This document shows, one piece after another, positions 1 to 64,000 of a DNA stretch of 64,000 bases. The position numbers were made by a program, and so were the translations under genes. Position 1 is the first letter of the stretch; each line of letters opens with the position of its first letter. The DNA lies in the IMG/VR virus record IMGVR_UViG_3300035181_000949, positions 1-64,000 of that record. The stretch is one strand, 5' to 3'. The stretch is from a virus. The notes under the pieces are model-generated. The model searched no databases. It saw nothing but the letters and a program-made list of their open reading frames with translations, and had not been told where the DNA came from.

Positions 1-86
1 AGATCTGATATTTCTTTTAGAAAACATTCTAAAAGTTCAGGAGACAATGCTACATCCCATTTCCAAAAAGGTGATAAGTGATTCAT
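1..86 (-). CDS. partial CDS, start of an unknown protein
   Basis: An ATG at 86 opens 28 codons that run off the left edge. The visible start, MNHLSPFWKWDVALSPELL, is coherent coding sequence. The WxWDxALS pattern recalls the N-terminus of phage 2OG-Fe(II) oxygenase-like proteins found near tail genes, but the part that would carry catalytic residues is outside the window, so this is only a guess. It is the next gene downstream of the Gly-rich adhesin, and no strong Shine-Dalgarno sequence is visible. Confidence 0.45.
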   Translation of the reverse strand, partial: MNHLSPFWKWDVALSPELLECFLKEISD

Positions 87-104
87 GATGATATACGTTA
101 TTAG

Positions 105-1115
105 TTAGGCTAGAGCGCCATATCTGGAACCTGCTGCTACCCACGTAATATTTACATTACCACTAGTGCATGCTCCACCTGCTCCACCTGCTGAAGCAGA
201 AGTAACATTTCCCCAAGAGGTAATACCTGGCTGAGCTGAACCTGCTGCACCGCCTGCACCGGCAGCGCCCAAGCTACCACCTGCTCCGCCATTACCGCCT
301 ACTATATAATAGTTATTATTGTAATAGGTATATGCAATACCACCAAGTCCATAAATTGGTCCTACCGCTCCACCTGCAGTTAATGAACCTGCTGCTCCAG
401 GATATGGGTTGTCATTACCAGAAGCTCTACTACCAGAGTAACCAACTGAACCGCTGTTTGCACCATTGACGGGCCCCCCTGCTCCTGCAGTATATCCTGC
501 GCCGCCTCCGCCGCCTCCGCCGCCTGCATAAACGGTTTTTATGCCGCCCTTGCCAAAATTAGTCTGGCCGTAAATGTACTGACCCATACCTCCCGCTCCG
601 CCGCCACCACCGATAATGTTGTTATTTGTTACTGAAACAGCTCGTTGGGCTCTAAAGGCTGGCCCACCAGCACCGCCATTTCCATTACCACCAGTACCAA
701 CGATGTAACCGTTGTTGGTAACTTTTAAGGTGTCAGCTGCATTCCATCCAGTGCCTGTATCAAATGCATATGCCGCATTTGAAGATGAGCCAACGACAAC
801 GCCAGAATTTATAACTACAGTGATTGTAGAACCAGCAGCATATGCACCGCTAACTGTAACTGCCGTGCCATGTTGACTTGCTAATCTATTGTTGAACATA
901 TTAAAGTTCTGAATATTAGCCGAAATAGTTATCGTTACTGGAGGACCAGAGTTGCTCTTCCCCCAACCATCGGACATAGAAATTCGGCCAGATGCCACCC
1001 CAAACAATGTTCTAACCCCAGTATCATTCAAGCTAATGTTGGCTGTAGCTGATAGAGTTAGTTCAGTATTAACTTGGCTGAGGCTTATAGTGCTATTAGT
1101 TGCAGGTAATGTCAT
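105..1115 (-). CDS. glycine-rich tail fibre/adhesin
   Basis: 336 residues. The first 60 or so residues follow a pattern common at the start of phage tail adhesins (ISLSQVNTEL, SLNDTGVRTLFG, ISMSDGWGKS), probably the part that docks to the fibre or baseplate. Residues about 60-130 form a beta-rich segment. From about 145 to 300 the chain is dominated by Gly clusters, including a run of eight Gly, broken by aromatic and Asn-rich loops, as in polyglycine-sandwich receptor-binding tips such as T4-like gp38. Inferred role: host-receptor recognition at the fibre tip. It follows the S74 fibre gene with a terminator between them, so it may be expressed by read-through or from an unseen promoter. Fibre character is clear; the exact receptor role is inferred. 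Confidence 0.75.
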   Translation of the reverse strand: MTLPATNSTISLSQVNTELTLSATANISLNDTGVRTLFGVASGRISMSDGWGKSNSGPPVTITISANIQNFNMFNNRLASQHGTAVTVSGAYAAGSTITVVINSGVVVGSSSNAAYAFDTGTGWNAADTLKVTNNGYIVGTGGNGNGGAGGPAFRAQRAVSVTNNNIIGGGGGAGGMGQYIYGQTNFGKGGIKTVYAGGGGGGGGAGYTAGAGGPVNGANSGSVGYSGSRASGNDNPYPGAAGSLTAGGAVGPIYGLGGIAYTYYNNNYYIVGGNGGAGGSLGAAGAGGAAGSAQPGITSWGNVTSASAGGAGGACTSGNVNITWVAAGSRYGALA

Positions 1116-1132
1116 TTAATTTTCCTAAGGGG

Positions 1133-1161
1133 AAATAGGAGAGATTTAATCTCTCCTATTT
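1133..1161 (-). terminator. intrinsic terminator after the S74 fibre gene
   Basis: A 13-bp perfect stem (AAATAGGAGAGAT with its complement) closes on a 3-base loop immediately downstream of the fibre stop codon at 1166. Only a short T stretch follows on the minus strand. Confidence 0.6.
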
Positions 1162-1165
1162 TATT

Positions 1166-3892
1166 TTACTTAGTGGCTTTAAGAAGTTCTACTTCAGCTT
1201 GAAGTTCTTTAATTGCCGCAATCAAAAGAGGTACTAAACGTTCATAGCGAACAGTAAGATACTTATCATCAATTGGAGCTGGAGCAACTACTTCTGGCAT
1301 AATTGCTTGAACTTGCTGTGCAGAGATACCAACTTCTGGGTGAACATCATAGCCAAGAGCTTGAGCTGTTTCATTGGCATGGTAGTAGAATGCGTCAAGT
1401 GTAGCAACCTTATCAAGAGCATTCTCAATAAGTCCTGTGCGTGTCTTCAAACGGTCATCAGAGTAGTAAGCGGTGATGTTATTCGTAGCACGAATTTCAC
1501 CAGTTGTTCCTGATGCAGCAGTGCCGACGCCTAGTGAAGTACCTTGAAGACCGGCTGCAGAAATAAAGTTAGCACCGCCGTAAGTGCGAACGTTGCCTGC
1601 TTCAGTTGCATAGATACCCACAGCATATGTTGTGCTATACCATCCAGAGCTACCAGTACTTCTCCACCATCCATCACCATTCATCTGTCCATTTGCGCCA
1701 TTTACTGCAGAAGCATTAGTTGCAGTTGTAGCATTACCAATAAGAGGACCAGAGAAGCTACCAGCAGTGACGCCACCAGTTACTGCCAATGAACCTAAAG
1801 TGCCAACAGATGTTAAGCTAGAACCAGTTACTGTAGCTGGAAGAGAAGAACCGGTTAAAGTACCTGCATCCGCTGTAACAGTAGCGGTACCACCCAAGCT
1901 AATAGCTGTTCCATTTACAGTAATAGAACTATTAGACAAAGCACCATTTGGAATAGCTGAGAAGTTTGTACCAGCAAATACAGGGGCGGCGCCAGAGTTA
2001 ATGTTCTGTGGAAGCGTTAGCGTAACAGCACCCGTTGATCCTGATACAGCAACTTGGTTAGGAGTTCCAGTTAAGCTTGTAACACCAGTATTAGTGATCG
2101 AAACATTTCCAGTAGCTGATGCATTAGCACTAAGACCAGAGCTGGTAGTGATGCTTAAGACACCGGCATTAGATACTTGATTTCCTGTTACGGCAATGCC
2201 AGTACCAGCAGTTACAACACTCGCACCAGTGAGCTGTGACCATGTAATGCTGTCTGTTCCAACAGCAATTGTTCCAGGAGTAGTAAGCACCCACTGAGTA
2301 CCACCTAGTGTGCCAAATTGAACGTAGGTGAAGTCACCAGCTGCCATTTCACCAGTTGGGGTGTTATCAAACTCAGGAGCTCTCGTAAGAATGAACGGTG
2401 TTCCAGCCGAGCCAGCGTCTGTGACAACGTAGATACCATTTTGAAGAGAAGCAGCTTGATCCTTTATAAGAATGCGGTCGCCATTGGCAGGAGTGTATCC
2501 ACCAATGGCGCCAAGGGTACCATTAGCAGCAGCTGTAAGAGTAGCACCTACTCCAGAAGTTCCATTAGTGTATGTTACCAAAGGAAGAGCAGCAGTAGTA
2601 GAAGTTACTACAGATGATTTAGCTGTTAAACCAGCTGCAAGATTATCAACATACTGCTTAGTAGCTGCTTCAAGAGCTTGAGCTGGATCTGCTGCAAGAA
2701 CCACTGCACCAGTAAATGTGTCACCAGCTTTATTAGCTGGGGTGTAGCCGAGGGCGGTAGTGATGTCGCTTCCAGCTACCGCTGAGGTTGACGTAACAAG
2801 GCCCTTAACATTCACTGTTATCTTTTGAAATGAGTTACTTACAGGTGACGCATTAACTATCGCAAGTGTAAGTGGAATAGTTACACCAACAGAACCATTG
2901 AATACAGCTGAAGTACCCGAAGCATCACCGCTGGCGGCAATTGTTCTGCCTATTGCAAGGGTAGTGGCAGTGGTTGCATTACCAATTAAAGCACCGGTAA
3001 ATGTAGATGCGGCTACGGTCCCAAATGTTACGTTGCTTGTGGTTGAAAGACCGCCAATATCTGATTGATTTAAAATGACTGCGCCAGTCTTACCAGCAAC
3101 TGATTGAACAGGAGCTCCTGAAGCATCAATGAAGTTACTCGGGTTTGACGCGCTATATGGAGTGTAGCCCAGCGCAGTAGTAATTTGACCAGACGAAAGA
3201 GCACCTACTAGTGTTCCAGCAGTTACCGTTCCAGATACTGTAAGAGTACCGAGGGTGCCAACTGAAGTTAAGCTGGATGAGACTACATTAGAAGCAAGAG
3301 ATGTTCCAGTAAGGGTGTTTGCATTTGTAGTAATGGTGATAGGAGCGCTGCCATCGAACGTCACACCATTGATCGCCGCCCCGGAAAGAAGCTTTGAAGT
3401 AGTAGCTGCATTTCCAGTGATCGTGTCTGTTACTGTAAGTCCTGTAAATGTTGGACTATCGGTAGTCTTAAGACCAGCAATGTCAGATTGAGAAAGAGTT
3501 ACAGCGCCCGTCCTGCCCGCCACCGAGCTAACCTGACCTGCTGTGATAGAAGCTGTTGTGACATTTGTAATTCTACCCTTAGCATCAACTGTAATTACTG
3601 GAACATTTCCAGTTGAGCCAAACGTGCCAACGCTAGTGTTAACTGACGCAAGGGTGGCTGTGATGTATCCAGTTCCTGAACCGGATACATCACCAGAAAG
3701 AGTAACGTTTAGGTCTGAAGCGGATGCAATTGCATTCCAGGATATCCCATTGTAAACGTATAGAAGTTGATCACCAGTATGGAAGAATAGTTCGCCAGCA
3801 TTTGGGGTGATAGATGGCAGGTCTGGTCCAGATGCTACGGTCAGGTTGTGAATTGCCCCGCCTTCAACAATATCAATCGAATCAAATTTCAT
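1166..3892 (-). CDS. long tail fibre with C-terminal S74 intramolecular chaperone
   Basis: 908 residues. The N-terminal 60 residues (FDSIDIVEGGAI, GELFFHT, LYVYNGISW) match the start of the 886-residue fibre at 7070-9730 and suggest a shared attachment domain. The middle is a Ser/Thr/Gly/Val-rich beta-repeat shaft containing a module of about 150 residues (KQYVDNLAAGL, GDRILIKDQ, NGIYVVT) also present in that paralogue. The last 100 residues have the S74 peptidase/chaperone pattern: SDDRLKTR, then GISAQQVQ, then a C-terminal coiled coil. In this family the domain folds the trimer and cuts itself off before the conserved Ser. A weak late promoter motif lies 39 bases upstream of the start. Confidence 0.85.
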   Translation of the reverse strand: MKFDSIDIVEGGAIHNLTVASGPDLPSITPNAGELFFHTGDQLLYVYNGISWNAIASASDLNVTLSGDVSGSGTGYITATLASVNTSVGTFGSTGNVPVITVDAKGRITNVTTASITAGQVSSVAGRTGAVTLSQSDIAGLKTTDSPTFTGLTVTDTITGNAATTSKLLSGAAINGVTFDGSAPITITTNANTLTGTSLASNVVSSSLTSVGTLGTLTVSGTVTAGTLVGALSSGQITTALGYTPYSASNPSNFIDASGAPVQSVAGKTGAVILNQSDIGGLSTTSNVTFGTVAASTFTGALIGNATTATTLAIGRTIAASGDASGTSAVFNGSVGVTIPLTLAIVNASPVSNSFQKITVNVKGLVTSTSAVAGSDITTALGYTPANKAGDTFTGAVVLAADPAQALEAATKQYVDNLAAGLTAKSSVVTSTTAALPLVTYTNGTSGVGATLTAAANGTLGAIGGYTPANGDRILIKDQAASLQNGIYVVTDAGSAGTPFILTRAPEFDNTPTGEMAAGDFTYVQFGTLGGTQWVLTTPGTIAVGTDSITWSQLTGASVVTAGTGIAVTGNQVSNAGVLSITTSSGLSANASATGNVSITNTGVTSLTGTPNQVAVSGSTGAVTLTLPQNINSGAAPVFAGTNFSAIPNGALSNSSITVNGTAISLGGTATVTADAGTLTGSSLPATVTGSSLTSVGTLGSLAVTGGVTAGSFSGPLIGNATTATNASAVNGANGQMNGDGWWRSTGSSGWYSTTYAVGIYATEAGNVRTYGGANFISAAGLQGTSLGVGTAASGTTGEIRATNNITAYYSDDRLKTRTGLIENALDKVATLDAFYYHANETAQALGYDVHPEVGISAQQVQAIMPEVVAPAPIDDKYLTVRYERLVPLLIAAIKELQAEVELLKATK

Positions 3893-3930
3893 AGTTCTTA
3901 AATCTCCAGACTGGATGTTATCTCTACAGG

Positions 3931-3938
3931 TATTTATT
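3931..3938 (-). promoter_or_regulatory. weak late promoter (AATAAATA)
   Basis: AATAAATA reads leftward 39 bases upstream of the S74 fibre start. It is one mismatch from the T4 late consensus TATAAATA. A 6-bp inverted repeat (ACTGGA at 3910-3915 against 3945-3950) brackets it; this is too short to claim as a control element. Confidence 0.45.
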
Positions 3939-3965
3939 GATACGTCCAGTTATGGTGCGGAAATT

Positions 3966-3993
3966 AGAAAAGGGAGCCTAGGCTCCCTTTTCT
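3966..3993. terminator. bidirectional intrinsic terminator after the LamG gene
   Basis: A perfect 28-base palindrome, AGAAAAGGGAGCC followed by its complement, lies just past the stop of the 682-residue LamG gene. The A/T-rich ends give a T tract on either strand. Confidence 0.75.
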
Positions 3994-3996
3994 AAG

Positions 3997-6045
3997 TTAG
4001 TGAGTGTAAAAACCAGCTGATGGTGGAGTAAATCCGCCAGTAGCGTAACGAGCTACGCCTTTAGTTACGCGGAAGTCGTCAATATAACCATTTAAGAAAC
4101 CATTAGCTAGATTGTCTCCTGAGTTACCAACTAAAAAGTTAGTACCTACTCCATTGTAAGCCGTTGTTGCAGTAATTGTGGCTGTACCATTTGGTACACC
4201 ATTTACGAATAGGCGAAGAGTAGTACCAGTGCGCATCACGCAAAGGTGTTGCCAGGTGCCTGGGGTAATTGCTGTGGTGCTTTGAATAACTGGGAATGTA
4301 GTACCTTGCGAACCGACCTGAAACTGTGTTGTAGAACCCGATGAATGACCAGCAAATAATGAAAGACCACCGGTGGTGTATGAGTTGTAGTTAGAGAAAA
4401 TTGCTGGTTGAGTAGCTGTCTTAGCGGTCTGGTTAAACCAGCATTCAACTGTAAAGTCCCCCGTTCCAAGAGCTAGACCATTGCTGATAGGCATTGAGAT
4501 ATAATCAGCTGCAGTTCCAGGGAAGCGAAGAGCATTAGTTCCAAATTTTACTGTAGATGTTTGGGTTGTAACAGCGCCAAGAGTGATGACATCATTCTTG
4601 GCGGCATAGTCAATAACAGCAGCACCATTACCAGTAACTAAAAGAGATGTTCCAGCAGATGCTGTCAATGGAGCTGTGGGCGGCGTAAATGTGGTTGTGT
4701 AGATAGCTGTGCTGTTATTAACGCGAAGATCCGAAATATATCCAGCATAGAAGTTAGCAGCAGATTCATTTGTTTTACCAATAGATACGTTACCATCGCT
4801 GAAGTTGGTAGAGTTAGTTACCGTTCCACCTGAAACACCATTTACGTAAATGGTTATTGTTGTTCCATTACGAACATATGCAATGTGGTTCCAAGAGTTT
4901 AGAGCAACTGCAACACTTGAAGTAAGCAGGGCTGCACCACCTGTGTAAAGGGCAGGTTGTTTTGAACTATTGATGTAGAAGATTAAGCCTGTTGTTGATG
5001 AGCCACCAATACGTGTATCAAAAACTTCATTGTATGCATTCGCAACAGTTGGATATGCCCAGAACTCAAGCGTAAAGTTGCCAGCAAATTTAAGGTTCGC
5101 ATTTCCAGATGCACTTGACAAATAGTCAGTCGTGCCGTTGAAGTACATTGAAGTACCATTGATTGAGGATGACCATGCCGTGGTAGGTTCCCATGGTGAT
5201 ACAGCTTGAATAGATGGTGCACCACCAAACGTAAAGGATACTGGGCTGCTAGAGTTATCTAAAAATCTGCTATTTTGAAGCGTAAGCAGTTTTGTGTTCG
5301 TTATATTTGTGAGTGGCGAGGTAGATGGTGTAAAGTTACCAGTGTAAACAGCCGTTCCATTTACAACGCGCACGTTAGAGATATAGCCGTTGAAGAAAGC
5401 ACCCTGGGATGTTTCACAACCGATCCAAGTATTGGCTCCAGTTCCAACTGACCCACTGAAAGCAACAGTTCCATTCAACACACCATTAATGTAAAAGTAG
5501 ATAGTATTACCGTTACGAACGTATGCTAGGTGGTACCAAACACCTGTCACCATATTGTGAACTGCATTAGAAACATATGCCGTATCATTTGATTGAATCA
5601 TTAGCTTAGTAGCGCCAATGAGCATGTCACATCCATCACCTAAATTTAACGTACCGGTTCCAACAACAACCATAAGCTGAGAGTAAGAGCCAGGCCATGC
5701 ATCCGATGTTGGCATAGCGCTAAGATTAACCCAAGCTTCGCACGTCCAATTACTAGAACCAAAATTCATGATGGTGTCGCCAGCAACTTGAACGTAGTCA
5801 GAAGATCCATTGAACTTGCCACTCCAGCCAGTCTGGCTGAATGGAGTAAAGATGCCTTGAGTAGGGGTGCCGCCACGAGTAAGAGCGATAGCATTAGTGC
5901 TACTATCGGTAAAGGTGTTGTTGTTTGTGCCAGATGAGGTTTCACCATTAAGTAACAGGCTTACATATGCAAATACGGCGTCCGCCACGGCGGTAGTATT
6001 GCTTACAGCACGAAGAAGCGTTGCGACTATTCCACCAGGTATCAT
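3997..6045 (-). CDS. triple LamG/concanavalin-A-like lectin fibre protein
   Basis: 682 residues built from three LamG-type (jelly-roll lectin) domains at roughly 30-245, 250-460 and 465-680. Each repeats the same landmarks: a start with a buried hydrophobic strand, a (T/L)xE(C/F)W strand (WTCEAWVN, FTLEFWAY, FTVECWFN), a W(Y/N/Q)HLxxxR or HIAYVRNG strand, a xxxYINGV or FVNGV strand, and a final GYI(S/D)(N/D)(L/V/F)RV strand. Such domains bind carbohydrates in secreted and virion proteins. Inferred role: binding to host surface glycans as part of the tail-fibre complex. The position among other fibre genes supports this. No protease or signal sequence is visible. Confidence 0.8.
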   Translation of the reverse strand: MIPGGIVATLLRAVSNTTAVADAVFAYVSLLLNGETSSGTNNNTFTDSSTNAIALTRGGTPTQGIFTPFSQTGWSGKFNGSSDYVQVAGDTIMNFGSSNWTCEAWVNLSAMPTSDAWPGSYSQLMVVVGTGTLNLGDGCDMLIGATKLMIQSNDTAYVSNAVHNMVTGVWYHLAYVRNGNTIYFYINGVLNGTVAFSGSVGTGANTWIGCETSQGAFFNGYISNVRVVNGTAVYTGNFTPSTSPLTNITNTKLLTLQNSRFLDNSSSPVSFTFGGAPSIQAVSPWEPTTAWSSSINGTSMYFNGTTDYLSSASGNANLKFAGNFTLEFWAYPTVANAYNEVFDTRIGGSSTTGLIFYINSSKQPALYTGGAALLTSSVAVALNSWNHIAYVRNGTTITIYVNGVSGGTVTNSTNFSDGNVSIGKTNESAANFYAGYISDLRVNNSTAIYTTTFTPPTAPLTASAGTSLLVTGNGAAVIDYAAKNDVITLGAVTTQTSTVKFGTNALRFPGTAADYISMPISNGLALGTGDFTVECWFNQTAKTATQPAIFSNYNSYTTGGLSLFAGHSSGSTTQFQVGSQGTTFPVIQSTTAITPGTWQHLCVMRTGTTLRLFVNGVPNGTATITATTAYNGVGTNFLVGNSGDNLANGFLNGYIDDFRVTKGVARYATGGFTPPSAGFYTH

Positions 6046-6071
6046 TTTGTGTTCCTTAAAACTTTACAACT

Positions 6072-6079
6072 TATTTATT
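6072..6079 (-). promoter_or_regulatory. weak late promoter (AATAAATA)
   Basis: AATAAATA reads leftward 27 bases upstream of the triple-LamG start at 6045, in a 65-base gap after the PKD-LamG gene. This spacing matches other late starts in the window. Confidence 0.4.
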
Positions 6080-6110
6080 CGATTATGAGCATTGGAAACA
6101 GCTCACGGTA

Positions 6111-7058
6111 TTAGTGAGTAGGTGCAGGACCAGTTGGAGTGAAGTTACCAGTGTAGCGGGCGATGCCCTGTGTAATTCTCAAATCATCAACGTGACCAGT
6201 ATAGTACGTGTTAGGACTATTCCATCCAGCACAACCAACGGTGAACCATGCAACGTCAGCATTAGTTACGTCCATTGTCTTAGAAGCATACGCTGTACCA
6301 TTTAGGTAGATCGTTACAACGCCATTGTAACGAACGATAGCAACGTGATACCAGGTTCCTGCCGACATTGTTGGCACAGTAGCTGACAATGAATTGGATG
6401 TTGCGGCAGTGGTGATGGTAATATGGGTAGAATTCGTAAGTGCAATGCACCAGTCGTAGTTAGTACCATGGGTATCCTTTGACAGAATAGTACCGCCAAA
6501 TGCGTCGGCGTTAAACCATGTTTCAAGAGTCCAATCCACGCCACTTAGGTTAAATGATGAGTTGTAAGCAATCTTGAAACCATTGCCACCATTGAAGTAA
6601 ACGCTTCCGCTACCATAAACATAGTTTCCAGTATCCTGCGATGGGGTAACTGGAGTGCTACCAACACCAAGAACATTAAGAGCGTTGCCCTTAATGTCAA
6701 TAACTGGGCTTTGATCACCGTTAATAAGAAGACCAACGTCACCAAAGTACGGGTCAGCGCCATCTGAAACTGAAATAACGTTGGAAGTACTGTTACTTCC
6801 AGTTCCATTAGCTGCTGTAAGAGTGACAGTGTAGCTACCATTGTACGTGAAGGTGTGCGTAGGACTTTGAAGGGTTGATGATGTACCATCCCCAAAATCC
6901 CAGTACCAGCTCGTTGGATAGTTCACTGAGGTATCAGAAAAGCTAAACGTTGAGTTTGACCCAGTGTGTGTTGATGTGAATGACGCTACAGGAACAAATG
7001 GCTTGACGCCAACGATTATGTTCTGCAGAGTCATGTTGCCAGAAAAAATGGATGGCAT
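6111..7058 (-). CDS. PKD-LamG adhesin-like virion protein
   Basis: 315 residues. Residues about 20-95 form a PKD (Ig-like) domain with the diagnostic WYWDFGDG motif followed by HTFTYNGSYTVTLTA. Residues about 100-310 form one LamG domain (WTLETWFN, YHVAIVRYNG, IYLNG, GHVDDLRI), closely resembling the domains of the neighbouring 682-residue protein. Both folds are used for surface binding. The gene starts 11 bases after the 886-residue fibre gene ends, so the two are probably cotranscribed late. No obvious signal peptide is present, as expected for a structural protein made in the cytoplasm. Confidence 0.8.
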   Translation of the reverse strand: MPSIFSGNMTLQNIIVGVKPFVPVASFTSTHTGSNSTFSFSDTSVNYPTSWYWDFGDGTSSTLQSPTHTFTYNGSYTVTLTAANGTGSNSTSNVISVSDGADPYFGDVGLLINGDQSPVIDIKGNALNVLGVGSTPVTPSQDTGNYVYGSGSVYFNGGNGFKIAYNSSFNLSGVDWTLETWFNADAFGGTILSKDTHGTNYDWCIALTNSTHITITTAATSNSLSATVPTMSAGTWYHVAIVRYNGVVTIYLNGTAYASKTMDVTNADVAWFTVGCAGWNSPNTYYTGHVDDLRITQGIARYTGNFTPTGPAPTH

Positions 7059-7069
7059 TCTGTTAGTCC

Positions 7070-9730
7070 TTAAGCAATTGCCAAGTTAGCAGACACGAAG
7101 ATTGACGTTGCTGAAACAACGTAGTAGGAGATTAAATCAACCGCATTAGAGCTTGTTGAAAGAGTGGGCTTAACGCCACCTGCACCCTTCCAGTATGAAC
7201 CCCAAGTAATTACTCTACCACCAGAAGCATCTTGAGAGATAGCAATAATACCAGATTGACCTGGAGTAATTGTACCTGTTGGATTAGCAAGAGTGAAGCT
7301 TGATGTTGCTGTAAGGGAGAAGTTATTTGATGCATCAAAGTTAGGTGTTACTGTTGAACCAGCAGTAAGAACCGATACAGCACCGCGTTGTGCAGCGGTG
7401 AATGTATTGTTTGATGAAGCTGAAATACCACCAGAGCCGCCAGAAGCCCAGGTAGGTACTCCACCAGCGAGGGTAAGAACTTGTCCATCAGTTCCTTTAG
7501 CCAACATAGTTGTTGCACCAGAGGATGTCTGATAAGCAATAGAACCAGCAGCACCACCAGCAATGTTAGTTGCTGTAGTAGCAAGAGTTGCAGTCGCTGC
7601 ATTTCCAGAGATAGAACCAGAGATAGTACCCGTTACAGTGAGGTTACCAAGAGTTCCAACTGAAGTCAAGCTTGAGGAAACGATTGTAGCTGGAAGAGAT
7701 GTTCCGCTCAATGATGAAGCGCTGAAACTTGACCATGAAGCTGCTGCAGCAGAACCATTTGACGTGAGAACTTGTCCAGCTGTTCCCTTTGAACCATTTA
7801 CCTTGAAGGTACCAACTGTATCAACGACAAGGAAGTCGGTTGACCCAACAGTGAGGATAATTGACGTATCAGATAGAAGTTCAATGGACTGACTTGCTCC
7901 TGCCTGCATAAGCGCTGTACCAGCCCCGCCAACAGTAAGCACGTTAGTAAGTGGATTGTATGTAAGCGACGAGTAAGATGAAGAACCAGTTCCAGTACCA
8001 TAAACGATTTGATTTGCTGGGTAGGAGATAAGGTTCTGAGCACTTGTCCAGATAGGAGCAGAGCCAGTTCCCTGTGTTGAAAGAACTTGACCTGAAGTAC
8101 CAGCCGGCAAGAACAAAGTAGTACCAGCTGTTGATTGATATGGAACAGCATAAGCGCTTCCACCACCAAGGTTAGTAGCGGTTGTTGCTGAAGTAGCAGT
8201 TGCAGCATTTCCTGTTACCGAGCCAATAATAGGATTAGTAACTGTCAAGCTGGTAAGCGTACCAACAGAAGTCAAGCTGGATGTTACGATGTTGGAAGCA
8301 AGAGATGTTCCAGTGAGTGCTGAACCCGAGGTGGTAAGCGTAGACCAAGCTGGTAAACCCGAAGCAAGTGTAAGAACTTGTCCGTCAGTTCCCTTAGCAA
8401 GCAGTGCCGTTGTGCTTGAATTTGTTTGATAAGGAATAGAACCAGAAGCACCACCAGTAATGTTTGCAAATGAGGTAGGCTTGTTTGAAAGATCATTGTA
8501 GGAACCAGAGGTTGCTACTGTTGCGAGTGATGGAGTACCAATCAAGCTTGAGTAGGAACCAGTTGAAGCAACTACTGCAAGACCAGAAATGTCTGATGTT
8601 GAAAGAGCAACAGCACCGCTTCGGCCAGCTACGGTAATAACACCAGAGTTGGAAATTGTTGTGCCAGAAATTGAGATACCAGAACCAGCTGTAAGAGTTG
8701 TACTACCGGAAAGTTGTGAGAACGTAATACCAGTTGTTCCAACTGTAATAGCTGTTGGGGTTGTAACTACAAGCTGGGTGCCAGCAAGAGAACCATTTTG
8801 AACGTAAGCAAAAGCACCACCAACAATTTCACCTACTGGAGAATTATCAAAGTCTGTAGCACGAGTAAGTACGTATTGAGAACCAGCTGAACCAGTTGAT
8901 GTAACTACGTAGATACCGTTTTGGGCTGCATTAACTTGATCCTTAATGATGATGCGATCCCCATTGGCTGGGGTATAGCCTCCAACAGAACCAAGTGAAC
9001 CATTCGCTGTGCCCGTAAGAGTAGCACCAACACCATCTGTGCCATTTGAGTAGGTTGCAGTAAGAGCTGCAGTTGTGGCTGTTACTACAGCATTGTGGAC
9101 GTTAAGACCTGAAGCTACGTTATCAACATACTGCTTTGTAACAGCACCGAGAGCTTGAGTAGGGTCTGCTGAAAGAAGAACAGAGCCAGTAAAGGTTGCT
9201 CCGCTAAGGCTAGCTGGAGTGTATCCAAGAGCTGTTGTAATGTCTGTAGGAGTGACAGCTGAAGTTGCTGTTACAAGGCCCTTACCATTTACTGTAATCT
9301 TTTGGAATGCAGCTGAAACTGGTGCCCCATTTACCGTGGCAAGAGTTGCTGAGAATGAACCAGTGCCCGATCCCGTTACATCACCAGTAAGGGTGATTGT
9401 TTGGTCGCCGGTGTTTGTTCCAGTGACAACTGGAATAGTTGGCTTGTTTGTCAGGTCATCATATGAACCTGAGGAAGCAACAGTAGCTAAACCACCAATG
9501 TCGGTGGTCATTAGTGTTATAGCTCCCGTGCGGCTTGCAACCGATGTAACTACGCTAGATGTGTCAGCCATTGATACCCAAGAAGCACCGTTGTAAAGGT
9601 ACATCTTGTTGTCACTGGTATGAAAGAACAGCTCACCAGGATTAGCTTGTGCTGGGAATGAAGTCCCAGATGCCACAACCATGTTAGAAATTGCGCCACC
9701 TTCAGCAATCTGTATTGAATCGAAAAACAT
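7070..9730 (-). CDS. long beta-repeat tail fibre
   Basis: 886 residues, paralogous to the S74 fibre at 1166-3892. They share the N-terminal block FDSIQIAEGGAI/GELFFHT and the central KQYVDN-GDRIIIKDQ-NGIYVVT module. The shaft is low-complexity and Ser/Thr/Gly-rich, with repeated blocks such as AKGTDGQVLTLA and SLTSVGTL. The C-terminal 90 residues (SGIIAISQD, WGSYWKG, DLISYYVVSATSIFVS) resemble tips of many phage fibres and lack the S74 chaperone. Expression is likely late: a CATAAATA promoter lies upstream, within a hairpin that can hide its ribosome-binding site. Confidence 0.8.
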   Translation of the reverse strand: MFFDSIQIAEGGAISNMVVASGTSFPAQANPGELFFHTSDNKMYLYNGASWVSMADTSSVVTSVASRTGAITLMTTDIGGLATVASSGSYDDLTNKPTIPVVTGTNTGDQTITLTGDVTGSGTGSFSATLATVNGAPVSAAFQKITVNGKGLVTATSAVTPTDITTALGYTPASLSGATFTGSVLLSADPTQALGAVTKQYVDNVASGLNVHNAVVTATTAALTATYSNGTDGVGATLTGTANGSLGSVGGYTPANGDRIIIKDQVNAAQNGIYVVTSTGSAGSQYVLTRATDFDNSPVGEIVGGAFAYVQNGSLAGTQLVVTTPTAITVGTTGITFSQLSGSTTLTAGSGISISGTTISNSGVITVAGRSGAVALSTSDISGLAVVASTGSYSSLIGTPSLATVATSGSYNDLSNKPTSFANITGGASGSIPYQTNSSTTALLAKGTDGQVLTLASGLPAWSTLTTSGSALTGTSLASNIVTSSLTSVGTLTSLTVTNPIIGSVTGNAATATSATTATNLGGGSAYAVPYQSTAGTTLFLPAGTSGQVLSTQGTGSAPIWTSAQNLISYPANQIVYGTGTGSSSYSSLTYNPLTNVLTVGGAGTALMQAGASQSIELLSDTSIILTVGSTDFLVVDTVGTFKVNGSKGTAGQVLTSNGSAAAASWSSFSASSLSGTSLPATIVSSSLTSVGTLGNLTVTGTISGSISGNAATATLATTATNIAGGAAGSIAYQTSSGATTMLAKGTDGQVLTLAGGVPTWASGGSGGISASSNNTFTAAQRGAVSVLTAGSTVTPNFDASNNFSLTATSSFTLANPTGTITPGQSGIIAISQDASGGRVITWGSYWKGAGGVKPTLSTSSNAVDLISYYVVSATSIFVSANLAIA

Positions 9731-9789
9731 ATTCTTTTATCTCCAAGGATTTACGGAATTTTTACTTACAACTATTTATGAGATAGAAT
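9731..9789 (-). promoter_or_regulatory. late promoter inside a hairpin covering the fibre RBS
   Basis: CATAAATA (9773-9780, leftward) lies in a leader whose ends can pair: GAGATAGAAT (9780-9789) against ATTCT and ATCTC (9731-9735 and 9739-9743), 10 bp with a 3-base bulge. The 3' arm contains the GGAG ribosome-binding site of the 886-residue fibre. RNA begun at the promoter would lack the 5' arm; read-through RNA from upstream would have it. Confidence 0.55.
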
Positions 9790-9911
9790 GATATGATCGA
9801 CTACTTAACCAACTAGGACTGTAAAGATCGTAAAACGCCCTGCGCCATTACTAATCTAATCTGATATTTATCACTTTGACAAATAAAACAAGAAAAACAC
9901 CGCGCAAAAGA

Positions 9912-9935
9912 AAAGGGAGCTCGAAGACTCCCTTT
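9912..9935 (-). terminator. intrinsic terminator after the 114-residue gene
   Basis: AAAGGGAG and CTCCCTTT form an 8-bp stem with an 8-base loop, followed on the minus strand by TTCTTTT. It sits about 20 bases past the stop codon at 9957. Confidence 0.65.
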
Positions 9936-9956
9936 GTGTGTTTTAACCAAGTTGAC

Positions 9957-10301
9957 TTAGAACTTTGTCCCTGGCGGTGCTAGTTCAATTCCCGATGTTT
10001 GTGAGATGTACTGCCGCCTAACATTGTCGGAAGGCTCATACTTAAGTAGAACTGCAGTAGCTGGAATTTCCATCGATTGAATGTCCGGGTTAGCAAGCGT
10101 CCAAGGAACAAAAGCCAATCCGAGCTGACCATTGCCCATTGGTTGGAATTGAAGGATGTGCGGACGGCGAACCTTATACGCTACTACCGTGCGGGAGTTG
10201 ATGTTTTCTGCTAACATACCTCCACCCTCAAAGATGGTTTCAGTCACTTCAGCAACAACCTCTCCGCCTGAAAGCATCTTAAATGCAATTACTTCTGACA
10301 T
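9957..10301 (-). CDS. conserved phage-type protein of unknown function
   Basis: 114 residues, beginning MSEVIAFKMLSGGEVVAEV. The opening resembles the small beta-barrel, Sm-like folds annotated in some T4-like phages (a gene product that starts with a strand and the phrase SGGEVVAEV), but I cannot confirm a domain by eye. It is preceded by a good AGGAGA ribosome-binding site and followed by a terminator. It lies between the fibre block and the outer-membrane protein gene, which gives no clear hint of its job. Confidence 0.6.
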   Translation of the reverse strand: MSEVIAFKMLSGGEVVAEVTETIFEGGGMLAENINSRTVVAYKVRRPHILQFQPMGNGQLGLAFVPWTLANPDIQSMEIPATAVLLKYEPSDNVRRQYISQTSGIELAPPGTKF

Positions 10302-10351
10302 TATGTCTCCTGGTAAGAACGGGTGGTCTTAAATTAGCTTGTTCGTGTCAT

Positions 10352-10924
10352 TTAGAACGTGTAAGCGACTGAAGCACCTACGCCATTAGAAATGTAACCT
10401 TCACCAGCAGTGTGCTGAGCTTGTACTCCAAGAACAAGTGCCTTTGAAAGCTGCTTTTCAACACCAACTGAAACGCGGTTAGAGCGGAAGTAGTCTTCAA
10501 CAAACTCACCTTGACGGAAGCGATAACCAACAACCAAGTTTGTACCTTGAGCAATAGGGTAACGACCTTCAGCAGTTGCTTGGATAAAGTTCAACTGGGT
10601 ACCTGTGTCAACTCGAGTATGACCGTAGCCAAGACCGATAGTTGGAGTAACACCGTAAATTGCACTAAATGTCTTTGTTCCGCCAATCAACCAACCTGTT
10701 CCAGTGGAAGCAGAAACGCCTTCACCACGGTTGTAATCACCAATGCCAAGTGCCTGGGCTGCGAATCCATTACCAAGACCGACATTTACACCGGCCAAAA
10801 CTTCTTGTGTGTTAACTGCGGAGTTCGCAACAACGTTTGCTTCATATGAGGCTACGGCTGAAACTTGAGCGGATGCTGCGCCTGCTGCAAGAGCGAGGAT
10901 GGATGCTAAAATGATTTTCTTCAT
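10352..10924 (-). CDS. outer-membrane beta-barrel protein encoded by the phage
   Basis: 190 residues. Residues 1-19 form a classic Sec signal peptide: MKK, a hydrophobic core, and AGAASA before Gln, a cleavage site typical of proteobacterial porins. The mature chain alternates polar and hydrophobic residues in strands (LVVGYRFRQG, SVGVEKQLSK, LVLGVQAQHT) and ends in VAYTF, the terminal Phe recognised by the BAM assembly machinery. It therefore looks like an 8-stranded barrel inserted in the host outer membrane. Possible roles are receptor masking, superinfection exclusion or envelope change during infection; none is shown by the sequence. A CATAAATA late promoter lies 46 bases upstream and an AAGGAAA ribosome-binding site precedes the ATG. 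Confidence 0.8.
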   Translation of the reverse strand: MKKIILASILALAAGAASAQVSAVASYEANVVANSAVNTQEVLAGVNVGLGNGFAAQALGIGDYNRGEGVSASTGTGWLIGGTKTFSAIYGVTPTIGLGYGHTRVDTGTQLNFIQATAEGRYPIAQGTNLVVGYRFRQGEFVEDYFRSNRVSVGVEKQLSKALVLGVQAQHTAGEGYISNGVGASVAYTF

Positions 10925-10969
10925 TGTGTTTTCCTTTGTGTGTTTATTAACTCACCAATTGAGTAAGAT

Positions 10970-10977
10970 TATTTATG
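10970..10977 (-). promoter_or_regulatory. late promoter for the outer-membrane protein
   Basis: CATAAATA reads leftward 46 bases upstream of the ATG at 10924. A small hairpin (ACTCA/TGAGT) lies between promoter and start. Confidence 0.6.
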
Positions 10978-10987
10978 CTTGAAAGAA

Positions 10988-11332
10988 TCAGTCTTCGACC
11001 TTAGGATTGCCTGCTTTCTTCGACCTGCGCTTAGAAGGTTTCTTTTCCGCATCTGCGTCAGCAAGCTCGTCTGTTAAACGAGCAACCTCGTACTGAAGCT
11101 GTCGAATAATCTCGATTGCCCTGTACATTGTAGTTGCTCTATGAGCTTGTGGAGCATATTGTCCTTTATGCTCGAAGAACATCTGACTGTGAATCTCACC
11201 GGTTTCAACAGCTTTCTCCAGGAGTATCTCAAGGATTGATTCAATTTCCCAGCTCTGATAGTTGGTGTCCGGTTTTGGTATCTTCGCGAGTGGAAGAACG
11301 TTCTGAGTCATCCGTTGGAATTGATATGCCAT
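10988..11332 (-). CDS. unknown protein with basic C-terminal tail
   Basis: 114 residues. A helical body (residues about 28-95, rich in Glu, Ile and Leu) ends in a lysine/arginine-rich tail (KKPSKRRSKK) that suggests nucleic-acid or protein binding. The start overlaps the end of the upstream frameshifted gene by 25 bases, which implies translational coupling. I do not recognise the family. Confidence 0.6.
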   Translation of the reverse strand: MAYQFQRMTQNVLPLAKIPKPDTNYQSWEIESILEILLEKAVETGEIHSQMFFEHKGQYAPQAHRATTMYRAIEIIRQLQYEVARLTDELADADAEKKPSKRRSKKAGNPKVED

Positions 11333-11597
11333 ATTATGTTAATTATTCTGCCCTTGGCCTGGAGATCAGGCCATTCAAAGTTTTCATTTATCACGTCATC
11401 ATCTAACAGCGTGACTTCTGCTTCTTGCTGCCAGTTGGCCCATGAATGTTGGAAGAGATGCTGCACTGACAACTTAAACACATCGTGCTTGCCCCCCAAA
11501 AGTCTTGTATGTTGATGAAATCAACAAGATCGGAGCTAATCCGTTTCGTGTTGCAACACATCTGAATTATCTCATTTTCAACTGCAGATGCTTGCAT
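11308..11597 (-). CDS. unknown protein, apparently frameshifted at a G6 run
   Basis: Two overlapping reading frames each look coding for half their length. From ATG 11597 the chain reads MQASAVENEIIQ... to NIQDFWG. At TTTTGGGGGGC near 11498 the other frame continues as GKHDVFKLSVQHLFQHSW and ends WHINSNG at 11308. One extra G, or a -1 slip on the G run, joins them into a protein of about 97 residues. This is either a sequencing or assembly error in the homopolymer, a true mutation, or programmed frameshifting. The family is not recognised. Confidence 0.5.
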
Positions 11598-11627
11598 AAT
11601 GTCTATTAGACATTTTACCCTTTACGC

Positions 11628-11858
11628 TCAGTTATGTAATCTTGAACCAGGGATTAGGTTGATGAATTGGGATACTAAAGCTTCTACTTGAGGTGATGAA
11701 GCTTTCTTTTGGCCGCGGGGATGAAGAACTATCTTGTGGGGCTGGGCTACTGGAGTTTGTTCAGCATTGAGAAAGTTGGGTAAAGCTGTACCCACTACAA
11801 AGGCGCTTGCCAAGACGCCTATGAACATTTTCTTTGGTATTGGAATAATCTTATTCAT
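11628..11858 (-). CDS. small exported or membrane-anchored protein
   Basis: 76 residues. The ATG at 11858 is chosen because GAGGTG precedes it at proper spacing; an in-frame ATG 30 bases upstream lacks one. Residues 1-31 form a signal sequence (MNKIIPIPKKMF, hydrophobic core VLASAFVVGTALP, then FLNAEQ). The rest is short, basic and Pro/Ser-rich. No lipobox Cys is present. It could be a periplasmic protein or a membrane-anchored lysis or exclusion factor; nothing decides this. Confidence 0.6.
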   Translation of the reverse strand: MNKIIPIPKKMFIGVLASAFVVGTALPNFLNAEQTPVAQPHKIVLHPRGQKKASSPQVEALVSQFINLIPGSRLHN

Positions 11859-11903
11859 TTTACACCTCAACATATATGTGCGGTGCATTTTATTTATTTG
11901 CGC

Positions 11904-12188
11904 TTAACCAGATTCCTTGGGCTTTCTAACTCTTCTCGCTTTTATCTTTGGTCTGTTAAGTGGGATGACAGTTAGAAGTTCGCGTGTGTCCGGAACTAAT
12001 CCGTTGTCCATAAGACAGTCAAGGTGCTCTTGAGTAAATTGGAAGGGCTGCTTCAAAATGAAGACACCCATTTTATCGGCGGCGAACTTGGCACAGAAGT
12101 CAATATCAACAGTTCCAAACTGATTAGAGTATGTGTAGAACAGCAAAAGTAAATCCAGCTCCAGCTGTGAAATTTCGCCCATATCCAT
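11904..12188 (-). CDS. unknown small protein with basic tail
   Basis: 94 residues beginning MDMGEISQLELDLLLLFY. It is mostly helical, with Cys residues at about 32 and 58 that do not form a recognisable metal site, and ends in a basic PKIKARRVRKPK tail. It is the first gene after the tmRNA on the same strand and may be cotranscribed with it. No family is recognised. Confidence 0.55.
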   Translation of the reverse strand: MDMGEISQLELDLLLLFYTYSNQFGTVDIDFCAKFAADKMGVFILKQPFQFTQEHLDCLMDNGLVPDTRELLTVIPLNRPKIKARRVRKPKESG

Positions 12189-12244
12189 TATTCTTATCCT
12201 TTGCGAAATGAAGGTGAGGGTTTAATTCTGTTGCTAAGATAAAC

Positions 12245-12590
12245 CCTCAAAAACTCCGGCAAGCCAATTAGGCAGCCATCACAAATTTGTCGTTTGCGTT
12301 TATAGTTTTGCTTCTTTAACGTCGATCGCCTGACGAGCGCTCAAACAAATACTTTTTTCGTGGTCGATCCTGTGTCAAGCCCATTAAAAGAACTCTTGGC
12401 ATATCTGTCTTTGTTATCAGTTTTACCTATGCAAGAGGGATCTGGGATACCAAACCTGTTCAAACATTTCTGTAAGATTTAGAGTTCTTTTGGTGGACCT
12501 GCCGGGCACTGCCCCCGGGTGTCACAATCATTTCCTAATCTAAGTTTACGCTGTTTTTGAAAATGAACAATTTATCCGTCCTCATTTCAA
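12245..12590 (-). ncRNA. ssrA: circularly permuted (two-piece) tmRNA
   Basis: Reading leftward, the acceptor piece comes first. It contains a T-arm (CCGGG, 7-base loop GGCAGTG, CCCGG; 12502-12518), then CAGGTCC (12495-12501) and ACCA ending at 12491. After a 108-base spacer the coding piece starts at 12382 with GGGCTTG, which pairs with CAGGTCC as a 7-bp acceptor stem (two G-U pairs). It continues with GGATCGACC and then AAACGCAAACGAC, the resume-codon context of tmRNAs. The tag is ANDKFVMAA plus stop (12268-12297). The spacer ends pair through 11 perfect bases (AAAAGAACTCT at 12386-12396 and its complement at 12481-12491), bringing both mature ends together. This order is that of permuted ssrA genes. 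In the cell tmRNA with SmpB rescues stalled ribosomes and tags proteins for proteolysis. Outer limits are approximate; pseudoknots were not resolved. Confidence 0.9.
12268..12297 (-). other. tmRNA proteolysis-tag reading frame
   Basis: GCA AAC GAC then AAA TTT GTG ATG GCT GCC TAA. The encoded tag is A-N-D-K-F-V-M-A-A, added after the Ala carried by the tmRNA. The AND start and AA end match bacterial tags; the end is the signal read by ClpXP-type proteases. Nine codons is one shorter than the Escherichia coli tag. Confidence 0.88.
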
Positions 12591-12660
12591 TCCTCTATTT
12601 TCTGCATCTTCTTTATTTAGCAAAAAGTTATTCATTCCACCAATCCACCAATTCTTACCC

Positions 12661-12849
12661 TTATCTTGTGTAGACTACTTCAACTAACGAAGCGCTTGCT
12701 TGTCTCGCGTACTGGACCCATCCAGTGGAGATAGCATCACCCTCAGGGTCGCCTGTTACGCTTGAAGGATTATACGCAACAGTACTTACTTCTGCACCAC
12801 CCTCAACAATAGTCTCAAGTGTTTGTTTCTGATCTTCACTCATATCCAT
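12661..12849 (-). CDS. unknown small acidic protein
   Basis: 62 residues starting MDMSEDQKQTLETIVEGG. AGGAG lies 7 bases before the ATG at 12849; a second ATG at 12843 would give an ATGA overlap with the upstream 55-residue gene. It contains a short segment (TGWVQYARQASASLVEV) that looks like a folded mini-domain. Just upstream of the tmRNA on the same strand; no family recognised. Confidence 0.55.
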   Translation of the reverse strand: MDMSEDQKQTLETIVEGGAEVSTVAYNPSSVTGDPEGDAISTGWVQYARQASASLVEVVYTR

Positions 12850-13007
12850 GTCGCTACTCCTGTTTTAGGATTGTAGAAGAATGCTCTGCAGTCTCCGTAC
12901 TTTTTCTTCCACGGAGCTAACTTTAAAGCCTCGTCCCTTGACAGGCCTTTTTCGAGCTGAACTTCAGTCTTCTTGCCGATATCTTCGAACAATTCTCGTA
13001 GCTTCAT
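12840..13007 (-). CDS. unknown 55-residue protein
   Basis: A small ORF, MKLRELFEDIGKKTEVQ... ending GVATWI, preceded by AAGGATGAG. Its MKL(R/D/Q)E(L/I) start resembles those of the acetyltransferase-like paralogues at 30449, 34031 and 46245; in T4-like phages short N-termini of this kind can be capsid-targeting sequences, but this is only suggestive here. It overlaps the following gene by 10 bases. An AATAAATA motif lies 28 bases upstream (13035-13042). Confidence 0.55.
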   Translation of the reverse strand: MKLRELFEDIGKKTEVQLEKGLSRDEALKLAPWKKKYGDCRAFFYNPKTGVATWI

Positions 13008-13037
13008 TATATCTCATCCTTAAATCATATTGTTTAT

Positions 13038-13793
13038 TTATTCATTGATTGGAATAATGAGAGACTTGCAACCCAATCCTAAGTCAATGAAGGCGTGCAG
13101 GTCTTGCTTTATGACCTGATAGTTCAGTCCTTCAAGTCTTTCATAAAGCTCCATACTTAGCCCATCAGGGATAATGACGTGGTCATTATGAATGATTGAA
13201 CTACACGCCATTCCAATCTTGTCCTCATTACTAATCTCAATAGCATCAGGATACCAATCACGTATCTCGTGCCGGGCCTGTTCTGTGAAGGCGGGTGGAT
13301 ACCATAGAAGGCCACGCATCTCCGTGAGTGGGCAAAAGACGTTAGCTAAAATTCCATCACTTGCTAATCCGATCCTCATCTCAAGCGGTCGATATACCTT
13401 TCCAGCGCTAATCAAGATGTCCTCAAATTGGTTATCTCGGCGCAAGCTTCCATCAAATCCAAAGCTGCACCATGCCTGCTGTTCATCAATAATAATAGCC
13501 GTGCTGGAAGCCTTTACGTTCTGCTGGTGGATTGCGTTAAAGCCGCGGTCAGATAACCACGCTGCCAAGCGATCTTCCTTTACTTTATCTATCAGGACAT
13601 CATTACCGAATATGAAAGCTTTTTCACTGAAGGGCAGATCAAAGGCTGTGCCACTATTTGCGGAAAACGGAATGACAATGACCTCTAATCCAATCTGTCC
13701 AAGTGTATTTCTAAGCTCAGACCATTGCTGAATCATCAGCACTCTTCTAAGAGTATCAATACTGCCAGGAATAACCGTCAGGACTTGTTTCAT
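13038..13793 (-). CDS. pentein-fold (amidinotransferase-like) protein lacking catalytic residues
   Basis: 251 residues. The order of motifs follows arginine deiminase/dimethylargininase-type penteins: an early FGNDVLID strand (usual F.(R/A)D), WCSFGFDGSLR (usual W.GYG.RS), NVFCPLTEMRGLLWYPPAF (usual HLDTCFCPL...YPPAF), IEISNEDKIGMACSSII, and a C-terminal GLGCKSLIIPI (usual GG..KCLTL). The key residues are missing: the His-Leu-Asp-Thr before the FCPL strand reads I-L-A-N, the EGGGD loop is absent, and the nucleophile Cys aligns with Ser. I infer a binding or structural protein derived from the enzyme fold. It has a CATAAATG motif close to the start and reads toward the tmRNA region. Confidence 0.7.
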   Translation of the reverse strand: MKQVLTVIPGSIDTLRRVLMIQQWSELRNTLGQIGLEVIVIPFSANSGTAFDLPFSEKAFIFGNDVLIDKVKEDRLAAWLSDRGFNAIHQQNVKASSTAIIIDEQQAWCSFGFDGSLRRDNQFEDILISAGKVYRPLEMRIGLASDGILANVFCPLTEMRGLLWYPPAFTEQARHEIRDWYPDAIEISNEDKIGMACSSIIHNDHVIIPDGLSMELYERLEGLNYQVIKQDLHAFIDLGLGCKSLIIPINE

Positions 13794-13861
13794 ACTTGTA
13801 GCATTTATGAGATTTACACTTCATATTTACAAGAAATTTAACCTCATTTTCTGCGACCAAC

Positions 13862-13869
13862 TATAAATA
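13862..13869 (+). promoter_or_regulatory. late promoter on the plus strand (TATAAATA)
   Basis: An exact T4-type late motif reading rightward, 28 bases upstream of the ATG at 13897 of one of the very few plus-strand genes. Confidence 0.7.
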
Positions 13870-13896
13870 CAAAATGGAATTAACAGGACAACTTCA

Positions 13897-14244
13897 ATGA
13901 ATATTTCATTTAAACAATTTTCTCAATTCTATGATACTCCTCTGGAGGAGTTGACTGAAGAGCGCCTCGATGAAATTTTTGGAATGTTTAAAAACAGTGA
14001 TGCAGCAAAGAAAGCTTTAGCTGACAGAAAGAAAAGAGAAGAAGATGAAGCAGCACAAGCAGCTAAAAAGAGAATGACCGTTCCACAGTACAGAGAGTTT
14101 CTTAAAAGAGAAATCAGCAGAACAAAATCAAGTGTTAATGCAACAGTAAAAGATGCAGCAGGTCAAATCAATGATAGAAAGCAACAAGCAATTGACAGAG
14201 CACAGGAGTTTGGTGGAAACTTTCAATACGAAGAAAAGCAGTAA
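13897..14244 (+). CDS. plus-strand late gene, charged helical protein
   Basis: 115 residues, beginning MNISFKQFSQFYDTPLEEL. Residues 45-110 are highly charged and helical (KKALADRKKREEDEAAQAAKKR, partly coiled-coil). The gene has its own exact TATAAATA late promoter, an AGGACA ribosome-binding site, and a strong terminator 17 bases past its stop. Late expression plus a charged, Glu/Lys/Ala-rich chain and an N-terminus with LxE motifs would suit a capsid core or internal virion protein, but I do not recognise the family. Confidence 0.7.
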   Translation: MNISFKQFSQFYDTPLEELTEERLDEIFGMFKNSDAAKKALADRKKREEDEAAQAAKKRMTVPQYREFLKREISRTKSSVNATVKDAAGQINDRKQQAIDRAQEFGGNFQYEEKQ

Positions 14245-14260
14245 AAAGTTTAGATAAAGA

Positions 14261-14286
14261 AAAGGGGATCCTTTAGGATCCCCTTT
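14261..14286. terminator. bidirectional terminator between convergent genes
   Basis: AAAGGGGATCC, loop TTTA, GGATCCCCTTT: an 11-bp perfect stem followed by TGTTTTG on the plus strand and TTCTTT on the minus. It serves the plus-strand late gene and the minus-strand 51-residue gene that end on either side. Confidence 0.85.
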
Positions 14287-14304
14287 GTTTTGTTCCGGAG
14301 AGAT

Positions 14305-14460
14305 TTAGCTATACAGGAAAATCTTGAAGGAGTACCAACCATAAATGATCTTCCGCCTTGCCCACGCTACAGCTGTTGAAACTGGAGCTGTGACGTATGT
14401 CCAACCAAGGCGAGCGTAGAGCCCAATTAGTGCGAGAACAGACAGAATAAAGCGTGTCAT
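14305..14460 (-). CDS. small membrane protein
   Basis: 51 residues, MTRFILSVLALIGLYARLGW..., with one N-terminal hydrophobic segment (residues 3-17) and a basic, aromatic C-terminal half. It starts 4 bases after the stop of the 158-residue gene and ends before the shared terminator, so it is the last gene of that unit. Function unknown; small phage membrane proteins of this sort are often early host-takeover factors. Confidence 0.6.
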   Translation of the reverse strand: MTRFILSVLALIGLYARLGWTYVTAPVSTAVAWARRKIIYGWYSFKIFLYS

Positions 14461-14464
14461 TTGA

Positions 14465-14941
14465 TTAAACCGTTTCTGCTACAGGAGCTTCAACCAGGTT
14501 CGCAAGTGCCTTACGAACAGATGAGGTCGCTGTCTTCTTTGCAGTGCTGATTTGAACTTCAGTTGGTTGCTTGCGACCACGCGGCAGCTTAACAACTGTT
14601 CCACCAACTTCCTTAAGGCGGCCACCGATGATTTGATTGAGGGAGATGAGCTGCTTCTTGAGCTGCTTGGTAGTAATTCCAGGTTGAGCAACTTCAGCAA
14701 CTGCCATCAGCTTGTCTTCTACCTTGCAGAAGAATTCAGGATTGACAAAGTTGTAGTTGCGGGGGACGTCAAAACCGTTGGTGCCAAGTTCAGTACCAAC
14801 AACGAGCGTCACACCCTTCCAATAGTCGGCATGGTCAGCAGGTCGTGCATTCTTCCAGAAGCCGTGCGACATTTCGTTCAAGAAAACTTGCTCAAAAACT
14901 GCCTTTTGAACAGGGGTTGCGACTGTTAAAACTTTTGCCAT
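14465..14941 (-). CDS. unknown 158-residue protein
   Basis: Begins MAKVLTVATPVQKAVFEQVFLNEMSHGFWKN..., with an aromatic N-terminal half and a basic Ser/Thr/Lys-rich C-terminal third (residues 115-150). It has a good ribosome-binding site (TAGGAG) and an early-type promoter 32 bases before it. No family recognised. Placement at the head of a unit with a membrane mini-protein suggests an early, host-directed role. Confidence 0.6.
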   Translation of the reverse strand: MAKVLTVATPVQKAVFEQVFLNEMSHGFWKNARPADHADYWKGVTLVVGTELGTNGFDVPRNYNFVNPEFFCKVEDKLMAVAEVAQPGITTKQLKKQLISLNQIIGGRLKEVGGTVVKLPRGRKQPTEVQISTAKKTATSSVRKALANLVEAPVAETV

Positions 14942-14973
14942 GTAAAACTCCTAAAAATTAAATTTGATAATTG

Positions 14974-15002
14974 ATTATATACCCAGAAGATGTGAATGTA
15001 AA
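14974..15002 (-). promoter_or_regulatory. early-type promoter
   Basis: TTTACA (14997-15002), 17 bases, TATAAT (14974-14979), reading leftward into the 158-residue gene. One of about ten near-identical sites in the window. The adjoining gap (15003-15159) holds only a 30-codon ORF of doubtful value. Confidence 0.75.
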
Positions 15003-15159
15003 CTGGTTGCGAACTGACTAAAGGTGCTGAGTAATCTGACCCTTATCCAAGGCTAATTTTAACCCGGTCTCCCTCTTTGTAGATGGGTGTTGCTCGAAGT
15101 CTGCGAGCCATTTTCCAAGGAAAATGAAGGGTCATCGTATTTCTTAAAGATTAAAAATG

Positions 15160-15345
15160 TTATCCCAGGATTATCACTTCATGATCTTCTCCATCAATAA
15201 AGAGAACATCATGGTCAACTTCACTTTCTTCTACAAGATCAATAGTGACGCGATCAGAACCATGGGTAAATTTCTTAATCCCAATTAGCACGTCGTCATC
15301 GTAGTGTGCAAGTCGTTCAATCAATTCACGTACAGTTAAATGCAT
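15160..15345 (-). CDS. unknown small acidic phage protein
   Basis: 61 residues from ATG 15345, chosen because GGAG lies 7 bases before it. Begins MHLTVRELIERLAHYDDDV and continues with acidic strands. The TVRELIE.LxxxDxxxxV pattern is frequent in small phage proteins of unknown function. An early-type promoter lies just upstream. Confidence 0.65.
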   Translation of the reverse strand: MHLTVRELIERLAHYDDDVLIGIKKFTHGSDRVTIDLVEESEVDHDVLFIDGEDHEVIILG

Positions 15346-15379
15346 AAAAATCTCCAATGGAATTACTTCTATTGGAGAT

Positions 15380-15408
15380 ATTATAACACGCTTAGTGGTA
15401 AAAGCAAA
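15380..15408 (-). promoter_or_regulatory. early-type promoter
   Basis: TTTGCT (15403-15408), 17 bases, TATAAT (15380-15385), leftward, 35 bases upstream of the 61-residue gene. Confidence 0.65.
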
Positions 15409-15415
15409 CTTGCGA

Positions 15416-15667
15416 TTACTTAGTTGCTCGGCGCTGTGGTCTGAATGGTTCAGAGAACTTTATCGCTGCGACAGAAAGATCAATTGACATTTCAACAAGA
15501 TGCTCATCAGGACGGAGCTTAATGTCATACTTGTTTGTAAAGGTCTTTGCGAATCGTGGATCTTCTACGAAGTTTGCCTGACCTTTTGTGGTATCAAACC
15601 CAGCAAAGTAAAGTCCTGTTGCACCTTTTACAACGTAAAGTGAAACGGTTGCCGTATTTTCTTGCAT
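15416..15667 (-). CDS. unknown 83-residue protein
   Basis: Begins MQENTATVSLYVVKGATGLYFAGF; beta-rich N-terminal half, with a basic end (FRPQRRATK). An AGGAGAAA ribosome-binding site precedes it. It lies in the same unit as the next two upstream genes. No family recognised. Confidence 0.55.
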   Translation of the reverse strand: MQENTATVSLYVVKGATGLYFAGFDTTKGQANFVEDPRFAKTFTNKYDIKLRPDEHLVEMSIDLSVAAIKFSEPFRPQRRATK

Positions 15668-15687
15668 CTTTATTTTTCTCCTAGTAC

Positions 15688-16146
15688 TTACTTTAAACTG
15701 CCCGACAGGCTTCTCAACTGGTTTTCTAATCCCAGGTAAAGAAGAATGTTTAGGGCTCTTGCATTTGCCTCAGACGACATGTCTGCGGGTGTTGTAAAAA
15801 TCTTTGTATCCTTGTGGAATCCGGCAATCCAACCGTAGGGATTGGCTGTTGTTCCTCCAGGCCAAAATAGCGAAACGCGTAATTGAAGTTTGTTCTCTAC
15901 CGCAGCTAAAGCGTTCAGATCATTCGTGAAGTCAGCTTCTGGTATTGTTCGCAGAGATGCGGGAATCTTGCTTGTGATGAACTCGTTAAGACGGTTCCTG
16001 ATAGCGTACCGCTGCCATTCGCCAATGATGTCCTCATAAACGTCTGCAAAGACATCATCAACTGTTTTGACTGGAATGATTGGTTTATCGTGGTCGCGGT
16101 GATGTGGTTTTCTGCCATCACGGACGAATTGAATTACTTCACCCAT
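15688..16146 (-). CDS. unknown 152-residue protein
   Basis: Begins MGEVIQFVRDGRKPHHRDHDKP, a His/Asp-rich start, followed by a helical segment (FADVYEDIIGEWQRYAIRN) and a small beta region (RVSLFWPGG, GWIAGF). The start overlaps the end of the upstream 76-residue gene by 13 bases, implying coupling. No family recognised. Confidence 0.55.
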   Translation of the reverse strand: MGEVIQFVRDGRKPHHRDHDKPIIPVKTVDDVFADVYEDIIGEWQRYAIRNRLNEFITSKIPASLRTIPEADFTNDLNALAAVENKLQLRVSLFWPGGTTANPYGWIAGFHKDTKIFTTPADMSSEANARALNILLYLGLENQLRSLSGSLK

Positions 16147-16364
16147 AGTGTTTCAGCCTCATCAGAAAGCGTGCCATGAGCGTGGTATTTCGCAACCCGC
16201 ATTTCTTCACCTTCTTCATTGCAGAAAATTTGATCACTTAAATCTTCTCTCTCAATGAATGCGACGCACTTTAGAGGATGATGTCCCCTCATATCATCTA
16301 GGAGAAATACATATAGATTTTTTCCGCCTACGCGAAGTCTATTGTTTATTCTTGCTTCTATCAT
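16134..16364 (-). CDS. unknown 76-residue protein
   Basis: Begins MIEARINNRLRVGGKNLYVFLLDD; probably a compact alpha/beta mini-domain. Overlaps the next gene by 13 bases. A weaker TATAAT box occurs 24 bases upstream (16388-16393), inside the tail of the 50-residue gene, with a poor -35. No family recognised. Confidence 0.55.
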   Translation of the reverse strand: MIEARINNRLRVGGKNLYVFLLDDMRGHHPLKCVAFIEREDLSDQIFCNEEGEEMRVAKYHAHGTLSDEAETLWVK

Positions 16365-16402
16365 CTGTGTATCTCATCTAAAGTTCTATTATAGCACCGT
16401 AC

Positions 16403-16555
16403 TTAATGGTAATTTACCTTGAGCCATTCTTTGAAGTAAAATTTTATCTGCCGAACTCCACCTACTTCAGAGGAAAGCGATAGCTCCCCTATTTTCTTTT
16501 CAAGGTGTTCAATAATTTTTCTGTTGCGATAAAGTGTGAGGTCTATAACGTTCAT
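16403..16555 (-). CDS. possible 50-residue protein
   Basis: ORF MNVIDLTLYRNRKIIEHLEKK... to KVNYH. It fills an otherwise empty gap and has a plausible charged helical composition, but no clear ribosome-binding site. An exact TATAAATA lies 23 bases upstream of the ATG, so if real it may be made late with a very short leader. Confidence 0.4.
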   Translation of the reverse strand: MNVIDLTLYRNRKIIEHLEKKIGELSLSSEVGGVRQIKFYFKEWLKVNYH

Positions 16556-16577
16556 GATGTTTAACTACTAACACCAT

Positions 16578-16585
16578 TATTTATA
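16578..16585 (-). promoter_or_regulatory. late promoter (TATAAATA)
   Basis: Exact T4-type late motif reading leftward, just past the stop of the 78-residue membrane protein and ahead of the 50-residue ORF. Confidence 0.6.
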
Positions 16586-16587
16586 CC

Positions 16588-16824
16588 TCAGATGCCATAT
16601 CGAATGGAAATTTTGTTAAAGCTGCGGCGAAGTGCGTATGAACGGACCATGCTGATTATTGTGTAGAAAAAGGTCAGCTTGATGTTTTGAACACCTGTGA
16701 TGGCGTGATCGAGGATTAGCGGTGCCACCGCCGCGTTAGCAACAATAGAGACCATTAGACCAACAACGATGTTAGTAAATGTTTCAATTATGGAGCCACG
16801 TCTAGTCTGCACGGGGTACTCCAT
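16588..16824 (-). CDS. two-helix phage membrane protein (QTRRGS family)
   Basis: 78 residues. The N-terminal motif QTRRGSIIETFTNIVVG and the C-terminal SxVRSYxLRRxFN motif are hallmarks of a widespread, uncharacterised phage membrane-protein family (I believe DUF7220). Two hydrophobic segments lie at about 14-33 and 40-60. The start overlaps the upstream gene by 23 bases. Role unknown; the family is commonly located among early or lysis-unrelated accessory genes. Confidence 0.75.
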   Translation of the reverse strand: MEYPVQTRRGSIIETFTNIVVGLMVSIVANAAVAPLILDHAITGVQNIKLTFFYTIISMVRSYALRRSFNKISIRYGI

Positions 16825-17119
16825 TCAAGAGCTTTGGCCCCATAAATTTAGCAACAAAAAACTGCTTAGTAGTGTTACGAATAGTTCCATCCATATCATG
16901 GTTGATGGTCTTAAATGGAATGGCTTTGCTAAATGGCTTCAATGTAAAGTCCTCACTATTCTGATAAGCCCTAATTAGCCTGTCATTATCATGTTGGTCG
17001 AGCTCTTCTATTTCAACATAGAAGCCCAGCTTTGCAAGCTTCTTAGTATGGAACTTCTTGATAGCTGCTTTCAATCGCCCAAGAGTTCCTACACGAACTG
17101 CCCATACATGATCCGTCAT
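16802..17119 (-). CDS. unknown 105-residue protein downstream of ligase
   Basis: Begins MTDHVWAVRVGTLGRLKAAIKKFHTKKLAKLG; a basic N-terminal half with a probable alpha/beta fold. Its ATG abuts the ligase stop codon, so it belongs to the ligase transcript. No family recognised. Confidence 0.55.
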   Translation of the reverse strand: MTDHVWAVRVGTLGRLKAAIKKFHTKKLAKLGFYVEIEELDQHDNDRLIRAYQNSEDFTLKPFSKAIPFKTINHDMDGTIRNTTKQFFVAKFMGPKLLNGVPRAD

Positions 17120-18424
17120 TTAAATCTCCACCATTTTGTCGTCACGCGAACGTTCATAGGTGCAGAACCGAAGAGACGCAACTTCCTTACCCTTTGAACG
17201 GGATACTTCTTGGTACTTGATGACATGCGTAAGCTTCAACCACTTGTCAGGGTTAGTCTTCATGTCTTCACGGTCCTTGTCAGAGAAGCCAGAGCCAACT
17301 TTGAACTCAATGCGTTCGCCATTTTCAAGGAAGGCAACACAGTTTGCGCCGCCAACAGTGTTAGCGAGGCGGCTCTTTGGACGGCCTGGGTAGAAGGAGA
17401 TGAATCGCGCATCCACGTCGTAGAAGCGCTTCACCTTGGTCCACGCGAAGGTACGATCCCAAGTGTATTCAGAATCCCAATCCTTCAAGATCAGACCTTC
17501 TTGCTTGTGAACGTCGATCACTTCGTTGCAGTATTCCATCATGTCGTGGTAGTCGGTAACTTCACGACCTTCGGAGAGAGTGATCTTCTTGCAGTCACAA
17601 GCCTTCAGAATTTCTCCGAGAGCCTTGCGATTTTGACGCATAGTGATATTAGTCTTCTGTGCAATCCAATCAGTTAGAGGCATCAAGAAGAATGCACGAA
17701 TGCGCATGTTAGCTTTTGCAGTATCATTGCCAGCCTTCTTGGCATTGATTGTTTCAGTAAAGTCAGAAGCAAAGGCTTCACCGTCCAAAATGAAGTCATA
17801 GCCGAGGTATTCACGGATTTTTGCGAGGTCTTCATCGAATAAACCGTTCAGGTGTTCAGAAGCCTTGCCAGAGCGAGCACGATTGTCAGCTGGTTGACCT
17901 TCGCGCTGGATAGCAATATTGCGCTGTCCATCGAACTTCCAGTCTGCTTGGCAGGGGAAGATGACATACTTTTCGAAGTCTTCAGTGTTTTCACATTTGT
18001 CAGCAAGCATTACCTCGAACGTAGGAATCTTGTTGTTAGGCCAGATCTTGTTGAAAGTATCTGCGGAGAAACCGGCTTTCAAATCCTTGTCAAGGACTCG
18101 AACAATGTAATCTTGCTCTTCAAGAGTAAAGCCACCAAGAGCACCAGTGACCGCATTTCGAGCAGCATCGCCAGTTAGATCATGAGAGACCAAACGTTCA
18201 AGGACACAGAAAAATTCCTCATATGCATTTTTGGGAGTAACCTTCGGTCCAGACTTTGGCATATCAAACTTGCGAACACCAAAAACCTGGTATGGCGATA
18301 ATGCATAAATAATAAGCTGTTGAGCAATTTCATCAGCCTTTGCAAGAGCTGCTTGAATAATCTTCTTGGTGCCCGCACCATTAGCAGCTTCGCATTCCTT
18401 GATTACTTGAACAAAATTAGACAT
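17120..18424 (-). CDS. ATP-dependent DNA ligase
   Basis: 434 residues, near the 487 of T4 gp30. The adenylation domain shows motif I at DWKFDGQR (Lys accepts AMP), then FILDGEAF (motif III region), EGLILKDW (motif IV), and TWTKVKRF-like AWTKVKR (motif V). Residues 1-120 form the helical DNA-binding domain (EEQDYIVRVLDKDLKAG). The C-terminal OB fold is at about 330-434 (ARFISFYPGRPKSRL, EFKVGSGFSD). It seals nicks and Okazaki fragments in phage replication. It follows an SprT-like protease gene by 17 bases and shares its promoter at 18987. Confidence 0.92.
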   Translation of the reverse strand: MSNFVQVIKECEAANGAGTKKIIQAALAKADEIAQQLIIYALSPYQVFGVRKFDMPKSGPKVTPKNAYEEFFCVLERLVSHDLTGDAARNAVTGALGGFTLEEQDYIVRVLDKDLKAGFSADTFNKIWPNNKIPTFEVMLADKCENTEDFEKYVIFPCQADWKFDGQRNIAIQREGQPADNRARSGKASEHLNGLFDEDLAKIREYLGYDFILDGEAFASDFTETINAKKAGNDTAKANMRIRAFFLMPLTDWIAQKTNITMRQNRKALGEILKACDCKKITLSEGREVTDYHDMMEYCNEVIDVHKQEGLILKDWDSEYTWDRTFAWTKVKRFYDVDARFISFYPGRPKSRLANTVGGANCVAFLENGERIEFKVGSGFSDKDREDMKTNPDKWLKLTHVIKYQEVSRSKGKEVASLRFCTYERSRDDKMVEI

Positions 18425-18441
18425 GCTTTTCTTTCTGTGAA

Positions 18442-18957
18442 TTAATAGATATCGCCATTCTCAATACGGTCGGCAAGGATTGCCTTATCTTCTTCATTGA
18501 GCTTCTTGATTTGGTTGAGGATACGAGCAACCTTGGATTCGGTAGTCTTGCGCTTTGACCGTGGTGTCCTGTCAATTGACGCGCAATCATAAGTATGTTT
18601 CACATCTGCTGGAATTCCAAACAGTGCCATAATATCTTTCCATTCTTTGCCATGAGGCATCAGCTTCTTCTTGCCATCTGCAGGCTTGTTCACCTGACGA
18701 TTAATCAAGTGAGCGACTTCGTGGGGAACAGTGTGCTTGAGGAAGTGTTCCTCATTTTCAACCAAGAGAATTAAGTTGTAGCGAATCAACCACTTTTGAT
18801 GATATGCAAGTCCAGCGGTTGTGGACTTTACATTATACCTAATCTCAGGCATCTCAAATTTGGTTTTAAATTTCTTCTCAGCAGTGTTGAAACATTCCTT
18901 CGTCTTAGCTTCTACCTTTGCACGAAGTTCTTTAGAGAGCAGGATTTCGCTTTTCAT
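18442..18957 (-). CDS. SprT-like zinc metalloprotease
   Basis: 171 residues from ATG 18957, favoured because GAGG precedes it. The HEVAH zinc motif lies in TVPHEVAHLINRQVN, with HGKEWKDIM following, as in SprT/Spartan-type proteases (HExxH then H-G-xx-W). A basic tail (TPRSKRKTTESK) ends the chain. The related Spartan proteases remove proteins crosslinked to DNA; such a function beside a ligase is reasonable but inferred. An early-type promoter lies 30 bases upstream. Confidence 0.8.
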   Translation of the reverse strand: MKSEILLSKELRAKVEAKTKECFNTAEKKFKTKFEMPEIRYNVKSTTAGLAYHQKWLIRYNLILLVENEEHFLKHTVPHEVAHLINRQVNKPADGKKKLMPHGKEWKDIMALFGIPADVKHTYDCASIDRTPRSKRKTTESKVARILNQIKKLNEEDKAILADRIENGDIY

Positions 18958-18986
18958 CTTTAACCTCAATAATCGTTTGATAATGT

Positions 18987-19015
18987 ATTATAACCTGACC
19001 TAGGAACAAAGTAAA
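18987..19015 (-). promoter_or_regulatory. early-type promoter of the SprT-ligase unit
   Basis: TTTACT (19010-19015), 17 bases, TATAAT (18987-18992), leftward. Confidence 0.8.
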
Positions 19016-19086
19016 CTAGGCCACTGTTCCTAGGCAAACTGGCTTTGATTTCTTTTCAGTTGGTTCTTTTGCTGGGCTAGCAGCAT

Positions 19087-19236
19087 CTATTTGCTCTTTT
19101 CAATTACACGCGTTGCAATACCTGCATAATCATAAAGGTATTCACTTTCAAATGTACTAACCGTGTTCTCAACGAACAACACATCTGTCATGATTAGCAG
19201 ATAACCATCTTGAGACATTGCGGGCTGTTTTCGCAT
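19087..19236 (-). CDS. probable 49-residue protein
   Basis: ORF MRKQPAMSQDGYLLIMTDVLF... ending VIEKSK, with protein-like composition. The ribosome-binding site (AAGGA) is 14 bases before this ATG, or closer to an ATG in another frame that stops early. It fills most of the gap between the promoter and the next gene. Confidence 0.45.
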   Translation of the reverse strand: MRKQPAMSQDGYLLIMTDVLFVENTVSTFESEYLYDYAGIATRVIEKSK

Positions 19237-19253
19237 CAATCATTTTTTAATCC

Positions 19254-19454
19254 TTAATCAGTAAGCTTGATTGCACCAAACAAGAACAGCGCCATGATAA
19301 CATTCAAAATGGCGAAAATGACTTTCTGAGTCTTCGAAATGGGCTGTTTACTTACAGGCCAAAGAACTGTCAATGCGCTAAATGCTGCCACGACAATCAA
19401 ACACATGAGCTTCGCAACAGTAATAAACAGGCCGGAAAGAGAAATAGCAAACAC
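19254..19454 (-). CDS. small two-helix membrane protein
   Basis: 66 residues from GTG 19454, chosen because TAAGGAT lies 8 bases before it and the longer in-frame version would overlap the previous gene deeply. Hydrophobic segments lie at about 2-30 and 42-62, separated by a short polar loop (KQPISKTQK). Function unknown. Confidence 0.55.
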   Translation of the reverse strand: MFAISLSGLFITVAKLMCLIVVAAFSALTVLWPVSKQPISKTQKVIFAILNVIMALFLFGAIKLTD

Positions 19455-19464
19455 TTTTCTATCC

Positions 19465-19809
19465 TTACTTGAAGACGTGGATGGTAGCCTTCTTAACACC
19501 TTCGATGGAACCTTCAACTTCCGTGACAGTCACACCATCTACCTTTTTGTACTTGACTTGAGCAACAATTTCCCAGTAACCTAGCTTTGCGCAAGTTTGA
19601 TCGTGGTGGCACATTTGGCTGGAACCAATCTTTGCATAATCACCATAACCACCAGCAATGAAACCAAAATGGCCATTGGGCTTCTTGCATACCACAATGG
19701 TACCAGAATCCCATTCCTTCATCACTTCTTCCATTGTAACCTTCGTCTTGTCATTGAAGAGGCAACCAGCAGGGAGAATGGACCAGGAGTTGCAAGGTAC
19801 TTTAGCCAT
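19465..19809 (-). CDS. unknown protein, possible peptidoglycan-amidase-like fold
   Basis: 114 residues from ATG 19809 (MAKVPCNSWSILPAGCLF...). It has five Cys, a GHFGFIAGGYGDYAK segment and CHHDQTCAKLGYWEIV. The CxS/W...HxxF(I/V).G pattern loosely recalls NlpC/P60-like chains, but active-site residues are not certain, so I leave the function open. An early-type promoter lies 30 bases upstream. Confidence 0.5.
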   Translation of the reverse strand: MAKVPCNSWSILPAGCLFNDKTKVTMEEVMKEWDSGTIVVCKKPNGHFGFIAGGYGDYAKIGSSQMCHHDQTCAKLGYWEIVAQVKYKKVDGVTVTEVEGSIEGVKKATIHVFK

Positions 19810-19840
19810 TTTAGATTCCTTTGTTTTCCGTTGATAAATT

Positions 19841-19869
19841 ATTATACTATACAACCTGTGAAAAGTACA
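19841..19869 (-). promoter_or_regulatory. early-type promoter
   Basis: TGTACT (19864-19869), 17 bases, TATAAT (19841-19846), leftward, ahead of the 114-residue gene. Confidence 0.75.
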
Positions 19870-19897
19870 TAGTTTTCACAGGTTAAAGTGTAACACA

Positions 19898-20215
19898 TTA
19901 GGAAATAACTGTGCAAAGAGTCACAGGAACAGTCCAGCGCATTGTGGAAGTTTGTTCACCCTTTGCATTGTGTTCGCGACCGACAACTGCAGTACCAGCC
20001 CGGTTGAACTTTTCGATCTTGATTATTTTCTGACTGCGAGTCTTGGCATTGAATGTAACAAGCTGACCAGGGAGAAGCTTCGAACCAACAACAACTGCTG
20101 CAACCCGACGCTTGTTCTTGATCATTTGAACTAAAGCCCGATTCAATTCCAATTGTTGGTCAATGGAGAGTTCAGCAGCAGAAGAAATCAAAGAGGAGAG
20201 GGCCATTGCAGTCAT
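19898..20215 (-). CDS. unknown protein with a small beta-barrel region
   Basis: 105 residues. A helical N-terminus (MTAMALSSLISSAAELSIDQQLELNRALVQ; break at 31) is followed by strands VVVGSKLLPGQLVTFNAKTRSQKIIKIEKFN that look like an SH3-like fold of the KOW type. The same layout occurs in many small phage proteins of unknown role. It stands alone behind its own early promoter. Confidence 0.55.
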   Translation of the reverse strand: MTAMALSSLISSAAELSIDQQLELNRALVQMIKNKRRVAAVVVGSKLLPGQLVTFNAKTRSQKIIKIEKFNRAGTAVVGREHNAKGEQTSTMRWTVPVTLCTVIS

Positions 20216-20251
20216 TTGGGAAACTTTCTAAGTTAATCACTCGATAAAGTA

Positions 20252-20279
20252 ATTATACCCTAACCTGGGGAAATGTACA
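20252..20279 (-). promoter_or_regulatory. early-type promoter with upstream GTTAC element
   Basis: TGTACA (20274-20279), 16 bases, TATAAT (20252-20257), leftward. Immediately upstream (20284-20302) lies GGTTACTTTGTTAC on the minus strand, an element also found above the promoters at 37799 and 62181. Confidence 0.75.
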
Positions 20280-20283
20280 CAGT

Positions 20284-20613
20284 TTGTTAGTAACAAAGTA
20301 ACCAAAATGAGGTTGTTTTCGTGTAACTATTGACATTTTTGTTACAGGTTCAAGATTAGTTTAAATAGTTTCAATCTATGAAATGGACACTATGTTCCTA
20401 CAAGATCAAATACACTTGCTTAGTGTTACCAAATTATTGAAAACAACAATGCCGGTGTTGAAGGGCATGACAAAAGACATCACATCATCCCAGACTCTTT
20501 GGTGGGAAGTGAAATGATAAAATTAACAGCGCATGAGCATTTCATCTGTCACTTAAGAATGGTTGAGGGTGCAGACCGAAGTAAAATGCCCCATGCATTA
20601 TGGAGAATGGCAA
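20284..20613. promoter_or_regulatory. divergent intergenic region between a minus and a plus early gene
   Basis: About 330 bases without a supported gene. It holds the GTTAC-type element at 20284-20302, a consensus TTGACA (20330-20335) reading rightward without a good -10 at 17 bases, and an extended -10-like TGATAAAAT at 20515-20523. One or more of these should drive the plus-strand gene at 20614, but I cannot single one out. Confidence 0.4.
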
Positions 20614-21051
20614 ATGGCAAAAAAGAAAATACCGAAATTAGTTGTTGAGCCCGTATCAGAGCGGGTTAATCTTGGATATATGTGTATGCTCGAATACAAA
20701 CGAGAAACGTATTTAGCCATCATCGATAATATAACTCCAGCAGAAATTGGGGCATATGTGTTAGATTATGCGGACCAAGAAAATATTCCACTCCAAGAAT
20801 TTCTTAGTATCGTTACTAAATGGTTCTACGGAAAATCAGAACGCAGCCCACTAAGTGTAGAGATCGCACAACACGGGCTTACATCCCAGCTTGCACCACT
20901 ATACAGAACATTTGACACCACCTACGTTACTCGCATCGTAGGACAAGCCTTCTCGTATGATGGCATGCAAAAAGCCAAGGTACGACGGAGACGCGTTGTG
21001 GCAATACCTGAAGGTATTGAAGTGAAACTTAAACGTGCGCCAAACTACTAA
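20614..21051 (+). CDS. plus-strand protein of unknown function
   Basis: 145 residues from ATG 20614, preferred because GGAGAATGG precedes it; the longer in-frame ORF has no ribosome-binding site. Begins MAKKKIPKLVVEPVSERVN. The body has helical segments around YKRETYLAIIDNITPAEIGAYV (break) and FLSIVTKWFYGKSERSP, and a strongly basic end (KAKVRRRRVVAIPEG), which suggests nucleic-acid binding or a virion or host regulatory factor. Only two complete plus-strand genes are supported in the window. A strong terminator follows. Confidence 0.65.
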   Translation: MAKKKIPKLVVEPVSERVNLGYMCMLEYKRETYLAIIDNITPAEIGAYVLDYADQENIPLQEFLSIVTKWFYGKSERSPLSVEIAQHGLTSQLAPLYRTFDTTYVTRIVGQAFSYDGMQKAKVRRRRVVAIPEGIEVKLKRAPNY

Positions 21052-21140
21052 GTGCGCTAAACCCGCTTTTCTTATCAAAAGACATGCTTTAACTGGCACG
21101 TTATACTTTGGTAAAACGAATAAATCAAAGCCAGAAGTTT

Positions 21141-21194
21141 ATAAGGGCTCGCCTTACCACCATTACAATAAAGTATGGTAAGGCGAGCCCTTAT
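21141..21194. terminator. strong bidirectional terminator between convergent genes
   Basis: ATAAGGGCTCGCCTTACCA (21141-21159) is perfectly complementary to 21176-21194, a 19-bp stem with a 16-base loop. It separates the plus-strand gene ending at 21051 from the minus-strand nucleotidyltransferase ending at 21203. No T tract follows on either side, so a hairpin barrier or processing role is also possible. Confidence 0.7.
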
Positions 21195-21202
21195 CTACCG
21201 AT

Positions 21203-22219
21203 TTAAAGCTGCCCGCTGTAGAAGGCACGTAGCCACATTAGCTTCCACTTTGCAAAATCTGCATCCATTACTGGGTTGCGCAAAGGCAAAGTGGAGTTAG
21301 CAACTGCGGCATCTATCTGGTTAAAATGATTCGCGAGCAATGTAGTTGCATCTTCAAGAGTCATCTTTCCTTCCTTCATATCGCGCAGCATATCTGCTTG
21401 TGCATTAGGGAATGTCATCTTTCCTGTCTTAGAAAGTTCAAGCACTTGAGTCGTTATCCGAACTGCATGACTCAATGCCTTCCAATCGACACCCTCTCCC
21501 TCAAATGATGCTACGCGATCTCCGTATCCAGCAAGCAATCCGTTTAGAGATGCTAGCAAAGTGTGCACCTTGTTAGTTAGCGGAAACTTCTTTCCGACTA
21601 TGTCCAAGGCTGGAGCAAGGGCTGATCCACCAGCGGAATTCTCTATCATCACCGGCTTTACGTGAGGAAGTAGTAGCAGTTTATTGCGTAGTCCATCTTC
21701 ATTAGCCATCGTGGTGTGGTCGGGAAAGAAGGCAAGGTGCTCAGTAAGTAACTCAACAACCTTCTTCAAGGTTGTGAAACGTTCTGTCTTCAGACCGTAC
21801 AACTGAGATTGTGCAACTGCGTATCCCACCATCTTCTTCATGGTGCTATTCAAGAACCTGTCTTGAAGTTCCCGCATCATGACAGTAACCTTGTTATTCA
21901 AAACATGGTCGTTACATCGTTCTGCTAGCCCCTGATTGAATGCGAACATCAATTCGAGGGCGTATGTTTGGCCGTTGTACAAATCATCCATGAAGACTTG
22001 AAGCGGCAAGTATTCTGTTTCAGCTTCACCAGCTTGCATCTTGCTATTCGCATTTGAACCTTCTGGCTTCTCCTTACGATTAGCAAGCTTTTTACCCATT
22101 AGCAGATCATCCATGCTTGGCAAGACAACTACCTTGTAGTCAAAGTCAGACTTTGCTGTATGTGTTCCGTAAAGTCGACTTCCAACTAGAACCTTAAACA
22201 TCATTGTTTCATTCATCAT
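21203..22219 (-). CDS. predicted nucleotidyltransferase (DNA polymerase beta superfamily)
   Basis: 338 residues. The N-terminal GSRLYGTHTAKSDFDYKVV contains the GS..(Y/A)GT...SD.D signature of the minimal nucleotidyltransferase fold, with the two metal-binding Asp in DFD. The remaining 280 residues are largely helical and lack a recognised partner domain. Family members add nucleotides to proteins, RNA or small molecules; the target here is not known. It is common in large phages. Starts at an ATG preceded by AGGAGATAA, directly after the 80-residue gene. Confidence 0.75.
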   Translation of the reverse strand: MMNETMMFKVLVGSRLYGTHTAKSDFDYKVVVLPSMDDLLMGKKLANRKEKPEGSNANSKMQAGEAETEYLPLQVFMDDLYNGQTYALELMFAFNQGLAERCNDHVLNNKVTVMMRELQDRFLNSTMKKMVGYAVAQSQLYGLKTERFTTLKKVVELLTEHLAFFPDHTTMANEDGLRNKLLLLPHVKPVMIENSAGGSALAPALDIVGKKFPLTNKVHTLLASLNGLLAGYGDRVASFEGEGVDWKALSHAVRITTQVLELSKTGKMTFPNAQADMLRDMKEGKMTLEDATTLLANHFNQIDAAVANSTLPLRNPVMDADFAKWKLMWLRAFYSGQL

Positions 22220-22462
22220 TTATCTCCTAAAAATTCGTTCAATCTCGTCCATACAACTTAAGACAACTTGCTGCTGGGTAGGTGGCACGAAATGTCTAAT
22301 CTCATTTGCCCGACTACAAGCATCTAAGCATTTCTCCACAATCAAGTCGGCAAACTTTTCAATGTCATCCTCCCAAAGCACGTAAGGATCTCTACGACCA
22401 TAATGCAATGAGGTTTTAACCATCCCAGCTTCAAGTGCAAGTGCTTCAATGTTCTTATTCAT
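22220..22462 (-). CDS. small conserved phage-type protein
   Basis: 80 residues, MNKNIEALALEAGMVKTS... WEDDIEKFADLIVEKCLDAC. This pattern (N-terminal helix, W...IEKFA.LIV..C) is widespread among phage hypothetical proteins with no known function. It overlaps neither side and lies between the zinc-ribbon mini-protein and the nucleotidyltransferase in one tight unit. Confidence 0.65.
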   Translation of the reverse strand: MNKNIEALALEAGMVKTSLHYGRRDPYVLWEDDIEKFADLIVEKCLDACSRANEIRHFVPPTQQQVVLSCMDEIERIFRR

Positions 22463-22469
22463 AATATCC

Positions 22470-22616
22470 TCAAAGGGGAATACATCCCGGACTATCGAAA
22501 AGGTACTCTTGGTACCCGCCCACGTATCTTACATTTTCTGTAGTACCACAAACACTGCACTTTGGTTTTGGCCGAACATAGAGTGCAGCACCGGTCCAAG
22601 CAAACAATGTTTTCAT
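22470..22616 (-). CDS. 48-residue zinc-ribbon-like mini-protein
   Basis: MKTLFAWTGAALYVRPKPK then CSVCG and a distant Cys near the C-terminus. The CxxC suggests a small zinc knuckle. The ATG overlaps the upstream stop in an ATGA, and the TGA lies just before the next gene, so it is clearly built into the operon. Function unknown. Confidence 0.6.
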   Translation of the reverse strand: MKTLFAWTGAALYVRPKPKCSVCGTTENVRYVGGYQEYLFDSPGCIPL

Positions 22617-22834
22617 GCACCACGACCTTTCAGCATAACAACTTCCGATTTAATGCCGCTGTCAGTCATCATAGCCCATATGAAAAATGCAACGGTCAGA
22701 ACATTCACGAGCGGGATTAATGACACAAACACTAAGAAAGTGAAATCACTGACCGTCAGATTATCCCCAGCATACCAGTTTATAGCAATTAAAATTGCAA
22801 GACAAACTGCGCTCAATATTAAAATCCCAATCAT
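22613..22834 (-). CDS. two-helix membrane protein
   Basis: 73 residues: hydrophobic segments at 2-20 and 32-56 around a polar loop (NWYAGDNLTVSD). It overlaps the CCA-enzyme stop by 4 bases and the following mini-gene by 4 bases (ATGA overlaps). Function unknown. Confidence 0.6.
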   Translation of the reverse strand: MIGILILSAVCLAILIAINWYAGDNLTVSDFTFLVFVSLIPLVNVLTVAFFIWAMMTDSGIKSEVVMLKGRGA

Positions 22835-23931
22835 AGTACTCCATCAATTCTTTTAACACGTTCTTTGTTCATTGCATATCCTAGAGCGATACCTTCCAGT
22901 CCAGCAAACGTTGGTTCGTCAGACTTAACAGAATGTGCTGCTTCAAAAATAGTAGTCAAACTGTCAGCACTCAGTTTTGTATCCAAAGATTTTGGACCTA
23001 GGCGAAGTAGATCGTACAGATTTTCTAGTGTCTTCGAAGGCTTTGTGCTTGCGCCCATGTTCTTCAAAAAGTTTAGCAAATCCAATCCCGTCATTTCATC
23101 TGGCAGACTTCTGACTGCTTGCACAGCCTTATGCAACTTCATCATCTCAGTAGTCGTTCCCTTGATGTCGTGCGCAAACTTTCCAGCTACTGCAACGAAT
23201 GCAGTCAGCCTAAAGTCTGGATGAGTACGAGAAGCCATAATAGCAAACTCTTCAATGCAAGTCAGATCTTCTATGGTAGTTCTGTCACCAAACAGATCCT
23301 TGAAAAACTTCACATTGTCTAGAGCATAGAAGCTCCACAGCGCAGCAAAGAAGCGGTCAGGCTTTCTGCAAGTGCGAAACATCTTGTCCATTTCAGCCCA
23401 AAAACGTTCTTCGGACAGAGTATCCATTTCACCAGACTGAACAACCTTCTGAGCCATTGCCAGCGTCTCATCTGCCACTCCGAAGTCGTCAAAGCGAGCA
23501 TAGAATCTGGCAAGGCGAACCACGCGCAGGGGGTCTTCAGCAAAAGCATCGGACGTATGACGCAGGATTTTGTGCTTCAAATCTCGTTGACCATGGAATG
23601 GGTCAACGATTTCTCCAGTTTCCAGATCCTTTGCCATCGCATTGATCGTCAGATCACGCCGAGCTAGGTCTTCCTCCAGGGTAACTTCCTTGTCGAATTC
23701 TACAGTGAAAGCCGTATGGCCTGCTCCACTCTTCTTTTCCTTACGGGCGAGGGCGTATTCGTCCCCGGTAGTAGGGTGTAGAAAGACAGGAAAGAATGCT
23801 CCAGCAGGTTTAAATCCAGCATCCAGCATTTCTCGCTCGGTGGAACCCACAACAACATAATCCATGTCGCTGACAGGTAGGTCCAGTAATTTATCGCGGA
23901 CTGCTCCACCGCAGCTATATATTTTCATCAT
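22831..23931 (-). CDS. CCA tRNA nucleotidyltransferase-like enzyme
   Basis: 366 residues. Class II CCA-enzyme motifs appear in order: CGGAVRDKLL (motif A start), SDMDYVVVG with the catalytic D-x-D, LARRDLTINAMA (motif B/C), and DPLRVVRLARFYARF (motif D with the E/DxxR nucleobase-reading segment). The C-terminal 180 residues are helical and lack the HD domain found in the Escherichia coli enzyme; a separate HD protein is encoded at 59284. CCA enzymes repair tRNA 3' ends and could also mature the permuted tmRNA. Expression: early-type promoter at 24021 and a tiny leader ORF. Confidence 0.88.
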   Translation of the reverse strand: MMKIYSCGGAVRDKLLDLPVSDMDYVVVGSTEREMLDAGFKPAGAFFPVFLHPTTGDEYALARKEKKSGAGHTAFTVEFDKEVTLEEDLARRDLTINAMAKDLETGEIVDPFHGQRDLKHKILRHTSDAFAEDPLRVVRLARFYARFDDFGVADETLAMAQKVVQSGEMDTLSEERFWAEMDKMFRTCRKPDRFFAALWSFYALDNVKFFKDLFGDRTTIEDLTCIEEFAIMASRTHPDFRLTAFVAVAGKFAHDIKGTTTEMMKLHKAVQAVRSLPDEMTGLDLLNFLKNMGASTKPSKTLENLYDLLRLGPKSLDTKLSADSLTTIFEAAHSVKSDEPTFAGLEGIALGYAMNKERVKRIDGVL

Positions 23932-23994
23932 TTATTCTTCCCAGATGCTCATCACATCTTCATCAATTTCTTTGACCATCCTCATTGAAGTCAT
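23932..23994 (-). CDS. possible 20-residue leader peptide
   Basis: ATG ACT TCA ... GAA TAA encodes MTSMRMVKEIDEDVMSIWEE directly after the promoter and directly before the CCA-enzyme start (TAAATGATG). An AAGGG ribosome-binding site precedes it. It could couple translation of the CCA enzyme or simply be a micro-gene; too short to judge. Confidence 0.35.
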   Translation of the reverse strand: MTSMRMVKEIDEDVMSIWEE

Positions 23995-24020
23995 ATGAAA
24001 CCCTTTTCGTTAGATAGGTT

Positions 24021-24049
24021 ATTATGCACTGCAGCCTGACAAAAGTACA
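24021..24049 (-). promoter_or_regulatory. early-type promoter of the CCA-enzyme unit
   Basis: TGTACT (24044-24049), 17 bases, CATAAT (24021-24026), leftward, preceded by the MazG-like stop codon. Confidence 0.7.
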
Positions 24050-24361
24050 CTAATTTTGCAAGTATTTTGCAACTTTTTTCACTTTCTTTTCACCAGCTTT
24101 AGAAATGTTTTCTAAATTCAGTCCATGATTGAAACCAAGTTCTGATTCTGTTAGTAACCGAACCATACCAATTACATCCCCAATCTCAATAATCAAGTGG
24201 TCAATGTTCTGAACTTTCTTTTTATCTGTTGGGTTAAAGCTGTGAAGGCCAAATCTCTTAATCTTGGAAACTGCCTGCACTACCTCCGAACACTCCTCTT
24301 GAAGAATTTCCAGATATTCAATAGTTCGAGCTGATAGCTGCTTATCTAAAATTCCACTCAT
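24050..24361 (-). CDS. MazG-like nucleotide pyrophosphohydrolase
   Basis: 103 residues from ATG 24361 (MSGILDKQL). The helical pattern LEILQEECSEVVQAVSKI with EE..E, and LIIEIGDVIGMV with E..D, gives the four acidic metal ligands of all-alpha NTP pyrophosphatases (MazG/dUTPase-like). Members hydrolyse NTPs, dNTPs or alarmone-type nucleotides; phage copies are thought to tune host stress or nucleotide pools. It has its own early-type promoter. Confidence 0.7.
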   Translation of the reverse strand: MSGILDKQLSARTIEYLEILQEECSEVVQAVSKIKRFGLHSFNPTDKKKVQNIDHLIIEIGDVIGMVRLLTESELGFNHGLNLENISKAGEKKVKKVAKYLQN

Positions 24362-24386
24362 AAAGAACAATCCTTCAATAAAATTT

Positions 24387-24414
24387 ATTATACACTGTAT
24401 CTGCCCAAAGTAAA
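24387..24414 (-). promoter_or_regulatory. early-type promoter of the MazG-like gene
   Basis: TTTACT (24409-24414), 16 bases, TATAAT (24387-24392), leftward. The remainder of the gap to 24701 holds only the doubtful plus-strand relic described next. Confidence 0.8.
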
Positions 24415-24477
24415 CTGTTTGAATGATTTCTGATTAGATTGAATGACTTCAGCATAGATAATTGAAGGAGAAGCATT

Positions 24478-24636
24478 ATGAGATTTTATGTTTATACTGG
24501 CAACCCCCTTTAACTACCAAACAATTCTATAAAATTATATAGAAGATGGCATCTACTAAAATTCAAATCTGAATTTCCAGCATCTATGTCAAAATTCAGA
24601 TTTAATTTTGGAAAAGATTTTGTGGGCCTATTTTAG
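24478..24636 (+). pseudogene. doubtful plus-strand ORF with in-frame stop
   Basis: A good ribosome-binding site (GAAGGAG) precedes ATG 24478, which opens MRFYVYTGNPL and then hits TAA at 24511. The same frame stays open to 24636 with aromatic, basic residues. It could be a decayed gene, but the region is A/T-rich and chance is possible. It occupies part of the 340-base gap between the MazG-like gene and the polymerase fragment. Confidence 0.2.
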
Positions 24637-24701
24637 AGAGCGAGACTGGTTATGAATATTATTCCCACAAAAAATGGAATACAAAATTAAACCCTGCTGC
24701 T

Positions 24702-25277
24702 TCATATGATGCCGGCAGATATAAGGTGGAGCTGTAGCACCACCACCATAGCATAACTCACCGCATGCGCCTTCTTAAATGAGTAGCCGTTCTCATCCTT
24801 TGCATAAAGGATTCGACGAGTAGCATCTCGCTGTGAATGATAAAGCTTTACCAACTGCTTCTTGCCTGGTCTAATAAGAGCTAACACGTCAGCCAATTCC
24901 TCAATGCACTTTGGCTTTACTGCTGTTAGAATATCACCGTGCTTTGCAAGTTGAAACAACTTTACTTGCTCTGAGGGTATCAGCAACAACCCCCAATCTG
25001 GTTCTTCTTCAAGTAGAGCATCAATCTCTTCTCGCGTTTCAAAGTAATCGTAGACGGACAAATGCAGAAAGTCGATTTTTCCGTACCCTAATTCTTCTGC
25101 ATCACCGTAAGGTATAGCAGCAAGTTTAGTGATTTGATCTACTGGAATATTCTGAGGATAGTATCCGCACGGATGAGGACCCAACTCTCCATTCTTTACC
25201 ATACTTGCTCTAGTCCAAGGGAACAAAGTTTTAGGTTTGAACTGCGTCGGTAAGTCTATGTCAATATCTGCAAGCAT
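24702..25277 (-). CDS. C-family DNA polymerase (DnaE-like), catalytic half
   Basis: 191 residues. LADIDIDLP matches the PDIDIDF motif of DNA polymerase III alpha subunits, holding two of the three catalytic Asp; KIDFLHL matches KFDFLGL, the third. PHPCGYYPQ corresponds to (H)AGGVVI, LFQLAKHGDI to VFQLES.G, VLALIRPG to ..ALYRPG, and KKAHAVSYAM to KSHAAAYA. The preceding part of the palm, with GRGSS, is encoded separately at 31847-32365. Inferred: the two chains assemble into one minimal C-family polymerase without PHP or C-terminal domains. It could be active or a relic with another role. The ORF begins exactly at the end of the zinc-finger gene (stop 25278). Confidence 0.8.
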   Translation of the reverse strand: MLADIDIDLPTQFKPKTLFPWTRASMVKNGELGPHPCGYYPQNIPVDQITKLAAIPYGDAEELGYGKIDFLHLSVYDYFETREEIDALLEEEPDWGLLLIPSEQVKLFQLAKHGDILTAVKPKCIEELADVLALIRPGKKQLVKLYHSQRDATRRILYAKDENGYSFKKAHAVSYAMVVVLQLHLISAGII

Positions 25278-26054
25278 TTATAAACAAATTTCAGTTGCGA
25301 TTTCTTTTATAGATGCAACAACAGATTTATTCATTGTAAATTTCTTAGACCAATATTCAGCATTGATAATTCTGTTCAGGGCAGCTCTTTCACCGCTGTC
25401 AAGTTGCTCAAGGATTGGCTTAAAGGATGTTGCGTTAAAGAGTAACCATGGAGTTATTCGCTTTTGCCGCACAAGAGCAAAAATTCTCTGGACACCAAGG
25501 TGTGCAAAAATCCTACGAATATCTGGAGCACCTTCACTTGTGAGAATATCTTCCTTCTCGCAGATGTCAAACAGGTAGTTGATCGATGCTTGAACATCCT
25601 CAATAGGATCGGAATTCTTGTCAGCCCATTCTAGGTACAAAGCGTAGGCACTTTGGCGACACCATAGAGTTGGGTCAATACTGCCAGCAACCATCAGCTC
25701 CATATACTTTTCTGGATCACCGATGTTTGCGTCGATAACCATCTGAGCAAACTTTACAAAAGTCTTAAAGAACTTTGATTCGATGAAGGTTGATGAAGTT
25801 TGCTGAGTGTAGCGTCGCATCTTCATCCACGCATTGTAGTAACCAAATGCAGCTTGTCCAGTAGGGCTCATTAGCTCTTGAGTGCGGCGTTTAGGTTCGC
25901 AAAAATGCTTCATGAATACTGATTCATTCGACATCTTGCGCTTGCAATAATGGCAATACCAATTCGCATTCTTACCTAAGGATACTTCTGCATCCTCAAG
26001 TGGAATACGTCGAGCAGCAATCTGCTCCTTATCAAGTAGAACTACTTCTGTCAT
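25278..26054 (-). CDS. zinc-finger protein of unknown function
   Basis: 258 residues from ATG 26054 (MTEVVLLDKEQIAARRIPL). A CHYCKRK...FMKHFC segment at about 34-53 gives a Cys2-His-Cys zinc finger. The rest is helical (AFGYYNAWMKMRRY, FFKTFVKFAQMVIDANIGDPEKYMEL). Located in the clamp-loader/polymerase unit between gp62 and the DnaE-like half, overlapping the upstream gene by 23 bases. A replication role is inferred from position only. Confidence 0.6.
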   Translation of the reverse strand: MTEVVLLDKEQIAARRIPLEDAEVSLGKNANWYCHYCKRKMSNESVFMKHFCEPKRRTQELMSPTGQAAFGYYNAWMKMRRYTQQTSSTFIESKFFKTFVKFAQMVIDANIGDPEKYMELMVAGSIDPTLWCRQSAYALYLEWADKNSDPIEDVQASINYLFDICEKEDILTSEGAPDIRRIFAHLGVQRIFALVRQKRITPWLLFNATSFKPILEQLDSGERAALNRIINAEYWSKKFTMNKSVVASIKEIATEICL

Positions 26055-26670
26055 TTTTGTAGATGTTCGCCGGTATGACTTCAATCTCTTCACCTTTCCA
26101 GACCAGGCCTGGTTTAGTTGGTTCGCCAAGGCTTCGATAGAAGTCTATAAATTCTGCAATGTATGCCTCGTCGATATATGGTCTATTTACTGTTGCCCAG
26201 ACCCCCACAACAAGCTTACCATAGTCCTTAGCTAGAATTCTAGGAGTTTCTTTATAAGTATTCAATCCTAGCGCAGTGACTTTTTCCTTGAACATTTTGT
26301 ATCGGTTATCGTCATTTTCAGAACGTTCTGTTCTCCATTGTTCGATACTGCACCTGGCAGTGTGATGTTCTTCATATGGATAATTCTCTCTTGCAATTTC
26401 CCATGCAGCATCTTCAACCTGCTCGTGTGCTTTATATTCAGCAGTAACCATAGCACAAGCGAAATAGCGCTTCAGTTTAGTATGGAAGAAGCGGAAATCA
26501 ACCCATACCCATGGAAATGCTGGGTCCCATACATGATCACAATATGCTTGACCATTTGCAATAACGCATTCTGGATATTCCTTCATCAACCCAGTAACTC
26601 TACGCCAAGTAGCCTTTCGTTCCTTGCGAGTACTGTCACGATGCTTTGCTGATTTATATCTGAAAGTCAT
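26032..26670 (-). CDS. unknown protein in the replication unit
   Basis: 212 residues beginning MTFRYKSAKHRDSTRKERKATWRRV (basic N-terminus). The body has many Trp and Tyr (PAFPWVWVDFRFFHTK). No motif I can name. It overlaps gp62 by 4 bases and the zinc-finger gene by 23, so it is translated with both. Confidence 0.55.
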   Translation of the reverse strand: MTFRYKSAKHRDSTRKERKATWRRVTGLMKEYPECVIANGQAYCDHVWDPAFPWVWVDFRFFHTKLKRYFACAMVTAEYKAHEQVEDAAWEIARENYPYEEHHTARCSIEQWRTERSENDDNRYKMFKEKVTALGLNTYKETPRILAKDYGKLVVGVWATVNRPYIDEAYIAEFIDFYRSLGEPTKPGLVWKGEEIEVIPANIYKNDRSSST

Positions 26671-27131
26671 TCTTTGAATTCCTTTTTAAGAGCTGCTAGC
26701 TCCTCCTTCTGCCATCCAAGTTCTTCTGCCATCTGCATAATCTCTGCCTCACAAGGAAACGGATTCACGAGATTAACTTCTCGTGAAGACATTTCAAAAT
26801 ACTCCTGAACAACCTTGCGAGAGTTGGTGTTCTTCTTATTAGATTTTACACCAATCCATTGGTAACGTTTACTTGTTTTTGAGGATGCTACCTGCATTAG
26901 CTGCATCAAGAGTTGCGGATGCTTAGCAAGAGTGAAGACATACTTATTTACAAACTCATTGAGTAGGATAATCTGCCGCTCATCTGATGTTCCAGACAAC
27001 CAGCGCATGACAACTAATGGGTTGAATCCTTTCTTCTCGTCGTCACTCAACGTAGAATAGATATCACCACTCTTTGCAGAGTTAATGCGAGACAGCAAGT
27101 CGAAGATGTCAAGTTTATGTGTTGTTGCCAT
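26667..27131 (-). CDS. clamp-loader small subunit (gp62-like)
   Basis: 154 residues. The pattern IFDLLSRINSAKSG, NPLVVMRWLSGTSDERQIILLNEFVN and LAKHPQLLMQLM..A...K.KRYQWI is that of the gp62-type clamp-loader subunits found in T4-like and related large phages. With four gp44 AAA+ subunits it loads the sliding clamp. Position immediately after gp44 (one 69-residue gene between) strongly supports this. The usual T4 gp62 is 187 residues. Confidence 0.78.
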   Translation of the reverse strand: MATTHKLDIFDLLSRINSAKSGDIYSTLSDDEKKGFNPLVVMRWLSGTSDERQIILLNEFVNKYVFTLAKHPQLLMQLMQVASSKTSKRYQWIGVKSNKKNTNSRKVVQEYFEMSSREVNLVNPFPCEAEIMQMAEELGWQKEELAALKKEFKE

Positions 27132-27324
27132 CTTTCTTTACCCACATCAATCGTGTTTGAGAATCAACAAGCTCATATCCATTCTCAATAAGCCATTTTT
27201 CAGATTTTCCTTCAACCATTGCATGCGTAAAAATTTCATCATCCATAGGCTGCACCTCGCACAGTTCTTCAGCCATGATATTAGGTACCATTTTTCTAAG
27301 CGTATCAATTAATTCTTGGTTCAT
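27115..27324 (-). CDS. unknown 69-residue protein between clamp-loader subunits
   Basis: MNQELIDTLRKMVPNIMAEEL... ending WVKKDGNNT. It overlaps gp44 by 4 bases and gp62 by 17 bases, so it is part of the clamp-loader transcript. It has a helix at the start and a Glu/Trp-rich middle. No family recognised. Confidence 0.6.
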   Translation of the reverse strand: MNQELIDTLRKMVPNIMAEELCEVQPMDDEIFTHAMVEGKSEKWLIENGYELVDSQTRLMWVKKDGNNT

Positions 27325-28229
27325 ACTTTACTTAGTTCCACGAAAAGGGCAGCAATGTTGAGCTCAGTGTCTGAGCTTTGAATGTGACCGCGCATGTAAC
27401 TAGCAATCGTCACGATGGCAGCTTCTTTGTCACTAACCTTCATCTTGTTAATATTCTGATACAGAAATGTAAAGACATCCTCATGTTCTTCACGAGTAGC
27501 AGTTTCGCAAACTAGCTTACGCGCTTTCTTGAAGTCACCAGAACTAATCGCATCAAGCAAACCAAATTTCCAATCACTGTCTATTGCAGCATTAGATGGA
27601 GGTAGAAGCTTTCCGCTTTGAGTGTTCTGCTGAAGAAGCTGAATTGTTTTTCTTATATCTGGGTAACCAACGTCGATGTATGTCAGCAAATCTTCTGGTT
27701 CATACTCTACTTTTTCAGCATCAAGGATTTCAATCATGCGCCCAGCGATGAGGTCCTTGTCAGGAGCTTTGAAGCTGAATTGCTGAAAGCGAGATTTGAG
27801 CGGAGGAATGATCTTGTTCTCGTAATTGCAAGTAGCAATAAAGCGAGTGGAGGCAGATGTATCCTCAATCAAGCTGCGAAGTAGAGCCTGACCATCAAGG
27901 GATAGATAATCGAATTCTTCAAGCTGAACAACCTTGAACTTACCAATTGGCATAGTCCATGCAAAGCTGGTAACCTTGCTGCGCATTGCTTCAATCTTTT
28001 CATCAGAGCAGTTAACACGTAAGATGTCAGACGAATCAACTCCCAAATCATTCAAGAGGGCTCTTGAGATTGTTGTCTTACCAGTTCCTTGGATACCAGT
28101 AAGAAGTAAGTTTTGAAGGTCACCCTCCCTTACAAAATTCTCAAAGGTGGTACGCTGCCGGTCATCTTGGAAAATGACATCAGCGATGGTTTTAGGACGG
28201 TATTTTGCAACCCAAATAGAAGGCTTCAT
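27321..28229 (-). CDS. clamp-loader large subunit (gp44-like AAA+ ATPase)
   Basis: 302 residues. Walker A is GIQGTGKTT; the Walker B region reads VQLEEFDYLS (LEEF rather than DExx-box DEAD); sensor 1 is FIATCNYENKI; the arginine-finger SRC motif is LKSRFQQFSF, with Phe in the Cys place. The N-terminal WVAKYRPK matches the family start. T4 gp44 is 319 residues. It drives opening and loading of the gp45 sliding clamp. Confidence 0.9.
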   Translation of the reverse strand: MKPSIWVAKYRPKTIADVIFQDDRQRTTFENFVREGDLQNLLLTGIQGTGKTTISRALLNDLGVDSSDILRVNCSDEKIEAMRSKVTSFAWTMPIGKFKVVQLEEFDYLSLDGQALLRSLIEDTSASTRFIATCNYENKIIPPLKSRFQQFSFKAPDKDLIAGRMIEILDAEKVEYEPEDLLTYIDVGYPDIRKTIQLLQQNTQSGKLLPPSNAAIDSDWKFGLLDAISSGDFKKARKLVCETATREEHEDVFTFLYQNINKMKVSDKEAAIVTIASYMRGHIQSSDTELNIAALFVELSKV

Positions 28230-28330
28230 TTAATCTCCAATATACAAATGTAGTTTTGCGAAATGCACAGAGCAATTCGTTCTTCATCTATCCTGTTATC
28301 TGCTAGCATTGTGATCACTGCTGGCACCAT
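28226..28330 (-). CDS. possible 35-residue ORF coupled to gp44
   Basis: ATG 28330 opens MVPAVITMLADNRIDEERIALCIS... and stops in an ATGA overlap with the gp44 start. The same frame stays open upstream to about 28390 but with no ATG, only a TTG at 28372. The overlap suggests real translation, perhaps of a truncated older gene. Confidence 0.35.
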   Translation of the reverse strand: MVPAVITMLADNRIDEERIALCISQNYICILEIK

Positions 28331-28415
28331 TGTAATCTCACGAAGCTCAGCAACAAGATGAACTCGCTTCAACGATTTAGGGTCAATGACTGAATTGATT
28401 CATGTCATACTAAAA

Positions 28416-28450
28416 TGCGGTGTGGATTATTCATTATAATCCACACCGCA
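28416..28450 (-). terminator. intrinsic terminator of the 437-residue membrane protein gene
   Basis: TGCGGTGTGGATTAT and its complement (15 bp perfect, 5-base loop) followed on the minus strand by TTTTAGT. It lies 24 bases after the stop at 28474. Confidence 0.85.
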
Positions 28451-28473
28451 CTTGGAAGAAACTTCAATCAGAT

Positions 28474-29787
28474 TTAGACTCTATCAGATGGTCCGCCAAT
28501 TGAGACAGCTTCATCACCGTAAATTCGTCGCAAAGCTTCTGTGTTTGGTTGATGTGCAAGAGCACCTTCACCGACAAGGACGTCACCTTTTACGGTGACG
28601 TCCTCAAGTTGAGAGCGATGTATTGGCACTACAACATCCTCAAGCTGAGAGCGCGCAATGATGGGCTGTGTAGCATTATTCTTCATTAACTGATTTAGCT
28701 TTATGATCTCTCGTTCTCCGGCGATATGAGCTTGTTCAAATACCGCTGGGGTTTCAGCTGGAGCGTGTTCTTCTTCAATAGGAGAAAATTCTACGACGGG
28801 AGCATGCTCAGCCCCGCTAACAACAGGCAGTTCAGTTTCTGGTTCCTCAGGAGTTGGAGGGATAACTTGTTCGATAATTTCTGCTTGGTCTCGATACGTA
28901 GCCCGCATCGAGAAAGTATTCGGATTGATAACAGCAGCTCCAGTCACATTGTAGCGAGTTATATACGTGTCAAAAGAATTTGCGACTGCTGGCGGCGATG
29001 TTGTCGGCGTGAAGGCTTCACTTGCTGGCACCACGGTAATGTCATCGTCCTTCTTCAAGCTTGGATCTGGTGGTATTTCTAGCTTGCGTATCTGTATGTT
29101 AATTCTTTCTTGGCCCTTCTGCTCAAACAAAAAGTTACCAGAAAGAAGAAGAGTGATAGCAAGCGGGTCAAATACAAAGATGATGATCAGAATAACCCAC
29201 TTAACCGCCTGAGCAGGCGTAGTGTGAAATGCTTCAGCGATGTAGATGATTGGACCAACCTCTACGTTCTGCTTAAGGGTTTCTACCTTAAGCTTTGGAA
29301 GCTCAGTATCAATTGCAACCAGTCGGGTGTTGATTTGCTCTACCTCTGGCGCAAACTGCTTCATAAGCGATCTACGACCAGCCACCATGTTGCCAGGCAG
29401 CTTTGCTATCTGAGTGTCAATCTCTTCCTTACGCTTTTGAAGACGTGTCTGCTCATCGGCTAAGGCAGTGATAACGACTGATGATTCATTAGTACTGGAG
29501 ATTGCCTTTTGGAACTGTGCTGATAGATAACCAAATGCCCCAGCTGAAGTAATGCTCATTAGGACAATAGCTGCAATCGTCATGTATGTCTTCATTAGAA
29601 GATTTACTTTCTTCCAATACTTATAGAGGAAGGAAACTGCAATCAGTTTTGCAAAATCTAAACACACTGCTAATATAACTATTATGTAGCTACCCGAAAA
29701 AATCGACGATAACCCTATAACACTTATGATAGTGCCTATTATTTCCAGCGATAGCGCTGAAAGCATTGTCAGTATTGAAAAAATCAT
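28474..29787 (-). CDS. polytopic membrane protein with periplasmic coiled coil
   Basis: 437 residues. Hydrophobic segments at about 3-25, 33-55 and 67-90, then a coiled-coil segment (residues 105-170, LADEQTRLQKRKEEIDTQI), and a fourth hydrophobic segment at about 195-220. The C-terminal 200 residues are hydrophilic and Pro/Glu-rich with repeated RSQLEDV. This architecture recurs in T4-like phages as an uncharacterised membrane protein. A role in envelope attachment of phage factories or infection control is conceivable but unproven. Its ATG overlaps the last codon of the degraded endonuclease (AAATGA). Confidence 0.65.
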   Translation of the reverse strand: MIFSILTMLSALSLEIIGTIISVIGLSSIFSGSYIIVILAVCLDFAKLIAVSFLYKYWKKVNLLMKTYMTIAAIVLMSITSAGAFGYLSAQFQKAISSTNESSVVITALADEQTRLQKRKEEIDTQIAKLPGNMVAGRRSLMKQFAPEVEQINTRLVAIDTELPKLKVETLKQNVEVGPIIYIAEAFHTTPAQAVKWVILIIIFVFDPLAITLLLSGNFLFEQKGQERINIQIRKLEIPPDPSLKKDDDITVVPASEAFTPTTSPPAVANSFDTYITRYNVTGAAVINPNTFSMRATYRDQAEIIEQVIPPTPEEPETELPVVSGAEHAPVVEFSPIEEEHAPAETPAVFEQAHIAGEREIIKLNQLMKNNATQPIIARSQLEDVVVPIHRSQLEDVTVKGDVLVGEGALAHQPNTEALRRIYGDEAVSIGGPSDRV

Positions 29788-30438
29788 TTTTGTGCCCTAT
29801 TAATCCTAAAAGTATTTAATCTTTTTCCAGTTAGTAATGCTTGTTTTTCGGGTGTAATATTTCTAGTGAATTTCTTTTGGCCCTTAAGCGCAACCGGATA
29901 CCATTCGTGACTTAATTCTTTTCTGTATCCATTCTGGATTTTGAGGACCAAGTTTTATTCCTGTTTTCGCCTTTGACAAATTTTCTTTCATCTGTTTTTT
30001 AGCTTCACCTGATATATTAGTTGGGGCACCCATCTTTGATTTAGAAATTTTGTTTTTAGTTTCTTCAGATAGTGGTTTTCCTTTAGTCCACCCAGTCCCA
30101 CCTTTTCGTGACGCTGATATTTTATTTTTTGTTTCTTGAGATAATGGTCCGGACCGGTTAAATAGAGTATTTCCTAATCTAATATTAAGTAATTTATCTC
30201 GAGGACAAGAAAGTTGTAATTCACTTTCCCTAAGTTGAGCTTCTTTAGGAGAATTAAATTCTTCAATAAAATCAATTCGCCAAACATCTTTACCATGTAT
30301 TTTAATTAACTCCTTAATTTTTTAGATGATGTAAAATATGTTTTCCACAAATTTTCTGGGTGAGCGTTTTTGCGAATTGACGCCTATATAAAATTCACCA
30401 GTATGTATTAGTGTTATTTGATATACATACGGGACCAT
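29788..30438 (-). pseudogene. degraded GIY-YIG homing endonuclease
   Basis: From ATG 30438 (good AAAGGAAA ribosome-binding site) the frame gives MVPYVYQITLIHTGEFYIGVN, a GIY-YIG start (YVY...FYIG), then ends. Coding continues in other frames: NAHPENLWKTYFTSSKK, then IKELIKIHGKDVWRIDFIEEF..., then two NUMOD3-type DNA-binding repeats (LSQETKNKISASRKGG, LSEETKNKISKSKMG), then a last frame that ends in AAATGA over the next start. At least three frameshifts are needed, so it is not a functional gene. Free-standing nucleases of this kind spread between phages and decay. Confidence 0.8.
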
Positions 30439-30448
30439 TTAATTTCCT

Positions 30449-31135
30449 TTAAAGAAATATGCGGCTAACGCCAGCACTAACATTAATTTTACCAGTTATA
30501 GATTCTAAGATAGAAGTGTTTTTATATGCTGGTCGATTCTTTTTGATCTCTTCTTGAATTTTCTTTTGGTGAGAGACTCCTGATCCCATTAATGCCAGAT
30601 GAAATCTTGGTGCATCATGAGATGTGCTTTTATCTTCTTTAGGAGAAATAATTTCAACATCATCTTCAGTCTTTTTTCCAATATCAGACATAGCATAAAA
30701 TTTATCTAATTTAGAATCGTAAATTTTACATTTGTTCTGCAGATTTAACCATATCTTTTCGGCAGGCTTTGATAATTGATCACCCGAGATAATAGTTAAC
30801 CCCGAAGCAGACACGATTGCTAGATAAGCATTCTCTATAATCTGTTTCCCCCTAAAGGGTGGCTTAATAACAACTGATAAAATCTGTTCTCCACCTTTGA
30901 GATGCTTGGTTAAAATTTCACCAATAGGTTCGCCTTTTGAAGCAAGAATAAATCCATGAGAAGGCTTAAGCGACTTATCCCAATAAACAACAATAGGGAT
31001 TCCATCTAATGCAGCTGTGGTAAAGTGAACTAATATTTCCCCATCATCTAATTTTAGAGTGCCAATATCATCTAGATTAGTATCTAGTGCTCCCGCATTC
31101 CATTCATTGATAGGTTTTATTTCGTCCAACTTCAT
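30449..31135 (-). CDS. acetyltransferase-like (GNAT-fold) protein A
   Basis: 228 residues beginning MKLDEIKPINEWNAG. The segment VVIKPPFRGKQIIENAYLAIV resembles the GNAT acetyl-CoA loop (Q/R-x-x-G-x-G/A) reduced to FRGK, and ISGDQLSKPAEKIWLNL parallels ISGD..S...E..W..L in the protein at 34031. C-terminal 75 residues are basic and unstructured. The MKL(D/Q)EI start is shared with two other genes. An acetyltransferase is one reading; a virion-internal protein with a capsid-targeting N-terminus is another. Confidence 0.55.
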   Translation of the reverse strand: MKLDEIKPINEWNAGALDTNLDDIGTLKLDDGEILVHFTTAALDGIPIVVYWDKSLKPSHGFILASKGEPIGEILTKHLKGGEQILSVVIKPPFRGKQIIENAYLAIVSASGLTIISGDQLSKPAEKIWLNLQNKCKIYDSKLDKFYAMSDIGKKTEDDVEIISPKEDKSTSHDAPRFHLALMGSGVSHQKKIQEEIKKNRPAYKNTSILESITGKINVSAGVSRIFL

Positions 31136-31138
31136 AAT

Positions 31139-31456
31139 TTAGTATGCGTAAGTCACCGTCTCGTCATCACCTAGAGCAATGACCTTAGTATCGTCAGACT
31201 TCCAGTAGGATTGTCCTTCAAACTTCATTTCAATTGTCCATTGAAGAGCTTCGATCAACACGATGTCACCAACGTTAAAGTCAATGACTTCCTCACCAAT
31301 GGCGATGACCTTACCCCAACGAGCTTGAGTAGCTTGGGTGCTAAGGTCCTGGTTAGTGAGAATGATTCTGCCACTATTTCGGTCTACGAATTTCCCACCG
31401 TATGTATCAGCGAAAAATTCAAACAAAAAAGTATTCTTGAGCGGACGCAGCGCCAT
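31139..31456 (-). CDS. GroES-like co-chaperonin (gp31 analogue)
   Basis: 105 residues. The Cpn10 pattern is visible: a first strand LKNTFLFEFF, then GRIILTN near the mobile loop, then KVIAIGEEVIDFNVGDIVLIEALQWT (GxVVAxG...VK.GD.V). T4 gp31 replaces GroES so that GroEL can fold the major capsid protein; a similar task is likely. No GroEL homologue is in the window. Starts 28 bases after the upstream gene. Confidence 0.78.
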   Translation of the reverse strand: MALRPLKNTFLFEFFADTYGGKFVDRNSGRIILTNQDLSTQATQARWGKVIAIGEEVIDFNVGDIVLIEALQWTIEMKFEGQSYWKSDDTKVIALGDDETVTYAY

Positions 31457-31483
31457 AATTATTCTCCCAGTATATGTGATGGA

Positions 31484-31777
31484 TTATTTTTTCGTGCTCG
31501 TTGTTTCAACAGCGATGTCTTCAGTGACTTGTTCAGCTAGCGCTTCTACTTCATCCGCTGCCGCACTTACAGATGCAGCTTCCATTGCCACTGAAAGAGC
31601 TGATGGAAGAGGCAGTGGTTTCGCTGCTGTTTTAACCTTAATCCCGTCCTTCTCATCAATGAACTTTCTGCGCTGGTTCACGCTGACCGGAACTGGTTTG
31701 GTTGCGAGTTGTTGTTTAATTGCTAGTAGGTCAAAGTCTACTAAATCACCACGGGCGCTTCGTGCTTGCTTGCTCAT
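31484..31777 (-). CDS. conserved T4-like phage protein (ARSARG family)
   Basis: 97 residues from MSKQARSARGDLVDFDLLAIKQQLA. The phrase ARSARG(D/E)xVDFDLLxIKQQ is conserved in many T4-like and cyanophage genomes as a small protein of unknown function. The C-terminal half is low-complexity (AASVSAAADEVEALAEQ). It lies beside GroES, suggesting a part in capsid assembly, but this is only by position. Confidence 0.7.
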   Translation of the reverse strand: MSKQARSARGDLVDFDLLAIKQQLATKPVPVSVNQRRKFIDEKDGIKVKTAAKPLPLPSALSVAMEAASVSAAADEVEALAEQVTEDIAVETTSTKK

Positions 31778-31846
31778 TAGGGAGTTCTCCAAAAACAGGA
31801 TATAGGATAAATATACTCTTGTATTTATTATCTGACCGGCGCTATG

Positions 31847-32365
31847 TCAATCGTGGAAGAACTCTGTCATTGGAATATTATATTTGATGGGGTCAACCTT
31901 ATGCAGATCAATCAGAAATAAAATTAGACTAGCACAGGATGAACCTCGCCCAACTCCCCAAACAGTGCCCAACTCTTTAAACTTGTCTACAATGTAGATC
32001 AGGGTGATGTAAAGCTTCTCCATACCTCTCTTCTTGATCTCAATCATCTCAGCTTCAACTCGAGCTAGGTAAGCTGGTTCATCAGCAAACTTTTCACTGA
32101 CCTTCTTGCGAATGTATCCCTCAAGATCAAAGCGATCATATTCTTTTGCAATAAGGTAGGTAAAGTCGAATGGTTTGTTCTCATTCTTTTCTGTTAGAAT
32201 GGGTTCTTCTTCAAGAAGGTTAAATAACCTGAGATCATCGTTCAGTTCAGAAACAACCAACTCATCTATCTTGCACCCACCCAGAAGTAAACTTGGGACA
32301 TCCTCAGGAGCAACCTGACTAGTGCCGTCAAACCAAAGCGTTCTAGTATTCAGTTCTGTTTTCAC
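31847..32365 (-). CDS. C-family DNA polymerase (DnaE-like), N-terminal half
   Basis: 172 residues. The segment VWGVGRGSSCASLILFLIDLHKVDPIKYN...FF matches GRGSAAGSLVAYxLxIT.IDPLxY.LLFERFLNP, the block immediately before the PDIDIDF motif in DNA polymerase III alpha subunits. Upstream helices (FTYLIAKEYDRFDLEGYIRKKV, YITLIYIVDKFKE) match the region leading to it. The PHP domain is missing. The chain ends at FFHD, exactly where the catalytic half at 24702-25277 begins. No intein sequence is present at the break. Confidence 0.8.
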   Translation of the reverse strand: MKTELNTRTLWFDGTSQVAPEDVPSLLLGGCKIDELVVSELNDDLRLFNLLEEEPILTEKNENKPFDFTYLIAKEYDRFDLEGYIRKKVSEKFADEPAYLARVEAEMIEIKKRGMEKLYITLIYIVDKFKELGTVWGVGRGSSCASLILFLIDLHKVDPIKYNIPMTEFFHD

Positions 32366-32589
32366 TACTTATTCTCAAGTGCCCAATGAGCCATCTTGCG
32401 AAGAACTGTTTCAGGAACATTCAAGCAAGGAGCCTCTGGGTAAAATTGTATTTTACCCCAGTTACCAGTATCCAAAAACTCGCGAAGTGAATCACGATGA
32501 TCACTATTTAATGGGTCGAACTCCTCGCGAACTATGCGGGCATTTCGCAGAATACCTGATTGGCCAAGCATATCAGCAACTTGAGACAT
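32365..32589 (-). CDS. unknown 74-residue protein before the polymerase half
   Basis: MSQVADMLGQSGILRNARIV... HWALENK. Overlaps the DnaE-like half by one base (stop and start share), so translation is coupled. It could be a missing upstream piece of the polymerase, but no polymerase or PHP motif is visible. Confidence 0.55.
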   Translation of the reverse strand: MSQVADMLGQSGILRNARIVREEFDPLNSDHRDSLREFLDTGNWGKIQFYPEAPCLNVPETVLRKMAHWALENK

Positions 32590-32645
32590 TATATTTAATC
32601 TCCTGTTTTTGAATTAGTTCTATAAGCTTTTGAATTGTTTCAATC

Positions 32646-33092
32646 CTATTTACTTTCATTTTGACCTTTCAGTTGAATAACAGGAACATCCAGTGCCTTA
32701 AGCATATCAATACCATCAAGCAGCCGATAGTTGTGCCGATAAACTACCCGAGAAATACCTGCTTGCTTAATAAGCTTTGCACATTCTGGGCATGGCGAAT
32801 ATGTTGTGTAGATGGTCGCGCCGAGAGAACCTACTCCTCCACTACGAGCCAACTTCATAAGAGCATTACTCTCAGCATGAAGTGTTTCTGGTCTAGTGGA
32901 TAGATGTCCATCCTCATGCTCGATTTCACAGTTGTTATCCATCCCGGATGGCATACCGTTCCAACCCATGGAAATTACGTTATCACCTTTTACAATGACT
33001 GCTCCTACCTTTAAACGTCTGCCATAAGACATATCAGATACGCGTGCCGCAATATCCATATACAGGAAATCAAGTTTTTCTTGTTTGTTCAT
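32646..33092 (-). CDS. dCMP deaminase
   Basis: 148 residues. Zinc-site motifs of cytidine/dCMP deaminases: ETLHAESNALMK (HAE with catalytic Glu) and YSPCPECAKLI (PCxxC). The GWNGMPSGMDN loop is typical of dCMP deaminases. It makes dUMP for thymidylate synthesis. T4 Cd is 193 residues; this one is shorter, like bacterial versions. Spacing of 6 bases to the upstream gene suggests an operon. Confidence 0.9.
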   Translation of the reverse strand: MNKQEKLDFLYMDIAARVSDMSYGRRLKVGAVIVKGDNVISMGWNGMPSGMDNNCEIEHEDGHLSTRPETLHAESNALMKLARSGGVGSLGATIYTTYSPCPECAKLIKQAGISRVVYRHNYRLLDGIDMLKALDVPVIQLKGQNESK

Positions 33093-33098
33093 ATTCAG

Positions 33099-33464
33099 TT
33101 AATGAATAGTCCTGGGTGTTTCGCCATCGTCCATTCCAAAGTCTTCATCAGGAGCAATGTTCATGTCTTCTTCAAGATCATGGATAACATCACGGAGAAT
33201 TGCGAACAGTTGAGGCTGACCATTTTCAAGTTGATCACGAAGTTCAGAATACAAACCTTCCCCAAGGATTCCAAAGTATCCAACGGCCATGATATAGGTC
33301 TCAACAGATTCCTTTACCTTCTCACTACCTTCAGTGTATTTTACCCCAAAGTAAAGGGCAGCGTGGTTATCGCTGGCATCAATCAAATCAGCAGTTTCGT
33401 TGGCATGCTCTGAACATGCCAGAAGGATTTCGTCCTTCACATCAATATTTTTTACCTTACTCAT
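33099..33464 (-). CDS. unknown acidic protein
   Basis: 121 residues, MSKVKNIDVKDEILLACSEHANETADLIDASDN..., rich in Asp and Glu, ending in DDGETPRTIH. Mostly helical. Overlaps the upstream gene by 4 bases. No family recognised. Confidence 0.55.
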   Translation of the reverse strand: MSKVKNIDVKDEILLACSEHANETADLIDASDNHAALYFGVKYTEGSEKVKESVETYIMAVGYFGILGEGLYSELRDQLENGQPQLFAILRDVIHDLEEDMNIAPDEDFGMDDGETPRTIH

Positions 33465-33694
33465 TGTCTCTCCATAAGTTGTTTAGCTACCAGACGCATA
33501 ATCTCAGCTGAGTTGTTGTAAGTAGATGGAGGAGGAACCTTAACCTGTGTCGCAGCTTCAGTAAGGTCAAGCATGGTATTTACAGACTCATGCAATCGAA
33601 GAGCCAATGTATCAAATCCCAAAGCTAGACATTTACTTCTAGCATCTTCGAGGTCCTGAATGACATCTTTAATTCTGTCTAAGAATGAATCCAT
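33461..33694 (-). CDS. unknown 77-residue helical protein
   Basis: MDSFLDRIKDVIQDLEDARSKC... AAKQLMERQ-like end (RLVAKQLMERQ). Helical with a Pro-rich break (VKVPPPSTYN). Overlaps the next gene by 4 bases. An early-like promoter lies 29 bases upstream. No family recognised. Confidence 0.55.
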   Translation of the reverse strand: MDSFLDRIKDVIQDLEDARSKCLALGFDTLALRLHESVNTMLDLTEAATQVKVPPPSTYNNSAEIMRLVAKQLMERQ

Positions 33695-33722
33695 ATTACT
33701 TGAAGCTCCATGTTATGGAGGA

Positions 33723-33751
33723 ATTATACAACACCATGACTGCAAAGAAAA
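33723..33751 (-). promoter_or_regulatory. early-type promoter (weaker)
   Basis: TTTTCT (33746-33751), 17 bases, TATAAT (33723-33728), leftward, between the helicase fragment and the 77-residue gene. Confidence 0.5.
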
Positions 33752-33757
33752 CTAGAG

Positions 33758-34027
33758 TCAGAAGCTGGACAGGAAGATTTCTCCACCTTGATCGTAACCA
33801 CATTCTTGGACGATGTTATACATCTTCTTGTTTTCGATTTGAACGTGGAGGGCAATCTTTCTCCAAGCACCGTAACCGAAAGAGTGAACCGTTCCAGCTT
33901 GAGCAACTCTCCAGTCATAGCCAGTCTTTTCCAGCTTTGACTTGAGTTCGTCAGCAATGGATTTGTTGTAAGCCATGATAGCGATATCACCAAGCTTACC
34001 TTCAACAATGGCATCCACGACCTTCAT
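33758..34027 (-). pseudogene. fragment of a superfamily 1 (UvrD-like) helicase
   Basis: 89 residues. MKVVDAIVEGKLGDIAIMAYNKSIADEL... TVHSFGYGAW matches motif Ia of UvrD/Dda-type helicases (FNKSIAxEL... TxHSFG). The Walker A motif should be just before it but is absent, and the chain ends after about 90 residues, before motifs II-VI. It is either a remnant or one piece of a helicase split over several genes whose other parts lie outside the window. It retains a start codon and coding composition. Confidence 0.55.
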
Positions 34028-34030
34028 GAT

Positions 34031-34690
34031 TCAAGCAGAAGCATATAGAAGTATTACCTTTAAACCTAGTGTACCATTAGTGCCATATTGCCCACCAGAA
34101 AGATAGTAATCTTTACATTCTGCTAGTTTATCTGCACCGCCAGTATGGAAGAGAGTGCTAGCACCTTCACCTTCCATAACCCAGTAATATTTAGGAGGTA
34201 TACCTGAAATAAGATCACCAGAACCTATTGGGCTGTTATCAAAAGATTTAAGTTTGCCAGATTCAGCATCAAGAACCTTAGCTCCTTCTTTACCTAGAGT
34301 TTGCCAAACACGCTCCATATCCTCGCTAAGCAAATCTCCACTCTTTAAAGAATAACCTGACTTGCTAAGTGTGAATAAAACATTCGACATCAACCCCTTA
34401 CCTCTAAAACTGGGATCAAGGTTAGCATCATCTACTTCCCACCACTTCCCAGTCTTGTGAAGTACACAATATCCTATAGGTTCATTCTGCTTTGCCCATT
34501 CAACAATCACAAAGATATGGTTGTTGGGGCCTTCCTTATTCAGAAAGAGAACAGCACTCTTACCTTCAAATCCAGTGGGATTGTCAATGCGTGTGCCAGC
34601 ATTCAACCACTTAAGTTGAGTTTCTTTAGAAGCAATATCAACGTGCGGTCCAGTTCTATGTTCAAAAGTTTTGATCTCTTGCAACTTCAT
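34031..34690 (-). CDS. acetyltransferase-like (GNAT-fold) protein B
   Basis: 219 residues beginning MKLQEIKTFEHRTGP. NLDPSFRGKGLMSNVLFTL is a GNAT-like acetyl-CoA loop with R-G-K-G-L, better preserved than in the protein at 30449; LKSGDLLSEDMERVWQTL matches that paralogue's ISGDQLSKPAEKIWLNL. Preceding strands (IFVIVEWAKQNEPIGYCVLHK) fit the GNAT core. Weak AATAAATA motif at 34713-34720. Enzyme or virion protein; both are possible. Confidence 0.6.
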   Translation of the reverse strand: MKLQEIKTFEHRTGPHVDIASKETQLKWLNAGTRIDNPTGFEGKSAVLFLNKEGPNNHIFVIVEWAKQNEPIGYCVLHKTGKWWEVDDANLDPSFRGKGLMSNVLFTLSKSGYSLKSGDLLSEDMERVWQTLGKEGAKVLDAESGKLKSFDNSPIGSGDLISGIPPKYYWVMEGEGASTLFHTGGADKLAECKDYYLSGGQYGTNGTLGLKVILLYASA

Positions 34691-34765
34691 TTAACATCCT
34701 TAATCAAGAATGTATTTATTCTTTACAGCTTCTCGATCAAGTCTGCTGTTAGTGATACATCGAAT

Positions 34766-34822
34766 GTACTGGACCATATAGGAGTATTTTCAAGCGTCTA
34801 AGCCTGCTCTTTCGTCCAGTAC
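34766..34822 (-). repeat. inverted repeat after the Dam gene
   Basis: GTACTGGAC (34766-34774) and GTCCAGTAC (34814-34822), 9 bp with a 39-base loop, begin directly after the Dam stop codon. Could end or stabilise the Dam transcript; no T tract. Confidence 0.4.
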
Positions 34823-35677
34823 TTATTTTGCTTTGAAGACTGCGAGTATTTCGCTAGCAGCATTTTCATGGTCTTTGTATCTTCCCATACTTCGTGAAAC
34901 ATCAAATGTCATGGTTTCATCAGCTGTAGCATAAAGTTCTTTAGCTAAAGAAGAGTTATGATTGGAAATAACAGTTGTCACTCCAACGTTGCGAAGTTCA
35001 TCTGCTAAATTCGCAAGTAATGTCTGTTGCTCAATAGAGAACTCACCTTTAGCATATTGAACAAATGTAGCAAGCTTATCATCTTGTGGAAGATAAGGAG
35101 GGTCACAATAAATAACATCTCCTCTCTTAGCAGTTATCATTAGCTCTTCAAAAGAGGCATGTACAAACTGCGCTGAATTAGACATCTCATGTGCATAAAG
35201 AAATCGTTCTTCAGCGAAGGCTGCAGGCTTTCCCTTATGTTTAAAACCAAGATTATAAGGTGTAGTGAATTTACCATGCCGGTTATATCTGCACAGTCCA
35301 TTAAAGCAATGCTGATTTAAATAAATGAAAAGAGCAGCTTTGCGCCGGAGGTCCGTAGTCTCATTAAACTCTGCACGACGCTCATAGAAGTTTGCTTCAC
35401 CGTCAGTACCAAATTCTTCTTGTGAGAAGAGCGGGCGTATAACTTCTACAAAATCTTGACCTTCTGTTTTTATAAAATTGAAAACAGAAATCAAATCCCC
35501 GTTAATGTCTCCGCCAACATAGTTGAGAATAGGCCTATTAATCATTAAAGAACCTGAACCAATAAATGGTTCAATAAGTCGCTCTCCATGAGAGATTAAC
35601 GGGATTATTGTTGGAAGAACTTTAAACTTGTTTCCTGCCCACTTCAAAAATGGACGAATATTTTTTTCTGATGTCAT
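34823..35677 (-). CDS. dam: Dam-like N6-adenine DNA methyltransferase
   Basis: 284 residues. Class alpha order: FLKWAGNKFK at the start, the AdoMet motif EPFIGSGSLM (FxGxG), GGDIN, and the catalytic DPPY in VIYCDPPYLP. The NRxGxFxxPYN segment (NRHGKFTTPYN) is typical of Dam/MboI-type GATC methylases. It should methylate adenine in GATC and so protect phage DNA from host enzymes; GATC specificity is inferred from the family. A second methylase follows upstream. Confidence 0.9.
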   Translation of the reverse strand: MTSEKNIRPFLKWAGNKFKVLPTIIPLISHGERLIEPFIGSGSLMINRPILNYVGGDINGDLISVFNFIKTEGQDFVEVIRPLFSQEEFGTDGEANFYERRAEFNETTDLRRKAALFIYLNQHCFNGLCRYNRHGKFTTPYNLGFKHKGKPAAFAEERFLYAHEMSNSAQFVHASFEELMITAKRGDVIYCDPPYLPQDDKLATFVQYAKGEFSIEQQTLLANLADELRNVGVTTVISNHNSSLAKELYATADETMTFDVSRSMGRYKDHENAASEILAVFKAK

Positions 35678-35715
35678 TATGCTCCATCGCTTTGACTGTT
35701 ATTAAGAATGATTCT

Positions 35716-36801
35716 TTACTCCAATAAAGCAGATAATGCTTCTTTCATCTCTTCTGTTATAGGGCAGTTTTCAAATTGCTTCACGCCGCATATCCATCTA
35801 CCACCTTTAATAAGTGATAGCGCTTCACCATTAGCTTTAAACCACTCATTAAGCAGAGCTGCTCCCATTACAATATCAATTTTATGTTTTGGCAACAAAG
35901 CATTATCTAAGTGCTTTCCTGAAGTTCCACTAAAAAAAACAGGCCATCTACGAATAGGTCCGCCAACATAGAATAGTTTATCACCTACTGGAGTATGATG
36001 AACCCTCGGCCATTTATCACATTCTGTTTCTTCAATGAGAACAATCTTTCCTTCTTTAATGTACTCACCACCTCGCTTAGCTTCCACAGCAGCGCGCAGA
36101 GGTGCGCTGCCGACAGTAGCTTTAAACCATTCACCCATTGTTCCAGCAGGAATAAAATCAATCAACCAAGTAAAACCATTGCTCTCAAAAAGAATTTTAT
36201 CTCCAAGATTAGTCTTAACTTTTTTCTGTTTTAAACCCTTTTGCCATCTGAAGATCAAAGTATCTACAGCAGCATTTTCCCATTCTACCTGTTCGTGACA
36301 AAAAATAACATCAGTAAATGCACCAAGAGAAAGCATTTTCTTACGAAGTTCTTTCCCTCTGCTACTATCTGAAAATAATGATGATGGAACAATAAAAATT
36401 ATTTCACCCTTATCATTCAAATGATTTATACACTTATCAATGATATGCAAATATGCATTAGCAGTGCGTGGCAAAACACCAGTCCAATTATTGAACCAAT
36501 CTGGGGTTAAAAGTTTTCCAGCAACATATGGGGGATTACCAATTACAGTGTCGAACTTCTGATCTTCATCTACATCGAAGAAATTGCTTATCAGATATTG
36601 GTGCTTTAGATTATCTGGCACTACAGATGCATCTATTTCAATAGCAATGCAATCTGGTAAAACTTCAACAAACCTGCCGGAACCCGCTGATGGCTCGAGA
36701 GTGAGACCCTTATTTTTCTTCAATTTTACCATCGTCTGGACAACATCGCGAGGTGTCCAGTGTTGCCCAAGATCACCAACTTTTTGATTTTCATTTATCA
36801 T
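35716..36801 (-). CDS. second N6-adenine DNA methyltransferase (NPPY type)
   Basis: 361 residues. LGQHWTPRDVVQTMV is the region-X start typical of Type I/IIG-like (gamma class) methylases; LEPSAGSGRFV is the AdoMet-binding motif I; VIGNPPYVAGKLL is the catalytic NPPY. The C-terminal half (residues 230-361) probably recognises DNA. It lies just downstream of a PD-(D/E)XK-like nuclease gene, which raises the possibility of a restriction-modification pair. A palindrome with an embedded late-type motif precedes it. Confidence 0.85.
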   Translation of the reverse strand: MINENQKVGDLGQHWTPRDVVQTMVKLKKNKGLTLEPSAGSGRFVEVLPDCIAIEIDASVVPDNLKHQYLISNFFDVDEDQKFDTVIGNPPYVAGKLLTPDWFNNWTGVLPRTANAYLHIIDKCINHLNDKGEIIFIVPSSLFSDSSRGKELRKKMLSLGAFTDVIFCHEQVEWENAAVDTLIFRWQKGLKQKKVKTNLGDKILFESNGFTWLIDFIPAGTMGEWFKATVGSAPLRAAVEAKRGGEYIKEGKIVLIEETECDKWPRVHHTPVGDKLFYVGGPIRRWPVFFSGTSGKHLDNALLPKHKIDIVMGAALLNEWFKANGEALSLIKGGRWICGVKQFENCPITEEMKEALSALLE

Positions 36802-36815
36802 TTACTGTCCTTAAT

Positions 36816-36853
36816 CAGGTTCGTATAACAATATTTATTGTTATACGAACCTG
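36816..36853 (-). repeat. 17-bp palindrome with embedded AATAAATA
   Basis: CAGGTTCGTATAACAAT (36816-36832) pairs perfectly with 36837-36853 across ATTT. On the minus strand the loop region reads AATAAATA, a late-promoter-like motif. It overlaps the stop codon of the nuclease gene and could act as terminator, as processing site, or to control the following methylase. Confidence 0.6.
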
Positions 36854-37773
36854 AAGTACCAACCAAGATCATTGTTGTTAAAAATACGAAAATAGTTGCC
36901 AACTGTATCCTTCTCATTTGATCCTGGAATGATAACACCAGCATCAACAAGTGCGTCAAATGATGTAGCATCAGGGCTGACAGAACGAATAATACCATCC
37001 TTTATACAAGTGAAAGCATCCCATTCCTTTGTTGTATTTCTAAAAAATGATTTTATAATTTCACAACGCAATTGATGCGATGAAAAAATTCCATTCTTGA
37101 AACAGTTATCAATTGATGCTGCTGAGAATTCCGAACCTGTAGCATTCATAAGCTTAATCAAAAACTCTTTAGCAATTTTTGGTCCAGATTGTTTAAATTG
37201 TGCAGACCACATTTCACCAGTCTTTCCGTCTTTCCAAGGTTCAAATGCTGTACGACCTTTATTAACTTCATTTGGTATGAAGTTGTAAAGTTTGCTCAAT
37301 GCCATCATTTCTTTATAGAAAGAATTTCCAGATTTAGTTGAAAATACTCTAACGCCATCACCTTTGAGTTCAATTGTTTTATTATCAACTTTCAAATCAC
37401 CTTCGTTCTTCTTTTTAGAAATTTTTACTCTTGGCGAGCAAACGATTGCCATAAGTTCTCCCTCTCCACAAGCTGCAGTAGGAGTACCGAGACCAGTCGA
37501 TCGACGTGCAAATAAATGGGCAGCAAGTTCAATATATTTCTTGTTGAAATACTTAAACATTTCAACATTGTCAAGCAGCAAACAATCAGGATTAAAAATT
37601 TTGTCAGATTGAAAATCAGCAATATATTCTTTTACAGAAATATTTGTTCTTGAAATGCATCCGGACACATTGAAAATAATGTCTTCCAAAGCTTTATCCT
37701 GCTTGCCGGTAATCTTTTGCAAGTGAGAACGTAATTGGGTATCAATTTCAAGTGTTTCATCTTTGAGTGTCAT
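36841..37773 (-). CDS. putative PD-(D/E)XK nuclease next to methylases
   Basis: 310 residues from ATG 37773 (MTLKDETLEIDTQL), with GGAG 9 bases before it; the upstream ATG overlaps the promoter -10 and is rejected. CGEGELMAIVCSP...KNEGDLKVDNKTIELKGDGVRVFS has the E..GD(L/I)...(I/V)E(L/V)KG pattern of PD-(D/E)XK nucleases: Glu, then Asp, then E-x-K. The flanks are helical with no second domain recognised. With two methylases downstream it may cut unmodified (host) DNA, or be an unrelated phage nuclease. Strong early-type promoter upstream. Confidence 0.6.
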   Translation of the reverse strand: MTLKDETLEIDTQLRSHLQKITGKQDKALEDIIFNVSGCISRTNISVKEYIADFQSDKIFNPDCLLLDNVEMFKYFNKKYIELAAHLFARRSTGLGTPTAACGEGELMAIVCSPRVKISKKKNEGDLKVDNKTIELKGDGVRVFSTKSGNSFYKEMMALSKLYNFIPNEVNKGRTAFEPWKDGKTGEMWSAQFKQSGPKIAKEFLIKLMNATGSEFSAASIDNCFKNGIFSSHQLRCEIIKSFFRNTTKEWDAFTCIKDGIIRSVSPDATSFDALVDAGVIIPGSNEKDTVGNYFRIFNNNDLGWYFRFV

Positions 37774-37798
37774 CGTACTATCTCCATCAATTAAATGT

Positions 37799-37827
37799 AT
37801 TATACACTGCAACCTGACAAATGTACA
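37799..37827 (-). promoter_or_regulatory. early-type promoter of the nuclease gene
   Basis: TGTACA (37822-37827), 17 bases, TATAAT (37799-37804), leftward, with the GTTAC-type element further upstream (37838-37865). The gap to 37976 holds no gene. Confidence 0.8.
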
Positions 37828-37976
37828 TACTTATTTGCTGTTATTTTGTTACTAACTTTTAAGGTAACTTTTGTTACCGAAATCTCTACTCCAGACAATG
37901 CATCTGAATGATGACATAAGTCAAACACTCTTAAAATCCCTGAGCAGAACAAACCTACCCAGGAATTTGGCTTAGA

Positions 37977-38426
37977 TCAAAGCAACCGAGCAGAGCCTAG
38001 AGAGAAGTAGAAGCTGTCACCGAATTTGGAATTGCGGATCTTGTTATGTTCTATCAATGCTTTGTAAGAGACATAACCCTTAAACTTGAATTCTGGATGT
38101 GTGAGCTGTTCGAAGATGGCATAGATAACGTCGCGACCCGATCTAATCTCTGAATCAGCGAATCCTTTTTCTCGGGCGCTGATAGTGATAGTTGTCCCAG
38201 CATAAGATTTGATGTCGTATGCAGTGCCTTGAAAATCGAAGTCAAGCGTGGCGTACTTGTCATCAGGAACGACAATGCCTTTTGGTTGGAGATAATTTTT
38301 AATATGAGCGTCTATCGCCATACCAAATTGTGCAGTTTGATTTTTACTACGATTCACATCAGCGTAATCTTCTGCTGTGAGTTTGAATTTTTGACCTGCT
38401 GTGAGGCCTAGAGAACTGAATGTCAT
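37977..38426 (-). CDS. unknown protein with a D...DxK pattern
   Basis: 149 residues, MTFSSLGLTAGQKFKLTAEDY... SLGSARLL. TLDFDFQGTAYDIKSYAG has a D...D-x-K spacing reminiscent of small PD-(D/E)XK folds, and AREKGFADSEIRSGRDVIYAIFEQL follows. I cannot say it is a nuclease. It has its own early-type promoter and a leader hairpin. Confidence 0.5.
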   Translation of the reverse strand: MTFSSLGLTAGQKFKLTAEDYADVNRSKNQTAQFGMAIDAHIKNYLQPKGIVVPDDKYATLDFDFQGTAYDIKSYAGTTITISAREKGFADSEIRSGRDVIYAIFEQLTHPEFKFKGYVSYKALIEHNKIRNSKFGDSFYFSLGSARLL

Positions 38427-38503
38427 AAGTATTCCTTTTTTAGGTTTGCTGAATTTAGTGAATCAGCGTCATCTACAACAGTCAATCTGCTGTAGATGTT
38501 TTA

Positions 38504-38531
38504 ATTATACCACGAATTTAGTATAAGCAAA
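38504..38531 (-). promoter_or_regulatory. early-type promoter with leader hairpin
   Basis: TTTGCT (38526-38531), 16 bases, TATAAT (38504-38509), leftward. The transcript leader contains CATCTACA (38470-38477) paired with 38491-38498. Confidence 0.65.
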
Positions 38532-38538
38532 CTGGGAT

Positions 38539-38937
38539 TTATTTCTCGTTTAGTTTAGCTACCCATTTATTCGCAATTTCACACATTGCATTTATTTTAT
38601 CAGGGGTGAGTTCGCCATGATTAGATTTTGTTATTAACAGATAATCAGCACCATAAGTTGCATAATAAAGAATAATGTTGCTAACTCTGTCTCTGCATCT
38701 AGCTTTTTCTGTTTTGCTTTCAAAGTTCCGCATCCATTTATTGTAATCAAATGCGTCTTCAGGAATACCATTTAATGATAATGGTATAAGATGCACATGC
38801 ATAAGTTTATTAAAATCCTGCCCAACAGGTACTTTAGTAGCTACATCTCGACCAAAGACTTTACTAGAACACGGGTCAAACAACTTTTTCCAAGCCTTGA
38901 ATTCTTCTGCTAATTTACCATTGAAGTGTAACTGCAT
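38539..38937 (-). CDS. YafO-like mRNA interferase toxin
   Basis: 132 residues. The order FGRDVA...LMHVHLI...SNIILYYATYGADYLLITKSNHGEL... and a helical end parallels YafO toxins (FGRD...HIHL...LVYC...WLLIAI..PH). These are ribosome-associated mRNA nucleases paired with a small antitoxin encoded upstream. Such a small gene (38961-39121) is present but apparently frameshifted. Possible roles are host-mRNA cutting, defence against other phages, or an inactivated remnant. Family assignment by motif order only. Confidence 0.55.
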   Translation of the reverse strand: MQLHFNGKLAEEFKAWKKLFDPCSSKVFGRDVATKVPVGQDFNKLMHVHLIPLSLNGIPEDAFDYNKWMRNFESKTEKARCRDRVSNIILYYATYGADYLLITKSNHGELTPDKINAMCEIANKWVAKLNEK

Positions 38938-38960
38938 TTCTTAGAAGTAAAAACTCTCAT

Positions 38961-39121
38961 TTATACTTCCACAAATTCCATTTCTTCAATTTCTTTATCA
39001 GAAGGAAAATCACATTTGACAGAAATGGTTTTCGCAAGCTCTTCCATTTCTTTTCTTTCTTTAAGAGTAATTACTCTTTCTGATTGGTCATTTTTTTAAA
39101 TTCTGCTAATAGCATATCCAT
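38961..39121 (-). pseudogene. antitoxin-like mini-gene, frameshifted in an A7 run
   Basis: AAGGAT precedes MDMLLAEFKK, which then leaves frame at seven A/T (39091-39097). One base more would continue NDQSERVITLKERKEMEELAKTIS... to EEMEFVEV and a stop 23 bases before the toxin start. The joined protein would be about 53 acidic residues, the size and position expected of an antitoxin. Either a homopolymer sequencing error or true inactivation. Confidence 0.45.
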
Positions 39122-39153
39122 ATCCTTATTTTATCAATGCTATTTATCAGATT

Positions 39154-39945
39154 TTAAGCTTCTAAAACGCTCGGGTTGTTACGTAGATACCCAATGTCAG
39201 TTCGCACTTGAACATCACTACGCATTACAAGCCCAGTAGGTCGAAACTTTTCTGGGATTTTAGCGAGCTGTTCTTCAGTAAGAGGTGCCTCGAAGCTGAC
39301 TCTCGAAACATACGAACCCCACTTAAAAAATTCGGGTTCATCTTCCCATGGCTTACCAGCTTCACGAAGCATTTTCTTCTTAGCTTCCGAACCAACCCCA
39401 TGCAGAGTTTTGTGAGAGAAGATAGCTTGTGCTGCCATCGAGATACTATTCTTAATAGCATCATCCTGACGCCAGATAAAGTTATCTTTAACGTCCTCAA
39501 AACTTTCTACATTCCAAACACGGCAATCAAAGACACCAAGCAGATGAGCTTTTTCAGGGAGACGTGTAGCAAGTTCTTTTGTGAAGAACGCACTTGCCAT
39601 CCCAGCAAGAACAGAAGTTAGCTTCTGAAACTTACCATCAAACATGTACGAGGACTCTGCGAGTGGATCTTTGTTTAACCAGTAGAGAGTGATCTCATCC
39701 GATTGAGTGTAACCTAACTTTGCATGAGTGTGCTCAACTAGATAGCGAGCAGTATCGATCATGAGCGTGCTTAGACGCACATCATACGGCCGAGCAAGAC
39801 CCTTCGTGAAGGTGTGAAATGCTTTGCCATCAAGACGAGCCATTAGAGGCTTGTTAGGATCGCAACGTCTTCCAGCTTCAACTCGTTCTGCTGCCTTTAG
39901 GCGATCACCCATAGGGTCCATTACAACATTTGTTTCTTGTTCCAC
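39154..39945 (-). CDS. Thg1-like 3'-5' RNA polymerase (tRNA-His guanylyltransferase-like)
   Basis: 263 residues. MARLDGKAFHTFTKGLARPYDVRL matches the Thg1 RxDGRxFHxFT...RPxD block with a metal-binding Asp, and LGYTQSDEITLYW matches (Y)xQSDE(I/Y) with the second Asp. The central ASAFFTKELATR and FDCRVW segments also fit. Thg1-like proteins add nucleotides in the 3'-5' direction, either G-1 on tRNA-His or to repair 5'-truncated tRNAs. The start shown is GTG; an in-frame ATG eight codons later (MDPMGDRLK) is an alternative. It shares one base with the stop of the 2H gene, so the two are coupled. Confidence 0.85.
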   Translation of the reverse strand: MEQETNVVMDPMGDRLKAAERVEAGRRCDPNKPLMARLDGKAFHTFTKGLARPYDVRLSTLMIDTARYLVEHTHAKLGYTQSDEITLYWLNKDPLAESSYMFDGKFQKLTSVLAGMASAFFTKELATRLPEKAHLLGVFDCRVWNVESFEDVKDNFIWRQDDAIKNSISMAAQAIFSHKTLHGVGSEAKKKMLREAGKPWEDEPEFFKWGSYVSRVSFEAPLTEEQLAKIPEKFRPTGLVMRSDVQVRTDIGYLRNNPSVLEA

Positions 39946-40406
39946 TATTTACCCCATTTTAAATCCAACGCTTCCACATATGCCTCGCCCAATATGATGT
40001 CATGAGGGAAGATTGGTATGCCCATTGTACTGTTGTCAGTGTAATTATATGAGAGCGTAATGTGTGGTCTATATACGGCATAGTCGTACGTCGCATCTTC
40101 ATTCTCAGACATAATCTGATTATGCAGGGCAGATACACCAGGTGCGTCAAGCTTCATCACTAAAACGTTTTCACCCTTTTGACCACTAAAGATGTCATAC
40201 CCAGCAAATCGAGCAACATATTTCTGACCATGATCAAGATTTATTTGATTACAATGTGTTCGACTGTAAATCACAGTCGTGTGCAATCGATTTTTGAACA
40301 TGGAAGTTCGTACTGGTACCCCAGCATCCTTACAGTGTTTATACAGAAGTTCATTGGCTGGATTCAGGACGTGAAGACCTACGTAAGTTCCCAACTTAGA
40401 TGCCAT
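39945..40406 (-). CDS. acb1: 2H phosphodiesterase, Acb1-like anti-CBASS protein
   Basis: 153 residues, the size of T4 gp57B (Acb1). Two H-x-T motifs (RLHTTVIYSR and RPHITLSY) about 70 residues apart give the catalytic pair of the 2H phosphoesterase fold; the opening GTYVGLHV and the YSR after the first motif resemble the Acb1 group. Acb1 degrades the cyclic nucleotides that trigger CBASS defence. Generic 2H RNA ligase/phosphodiesterase is the alternative, and the overlap with a Thg1-like gene would suit an RNA-repair role as well. Confidence 0.72.
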   Translation of the reverse strand: MASKLGTYVGLHVLNPANELLYKHCKDAGVPVRTSMFKNRLHTTVIYSRTHCNQINLDHGQKYVARFAGYDIFSGQKGENVLVMKLDAPGVSALHNQIMSENEDATYDYAVYRPHITLSYNYTDNSTMGIPIFPHDIILGEAYVEALDLKWGK

Positions 40407-40474
40407 TTAAATTTTTCCTTATGTGAATTTGTAGCATAGTCCTATTATAAACAGGGCTATGCTTGGTTAAATCT

Positions 40475-40909
40475 TTAACCTGGTGCTTTTGGTGAAGGAC
40501 CTGAGAAGTCTTCTGCTGGCGCAGGTTGAGGAATTGCAGGTTGAACAACATGCGCTGTTGCATGTGAGTCGTCAGATGCTTCAGCACCATACTTTGCCAT
40601 GATATACTTAGCATAGCCATCAGAACCAGCAATGTACATGAGATATGTTACGAACATATCCATCGAGAGCTCTTTGTTGAGGGTAAGCTTGATGATAACC
40701 CACGTAGCTACAACGCCACCAATAAGCTGAAGCAACTTGGTTGTTGATACTTTACTGCCATCGCGGGTGAGCATGTCTGTCCAGTCAAGTCTGTTATCTC
40801 GCTGCGCTCTGTACAGGGCAACACCGAAGAACACGAAGAACGTGAAGATTGAAAGCGCGTATGCATTCATTTGAATGCCGAAGATATCCATCATAGTATT
40901 ACCAAACAC
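40475..40909 (-). CDS. membrane protein upstream of the Acb1-like gene
   Basis: 144 residues, start GTG 40909 with AAAGGG before it (ATG at codon 6 is possible). Hydrophobic segments at about 15-35 and 62-82, then a soluble Ala/Pro-rich tail. Could be a holin or other small envelope protein; unknown. It directly follows the long fibre gene region on the opposite side of a late promoter at 40983, from which it is likely expressed. An 18-codon ORF with GAGAGG precedes it and may act as a leader. Confidence 0.5.
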   Translation of the reverse strand: MFGNTMMDIFGIQMNAYALSIFTFFVFFGVALYRAQRDNRLDWTDMLTRDGSKVSTTKLLQLIGGVVATWVIIKLTLNKELSMDMFVTYLMYIAGSDGYAKYIMAKYGAEASDDSHATAHVVQPAIPQPAPAEDFSGPSPKAPG

Positions 40910-40982
40910 GATAACCCTTTAAATCACTGTAGCATGACATTAGGGAGTCATTCATCCTCTCGTATAGGTTGTTGATTTGAAT

Positions 40983-40990
40983 TATTTATG
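40983..40990 (-). promoter_or_regulatory. late promoter (CATAAATA)
   Basis: Reads leftward just after the stop of the 1196-residue fibre, toward the membrane protein at 40475-40909. Confidence 0.55.
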
Positions 40991-40999
40991 AAATGGTAA

Positions 41000-43900
41000 T
41001 TAGCAGGGAGCAACATCCCATTCATTAGGCCCAACTTTAATTAGCTTCAGTTTTGAAAACTGAGTGCTTATTGTAAGTGGAAGCGCTGAGTTGATTATGA
41101 CTGCAGTATCATCAGCGACAACGGTAACAGTTCCAGTTCCCTGCATAACAACCCAAACGTAACCACCAACTGGCATTGGCGCTGCAGTGGAACCAGATTC
41201 TGTCTGCTGCATAATCCAGTAGCCGTCGGATTTTACTCTAATTTCAACTGGGGTTGATAGCGTAGAGCGGAAATATCCATTGTGATGACCATCTTGCCCA
41301 AAATTAAGGAATGCATTAGCATTGTCATTAGCTACTTTAAGCAGTGGTGCGCTTACATCGGCCCAATAAACAGGTGACCCCGCACCGTGAGATGTAAGAA
41401 CTTGCCCGATGTTACCAGCATTCCACGTTTGAACAGCATCACTAGCTGGTCCATTGGGATCCATTTCAATCTCACCATTAGGGCCAATTGCTAAGTAGTT
41501 ACGGTTTCCCGGAGCAAATTTGATTCTGCCGATGTTAATAGGGTCAGCACCACTGCCAGCTCCTGTAGCCAGTGTGATATCTCCAGATGCCCACGTTATA
41601 GCACCACCTGATGAAGATGCTCCAGTATAAACGTCGCCAGTGGATACTACGATGGTACCAGACGTTCTGTTTAGATTGTGAAGCTGACTATACGGGGTAG
41701 TGTCATACCAACCAACAGAACCAGAGTGAAGGAAGATTCCACCACCATCATCGGGTGCATCAACAGACCCAGTACCACCACCATAGGCTTGAATACGAGC
41801 ACCATCTGACATGTAATTGAAGTTGCCACCAGCATATAGGCCAATAGCACCACCAATAGCGATAGGTGAATTATCATCTGACTTTCCAGCCATAACAGCA
41901 AGATTACCGCCGCTCTCAAAATATGGTTGCGCTGCAACATAACCATTGCGTGTGTACACATTTGTGTCAGTAGTATTCGTGGCCACAGCTGGATCAGTAA
42001 CCTCGTTGAAGAAGAATTCGCCGTACGAGCTAATTCTCAATCTTGACAGATTGTTAGTTAGCAATGTGATATCACCAGCAATGTTTTGATTGATCTGAGT
42101 TTGGTAATCAGGCGCGAACGGGGCACCAATTCGCACTTGACCAGGTGTGGTTGTTGGATTTGAGGATGCGTTAACGTTGAGTGTGAATGATCCATCTGAA
42201 TCCTTGAAGCCAAGGTTTGCTGAAGATGTAGCAACATTACCGACAGTACCATAAGCTATTTCATCTTGTGTAAGGGAAATTGTTCCAATGGAATCTGCCC
42301 AGTGCGCTGCAGCCCCCGCACCACCAGATGTAAGTACTTGTCCAGCTGCCCCTGCCATTCCAGTGATCTTAATTTCACCAACATCTGAAAGAAGAATAGA
42401 GGCTGAAGGAGCTGGGCTATTAGCATTGTTACCGCCAACTGCCATCATGACTGAAGTGTTTGTCTTGCCACGAAGAACAAGTCCACCAGCATCTGGAACT
42501 ACGCTTGCCTCTTCAACGATGGCACCATTAGGACTTACAAATGGCCACGTAGCTGCACCACCATTTGAGCTGATAGTCAGCGTCATGTTAACATCATTTG
42601 GCGTGATAGTGACATTTGGACCAGGCACAAGAGCTGCGCGAGCCGCGATGTATGAAGCATTAACGAAGTCAGTGATCGTTGATGCAAGCTGAGTGTGATT
42701 AACGTTAGCCTTCAAGTCAAGCGCTGGCTGGAGATCAGTGATATCAGCAATGACGTGGGCATGAACAACGTCAGCCTTACTGTCCAACACGATTTGAAGA
42801 CCAGTTACTTCATTGATTCCATGGATGTGTCCAATGGCTGACTTACCATCAAGAGCCGTTTGAAGACCAGTTACTTCAGCAATACTGTGAGAGTGAATGG
42901 TGTTTGCTTTACCGTCAAGAGTTGACTGAAGACCTGCTACGTCAGCAATAGCGTGAACGTGGATAGTAGGTGCTTTACCAGCAAGGGCGTCAGCCAATCC
43001 AGCCACATCGTCGATGACGTGAGAGTGAATTAGATTCGCCTTATCATCAAGAGCTAGCTGAAGCCCACCTACGTCAGAGATGATGTGAGTGTGAACAAGA
43101 GCTGCTTTCCCGTTAAGAGCAGTTGAAAGTTCAATGATATCAACCATCGCGTGGGTGTGAGAAGCTAGCGCGAAGCTTGCTGCATTAAGGTAGCTGTCAG
43201 CGACTGTACCTGAAGCTGTTATCGTTGTAAAGTTGCCAACTGTTCCACCGACAATCATTGGCATCTTAGAGTTAAGTGCAGTGTTGATGTTGATGAAGAT
43301 TGGCTGAATGTCAGTGATGTCAGCTACAGCGTGAGTGTGAACTGTGTTTGCCTTGTTGTCAAGAGCGAGCTGAAGACCATTCACGTCAGAGATAGCGTGA
43401 GCGTGAATCAACGGCGCCTTTCCATCTAGCGAGGTTTGTAGGCCTAATACTGAAGAGATGGGCTGGGTGTGAGTAATGTCGGCTTTGAGAGCGACTACAG
43501 TTTCAAGAGCTGGGATACGGGCGAAGTCGGAGCTGTTCATGAAGCCGTCAAGTACCTCTGTAGCACGTGGCATTGAGATTACCGGCGTGCTAAGCTGACC
43601 TGATACTACAAGTGGAGCCTGAACTGCAATGCCTGAAATTCCAGATGCAGCTACGGCTGCATCTGTTTCCCAGTCAAAGTTAAGCAACACACTTTGAGCG
43701 GAGATGATCGTACCTACGCGAACGTTCTTTGGAGACTCTGGGCGAGTAAGGGTGACTTCACCGTGAGGACCGCAATAGACAGTCTTACCCCAAGTAGAGA
43801 TATCCCAGCTCCATTGGTCAAATGAAACTGTCTTGCCAGCTGGAGTGATGGTAATGACGTCATTCTGATATGCGTCAGTCGTGCAAATAGCTACTGGAGC

Positions 43901-44590
43901 TTTCGCGATATTGTCTGGAGGAATACCTGAAGCAAGAGCAGCTCTACCACCAATAAGGTAGATCAAGGAGAACTTAGGGATGTTCTCATTTGCTTGCACC
44001 AGGATCTGCGCACCATCAAGCTTAACAAGAGAACCAGTATCAGCGCTTGTAAGTGGCGTGTCAGTAGTAAGAAGGTTGCCCTGGTTGTCCCTGAAGACAT
44101 TACCAAAGCTGTCAGTAAGAATAAAGCCGGCATCAGCTGCAGTGTTCAATCCTACCTGCGAAATGAATCCAACAGGAGAAAGGATTCCACCAGAGCGGAG
44201 CGTTCCAGCGAGAACGCGCTTTGCCTCTACCCAGCGCTCACCATCATAAACAAAGTAGCAGTTATTTACTGTGTCCCACCACATCTGTCCCACAAGTCTG
44301 ATAGGTTCAGCAGGAGAAGTGATTGGGGAGATCGTTGTAGAGCCACGAACAAGCTTACCAAGACCGTTAATTTCCCAATAGAGGTACTGAGTTTGGGTTC
44401 CCTCAAAAGGCCCCCACGCGTTCTGAACCGTCTTGTACTCACCAATTAGGTAGTCCTTATCATGGCTGGCAAGCGCTGCAAGAACTGGTGTAGGGCTAAC
44501 AACTAGATCGACGTATCTAGAGTCAGCTTGACCAACTTGCAAGAAATCAGGTTGAGCAGAAACTAAACCTTGTCTGTATGAAATTCGCAT
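41000..44590 (-). CDS. very long repeat-containing tail fibre
   Basis: 1196 residues, the largest gene here. Residues 1-340 are unique and begin MRISYRQGLVSAQPDFLQV, probably the attachment part. From about 370 to 670 there are about ten repeats of roughly 28 residues with the core DVxGLQxALDxKAxxxHxH, typical of phage fibre shafts. The C-terminal third is beta-rich with many GG and PGN turns and ends with a YFRSTLSTPVEIRVKSDGYW-like fold and ISTQFSKLKLIKVGPNEW. Late expression is likely: a GATAAATA motif sits in a 13-bp hairpin above its start. Confidence 0.85.
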   Translation of the reverse strand: MRISYRQGLVSAQPDFLQVGQADSRYVDLVVSPTPVLAALASHDKDYLIGEYKTVQNAWGPFEGTQTQYLYWEINGLGKLVRGSTTISPITSPAEPIRLVGQMWWDTVNNCYFVYDGERWVEAKRVLAGTLRSGGILSPVGFISQVGLNTAADAGFILTDSFGNVFRDNQGNLLTTDTPLTSADTGSLVKLDGAQILVQANENIPKFSLIYLIGGRAALASGIPPDNIAKAPVAICTTDAYQNDVITITPAGKTVSFDQWSWDISTWGKTVYCGPHGEVTLTRPESPKNVRVGTIISAQSVLLNFDWETDAAVAASGISGIAVQAPLVVSGQLSTPVISMPRATEVLDGFMNSSDFARIPALETVVALKADITHTQPISSVLGLQTSLDGKAPLIHAHAISDVNGLQLALDNKANTVHTHAVADITDIQPIFININTALNSKMPMIVGGTVGNFTTITASGTVADSYLNAASFALASHTHAMVDIIELSTALNGKAALVHTHIISDVGGLQLALDDKANLIHSHVIDDVAGLADALAGKAPTIHVHAIADVAGLQSTLDGKANTIHSHSIAEVTGLQTALDGKSAIGHIHGINEVTGLQIVLDSKADVVHAHVIADITDLQPALDLKANVNHTQLASTITDFVNASYIAARAALVPGPNVTITPNDVNMTLTISSNGGAATWPFVSPNGAIVEEASVVPDAGGLVLRGKTNTSVMMAVGGNNANSPAPSASILLSDVGEIKITGMAGAAGQVLTSGGAGAAAHWADSIGTISLTQDEIAYGTVGNVATSSANLGFKDSDGSFTLNVNASSNPTTTPGQVRIGAPFAPDYQTQINQNIAGDITLLTNNLSRLRISSYGEFFFNEVTDPAVATNTTDTNVYTRNGYVAAQPYFESGGNLAVMAGKSDDNSPIAIGGAIGLYAGGNFNYMSDGARIQAYGGGTGSVDAPDDGGGIFLHSGSVGWYDTTPYSQLHNLNRTSGTIVVSTGDVYTGASSSGGAITWASGDITLATGAGSGADPINIGRIKFAPGNRNYLAIGPNGEIEMDPNGPASDAVQTWNAGNIGQVLTSHGAGSPVYWADVSAPLLKVANDNANAFLNFGQDGHHNGYFRSTLSTPVEIRVKSDGYWIMQQTESGSTAAPMPVGGYVWVVMQGTGTVTVVADDTAVIINSALPLTISTQFSKLKLIKVGPNEWDVAPC

Positions 44591-44595
44591 GAGAG

Positions 44596-44637
44596 TGTTC
44601 CCGGATAACTTAGTAATAAGTTATTTATCCGGGAACA
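44596..44637 (-). promoter_or_regulatory. late promoter inside a 13-bp hairpin before the long fibre
   Basis: TGTTCCCGGATAA (44596-44608) pairs with TTATCCGGGAACA (44625-44637). GATAAATA (44622-44629) overlaps the 5' arm on the minus strand. The 3' arm holds GGGAAC, the only purine-rich block near the ATG at 44590. RNA started at the late promoter would lack the 5' arm. Confidence 0.6.
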
Positions 44638-44651
44638 ACAATCGAATTGCT

Positions 44652-44903
44652 TTATGCTAAGCGTTGCTTTAGGGAGTCGTAACCACCGATGAGCGTAGTT
44701 CCCTTGAAAATCTGAGGAACCGTTCTCGCTTCAGGAACTTTCTCCTTGAGCTGAGCAACTGTGTAGTACTGCTTTGCTGGGTCCTTAACCTGACCAACGT
44801 CAAGAATCAACTCCGTGTAGGAAAGATTCTTAGAAGCTAGAAGGCTTTTGGCTTGTTCGCAGTATGTGCAACCGGGTTTTGAGTATATTGTATAGTCAGA
44901 CAT
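44652..44903 (-). CDS. glutaredoxin
   Basis: 83 residues. CTYC active site in YSKPGCTYCEQAK, with RTVPQIF (cis-Pro loop) and GGYDSL (glutathione site). Probably the electron donor for the phage ribonucleotide reductase (T4 NrdC role). It is in the NrdB/NrdA gene group, downstream of both. Confidence 0.92.
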   Translation of the reverse strand: MSDYTIYSKPGCTYCEQAKSLLASKNLSYTELILDVGQVKDPAKQYYTVAQLKEKVPEARTVPQIFKGTTLIGGYDSLKQRLA

Positions 44904-44911
44904 TTTTCGAT

Positions 44912-45139
44912 TTACCAGACCACTGGATCCTTTGTGATTTTTCTAAGCGCGATGTTGATAAAGGACATACCAAGCATTTGGTATTCCGCTGGGATAAGGA
45001 ATCCATACTTCAACTGAGCAAGCATCGTTAGACCAGCTACGATGTTAGTCCAGAAAGTCTTTGATTCATACCACTTCTTTCCAAGAGCATTACCTACTAC
45101 AGCTTCAGTGAGTGCCGCATTCAATTGTTCATTAGCCAT
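44912..45139 (-). CDS. small membrane protein in the nrd group
   Basis: 75 residues from ATG 45139 (MANEQLNAALTEAV); a longer in-frame start would overlap nrdB. The pattern KKWYESKTFWTNIVAGLTMLAQ... ALRKITKDPVVW is common in phages for a one-to-two-helix membrane protein sometimes listed as holin-like. Function unknown. Confidence 0.6.
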   Translation of the reverse strand: MANEQLNAALTEAVVGNALGKKWYESKTFWTNIVAGLTMLAQLKYGFLIPAEYQMLGMSFINIALRKITKDPVVW

Positions 45140-45149
45140 TTTTAATCCT

Positions 45150-46235
45150 TTACAAATCAGGAAGTTCGTCATAATTTACGCTGTTGGTCATTGAGCCAAT
45201 AACGTAAGCCACGCTCTCATTTTCTTGAAGAGCTGTTTGTTTCTTATTTGTGTTCAGATGTTTATTGAACCAAGGAATTGGAGTGGACTTGACCCCCGCA
45301 TCATATTTAATGCCGATGTCCTTCAGACGGTACTGAGCTGTCCAATCAACGAAGTTAATCATTGTTCGTTCGTTAAGACCGATAACGGAACCTTCCTTAA
45401 ACAGATACTTAGCCCATGACTTCTCTTCCTCGATAACCATCGTGAGGATGTCGTACGCTTCCTTCTTGCACTCAGCTGCAACAGCTGCGAAGCGAGGGTC
45501 ATCCTTGACTACTGTATTTATTATGTAGGCAGTCCAATCCACGTGAAGCATTTCATCTGAAAGAATAAGCGAAATCTCATTCCCATTACCGATAAAGATC
45601 TTATTTTCAACCATTCCCAAGCTTGTAGCAAATGAAACAGTGAATCGAATAGCCTCAAGTCCATAAGAAGCGATAAGTGCCAAGTAGATTGCCTTGATGT
45701 AATCGTGCTCACTTACTTCCTTTCCAGTCTCAACCAGGCAGTTGAGATGGTGAAGAGCATCATAGTACTTCCCAATGGAGGAAGTCATCGCGACAATCTC
45801 AGCATTGTCATGAATCTTGTTGAACTCATCCTTAGGAACGTTGTAGATGTTCCGAATGATGTGCGAGTAAGCACGAGAGTGAATGGCTTCGAACCACGTC
45901 CATGTAAGAGTGAGGAGTTCGAGCTCGGGAATAGAGCATACCGGCGTAAAGATTTGCGCTGGAGCTCTGCCCTGAATCGAATCGAGAGTCGTCTGACGCA
46001 ACAAGTTGGCTGTAAAGATGTGGCGAACAGCCTTGCTAGCTTCCTTGAAGTCAATCTTGTCCTTCGTCAGGGTGATTTCCTCAGGAACCCAAAAGGCTCC
46101 ACGCTGTGTCTCTTCAAACTTTGCAATCTTTGGATACGCGTAGTCATCAAAACGCTGAGTGGTTACTGGGCCAGCTTTATCCAAGAACATCTGACGCTTG
46201 GAGTAATTTGGAACGATACTAAAATCTCTAATCAT
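45150..46235 (-). CDS. nrdB: class Ia ribonucleotide reductase beta subunit (NrdB)
   Basis: 361 residues. Diiron ligands appear in WTWFEAIHSRAY (E, and H two residues later), and LSDEMLHVDW (E...H). The tyrosyl-radical region and the C-terminal acidic tail (NSVNYDELPDL) that binds NrdA are present. Together with NrdA it makes deoxyribonucleotides. Length matches T4 NrdB (388) without its intron. Confidence 0.92.
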   Translation of the reverse strand: MIRDFSIVPNYSKRQMFLDKAGPVTTQRFDDYAYPKIAKFEETQRGAFWVPEEITLTKDKIDFKEASKAVRHIFTANLLRQTTLDSIQGRAPAQIFTPVCSIPELELLTLTWTWFEAIHSRAYSHIIRNIYNVPKDEFNKIHDNAEIVAMTSSIGKYYDALHHLNCLVETGKEVSEHDYIKAIYLALIASYGLEAIRFTVSFATSLGMVENKIFIGNGNEISLILSDEMLHVDWTAYIINTVVKDDPRFAAVAAECKKEAYDILTMVIEEEKSWAKYLFKEGSVIGLNERTMINFVDWTAQYRLKDIGIKYDAGVKSTPIPWFNKHLNTNKKQTALQENESVAYVIGSMTNSVNYDELPDL

Positions 46236-46244
46236 GTGCTTCCT

Positions 46245-46820
46245 TTATAAATCTTCATTCCACAGATATTCGAATGTGCCCATATCTATGTGTGCTTCAC
46301 TAATAAATGGAAATTTTTGTCCATCAATTATTAATGTTATATCGGGGTCATTTGCCCCGATATCACTATTTGAAAATTTTGTAATCTTGTTTGTTTTGAA
46401 ATTCAGTATGCTAACACTGAAATTGCTTTTTTCAGCAAGGGATGCAAGAAGCATCCCACCATCCTTTGACAATGAACCTCCTTTATCTGCTTCATTACCG
46501 ATTATTAGTGGGTATTTCAATAGCTTAGACAATCCAAGAATGAATAGACCAGATGCTCGCGTTTTTCTAAATTGTTCAATAACAAAAAGCATTTTTACTG
46601 GAAGATAATGCTTATCATCAATAACTTCCGTTGGGCCTAATGATAAAAAGCCGACTATTTTGGAATCAACTATAAGTGTGTATTTATTTTGTGATCTACC
46701 GATAACAATTCGTGTTGTTAGTCGCAAAATCTCCATGTTATTTTCTTCTAATGATGGTAGTAGATTTTCAAATCCCACATCATTTATAGTATTTGGCCAA
46801 ACTATTTCATCTAATTTCAC
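46245..46820 (-). CDS. GNAT-fold-like protein between nrdB and nrdA
   Basis: 191 residues. GTG 46820 is chosen: it overlaps the nrdA stop in GTGA and yields MKLDEIVWPN, matching the MKL(D/Q)EI start of genes at 30449 and 34031. LFVIEQFRKTRASGLFILGLSKLL resembles a GNAT loop and helix. Sequence similarity to the other two is low beyond these points. Function unknown; it may be an unusual paralogue or a cargo gene inserted in the nrd group. Confidence 0.5.
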   Translation of the reverse strand: MKLDEIVWPNTINDVGFENLLPSLEENNMEILRLTTRIVIGRSQNKYTLIVDSKIVGFLSLGPTEVIDDKHYLPVKMLFVIEQFRKTRASGLFILGLSKLLKYPLIIGNEADKGGSLSKDGGMLLASLAEKSNFSVSILNFKTNKITKFSNSDIGANDPDITLIIDGQKFPFISEAHIDMGTFEYLWNEDL

Positions 46821-47905
46821 AGTATGCAGCTTTCGCAATATTCTTCAACTTCGGGTTCAGCTTGAACAGGAACAAAACTTTCTTGAAGCATCTCCTTTGA
46901 TCCTTGCTTATCTCTCAAATCGTAATACCAAGATTTTATCCCCCATCTCGCTCCTAGCATAAGGTTCTTAGCAATCAATGTAGCAGGAATCTTTCCTTCT
47001 GGGAAATACTTTCCAGAGTAAAATGTATCAGTAGAGATACCTTGATCAACATAGACTTGCAAAACTGCAGCAGTCTTGATGTACTCGATGCAATCCTTTT
47101 GATCCCAAAGCAGCTGGTAATGATTCTTCAGCTTACGATACTCAGGAACAACTTGCGCGAATGCACCAGCTTTGGATTCCTTAATGATGATCAGCTGTTT
47201 AACAAGATTGAAACCATTTGTTGAATTGATAACAACAGAAGAAGATTCAACTGGAGCAATTGCCATGTTTGTAGCATTACGAATGCCATACTGTTTCATC
47301 TTAGCACGAAGACCTTCCCAATCCAAATCTTCAGAAGGTGTGAAGTCAGTTAGTTCATTGACACCTTCAGCACGAAGCTCCCAAGGAAAGATACCTTGAC
47401 CATAACGTGTCTGAGCAGATGCAAGGCAAGGACCTTTCTCTTTAGCAAGATTGACAGAAGCTTCGATCAAGTAGAAGGATTGGTGTTCCATCCAGCGCTT
47501 TACTTCAGCTAGTTGATCTGCTTCACCATACTTCAGCTTACGCTTAGCTTGCCAGTATGCAAGGTTGGTGATGCCGATACCAAGAGGTTCAAATTCCTTG
47601 TTGTGAAGTTCAGAATGCACTGACAGGAAGTCTTGGTACTGAAGAAGGTTGTGAAGAGCTCTGTGAAGAACTACAGCTGGACGCTTCATGTCTTCTGGAT
47701 TGCGGAATGAACCCCAATTAATGGAGCCAAGCGTGCATAGAGCAATGCGGCCCTCCGGATCTTCAATTGTTTGGAATGGACGGGTATGCTGCATGATTTC
47801 TGTGCAGTTATGAACCAATATTCCATCTCCATAAAAAGTGTGAGTGTTTTCAACAGTGATATCAAAAACATCACTTACATCATCTAATTCTTCTATAATT
47901 AACAT
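46817..47905 (-). CDS. nrdA: NrdA C-terminal part with C-terminal split intein
   Basis: 362 residues. The first 33 residues (DVFDITVENTHTFYGDGILVHN) are intein blocks F and G, ending His-Asn before Cys. From residue 34 the chain is NrdA: CTEIMQHTRPF carries the active-site Cys at the position of Escherichia coli Cys462, then LCTLGSINW, AMIAPVESSSV-like NMAIAPVESSSV (radical-site block), and the terminal CESCIL redox pair. Trans-splicing with the half encoded at 48709-50361 would restore a 774-residue NrdA. Its start lies inside the end of the endonuclease gene. Confidence 0.92.
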   Translation of the reverse strand: MLIIEELDDVSDVFDITVENTHTFYGDGILVHNCTEIMQHTRPFQTIEDPEGRIALCTLGSINWGSFRNPEDMKRPAVVLHRALHNLLQYQDFLSVHSELHNKEFEPLGIGITNLAYWQAKRKLKYGEADQLAEVKRWMEHQSFYLIEASVNLAKEKGPCLASAQTRYGQGIFPWELRAEGVNELTDFTPSEDLDWEGLRAKMKQYGIRNATNMAIAPVESSSVVINSTNGFNLVKQLIIIKESKAGAFAQVVPEYRKLKNHYQLLWDQKDCIEYIKTAAVLQVYVDQGISTDTFYSGKYFPEGKIPATLIAKNLMLGARWGIKSWYYDLRDKQGSKEMLQESFVPVQAEPEVEEYCESCIL

Positions 47906-48654
47906 TTTCTGCCTTTAATAATAGTGTCTAATTTTAATTCAGTAGCAAAAGCTAAATAAGATTTGTTAGCTGCAGTATCTGTTACCCAAATTTTACCTAA
48001 ATTCTGTTTGCTTACTTTGCTGCGGTGGGCAGGTGTTGCAGAATATTTAATTTCTGAAATATCATATCCATCACTCTTTAGTTTATCTAGCATTGCAGCT
48101 TTCAATCCCCTGAGGCCCCCACCAAATTTAGAAAATCTCCATTTAACCAGGTGCGTTGGCCACTTTTTCAACTTACACAAATCAAACCATTTTGACTGAA
48201 TCCAATTGCATCCATTATCTTTCCACAGAGCAATTGCTGCAACAAGTAGCTCATCATCTATTACTGTGGCTGCCCTTGGATTATTTCTGCCAGAGTTACT
48301 CTTGCTCAACACTTCTTTTCTTGCAGCAACATTTTCGCCGAACCATGTATTGCCACCACTGCCACCAGGTGTTGAATTATATCCATTAGGAGCTAAAGTA
48401 TCCAGTTCTTTAATCATTTTAATTTCAATTAGTTTAGCTTCATGCTCCAAATGAGTATCAAAAATGATCTTGCATACCCAATCATCTACACCATGTTTTC
48501 TTATTGCCTTATCAAAATATGTCTTTCCACCAGTTGTTGCCCTCAAAACATGTTTCGACCATCTAAAATAAACACCATCTCCAGTGTATCCAATATAAGA
48601 TTTGCCTGAACTTTTACTTGTCCAACAATAAACTCTGTACATTACATCTTTCAT
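47899..48654 (-). CDS. GIY-YIG homing endonuclease between nrdA intein halves
   Basis: 251 residues from ATG 48654. MYRVYCWTSKSSGKSYIGYTGDGVYFRWSKH gives the GIY-YIG nuclease motif (VYC...YIG, catalytic R-W region) followed by a Glu-containing helix. SKSNSGRNNPRA is a NUMOD-type DNA-binding motif, and the C-terminal 120 residues probably bind the target site. GGGG 6 bases before the ATG is its ribosome-binding site and lies in a hairpin with an internal exact late promoter. It overlaps the C-terminal nrdA fragment by 7 bases. Predicted to cut intein-free nrdA and drive spread of the split gene. Confidence 0.88.
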   Translation of the reverse strand: MKDVMYRVYCWTSKSSGKSYIGYTGDGVYFRWSKHVLRATTGGKTYFDKAIRKHGVDDWVCKIIFDTHLEHEAKLIEIKMIKELDTLAPNGYNSTPGGSGGNTWFGENVAARKEVLSKSNSGRNNPRAATVIDDELLVAAIALWKDNGCNWIQSKWFDLCKLKKWPTHLVKWRFSKFGGGLRGLKAAMLDKLKSDGYDISEIKYSATPAHRSKVSKQNLGKIWVTDTAANKSYLAFATELKLDTIIKGRKC

Positions 48655-48655
48655 A

Positions 48656-48707
48656 GTGTGCCCCATAATCTCTGTACTATTATTTATAGAGAAATAACGG
48701 GGCACAC
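48656..48707 (-). promoter_or_regulatory. TATAAATA promoter inside a 9-bp hairpin controlling the endonuclease
   Basis: GTGTGCCCC (48656-48664) pairs with GGGGCACAC (48699-48707). The exact late motif TATAAATA (48681-48688) is in the loop, and the 3' arm contains the GGGG ribosome-binding site. This copies the known logic of phage T4 I-TevI and similar nuclease genes, where early read-through RNA is not translated but late RNA is. Confidence 0.8.
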
Positions 48708-48708
48708 A

Positions 48709-50361
48709 TTAAATCAGGTCTAGTAAATCGTCTGACTTTAAAGAACCAGCTTCTACCCAGCCTCGATTTTTAGTCCATACTTTATGATTTGCTGTAACTT
48801 TAATCGATTTTCCAGTAACAGAGTCAGTAATTTTCAGTAGTTTGCGATTGATATCAGTTTTAGCAGCAGCTGTAACTGACTCGTACGATATTTCACCAGT
48901 AGCTACATTTTTACTAAGTGCCTTTATTTTTTTATTCATGCTGAATAGGCTGGTCAACTCTAATATAGAAATATCCATTTTAGTACCGTCAACCGTGCAA
49001 TTAATAATAGTGTCTGGCGATACACAGAGATTTGTTTGGTAGATTGGGTGAACAGATGGATCAAGAGGACCTTGATTAGCAACGTTGTCGATGTTCAGAA
49101 TGTAGTAACGACCAGTGTCACCACGTTCTTTGATCAACCAATCCTTAATGACGACTTCTGCTGGCTCTACCTTCTTGCGAAGATCAGTGCGCGCTTCGTA
49201 CATCTCGTAGAGCTCTTCAAAGCGAACTGAGTCAGCATAGAAGGCTTCGTAAAGATCAGGCACTTCATTTGGATCGAAGAAGGTGATTACGCCCTGCTGC
49301 TTGAAGCGCTTCCAGAAGAACTTGTTCATGACTACGCAGTAGTCCATGTGACGAACGCGTGTCTCGTCAGTACCTTGGTTATTCTTTAGGACGATAAGAT
49401 CGTCAAATTGATAATGCCAAATTGGGAAGTTGATGGTGGCAGACGCATTCCGTATTCCACCTTGAGAGCACGAACGAAGGTCTCCGAACCATTTCTTGAG
49501 GAATGGAATGTATCCAGTGTGCTTAACTTCTCCTCCTCTAATGGGCGCACCTAATGGTCTAAGGCGGCCAACATCGAGGCCGATTCCCGCACGTTTAGCA
49601 GCATAGTCGGCCATGACTTGCCCACTTGCAAAGATTGATTTGAGGGTGTCGTCAGACTTGATAAGCACACATGAACTGAATTGCTTAGTTTTTGTTCCAA
49701 GCCCGGCAAGGACTGGTGTAGCAAGAGTGAATAGTCCGTCTGAACTAGAGTTGTAGAAGTCCTTAACCCAGCGCATTCTGTCCTTGGTCTCTGCATGGAA
49801 GGCAGTAGCTGCTGCGACGATGTAGCGGACTTGTGGAGTCTCAACAACCGAGTTGCTCTTTGAGCGATCTTGAACCAGGTATTTTTCAATAAGCTGTTCA
49901 ACAGCTGCGATTGGTAGTATTTCATCTTTGTCATGGTCAATGAATTTCTCCATTTGGTTCCATTCATCTTCAGAGTACCACGTGAGCAGCTCTGGGGTGT
50001 AGAGACCCAACTCTACATTCTTCTTTACGATACTCAAAAGGGATGGTGGGGCGTAATCTCCATAAACATCTTTACGAAGCATTGATACGCGCTGTCTTCC
50101 AGCAGCATATTGATAGTTGATATTACCGGTATCTGGGTGTTCTTCTTCGTCAATTAAATCGATCATTGCTCGAAGAGCCATGCGATCTAATTCTCTTGTC
50201 TCCATCCCATCATAGAAGTGGGCTTGAGCCGCAATTTCAATCATGGAGGGAGATACACCATCGAGTCCCTCACATACTTTTTGGATTTGAGCTTGCCACT
50301 TTTCGATGTTGAGTGGAACTTTTTTGCCGCTGCGTTTAACGACACCAATCTCATTTGACAT
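48709..50361 (-). CDS. nrdA: NrdA N-terminal part with N-terminal split intein
   Basis: 550 residues. Residues 1-445 are NrdA: an ATP-cone-like start (VVKRSGKKVPLNIEKW), FSSCVLI with the first redox Cys, GGIRNASATI, and end at HPIYQTNL, just before the catalytic Cys. Residues 446-550 (CVSPDTIINCTVDG... VTANHKVWT... GWVEAGSL) are intein blocks A and B, with the TxxH motif. The ORF stops at LDLI, so the intein is naturally split here. The other half is 0.8 kb downstream, beyond the endonuclease. Confidence 0.93.
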   Translation of the reverse strand: MSNEIGVVKRSGKKVPLNIEKWQAQIQKVCEGLDGVSPSMIEIAAQAHFYDGMETRELDRMALRAMIDLIDEEEHPDTGNINYQYAAGRQRVSMLRKDVYGDYAPPSLLSIVKKNVELGLYTPELLTWYSEDEWNQMEKFIDHDKDEILPIAAVEQLIEKYLVQDRSKSNSVVETPQVRYIVAAATAFHAETKDRMRWVKDFYNSSSDGLFTLATPVLAGLGTKTKQFSSCVLIKSDDTLKSIFASGQVMADYAAKRAGIGLDVGRLRPLGAPIRGGEVKHTGYIPFLKKWFGDLRSCSQGGIRNASATINFPIWHYQFDDLIVLKNNQGTDETRVRHMDYCVVMNKFFWKRFKQQGVITFFDPNEVPDLYEAFYADSVRFEELYEMYEARTDLRKKVEPAEVVIKDWLIKERGDTGRYYILNIDNVANQGPLDPSVHPIYQTNLCVSPDTIINCTVDGTKMDISILELTSLFSMNKKIKALSKNVATGEISYESVTAAAKTDINRKLLKITDSVTGKSIKVTANHKVWTKNRGWVEAGSLKSDDLLDLI

Positions 50362-50456
50362 ATTTTTGTTTTTCTCCGAAAACTGTTATCTTCTAATGGC
50401 AATTGTATCATAGAACGAATCTAAGATACAATGCAATCAGAAGAAAGCGTGAATTT

Positions 50457-51038
50457 TTAAATCTTGGAAAGAGCGAAGGCTGACACATCATTGATGCGTG
50501 CTAACCAGCCGTTTAAGAATCTAGCTTGTGCTGGCTTTGCAGCTACAATGGAGTTGTAGAATGCGGTACGTTGTTGAGCGATTGAATTTATTACGGTCGC
50601 TTGGTCTGCACCAGCAATTGCTGCTAGAGTTCTAGGTCCAATTTGCCCGTCAGGTGTAGCATCAATGGCAGATTGAAGAAACTTAACAGCGCGGCCAACT
50701 CCATGATTGACACAACCATCAAAGTGAATGATGGCAATGGCTCCAGGCAGCTTATCGCAGGAACCCGCGGTCCAGTATCTGTTAGAGTAGATGTCCATCG
50801 CGCCGTTCAAATCAAGGGCTGCGATATCGACATCAGGGTTGCCACTCTTAGCGACACCGAATTTTGTCTCACCGCCTGGATCAACTGGATCGTTCGTATA
50901 ACCAACCTTACGATTCAAGTCTTGTGACCCAATAGTACCTGCTTGCACATCAGGATCGTTTGGGTTCCAAAATCCACCTACCTCATACTTCATAGCGTGG
51001 TTAAACGCTAGAAGGAAATCATCTGTAAAGTCCGCCAT
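50457..51038 (-). CDS. endolysin, GH108-type N-acetylmuramidase
   Basis: 193 residues from ATG 51038. N-terminal YEVGGFWNP (catalytic Glu followed by GG) and VDPGGETKFGVA are the hallmarks of GH108 lysozymes; the C-terminal YNSIVAAKPAQARFLNGWLARI with helical NGW(x)xR is the matching peptidoglycan-binding domain (PG_binding_3 type). No signal peptide, so a holin would be needed. ATG is inside a 17-bp inverted repeat with a CATAAATA promoter, which should block early translation. Confidence 0.88.
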   Translation of the reverse strand: MADFTDDFLLAFNHAMKYEVGGFWNPNDPDVQAGTIGSQDLNRKVGYTNDPVDPGGETKFGVAKSGNPDVDIAALDLNGAMDIYSNRYWTAGSCDKLPGAIAIIHFDGCVNHGVGRAVKFLQSAIDATPDGQIGPRTLAAIAGADQATVINSIAQQRTAFYNSIVAAKPAQARFLNGWLARINDVSAFALSKI

Positions 51039-51084
51039 AAAAACTCCTATCATTATCTGATAGAATATTTATGGCGGACTTTAC
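51025..51084 (-). promoter_or_regulatory. late promoter and 17-bp repeat hiding the endolysin start codon
   Basis: GTAAAGTCCGCCATAAA (51025-51041) is perfectly complementary to 51068-51084. The 3' arm contains the endolysin ATG and its first codons; the 5' arm overlaps CATAAATA (51066-51073). The AGGAG ribosome-binding site is in the loop. Late transcripts begin inside the loop and cannot form the stem. Confidence 0.8.
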
Positions 51085-51102
51085 TAACTCATCTTAAACA
51101 GG

Positions 51103-51621
51103 TTAATATGAGAAGATGTCGCCAATCACCTTGTTCGCTAAGTGTTTGTAAAGATCGTGAGGACCTATTACCACCGAAAGCTGGATTGGCTTACCATTGT
51201 TAAGGATAGGGGTAGGTCCTACAGGATGAACGAGTGCAGTGCCCTTGTTGATCATCGGGTGAACTAGCGCCATGGAGTCAGCGTAATCAATGACCATTAC
51301 CTCGAGGGTGCGCAGCTTCATTTCATCAGGAGAAAAACTAAACGCCAGGTGTTCGGTGGAAGCACAGGCCTTGATAGCGACGGTATCGATTTGGTATGTC
51401 TCACGTTCAGTAACGAGGATGTTCCACGTAGCTGGAACCCAGAACTCGCTGTTGTTGATTCGAACTTTAATGACAGCGCCAGTCGTTTCTTCCAAATAGG
51501 TAATAGGCGCCAACATAAAATCTGTTAGAGCTGCATTGAAGATCCAATTATGCTTCACAACTACGGGAGCTGTTAAAGAGTCTATCAAATAGGGCTTATT
51601 GTATTCGGGTAATATCTGCAA
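51103..51621 (-). CDS. unknown 172-residue protein
   Basis: Start TTG 51621 with AGGAG 8 bases upstream. MQILPEYNKPYLIDSLTAP... beta-rich N-terminal half (VVVKHNWIFNAALT, AVIKVRINNSEFWVPATWNILVTERE), no recognisable motif. Located upstream of the endolysin and downstream of the fractured uvsW; likely part of a late group. Upstream lies a C12/G12 run that may cause slippage in replication or sequencing. Confidence 0.5.
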   Translation of the reverse strand: MQILPEYNKPYLIDSLTAPVVVKHNWIFNAALTDFMLAPITYLEETTGAVIKVRINNSEFWVPATWNILVTERETYQIDTVAIKACASTEHLAFSFSPDEMKLRTLEVMVIDYADSMALVHPMINKGTALVHPVGPTPILNNGKPIQLSVVIGPHDLYKHLANKVIGDIFSY

Positions 51622-51633
51622 AGTAGTTTCTCC

Positions 51634-51641
51634 TATAAATA
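51634..51641 (+). promoter_or_regulatory. plus-strand TATAAATA next to a C12 run
   Basis: Exact late motif reading rightward, followed at once by twelve C (51642-51653). It faces the endonuclease relic at 51700-51989. Confidence 0.45.
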
Positions 51642-51680
51642 CCCCCCCCCCCCTATCATATTGGGAAGGGGTATTAAAAT

Positions 51681-51712
51681 GTTTTATGTTTTATGTTTTA
51701 TGTTTTATGTTT
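51681..51712 (+). repeat. heptamer tandem repeat (GTTTTAT)
   Basis: Four and a half copies of GTTTTAT in a row, leading straight into the relic ORF at 51700. Possibly a phase-variable or slipped element. Confidence 0.8.
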
Positions 51713-51989
51713 ATCAATACGTGAACCCGGTAACTAATAAACCATTCTATGTTTATAAGGGGAGAATTCACGAGCAGAATCTCATTTAAATTCAGCACTT
51801 AGAAATTTGTCCATACAATCAACATGTTCAAAATTCTGTAAATCATTAATTGATTCGAGCCATATGTCTATTATATCATATTTGCTCCAAAACGTAACTA
51901 AAGAAGCAATGCTAAGACCAGAAATAGTCGCTAAGATGAAATCATCAAGTGCAAACAGATGGGCTAACGTTAGTGAACGTCAAAAATAG
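51700..51989 (+). pseudogene. decayed plus-strand GIY-YIG homing endonuclease
   Basis: Frame 1 gives MFYVYQYVNPVTNKPFYV (GIY-YIG start: YVYQYVNPVTNKPFYV), then a stop at 51789. A second open stretch, 51807-51989, ends TKEAMLRPEIVAKMKSSSANRWANVSERQK (break), a NUMOD-like motif (K.SS..RW). Both fit one damaged nuclease gene on the plus strand. No continuous frame joins them. It lies between the fractured uvsW and the endolysin group, another trace of mobile nucleases. The 140 bases after it to 52133 hold nothing recognisable. Confidence 0.6.
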
Positions 51990-52133
51990 CAGATAGAAAT
52001 TCACAGACATTTGCTCTTACTCATAAGATATCTGGGAAATCATTCACTATAACAAACTTGGCGCAATACTGCAGAGATAACAAAACTCACCACTAAAAAG
52101 TGCATTTAGAATTTGATGCTGCAAAGTTATAGT

Positions 52134-52991
52134 TTAACCTTTTACTTTCAAAGTTTGTTTCTTGTTTATTGGGTATCCAGCTTCTTTGTAGTGCTTCACT
52201 CGTTCCTTAAAGTGCCTCACTGCCCATTTTAGTTTAGAGTGAACATCGACAACCATAACAGAATCTTTGTCATGTCCAATACGAAGACCGCGCCCTACTG
52301 ATTGAATAGCTTTGATGAAGGATTTACCTGCATCTACAAACATCATACAGAAAATACGGTCAATCGAGAGGCCTGTTGAAGCAATACCTGCTGAGGCTAT
52401 TACTATTATATCATCATTCTCTTCAAACATATCATAATGTTCGCGGCGCAAGTCTTTTGGTGATTCGCCATAAAGAAAGACAGCACCCTTAATCAGCTTA
52501 GCTAACTTTTCACCAAATGGAATAGAGTTAACCAGGACAAGAGTATTGCCATGCGCTGCACATTGAGAGATGATCAAATCAGCAATGATCTCCATTCGAT
52601 TAGTGCTCTTAGCTAAGAAGGATTTCTCAGCAGCATAGTCAGGAAAGTCTTCATCGATATAACTCTCATTCAATTCAACAGGCTGAATCTGAACCTTAGC
52701 AAGATAACCATGGTCAATTAACCACGCAGCAGGAATCTCTTTGAGGATAGGCCCAATTGAAGTAATAAGAGAAAGCTTTTCAGACTCTGGTTTAGGGAAT
52801 GTTCCTGTTACGCCAAAGCGGAATGCAATGTGCTTACCATTATCATTGACAAGTTTCTGCGCAACAGTAGCTTTGATACCGTGACAATTCGAAACAACAG
52901 CACCATTAACAATATAGTTGTGGTGTTTATCAACAGTTAAATCATAAACTTTTTCTGGCTTATCTATTTCTTCTTTTTTCAACAGATGCAT
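52134..52991 (-). CDS. uvsW: UvsW helicase C-terminal part with C-terminal split intein
   Basis: 285 residues. Residues 1-35 (KVYDLTVDKHHNYIVNGAVVSN) are intein blocks F and G ending Ser-Asn before Cys. From residue 36, CHGIKATVAQKL completes the helicase DECH box; RFGVTGTFPK is motif III-like, SAGIASTGLSIDRI motif V, and QSVGRGLRIGHDKD motif VI. Trans-splicing with the half at 53855-54913 would give a 487-residue UvsW (T4: 503). UvsW unwinds and remodels recombination and replication intermediates. Start (AGAGG then ATG) lies inside the end of the nuclease gene. Confidence 0.92.
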   Translation of the reverse strand: MHLLKKEEIDKPEKVYDLTVDKHHNYIVNGAVVSNCHGIKATVAQKLVNDNGKHIAFRFGVTGTFPKPESEKLSLITSIGPILKEIPAAWLIDHGYLAKVQIQPVELNESYIDEDFPDYAAEKSFLAKSTNRMEIIADLIISQCAAHGNTLVLVNSIPFGEKLAKLIKGAVFLYGESPKDLRREHYDMFEENDDIIVIASAGIASTGLSIDRIFCMMFVDAGKSFIKAIQSVGRGLRIGHDKDSVMVVDVHSKLKWAVRHFKERVKHYKEAGYPINKKQTLKVKG

Positions 52992-53877
52992 ATAATCCTC
53001 TTAATAGTTTTTCAGTATTTTCATCAAATTCACTAAAATTAACAGTGTGTTTTGGTATTAGTTCTGTTAAAGAAAATTCAGTTAATATAACAAATTCAAA
53101 TCCATTGCTAACACACCAGCGTGCTACTATATCAAGAATGGGTTGTTTTAATTTTACGTACTTCTCAGGTTTTATTTCATAAATTACATTACCAACTTTA
53201 AAATCGGTAATGTAAACGTGATGCTTATCAGTAAAATACGGTATTCTAATCTTTTCGTATTCTGCTTGTGGAAATGCTTGATAAAAAAGAGCCTCCCAGC
53301 TACTTCTGAAAAGTTTATCTCTAAATTTAAGTTGCTTTCTTGTTCTAGAATTAAACGTATTAGGGGTCCATTTACCTGATTCAATATTTTGCTTTGCTTT
53401 TAATGATAACTTTTCACGCGTTAAAGCTGATACTGGTCTACCATACATTGGGTTTTTTGCTCCCATTTTAGCGATAGAGATGTTTTTGCATCGAACATCA
53501 GTATTTTTAGTTAATCCTTTGTTCCATGCCTTAACTAATCCAACTGTCCCTCTATTCCAATGCGTACCATTTTTATTACAAACATAATTTTTCGGATCTA
53601 ACATGGCAGCCCTACCACCTTTAGAAGCAGCAATCTGCCTTCGTTGTTTGTTTAATTTTTCAAATTCTTGTGGAGCTGCTACAAAAGTCCTAGCTTCTTC
53701 AAGATGACCTTGCATTAATAGTCTATAAAATTTACCAAACTCTTTTTTATTAAGCTTGCGACCACATGAAAATACAGCTGAATCAAAAGGCAATCTGACT
53801 GATCCGGTTCTAGGTAAAAACTTAATATCTATTAAAAATTCATCTCCTAGTAAATCATTTATGATTTTCTTCTTCAT
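52960..53877 (-). CDS. PD-(D/E)XK homing endonuclease between uvsW intein halves
   Basis: 305 residues. LFRSSWEALFYQAF (Glu), HVYITDFKVGNVIYEIKPEKY (Asp, then E-x-K) gives a PD-(D/E)XK nuclease core as in several phage homing nucleases; KMGAKNPMYGRPVSALTREKLS is a NUMOD3-like DNA-binding segment, preceded by two related basic stretches. It overlaps uvsW-N by 23 bases and uvsW-C by 32 bases. It should cut uvsW copies lacking the intein. A different family from the one in nrdA, so the two fractures are independent events. Confidence 0.85.
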   Translation of the reverse strand: MKKKIINDLLGDEFLIDIKFLPRTGSVRLPFDSAVFSCGRKLNKKEFGKFYRLLMQGHLEEARTFVAAPQEFEKLNKQRRQIAASKGGRAAMLDPKNYVCNKNGTHWNRGTVGLVKAWNKGLTKNTDVRCKNISIAKMGAKNPMYGRPVSALTREKLSLKAKQNIESGKWTPNTFNSRTRKQLKFRDKLFRSSWEALFYQAFPQAEYEKIRIPYFTDKHHVYITDFKVGNVIYEIKPEKYVKLKQPILDIVARWCVSNGFEFVILTEFSLTELIPKHTVNFSEFDENTEKLLRGLYASVEKRRNR

Positions 53878-54913
53878 TCACTTTATCTCCATGAGCTTTC
53901 ATTTTATTTAAGGAGAATTCACATATATCATCACGCTCAGTTAAATCTTTTGCCATAACCTTTCTACCATCTTTTAGATAGAAAATATGATTTTCGGTAA
54001 CATCTAAATAACGTCCATTATCAAACGTTAGCCGAAGCATTTTTACCTTAGATTTTGGTAAATTAATGTGAGTTTTTAACACTTTACAAGGCTCGAAATT
54101 TCCGTTTGCGTCCATTGATAAAACATAATCACCGACCCGAACGTCTTTTATTTTCTTTTCCGTCATGTCAGACATCAATACAGGAGTCTCACCACAAAAA
54201 CACTCATCCCAAATCAGACATTGAAAGTCATGCATGATTGTAGGATTATACTGTACTGCCTGCCACGTTGCAACGATGTGCATGTGGTCAAGGTCCTTCT
54301 CTGTACCAGAATAGGTGCCTACATCTAGACCTAGGAGTTCATACCACTCAGCTGTTTGGTCTACAAGATCACCGGATGGAACAATCGTGATTACTTTATA
54401 GCCGGCATTGGCATAGTAGTAGGAGAGAGCACCTGTGATGGAGGTTTTGCCTGCACCAGTTCCTGCGATAATGAAACCACTTCCATTCTCTACAGCAATC
54501 TGAACACACTGTAATTGGTATGGGCGGAGATTGAATACCTTTCCGCCAACGACAACATCATCGCCCATTATGTTAGTCCCAGAAGCAGTGAGAGCAATGC
54601 CCGCAGGGTCAATAGTCAAAAGCTTACCGCCAACTACAGGAGGTTCAAAGTACTTTCGATTATCTATCAGCTCAATGTCATATCCCCACTTCTCTAAGTA
54701 AGGGATAACCTGATCTAATAGACGGACATAGGTCTTACCTGTTGGAGAATAAAATTGGATATATCCGTTCCATCTCCCAAGCTTGAAGGCAGGCATAAAA
54801 AAATAACCTTCTGGGTGAACAGAAAATGCTTTTACTAATGTCTCTACATGCCCAGGCATTATACCAGATATCTGGCACCATACTTCATCGGTTATTCGCA
54901 GAATACATTTCAT
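53855..54913 (-). CDS. uvsW: UvsW helicase N-terminal part with N-terminal split intein
   Basis: 352 residues. Residues 1-237: UvsW N-domain (MKCILRITDEVWCQI..., FKLGRWNGYIQFY), LRPYQLQCV (Q motif), Walker A AGTGAGKTS, motif Ib-like VPSGDLVDQT, and LIWDE at the end. Residues 238-352: split intein start CFCGETPVLMSDM..., with VTENHIFYL (block B T..H). The break is after D-E of the DExH box; the next extein residues, C-H, come from the other half. So an active helicase requires splicing. Confidence 0.93.
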   Translation of the reverse strand: MKCILRITDEVWCQISGIMPGHVETLVKAFSVHPEGYFFMPAFKLGRWNGYIQFYSPTGKTYVRLLDQVIPYLEKWGYDIELIDNRKYFEPPVVGGKLLTIDPAGIALTASGTNIMGDDVVVGGKVFNLRPYQLQCVQIAVENGSGFIIAGTGAGKTSITGALSYYYANAGYKVITIVPSGDLVDQTAEWYELLGLDVGTYSGTEKDLDHMHIVATWQAVQYNPTIMHDFQCLIWDECFCGETPVLMSDMTEKKIKDVRVGDYVLSMDANGNFEPCKVLKTHINLPKSKVKMLRLTFDNGRYLDVTENHIFYLKDGRKVMAKDLTERDDICEFSLNKMKAHGDKVNEEENHK

Positions 54914-54942
54914 GTGATTTAGAAGTGCCGTTCTAGTTTGTG

Positions 54943-55056
54943 TTATGCAGCAAAAGTGTATGAATACTTTGACAACTCTTTATCTTCTAGACCAGCAATC
55001 TAGCTAAGAAGATCTTCATCAACTTTAAATTTTCCTGTAAATCCTGGTGTGTTCAT
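54943..55056 (-). pseudogene. small gene coupled to uvsY, interrupted by TAG
   Basis: ATG 55054-55056 overlaps the uvsY stop in ATGA. MNTPGFTGKFKVDEDLLS, then TAG at codon 19, then IAGLEDKELSKYSYTFAA and TAA. Both parts have protein-like composition in one frame, so the amber probably disrupts a 37-residue gene or is suppressed. Nothing indicates genome-wide recoding: other genes use TAG as stop. Confidence 0.45.
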
Positions 55057-55514
55057 AGTACAGCATCTTGCATTTCTGCAACTCTCAATTTAGTTATATG
55101 ACCTACCATCCATCCAAGATTCTTAATAGCCTCTACAATAGATAAAGCGTTACTCTTCATAAGAGCAACTTCAATGATGATTTGATTGAGCTCAACAATT
55201 TCTTTTTCGCCAGCAATGTATGCTTGGATATCGCGAGAGGTAAGTGTGCGCTGATAACCTTCCAGATACTTTTTCCAGTATTTAGCAACACGTTTCTCTT
55301 TTAAATTGTTCAACCACTCTTCAAGAGCTCTCAACTCTTGAAGAGTTTGATCATAAGAGGCCTGATAGTGTGGAAGTGTTCTAGCAATCTCTTCAAGACG
55401 TCTGCCTTCTAATTTGAAGATTGGCTCAGCGTCTTGAAGTTTCTTTTCATAGGCCGGTAATCTATCCAACACCGCGCCTAATTTATCTTCTTCAAGCAAA
55501 AGCAGGAATGACAT
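55053..55514 (-). CDS. uvsY: UvsY-like recombination mediator
   Basis: 153 residues, helical and basic. The C-terminal LSIVEAIKNLGWMVGHITKLRVAEMQ matches the UvsY pattern (ALDAIKSRGFAIKHI.DMR.FE), and the middle YWKKYLEGYQRTLTSRDIQAYIAGEKEI fits the DNA-binding core. UvsY loads UvsX onto gp32-covered ssDNA. Position between uvsW and uvsX supports this. T4 UvsY is 137 residues. Overlaps the upstream gene by 23 bases. Confidence 0.75.
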   Translation of the reverse strand: MSFLLLLEEDKLGAVLDRLPAYEKKLQDAEPIFKLEGRRLEEIARTLPHYQASYDQTLQELRALEEWLNNLKEKRVAKYWKKYLEGYQRTLTSRDIQAYIAGEKEIVELNQIIIEVALMKSNALSIVEAIKNLGWMVGHITKLRVAEMQDAVL

Positions 55515-55779
55515 TTGAATCCTTTGTTATTATGAATTCCCCTGAATCATAACTGAAATCTACTGAATCTTCCTTCATGAGTTGAAGGGTTGGAACATCA
55601 GTAAAGACTCTGGGTGAATTAGAGATCATTATATCACTCTTTGACCCGGAAGAAAACAAAAATTCTATTTCAAACCCACCACCTTTACCAGCAGTGAGAG
55701 CAACAGCTACACACCCGGGCGTAGACTCAATTAGATGTTTGAATTTTGCTAGAGCGCAATACGTCAAAAAATTATTCAT
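55492..55779 (-). CDS. IscA/HesB-fold protein without cluster cysteines
   Basis: 95 residues. AVALTAGKGGGFEIEFLFSS (strand-turn-strand of the A-type Fe-S carrier), DVPTLQLMKEDSVDFSYDSGEFIITKDSN matches the IscA/HesB core order, but the Cys-Gly-Cys at the end and the first Cys ligand are absent (only unrelated Cys at positions 8 and 23). HesB-like genes occur in T4-like cyanophages near uvsW/uvsY. I infer a non-cluster-binding derivative. Confidence 0.55.
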   Translation of the reverse strand: MNNFLTYCALAKFKHLIESTPGCVAVALTAGKGGGFEIEFLFSSGSKSDIMISNSPRVFTDVPTLQLMKEDSVDFSYDSGEFIITKDSNVIPAFA

Positions 55780-55824
55780 TTGAAAGGGAGAGGGCTAAAT
55801 TTAGCCCTCTCCTGGTTTGGTTAC

Positions 55825-56025
55825 TTAGTCTTCGTCAGCTACAAGCCCAATGTCCTTGATAACCTCTTGGATTTTCTTATTTAGTTTGCGGGGTGAAGCA
55901 AATACTTCACGTTGAGCGCTGTCATAAGAGTCAGATGCTTGATCGCTCTTAACTGGGTAAGTAAGAATGAAACCGCCTGAAACGATTTCGATTGTGATTG
56001 ATTCACCGTATGTATTTTTTGCCAT
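55825..56025 (-). CDS. unknown protein downstream of uvsX
   Basis: 66 residues from ATG 56025 (MAKNTYGESITIEIVSGG), chosen because GAAGGAG precedes it right after the uvsX stop. Beta-rich start, basic helical end (SPRKLNKKIQEVIKDIG). No family recognised; almost certainly cotranscribed with uvsX. Confidence 0.55.
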   Translation of the reverse strand: MAKNTYGESITIEIVSGGFILTYPVKSDQASDSYDSAQREVFASPRKLNKKIQEVIKDIGLVADED

Positions 56026-56026
56026 G

Positions 56027-57103
56027 TTATTCTCCTTCTTCAGCATCGAGATCAGGAAGTTCTGGCATCTCATCTGCTGCAATTGTTGGTTGTGCCTTAG
56101 GGTGCTTGAAGAGCTTTGCTGCATCTTCGTGCGTCATGTTGTCAGGCTTAAAGAAATATGTTTCACCATCAATAGGCCCAACGGACATCATCCATCCCTG
56201 TTTCTTACCAGGAACATCAGATTTTGTAATCACACCAAGATCTTCCAAAAGCTCTGCTAGACCAGAGAATGGAGATAATCCAGTGCTGTATGGAAGTTCA
56301 AGTTCAACTTTACTTCCGATTTTCGCAAAGCGCGATTTGTATGTTTCAACTCGCATTCTGATACCGACAATGTCAGTACCTTCCCTCAACTTAAGCTTGG
56401 TAGCCAAAGCAGTAATAGACGGGAAGAACTTAACGCTGTTAGTCATTGCCCATGCGCCATCTCCCATCATGATGTCTTGCGGGTAGACGTGGTCGGTAAA
56501 CACGAGTGCCATTGGAAGCATTGCAATTTTGCCATGAAGCATCTTCAACATTGCCTTACGACGTTTTGCTAGCTGACCAAGGTCACCTTTAACAGTGCCG
56601 TCGCGTTCATAGTTTTCCAATTCAGTGGTAGATGCAAGCATAGCCAAAGAATCAATAACAATAAGAACACGAGGGGCATCATAATTATTAGTGCCATAGC
56701 TCTTGATGTATGAACTAAAGAACTCAGAGAGAACTTGGTTCACATCTTCAATCATGGTGACCTTGACATACGTCATTGAGTCTTCGTCAATCTTAACACC
56801 AATCTTTTGAAGATAAGTAATGTCAAGAGCATTTTCAGAATCAAGAAGCAATACGTGCCAGCCCGATCGCTGTGCCTCACGAATAGCAGAGGTTGCTAGA
56901 AATGATTTGCCTGAACCAGATGGGCCTACAAGAGCTGTAGAGCGGCCAAGTGGTACAAATTTATTCCAGTCGCCAGTGAGCGAGTAGTTTAATGCATAAT
57001 TTCCAGATGAAAGCCACTCATTAACCTGTCGAACCCCAATAGAGATCGTACTGATTTTCTTAGCAGCCTTTTGGAAATCTTTTAGAAATGATAATCCGGC
57101 CAT
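56027..57103 (-). CDS. uvsX: UvsX RecA-like recombinase
   Basis: 358 residues from ATG 57103 (GAGGAAAAAT before it). Walker A GPSGSGKS, Walker B LIVIDSLAML, catalytic Glu region LLLDSENALD, and RecA loop 1/2 regions (FTDHVYPQDIMMGDGAWAM, break). N-terminal DFQKAAKKISTISIG is the polymerisation motif region. C-terminal acidic tail (DEMPELPDLDAEEGE) as in RecA/UvsX. It forms filaments on ssDNA for recombination and for restart of replication. Confidence 0.93.
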   Translation of the reverse strand: MAGLSFLKDFQKAAKKISTISIGVRQVNEWLSSGNYALNYSLTGDWNKFVPLGRSTALVGPSGSGKSFLATSAIREAQRSGWHVLLLDSENALDITYLQKIGVKIDEDSMTYVKVTMIEDVNQVLSEFFSSYIKSYGTNNYDAPRVLIVIDSLAMLASTTELENYERDGTVKGDLGQLAKRRKAMLKMLHGKIAMLPMALVFTDHVYPQDIMMGDGAWAMTNSVKFFPSITALATKLKLREGTDIVGIRMRVETYKSRFAKIGSKVELELPYSTGLSPFSGLAELLEDLGVITKSDVPGKKQGWMMSVGPIDGETYFFKPDNMTHEDAAKLFKHPKAQPTIAADEMPELPDLDAEEGE

Positions 57104-57165
57104 ATTTTTCCTCGTGAAAGGAAATGCTGGAGGGTAATTATCCCCCAAGCATTCCTATTTGTGGA

Positions 57166-58041
57166 TTACTGAGCTTCAGCTGCTGCTTTAGCTTTAGCGC
57201 GAGCCTTGAGTTGTTCAAGGACAGAACCAGTCTTAGCTGGTGTAGGTGCTTCCTCTTCTACAGGAGTAGGTGCTGGAGCTTGCTTAGCTACTAGAGCTGG
57301 CTTTGCAGCAGGAGCTTCATCTTCATCATGACTACTTTCCTTGAATGCTGCACCAGTTTGGTCTGCTGTAAGCAGAGCTTCAACTGTAGCACGGTCCATC
57401 TTGGCACCACGGTAGTCAGCAAGGTTGTAAAGATTGATGGCTTCAAGAATCTCATCTTCCAAATCAGATTGCTTAGGAGCAAAGCTGGATGTGGTGTAAG
57501 AAGCGTACTGACCATTCTTTGTCTTCTTGATGCGGAAGTTGTATCCACCCTTAAGCTCGTAAGGAGGTACTTCCAAGTCTCCAGACTGGAATGCAGCTTG
57601 GATTTGTTTGAACACTGCTGGTCCAAATTCGATCAACTTAACAAGTTGAGATTGGTCATGTTCAATTGGGGACTCGATAACAATTACCTGTCCGATGTAG
57701 GACTTCTTGCGGTAATACTTCTTACCCATCTCTTCATTCTTCTCATCGTAGTACTTACGTGAAAGAGCACAGATTGGGCAATCTTCACCATACATGGAAA
57801 GGCAAGGAACAGTCTTTTTCTGCCCATTAATAATCAACTCGTGCTGAAGATTTTCAACAAGGAATCCGAGGCTGTTTTCGTCGTCAAGGTCGGGGAGGAA
57901 ACGAACAACTGCTGTAGAGTCATCTGGCATTTTCCAGAAGGGATACTTAAGCTTCCAAGATTGGTCGCCTCCACCTGTAGTGGAGGCCTTCTTATCAAAG
58001 GCGCTCTTTAGAGCTTCAAGTTTGTTTTTTGCGCTGGACAT
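57166..58041 (-). CDS. gp32-like ssDNA-binding protein
   Basis: 291 residues, close to T4 gp32 (301). Basic N-terminal arm (MSSAKNKLEALKSAFDKK) for cooperative self-contact; zinc site H-x12-C-x7-C-x2-C in QHELIINGQKKTVPCLSMYG/DCPIC; core KYYRKKSYIGQVIVIE; acidic C-terminal tail followed by a basic end, unusual in that it finishes with SVLEQLKARAKAKAAAEAQ. Coats ssDNA in replication and organises UvsX/UvsY. Own early and late promoters and a leader hairpin. Confidence 0.92.
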   Translation of the reverse strand: MSSAKNKLEALKSAFDKKASTTGGGDQSWKLKYPFWKMPDDSTAVVRFLPDLDDENSLGFLVENLQHELIINGQKKTVPCLSMYGEDCPICALSRKYYDEKNEEMGKKYYRKKSYIGQVIVIESPIEHDQSQLVKLIEFGPAVFKQIQAAFQSGDLEVPPYELKGGYNFRIKKTKNGQYASYTTSSFAPKQSDLEDEILEAINLYNLADYRGAKMDRATVEALLTADQTGAAFKESSHDEDEAPAAKPALVAKQAPAPTPVEEEAPTPAKTGSVLEQLKARAKAKAAAEAQ

Positions 58042-58080
58042 AAATTTCTCCTAAAAATTAAAAATCAAAGTAAAATAAAC

Positions 58081-58099
58081 TGTGCAATTGAATTGCACA
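58081..58099 (-). promoter_or_regulatory. leader hairpin of the gp32 gene (possible autoregulatory site)
   Basis: TGTGCAATT and AATTGCACA form a 9-bp perfect stem with a single loop base as drawn (a 4-7 base loop in practice), 40-58 bases before the gp32 ATG. Between it and the AGGAG lies an A/U-rich unstructured stretch. T4 gp32 represses its own mRNA by binding from a structured nucleation site across such a stretch. Confidence 0.5.
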
Positions 58100-58102
58100 A
58101 AA

Positions 58103-58110
58103 TATTTATA
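58103..58110 (-). promoter_or_regulatory. late promoter of gp32 (TATAAATA)
   Basis: Exact late motif reading leftward, just above the leader hairpin, 62 bases before the gp32 ATG. Confidence 0.7.
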
Positions 58111-58219
58111 GTACGCTCAACCAGTATGTAGTTAAGACATTAAATTCATCATGGGTGGTTCAAGAAGAACTCTTGAACAAAGTCATCATCTAGACAACAT
58201 TGCATTGTCTGTAAAGGTT

Positions 58220-58248
58220 ATTATACACTGCGCTGGCGGTGTAGTAAA
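58220..58248 (-). promoter_or_regulatory. early-type promoter of the gp32-uvsX unit
   Basis: TTTACT (58243-58248), 17 bases, TATAAT (58220-58225), leftward. Confidence 0.8.
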
Positions 58249-58251
58249 CTC

Positions 58252-58550
58252 TTATTTTGCAATTAAAGAAGTCAGAGTGATCTTCTCGATGGGTCCCTGT
58301 GCTGCTTTCTTCTCGCCAAGTTTCAGAAGTATTGGTGACTTTGTTTCAGCCTTGACGAGCAAATTTGACAATGCAGAATTACCCCACTTTGCTCTAGTAC
58401 CCGCTTTTCAGTTGCATATTACATAGCCTCAGCAGGAGTATGAGCAAAGCTCCACTTGTAATGAGGCTGCTTTTAGAGTAGTAACCCTTGTCTTTGAACA
58501 CATCCAGGTACACCGTTTTAGTAATAGGATTTGGAGTGTTCAGGATATCA
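58252..58550 (-). pseudogene. frameshifted small gene(s) upstream of gp32
   Basis: Two overlapping open stretches. One (LNTPNPITKTVYLDVFKDKG... LLILLLRLCNMQLKSGY) lacks a normal start and ends at 58396; the other, one base out of phase, reads TRAKWGNSALSNLLVKAETKS... SLIAK and stops at 58252. GAGG before ATG 58417 would start MQLKSG; removing one A of AAAA joins the halves into a 53-residue protein. Coding-like but broken here. Confidence 0.4.
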
Positions 58551-58551
58551 A

Positions 58552-59112
58552 TCAGCCCGGAACAGGATACCTTTCAGTTGCTGTTCGATCTTTGGAGCCG
58601 TCTACAACAACCAGAAAATCTACTTCATCACCAACCATCAGAGATTGCTGGCGCATGTACATATCACGTACCATAGATTCAGGCACAGTCTTATCAGTAC
58701 GAGTTGACTGACGAGAGAGGATGGTATCCAGAGGAGTCATCATCTCAACACCCCAAATCGCAAACTTCTTCGAACGTGCATCTTGAATCCAACGAGCCCG
58801 AGACTTACGAGTCAGGTTCATGTTGTCGACAAACAGAATATCTGCAGCCAGGCACTTAGCCCACAATTCATTTACGAATGCGTCGAACTCCTTCTGATTA
58901 TCATTTGCATGTTGGAAAGCCATCTCGTAGATGGACTTCTCATCATCCAGGTCAGAAACCATTCCAGTCTTTGACATCAGGAAACGAATACGACAGTTAT
59001 CCAGGGAGAAGACCATGTGTAGTCCATCACCAGCAATCTTCTTGATGCGCGATATGGTCGTGGACTTGCCCGAACCAGATACACCAACCATGACAAAACA
59101 AACCTTAGCCAT
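58552..59112 (-). CDS. P-loop kinase, polynucleotide-kinase-like
   Basis: 186 residues. Walker A GVSGSGKST at residue 11; FSLDNCRIRFL (catalytic Asp region) and ADILFVDNMNLTRKSRARW (NxN...R pattern) match the 5'-kinase domain of T4 Pnk-type enzymes and related P-loop kinases. The 3'-phosphatase half of Pnk is missing. It may phosphorylate RNA or DNA 5' ends in repair; substrate unknown. Confidence 0.7.
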   Translation of the reverse strand: MAKVCFVMVGVSGSGKSTTISRIKKIAGDGLHMVFSLDNCRIRFLMSKTGMVSDLDDEKSIYEMAFQHANDNQKEFDAFVNELWAKCLAADILFVDNMNLTRKSRARWIQDARSKKFAIWGVEMMTPLDTILSRQSTRTDKTVPESMVRDMYMRQQSLMVGDEVDFLVVVDGSKDRTATERYPVPG

Positions 59113-59283
59113 TCTCTTCTCCAGACTTGACTGGTAATTCCAGCCCCATTAATGATGTTGTACTAGTAGAGATGAAACGCTATGTGCTCACGCTAATTCA
59201 ATAGCTCCTTCGCCATTCGATTTTACATCTACTAGTGAGCGAGTAAAGCTGAAGCTTCAATTCAGCCGTCTCTTGATCTTGTA

Positions 59284-59901
59284 TTATACTATTTCCCAGC
59301 CCTTCATCCAGGCATCTACAGCGGCCAGATTTTCAGCTTGATCATCAGAGTTACGGCCATGGGTATCACACAGCAGCATATCCAGCCACGCTTGATGCCC
59401 AGCATTACCCATTCGATTAATCAGAGATTCCTTTAGAGCCTTACGCTTCTTCTTATCCTTCAGCATAAATGGAACGTGATACTCGATCATCAGCGCTATG
59501 TTGGAGATATCTAAGTTGGACAGTCTCAGGGTTTCCTTTACCATCTCTTGGTTAGACATCGCATAATCTATCCACATGCGAGCAGACAATTGCTCATGAC
59601 CATGGTAGGAACGATACTCACCACGCTCGGCAGAGGTCTTTACCACTTGAGCTGGTGGCTTACCCACATCATGAAACAGACAGGCTACCATTGTCAAAAC
59701 ACGCTGCACATCATTACGATAGTTGAACAGGTTATCTTTGTACCAATCCAGCAACATGCGCGTATGCACTGACACGTTCTCTTCACGATGCCATGTGCTA
59801 TCTTCACGAGTGTTAACCATGTCGCGCCACATTTGAGTCATTCGAAAACGCTTAAAGAAAGCATCGAAACGTTCTTGTACATCAGACAACATTATCTCCA
59901 A
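59284..59901 (-). CDS. HD-domain phosphohydrolase
   Basis: 205 residues. H...HD...D pattern: SVHTRMLLDW (H), ACLFHDVGKP (HD), then HGHEQ and MIEYHVPF, and MLLCDTHGR (D). The spacing matches the HD domain that follows the nucleotidyltransferase core in many bacterial CCA enzymes, which acts as a 2',3'-cyclic phosphodiesterase/phosphatase on RNA ends. The phage CCA-like enzyme at 22831 lacks this domain, so the two may act together. Other HD substrates (dNTPs) are possible. Confidence 0.7.
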   Translation of the reverse strand: MEIMLSDVQERFDAFFKRFRMTQMWRDMVNTREDSTWHREENVSVHTRMLLDWYKDNLFNYRNDVQRVLTMVACLFHDVGKPPAQVVKTSAERGEYRSYHGHEQLSARMWIDYAMSNQEMVKETLRLSNLDISNIALMIEYHVPFMLKDKKKRKALKESLINRMGNAGHQAWLDMLLCDTHGRNSDDQAENLAAVDAWMKGWEIV

Positions 59902-59919
59902 AATTCCATTATAATCTTA

Positions 59920-60192
59920 TTAGGGTCGTTTGTAAACTTGAGTTAGAACATCCCGCAAAAACCAGATAGGTTCTGAATCATAAGCACCATACTCAGCAAA
60001 CTGTCGCATGATGCTCATCATGTATTCTTGGGCAGTGTCTTTGGTGCTACCATCAGTATTCACTGCCAGCCTGAGAGCTTTATTCAAAGCATCTGCAGCA
60101 GGTTTACAATCCCTGGAAGCAGTGTTCAGCTGCCACTCTCCAGCAGAAAACTTCGGATAAATCTTGACTTGCCTTGCTATGTTTTTCATCAT
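59920..60192 (-). CDS. unknown 90-residue protein
   Basis: MMKNIARQVKIYPKFSAGEWQL... DVLTQVYKRP. Basic start and helical body (ALNKALRLAVN, YMMSIMRQFAEYG). Overlaps the upstream gene by 4 bases. No family recognised. Confidence 0.5.
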   Translation of the reverse strand: MMKNIARQVKIYPKFSAGEWQLNTASRDCKPAADALNKALRLAVNTDGSTKDTAQEYMMSIMRQFAEYGAYDSEPIWFLRDVLTQVYKRP

Positions 60193-60401
60193 ATTTGTCC
60201 CATTCTATATGCCATAATGGCTGTTACTAAAGGTAAACATTCCCTCCATTCTTGGAGGTCTTCATCATCCTTCATCTCTTGCATGTATCGTCCATAATGA
60301 CCAGCTCGAACAGCAAAGATGTTCAGTAAAATCTCATTTACACATCGAGTATAAAATCTCGATGCCTCTGGAGCCATGTGCTTGAAATGCTGCTCCATCA
60401 A
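60189..60401 (-). CDS. unknown 70-residue helical protein
   Basis: MMEQHFKHMAPEASRFYTRCVNEILLNIF... AYRMGQI, helical with many His, Arg and Glu. Overlaps both neighbours by 4 bases (ATGA). No family recognised. Confidence 0.5.
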   Translation of the reverse strand: MMEQHFKHMAPEASRFYTRCVNEILLNIFAVRAGHYGRYMQEMKDDEDLQEWRECLPLVTAIMAYRMGQI

Positions 60402-60727
60402 TCAATTCTAGATTGTACAGTTGCATTGACTCCCATCTTCTTGAGCACACCAGCAAAAGCACGGGCCCCTTCAATCTTTGCATCCATCCATTGAGTAGCA
60501 TTACCACTTGGGTTATAAACCATGTATCCGCCAGCGTAGCTATCTACCTTTCCAAGACCCATCTCTTTGAGAGCCTTTACAACTGGACCACGAGCTGGAC
60601 GAATCTTTACCCATGCAAAACCGCAAGGATACCAGACATCTGGATTATCATTGATCATCTTTTGAGCTGCAGCCCGTGCAGCTTGAAGAGCTAGTTCGAT
60701 TTGGGTCTTGATTTGATCAACTTGCAT
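60398..60727 (-). CDS. unknown 109-residue protein
   Basis: From ATG 60727 (MQVDQIKTQIELALQAARAAAQKM). The middle (WYPCGFAWVKIRPARGP, SYAGGYMVYNPSGNATQWMDAK) looks like a small alpha/beta domain found in several large phages. Overlaps the upstream gene by 11 bases. Function unknown. Confidence 0.55.
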   Translation of the reverse strand: MQVDQIKTQIELALQAARAAAQKMINDNPDVWYPCGFAWVKIRPARGPVVKALKEMGLGKVDSYAGGYMVYNPSGNATQWMDAKIEGARAFAGVLKKMGVNATVQSRID

Positions 60728-61058
60728 TTTTTGCACCTTTAGTATAAAAGCCAGAACGAATTCCCATCAGAAACGATACCACGACATCTGCAGAATTCTC
60801 AGTATTGATTGATGTTTCGGAATTGGCCCGATAAAAGTTTATCAACTGCCAAGGACCGAATCCGCCAATCCACTTGTAAAGTTCAAAATACTTTACAACA
60901 ACAGGCTTCTTGAAAATCTTACGTTGAACATAAGAGCGTTCGATAACCTGCCAATCTTCTTTGGTCTCATCACGAACAGTCTTTAATATCTTGTTCAACT
61001 CCTCATTAGAGGTAGGAACATTCAATTCACTATCGTGGAGAAAAGTGGTGATGCACAT
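60717..61058 (-). CDS. unknown 113-residue protein
   Basis: MCITTFLHDSELNVPTSNEELN... FYTKGAKNAS. Central YKWIGGFGPWQLINFYR aromatic region. Overlaps the small gene above it by 29 bases. No family recognised. Confidence 0.5.
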   Translation of the reverse strand: MCITTFLHDSELNVPTSNEELNKILKTVRDETKEDWQVIERSYVQRKIFKKPVVVKYFELYKWIGGFGPWQLINFYRANSETSINTENSADVVVSFLMGIRSGFYTKGAKNAS

Positions 61059-61215
61059 CTGATTCTTCCTTTGTTAATTTGCAATAACCATAAGTACTTG
61101 CTGTTTCAAACCTGTGTTGAGCTATTATACACTGCTCTTCTGTTTGGTAAACGTGGGTTTCAAATTTAGTTTGTTCTCCACCATTTATCAGAATGACTAG
61201 AAGAAGAGTCCACAT
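61030..61215 (-). CDS. small exported or anchored protein
   Basis: 61 residues. A short hydrophobic N-terminus (MWTLLLVILI) followed by a hydrophilic part with paired Cys (QCIIAQHRFETASTYGYCKL). Similar tiny signal-bearing proteins are frequent in phages. An early-type promoter lies within this gene, aimed at the next genes. Confidence 0.45.
   Translation of the reverse strand: MWTLLLVILINGGEQTKFETHVYQTEEQCIIAQHRFETASTYGYCKLTKEESDVHHHFSPR
61124..61151 (-). promoter_or_regulatory. early-type promoter inside the 61-residue gene
   Basis: TTTACC (61146-61151), 16 bases, TATAAT (61124-61129), leftward. It would drive the genes from 61058 down. Confidence 0.65.
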
Positions 61216-61226
61216 TTACATTTCAC

Positions 61227-61400
61227 CTTAGCATAGGTGGTATACTATTTGAGAAAATCGGCAATTGGAGCAGTGTAAATGAAACCATTACCAGCATCAC
61301 AGAGGAATGCATAATTAATCATGTCATAGCCAAATTCAACCTCAACCACTGGTGCCTTACTTTCGCGGTGCTTATAACGATCTTGAACTTTCGTAATCAC
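61227..61400 (-). CDS. 57-residue protein with GTG start
   Basis: GTG 61398-61400 overlaps the stop of the metallopeptidase gene; ORF MITKVQDRYKHRESKAPVVEVEF... IVYHLC. No ribosome-binding site, so translation by coupling. Composition looks real. Function unknown. Confidence 0.5.
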
Positions 61401-61837
61401 ATCAATTCTATGGCCCGCCGCATAATCAATTCTTGACGGGAGAATGCTTCAATCTCCCATGGACGATCCAAATATGGTGTATCTGCTGGATAACTCTTTC
61501 CTAACCAGGTCTGAGAACCATCAGCCATACTCTTTAACTGACCCTTTACCAATTGCTTTACATGAACCATCTCGTGTGCTAAAGACAAAGCGAGTTCCTT
61601 GTGAGCAATCAAGAACTTATTGCCACGAAGAAGTTGGGGCTTGATCACAACCAAGATGCAATCAACACCACTAATACCCATGTTAACCGTAATACCCTCA
61701 TTGTCACCAAAGCCATCATCAATGATCACACAAACCGCAGAAACACTGTTTTCGATCTTGAGTTGCTTGATAATCGAGGGCATCAAAGCATTTGCAAACT
61801 TGCTATTCTTGGCGCTTCCTTCAACTGAGAATTCCAT
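61397..61837 (-). CDS. zinc metallopeptidase-like protein
   Basis: 146 residues. HEMVHVKQLVKGQLK gives HExxH with a distal WEIEAFSRQ (Glu ligand) as in small metallopeptidases found in phages (M48-like/minor gluzincin folds). PADTPYLDRPWEIEA is a phage-typical stretch before the last helix. Substrate unknown. Confidence 0.75.
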   Translation of the reverse strand: MEFSVEGSAKNSKFANALMPSIIKQLKIENSVSAVCVIIDDGFGDNEGITVNMGISGVDCILVVIKPQLLRGNKFLIAHKELALSLAHEMVHVKQLVKGQLKSMADGSQTWLGKSYPADTPYLDRPWEIEAFSRQELIMRRAIELM

Positions 61838-61846
61838 TTTCCTCTT

Positions 61847-62161
61847 TCAGTCGTTATAGATGGTAACCTTAACAGAACGTAATGCTGGATGTGCATTCAC
61901 TGTAGCAGCAGTAGGAACAAAATCCCATCGGATAACATCACCATCTGAGTTACGAAAAACATCTTCAAGAGTGAAGTAAACAATGCTGCCTGTCTTCGAG
62001 GAACGCATCGCGAAACCAAGGTCCATCGAATCATTGAACATTTGACGGAGAACTGAGGGAACTTCAGCAATATTGGCGGAGAAATGACCGTATTCCTTAC
62101 TCCAAAGGAAATTGTCTGAAGAGTAGCAATGACCGATAAAGTTAAAAGGCAGATTCATCAT
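61847..62161 (-). CDS. unknown 104-residue protein
   Basis: MMNLPFNFIGHCYSSDNFLWSKEYG... SVKVTIYND. Beta-rich; a conserved-looking DVIRWDFVPT region. First gene after a strong early-type promoter. No family recognised. Confidence 0.55.
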   Translation of the reverse strand: MMNLPFNFIGHCYSSDNFLWSKEYGHFSANIAEVPSVLRQMFNDSMDLGFAMRSSKTGSIVYFTLEDVFRNSDGDVIRWDFVPTAATVNAHPALRSVKVTIYND

Positions 62162-62180
62162 TTGTTTCCGTTGATAAGTT

Positions 62181-62209
62181 ATTATACAACAGAACCTGAT
62201 AAATGAACA
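62181..62209 (-). promoter_or_regulatory. early-type promoter with upstream GTTAC element
   Basis: TGTTCA (62204-62209), 17 bases, TATAAT (62181-62186), leftward. GGTTACTTTGTTAC (minus strand) lies upstream at 62221-62234, and further GTTAC copies follow to about 62266. Confidence 0.75.
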
Positions 62210-62338
62210 CAGTTATTTGTGTAACAAAGTAACCAAATTAAGGTTACTTTTATGTTACTCTGTTACAACTTGAACTCTAAAGTGGTAGAAATAGTCGGAT
62301 CAGTTAGCATTTCTGACATCGCTGCTGGATCTGCAGTT

Positions 62339-62650
62339 CTAACTGGAACTTGCAGCGTGGCGAGAACGCTTCATTTTACCGGCCCTTCCCGCCTTGGACC
62401 ATTCATATGCATAACCGTCTGGAGTCTTCCCATCAACAATGGAATCAACTCCTGACTTACCGACAGAATTCTTGTTCTGTGATGCCATCGTAACAAATTG
62501 GTTCTGAGGTTCAATACGAAGTTCAGCCATAAGCTTCATCGCTTCACCCATTGGGTCAGCATAATCTTCGTGGCTGAAAAATGCACTACGCGAACCGATG
62601 TCAGTAACATCGATCCAAAATACCATAAATCCTTCAATTTGTTCCATCAT
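62339..62650 (-). CDS. unknown 103-residue protein
   Basis: MMEQIEGFMVFWIDVTDIGSRSAFF... RKRSRHAASSS-like basic end (KMKRSRHAASSS). An N-terminal strand-rich part with FFSHEDYADPMGEAMKLMAELR. Overlaps the upstream gene by 17 bases. No family recognised. Confidence 0.5.
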   Translation of the reverse strand: MMEQIEGFMVFWIDVTDIGSRSAFFSHEDYADPMGEAMKLMAELRIEPQNQFVTMASQNKNSVGKSGVDSIVDGKTPDGYAYEWSKAGRAGKMKRSRHAASSS

Positions 62651-62852
62651 CTTCTTTTGTAAGGTCTATCGCATCGTCGGTTTGCGTTTTAACAGGAGCC
62701 ATTTCCTTGAGCTGTTCAAAGACGTAAAGCATGACAACAGCATCATCGTTTAAATGTTTTTGCTGCTTAATCGTCGTGGCAATTTCAAAGTTGCGGGCGA
62801 ATTGAGCAATGTCGCCACCAATCTTGATACCATATCCTGCAAATTTGTACAT
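62634..62852 (-). CDS. unknown acidic 72-residue protein
   Basis: MYKFAGYGIKIGGDIAQFARN... LTKEDDGTN. Helical, acidic end. Overlaps the next gene by 17 bases. No family recognised. Confidence 0.5.
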   Translation of the reverse strand: MYKFAGYGIKIGGDIAQFARNFEIATTIKQQKHLNDDAVVMLYVFEQLKEMAPVKTQTDDAIDLTKEDDGTN

Positions 62853-62906
62853 GTCTGATCCTTAATCTAAGTTAGATTATATTACAATGTCAGACCGAAA
62901 GTAATC

Positions 62907-63305
62907 TTATGTTCCAGCAGGATAGGCTGGTTTTACAGGAAGAGCAACGATTGCTGTTCCAGAGATAATCGCTCTAAGAGCTGAACGATAGTCCTTCCAG
63001 TCCTGAGGAACAGCCACACCGGCTTCTGCACATCGGATAACCACAGTGTCAGATTGGTTGAGAGCTGCACTTGCTGCCGACTTTAAAATGCGAAGCTGCT
63101 CAGCAGGATTAATAACTGGTTCTACGTAAGGAACCAGAACCACTCCTGAAGAAGCGTCAGCAAGATCTGCTTGAAGAGCCATCCACGCTTCAGGAGTAGC
63201 AGTCTCATGAATGTGATATGGGTAGGTTTTGAAGATTGCGTTAACGCTACCATCAGCATTTAAGTTGTATGGACCAGAAAATCCAAGATTGGTTAGTTTA
63301 GACAT
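62907..63305 (-). CDS. tail-fibre assembly-like protein
   Basis: 132 residues from ATG 63305. C-terminal RCAEAGVAVPQDWKDYRSALRAI... LPVKPAYPAGT matches the C-terminal half of phage tail-fibre assembly/XkdW-like proteins (W.(d/e)YR.ALR.I...LP..P). Immediately after a fibre gene, which fits a chaperone or tip protein. Confidence 0.65.
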   Translation of the reverse strand: MSKLTNLGFSGPYNLNADGSVNAIFKTYPYHIHETATPEAWMALQADLADASSGVVLVPYVEPVINPAEQLRILKSAASAALNQSDTVVIRCAEAGVAVPQDWKDYRSALRAIISGTAIVALPVKPAYPAGT

Positions 63306-64000
63306 TATGCAATTCTCCAAGCAAATCCTTGACCTGAGTGGAAGACAGCGCTACCAACCAGAAGTGTACCACCAGCCGCAACACCAGCGAGACTTTCAAT
63401 ATCAGTTACGTTACCATCATCCACGATATTCATCACAAAGTAAGCCCATGTTCCACCTGGGGGTAGTTGGGCTGGAACGCCATCACCACTCGGTCCGCTA
63501 CCAAGAACAACCCATGATCCAATACCACCACTATTATTTGGAGCTGTTGCTGTATTTGTGCCAGAAGAAGCCCCGATTACTCTACCATATCCGTCAAGCT
63601 GAACGCTCGCATTAGTGAAGTAACCACCGCCATGGATTACTGCCATGTCAAGGGTAGCAGTGCCACCAGATCCAATAGTTCCGCCCCCACTAAGAGCACC
63701 AGTACCTTGAACTGTTAGAGTGCCGGGAACTGCGCTTGTGATTCTACCGTAGGCGTCAACATTTACGTTTGCCATTCCGTAGTAACCAGCGGATACTCCA
63801 GAAGTTGCTAGGTCAAGAGCGATTGAGCCTGATGATGTAATCGTTCCAGAACCAGTAATTCTGCCAGCTGTACCACCAACTGTAACACTAGTAACCGTTC
63901 CCGGCATACCGCTAATAGTTACGTTACCCTGACTGTGGTCAATCGTAATGTTACTTCCAGCTATGATGCTCGATACACTGTGGTTGTCAACGTAATTTTT
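63305..64000 (-). CDS. tail fibre, C-terminal part (runs off the window)
   Basis: At least 231 residues. The frame stays open from 63907 to the right edge, so the start lies outside. The sequence repeats (ITSAVPGTLTVQGTGALSGGGTIGSGG (break)) and TVGGTAGRITGSGTIT-type Gly/Ser/Thr beta repeats as in the other fibres; the end FHSGQGFAWRIA is a typical fibre C-terminus. It overlaps the next start by one base. Confidence 0.75.
   Translation of the reverse strand, partial: KNYVDNHSVSSIIAGSNITIDHSQGNVTISGMPGTVTSVTVGGTAGRITGSGTITSSGSIALDLATSGVSAGYYGMANVNVDAYGRITSAVPGTLTVQGTGALSGGGTIGSGGTATLDMAVIHGGGYFTNASVQLDGYGRVIGASSGTNTATAPNNSGGIGSWVVLGSGPSGDGVPAQLPPGGTWAYFVMNIVDDGNVTDIESLAGVAAGGTLLVGSAVFHSGQGFAWRIA

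Follow-up and report, generated by a model that had tools for sequence, protein, structure and literature searches.

The minus strand of the window, a 64,000-nucleotide stretch that is part of the 86,692-base IMG/VR virus record IMGVR_UViG_3300035181_000949, contains a complete circularly permuted tmRNA gene between positions 12177 and 12601, coordinates that mark how far the ARAGORN and alpha_tmRNA matches extend rather than transcript ends. The best explanation, to which we give a probability of roughly 0.8, is that this gene provides its phage with a working two-piece tmRNA, a function predicted from the sequence. Two Rfam 15 covariance models match above their cut-offs, RF04321 (tmRNA_permuted; 100.5 bits against a cut-off of 47, all 213 model positions, E = 2.2e-18 across the 64-kb window) and RF01849 (alpha_tmRNA; 89.8 bits against 50, E = 4.9e-23), and ARAGORN calls a permuted tmRNA with the tag ANDKFVMAA, the sole tRNA or tmRNA gene that it calls within the window. 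Standard tmRNAs can also pass the RF04321 cut-off, as exemplified by locus L364 (51.4 bits, yet called one-piece), and the permutation of the window gene therefore rests on the order of the pieces read in the sequence, with the acceptor piece ahead of the coding piece. The original prediction of a phage-encoded, circularly permuted tmRNA is upheld by both models, by the ARAGORN call and by this order. A permissive Rfam scan of positions 12100-12700, to E = 10, found no family except tmRNA, and promoter- and terminator-like sites around the gene are not above the level of shuffled sequences.

The acceptor piece, the 3'-half of the tRNA-like domain, lies at 12491-12552 (minus strand, as are all parts of the gene), with the RF04321 match starting at 12552 and the piece ending at the CCA. 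It contains a T-arm (CCGGG-GGCAGTG-CCCGG, 12502-12518) with a loop type common in alphaproteobacterial genes, the 3'-strand of the acceptor stem (CAGGTCC, 12495-12501), which holds U70 of the G3-U70 pair, and the discriminator A with the encoded CCA (12491-12494). The coding piece begins with the 5'-strand of the acceptor stem, GGGCTTG (12376-12382), which holds G3. All seven of the acceptor pairs that had been proposed between CAGGTCC (12501-12495) and GGGCTTG (12382-12376) form, two of them G-U, with G3-U70 kept. The 108-base spacer between the two mature pieces (12383-12490) and its perfect 11-bp closing stem were both located as described, the left arm, AAAAGAACTCT, starting with A76 (12481-12491) and pairing with the right arm, AGAGTTCTTTT (12386-12396). 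Within the coding piece, the resume context GCAAACGAC and the tag frame GCA AAC GAC AAA TTT GTG ATG GCT GCC TAA (12268-12297, stop included), translated as ANDKFVMAA and followed in frame by the stop, are intact in both the ARAGORN call and the Rfam match, as first read. A 9-bp 3'-terminal stem, GAGGGTTTA...TAAACCCTC around GCAACAGAA (12216-12248), aligns to the 3'-end of alpha_tmRNA.

A single locus thus holds the acceptor piece, spacer and coding piece in permuted order, and the two halves can pair into a tRNA-like domain. G3-U70, the discriminator A and an encoded CCA are features used by alanyl-tRNA synthetase and, given the G3-U70 pair, the RNA is probably charged with alanine. No SmpB was found in seven phage records and no match to one Pfam RNase III model in four, several of the records being possible fragments, and both proteins would for this reason have to come from the host; the RNA presumably uses host SmpB. 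The lack of SmpB in the records searched also fits a different role, in which the RNA would bind host SmpB or enter ribosomes and thereby obstruct or compete with trans-translation by the host. Such a role has been suggested for the tag-less tmRNA-like RNA of mycobacteriophage DS6A, and a similar molecule inhibits tmRNA (PMC4131195, PMC11915505). Such a decoy is quite improbable here, as the window gene retains an intact tag frame, resume context, stop and CCA, and tags are kept in its covariance-model relatives and in named phages. The full tag frame argues for real tagging by a working tmRNA.

The tag itself, with nine residues and an MAA end, is ordinary. Its nine codons had been singled out in the original prediction, but the length is not remarkable: in a class-wide sample of alphaproteobacterial genes (n = 60), one tag has 9 residues and 21 have 10, and three end in MAA. 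The suggestion that the tag reroutes proteolysis is unsupported, since the hydrophobic-Ala-Ala end is kept and MAA ends are known in Rhodobacterales and Hyphomonas genomes. No phage adaptor for proteolysis of the SspB type was found in seven phage records. A pattern for tags starting with ANDDNY matched 164 of 369 gammaproteobacterial genomes and did not single out Xanthomonas. Naming a host from the tag was tried and ruled out, as exact ANDKFVMAA is absent from genome_contigs (84,980 species, one genome each, contigs of at least 3 kb) and occurs in a single viral contig, that of the same phage. A narrow pattern, AND(K/N)...MAA, found 60 stretches in viral contigs, of which ARAGORN called 41 permuted and 4 standard, with 15 left without a call; statistics on tag ends were not used for this or the other viral tag-pattern search, because the patterns demanded those ends. 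Two tags depart from the usual form. That of Xanthomonas phage X1, ANDADYSVARYA, has no Ala-Ala end (OQ427096.1:121009-121337), and at L084:1501-1807 ARAGORN reports a tag of 27 residues that contains an inner ANDEMLQAA, either an unusually long tag or a sign of a second, truer resume site.

Protein matches in the window, to baseplate wedge, tail-fibre, ribonucleotide reductase, DNA ligase, helicase, gp32-like and RecA-family proteins, point to a large T4-like myovirus as the probable carrier. A viral contig of 239,441 bases has a tmRNA identical letter for letter, is also identical over the 5000 bases upstream, and is evidently the same phage. Contigs of 368,054 bases (87% by NrdB) and 343,229 bases (78%, designated G004) are among its relatives, and the nearest named phages by this protein are Xanthomonas phage X1 (56.7%) and Stenotrophomonas phages (~51%), the latter assigned to Menderavirus in the records consulted. 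The baseplate-like protein points to phage DSL-LC04 and cyanophages and, as these two proteins disagree, we claim no host. DNA similarity of the tmRNA to named phages gave no match.

Two-piece tmRNAs in phages are, as such, already published. According to PMC9004378, 402 of 18,146 phage genomes have a tmRNA, and ARAGORN reads 53 of the 133 distinct structures as two-piece; the novelty of the find had therefore been overrated. In the open-licence literature we found no description of the phage hairpin considered below or of the tmRNAs of Menderavirus and X1, and PMC9004378 may include some of these phages in its supplementary tables. Among NrdB-related viral records, 8 of 40 have an RF04321 match above cut-off, not counting the record of the same phage; 40 of 80 NrdB loci were scanned, mostly the longer stretches, together with that record. 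One further locus, L092, scores 21 bits for RF04321 inside a tRNA cluster, and the G004 record (343 kb, perhaps incomplete) has no RF04321 match. Twelve of 14 additional records are above cut-off, namely 11 named phages (all eight Menderavirus records searched, X1, Melnitz and HTVC008M) and the IMG/VR copy of phage IME-SM1, and DSL-LC04 has no RF04321 match above cut-off. In the records of X1, IME-SM1 and Moby, no tmRNA is annotated where the permuted gene matches and, in Moby, a hypothetical gene is annotated within the match; the Moby and Mendera announcements each mention tmRNA a single time, when citing the ARAGORN paper by its title. Annotation of cultured phages can, evidently, miss permuted tmRNAs.

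The tmRNAs of Xanthomonas and Stenotrophomonas are one-piece. This agrees with the three permuted bacterial groups named in PMC11915505, and phages of hosts beyond the known permuted groups would make it possible to ask directly whether a two-piece tmRNA can function alongside a one-piece host system. One of the viral tag-pattern searches gave at least 120 stretches, of which the first 80 were used and the other 40 (L287-L326) served as a held-out set, although one of the latter, L308, shares a contig with L085 of the first set. ARAGORN runs on 148 viral loci gave 86 permuted and 14 standard calls, with 50 loci without a call; in the held-out set 25 of the 40 loci were called permuted, 24 of them distinct. 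The 66 distinct viral permuted genes have a median spacer of 80.5 bases, and acceptor position 4 is C in 17. A script with no preference for G3-U70 recovered this pair in 63 of 64 distinct viral permuted genes and in all 24 held-out genes.

The compared phage permuted precursors nearly always carry a long hairpin in the register of the acceptor stem, and most of the sampled alphaproteobacterial genes are without it. In the window gene this hairpin continues in register for 11 bp from A76, which places it in the proposed phage-type group by this feature, and for locus L088, the gene of which is identical, none of 200 shuffled spacers gave an equally long helix at this location. Where the spacer has at least 12 bases, the closing helix is at least 7 bp long in 61 of 64 viral genes and 7 of 52 alphaproteobacterial genes. 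With a strict scan, demanding seven of eight in-register pairs, the hairpin is present in 71 of 73 assessable viral genes, 6/6 from named phages, 7/32 from Alphaproteobacteria and 4/7 from Betaproteobacteria, and also in 10 of 12 assessable genes in a bacterial set selected for MAA ends that includes Hyphomonas; the long hairpin is therefore not confined to phages. The strict scan required G3-U70 and seven acceptor pairs. The loci that it missed number 51 in the viral set, 18 in the MAA-selected bacterial set, 14 among Alphaproteobacteria, 3 among the long-picked loci and 2 among Betaproteobacteria, in addition to L492 and HTVC008M. The scripts used for spacer length and helix favoured G3-U70 among equal candidates. 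The preference-free script found the hairpin in 57 of 59 genes in the first viral set and 8 of 38 in the alphaproteobacterial set. Held-out viral genes have it in 19 of 21 assessable cases, with the leader UGAU in 19 of 24, and it is present in phages of both main T-loop types (30/31 and 30/30).

The pairs themselves vary in sequence. Between 79:-7 and 84:-12 every pair forms in at least 62 of the 63 viral genes, each by several pair types, and a C74-A(-2) mismatch is typical (59/64 viral genes). Over pairs 77-86 in 74 distinct arms, 94.7% of the cells are paired, against a mean of 63.6% and a maximum of 67.4% in 1000 shuffles of the partners; kinship among sequences can beat such shuffles without any structure, and registers slid over the same pairs, a further control, are only 36-57% paired. 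The arms of 21 alphaproteobacterial genes are 57% paired, with a shuffled mean of 43% and maximum of 52%. The structure lines of the Rfam models leave the hairpin stretch unpaired. A UGAU leader before GGG, with the single C74-A(-2) mismatch, is found in 62 of 79 viral genes and so is typical but not defining; the window gene has UAAU instead, with two mismatches and with A at -3, where the phage consensus is G. At L085:1501-1690 and at L097 the spacers have only 5 and 3 bases, and the long hairpin is therefore not required in every phage.

The alphaproteobacterial genes used here were drawn from the best 150 of 263 matches above cut-off (the top 30, 20 among the following 39, and 12 at the bottom of the list), and so represent the higher-scoring matches, in which length does not rise with rank; two of these 62 gave no call, and eight loci picked for long matches were set aside (5 measurable, 2 with a helix of at least 7 bp). 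This class-wide sample took the place of a first comparison set, of bacteria with MAA-ending tags, that was biased to Rhodobacterales. The 150 listed matches have a median length of 218 bases, with four of at least 260. Like the window gene, the genes matching RF01849 have the acceptor piece first, the same type of T-loop and the resume context, but in the sample of 60 the median spacer is 29 bases, not 108, and acceptor position 4 is G in all 60, where the window gene has C. Betaproteobacterial genes (RF01850) are also permuted, and some are closed by the in-register hairpin, but they differ from the window gene in their canonical T-loop and shorter spacers (median 27) and from the phage type in their leaders next to GGG: one of 14 has UGAU, and most of the rest have leaders such as AGGU or CUGN.

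The review PMC3985003 gives the opening and maturation of the permuted precursor only as probable, and a common precursor hairpin provides a concrete, testable idea of how these steps might occur. A single precursor transcript would be made, in which stacking of the spacer hairpin onto the acceptor helix would conceal the CCA end. As the encoded CCA of phage precursors is buried in this extended hairpin, a first cut by a host endonuclease in the duplex or loop seems likely, either by RNase III acting on the ~19-bp duplex or, within the loop, by an enzyme of the RNase E type. RNase P could then generate the GGGC 5'-end, and 3'-trimming or tRNase Z could release the CCA. Once alanylated, the paired pieces would associate with SmpB and EF-Tu of the host and rescue ribosomes stalled on broken messages during infection, with the peptides tagged for host proteases such as ClpXP.

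Alternatively, the hairpin might be regulatory, for example a riboswitch, or mere filler, with the phage genes arising by repeated capture from hosts. There are observations that fit this: a glutamine riboswitch is predicted alongside the Melnitz tmRNA (PMC9004378), the hairpin occurs in some bacteria in each of the sets above, the alphaproteobacterial arms show some excess of pairing over the shuffled mean, a few phage genes have almost no spacer, and a tree that holds phages with the alphaproteobacterial T-loop together with Alphaproteobacteria is rejected only weakly (p-AU 0.032, a cost of 118.8 log units). We regard this alternative as rather unlikely, however, because the helix keeps the register of the acceptor stem whichever of the two main T-loop types the phages have, and the Rfam scan of 12100-12700 gave no sign of a riboswitch in the window spacer or of any non-tmRNA family. 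A role in processing is the reading that we prefer for the hairpin.

In a careful tree of 157 rows, with the spacer excluded, one branch (support 100/98) separates all 42 alphaproteobacterial genes from all 72 phage genes. The window gene falls within all-phage sets of 5, 6 and 15 rows, and its nearest rows by path are phage genes. Its end branch, 0.82, is the longest named in this tree, its best identity, 59%, is to an alphaproteobacterial gene, and its place is unsure because a branch so long could reflect fast change or decay. The tRNA-like domain of the window gene nevertheless appears to group with those of other phage permuted tmRNAs, not with the sampled alphaproteobacterial genes. The long end branch would also fit a non-functional remnant of a host ssrA carried off by a phage, for example by imprecise excision of a prophage, and PMC9004378 suggests that the Melnitz gene was exchanged with a temperate phage. 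With every pairing part intact, hairpin arms that covary across phages, and phage genes as the nearest rows by path, such a remnant is very improbable, and a functional two-piece tmRNA is the better account of the window gene.

The careful tree speaks against descent from within the alphaproteobacterial genes, though weakly given 189 columns, pruned rows and the long branch. Phages do not form one clade in the careful tree (5 changes), but a single phage clade is not rejected (p-AU 0.293), and in the other pruned tree neither one phage clade (0.657) nor one clade of all permuted genes (0.921) is rejected; the T-loop types are intermixed among phages, with 5 changes. These two pruned trees drop 16 and 19 named loci, mostly long branches, together with half of the rows for Alphaproteobacteria and two thirds of those for standard bacterial genes, and cyanobacterial permuted genes are not among the rows of the trees. 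Two fuller trees require 2 or 5 changes for Alphaproteobacteria and 3 or 7 for phages, and the clean split therefore depends partly on pruning; in the one with 5 alphaproteobacterial changes, three standard viral rows (L297, L298, L311) stand under a bacterial label.

PMC9004378 reads phage tmRNAs as sharing the lineages of their hosts, with Melnitz excepted (legend to Figure 5). Our data raise the tentative idea that phage permuted tmRNAs are distinct, as one lineage or several, from those of Alphaproteobacteria, Betaproteobacteria and Cyanobacteria. They would be passed among phages whatever the form of the host tmRNA, phages of Xanthomonas and Stenotrophomonas included, would have their own hairpin matured by widely shared nucleases, and might be the source of the betaproteobacterial two-piece genes. 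The short alignment (189 columns) keeps this below an even chance. Were phage permuted tmRNAs truly separate from those of hosts, phages would be a candidate source of the scattered bacterial two-piece genes. A permuted tmRNA in a genome of the Methylophilus order (L363) has the phage-type leader UGAU, and its nearest rows in the tree are phage genes; it is possibly a prophage gene or a host gene acquired from a phage.

Among named phages, Melnitz (MZ577097) and HTVC008M have, like the window phage, permuted tmRNAs above the RF04321 cut-off (113.4 and 90.6 bits, respectively), and Melnitz shares the alpha-type T-loop and has a 142-base spacer closed in register. Their tags, ANDNYVPVDYALAA in Melnitz and ANFNEYALAA in HTVC008M, differ from that of the window gene, and the glutamine riboswitch reported for Melnitz has no sign of a counterpart in the window. 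X1 and Menderavirus, the nearest named relatives by NrdB, share with the window phage a permuted gene whose spacer hairpin is of the same kind, but with the canonical T-loop TTCGATT and the tags ANDADYSVARYA and ANDDSYTVRIAA, respectively. The tmRNAs of Bacillus phage G and the Bxz1 group of mycobacteriophages are one-piece, whereas the window gene is permuted. These phages and huge phages, in which tmRNAs have also been reported, share with the window phage the possession of a ribosome-rescue RNA (PMC4131195, PMC7162821).

In four X1 and Menderavirus records the tmRNA gene is 0.6 to 2.7 kb upstream of nrdA, whereas in the window the two are more than 30 kb apart. The large subunit of ribonucleotide reductase is encoded in the window in two halves (46817-50361, minus strand). 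The N-terminal half ends in an intein N-terminal region (48709-50361, minus), a gene for a GIY-YIG endonuclease follows (47899-48705, minus), and an intein C-terminal region is then fused to the C-terminal half of the reductase (46817-47905, minus), an arrangement suggestive of a split intein whose halves flank a homing endonuclease gene. A DNA helicase appears to be split likewise (52134-54913, minus) and is the second fractured gene in this phage, with a helicase part that carries an intein N-terminal region (53855-54913, minus), a frame of 305 residues with no NCBIfam match at 0.01 (52960-53877, minus), and an intein C-terminal region that matches helicases weakly (52134-52991, minus). Upstream of the tmRNA gene, at 13038-13793 (minus), is a frame that resembles arginine dihydrolase/dimethylargininase, with E ~5e-12 and a score far under the cut-offs of the families.
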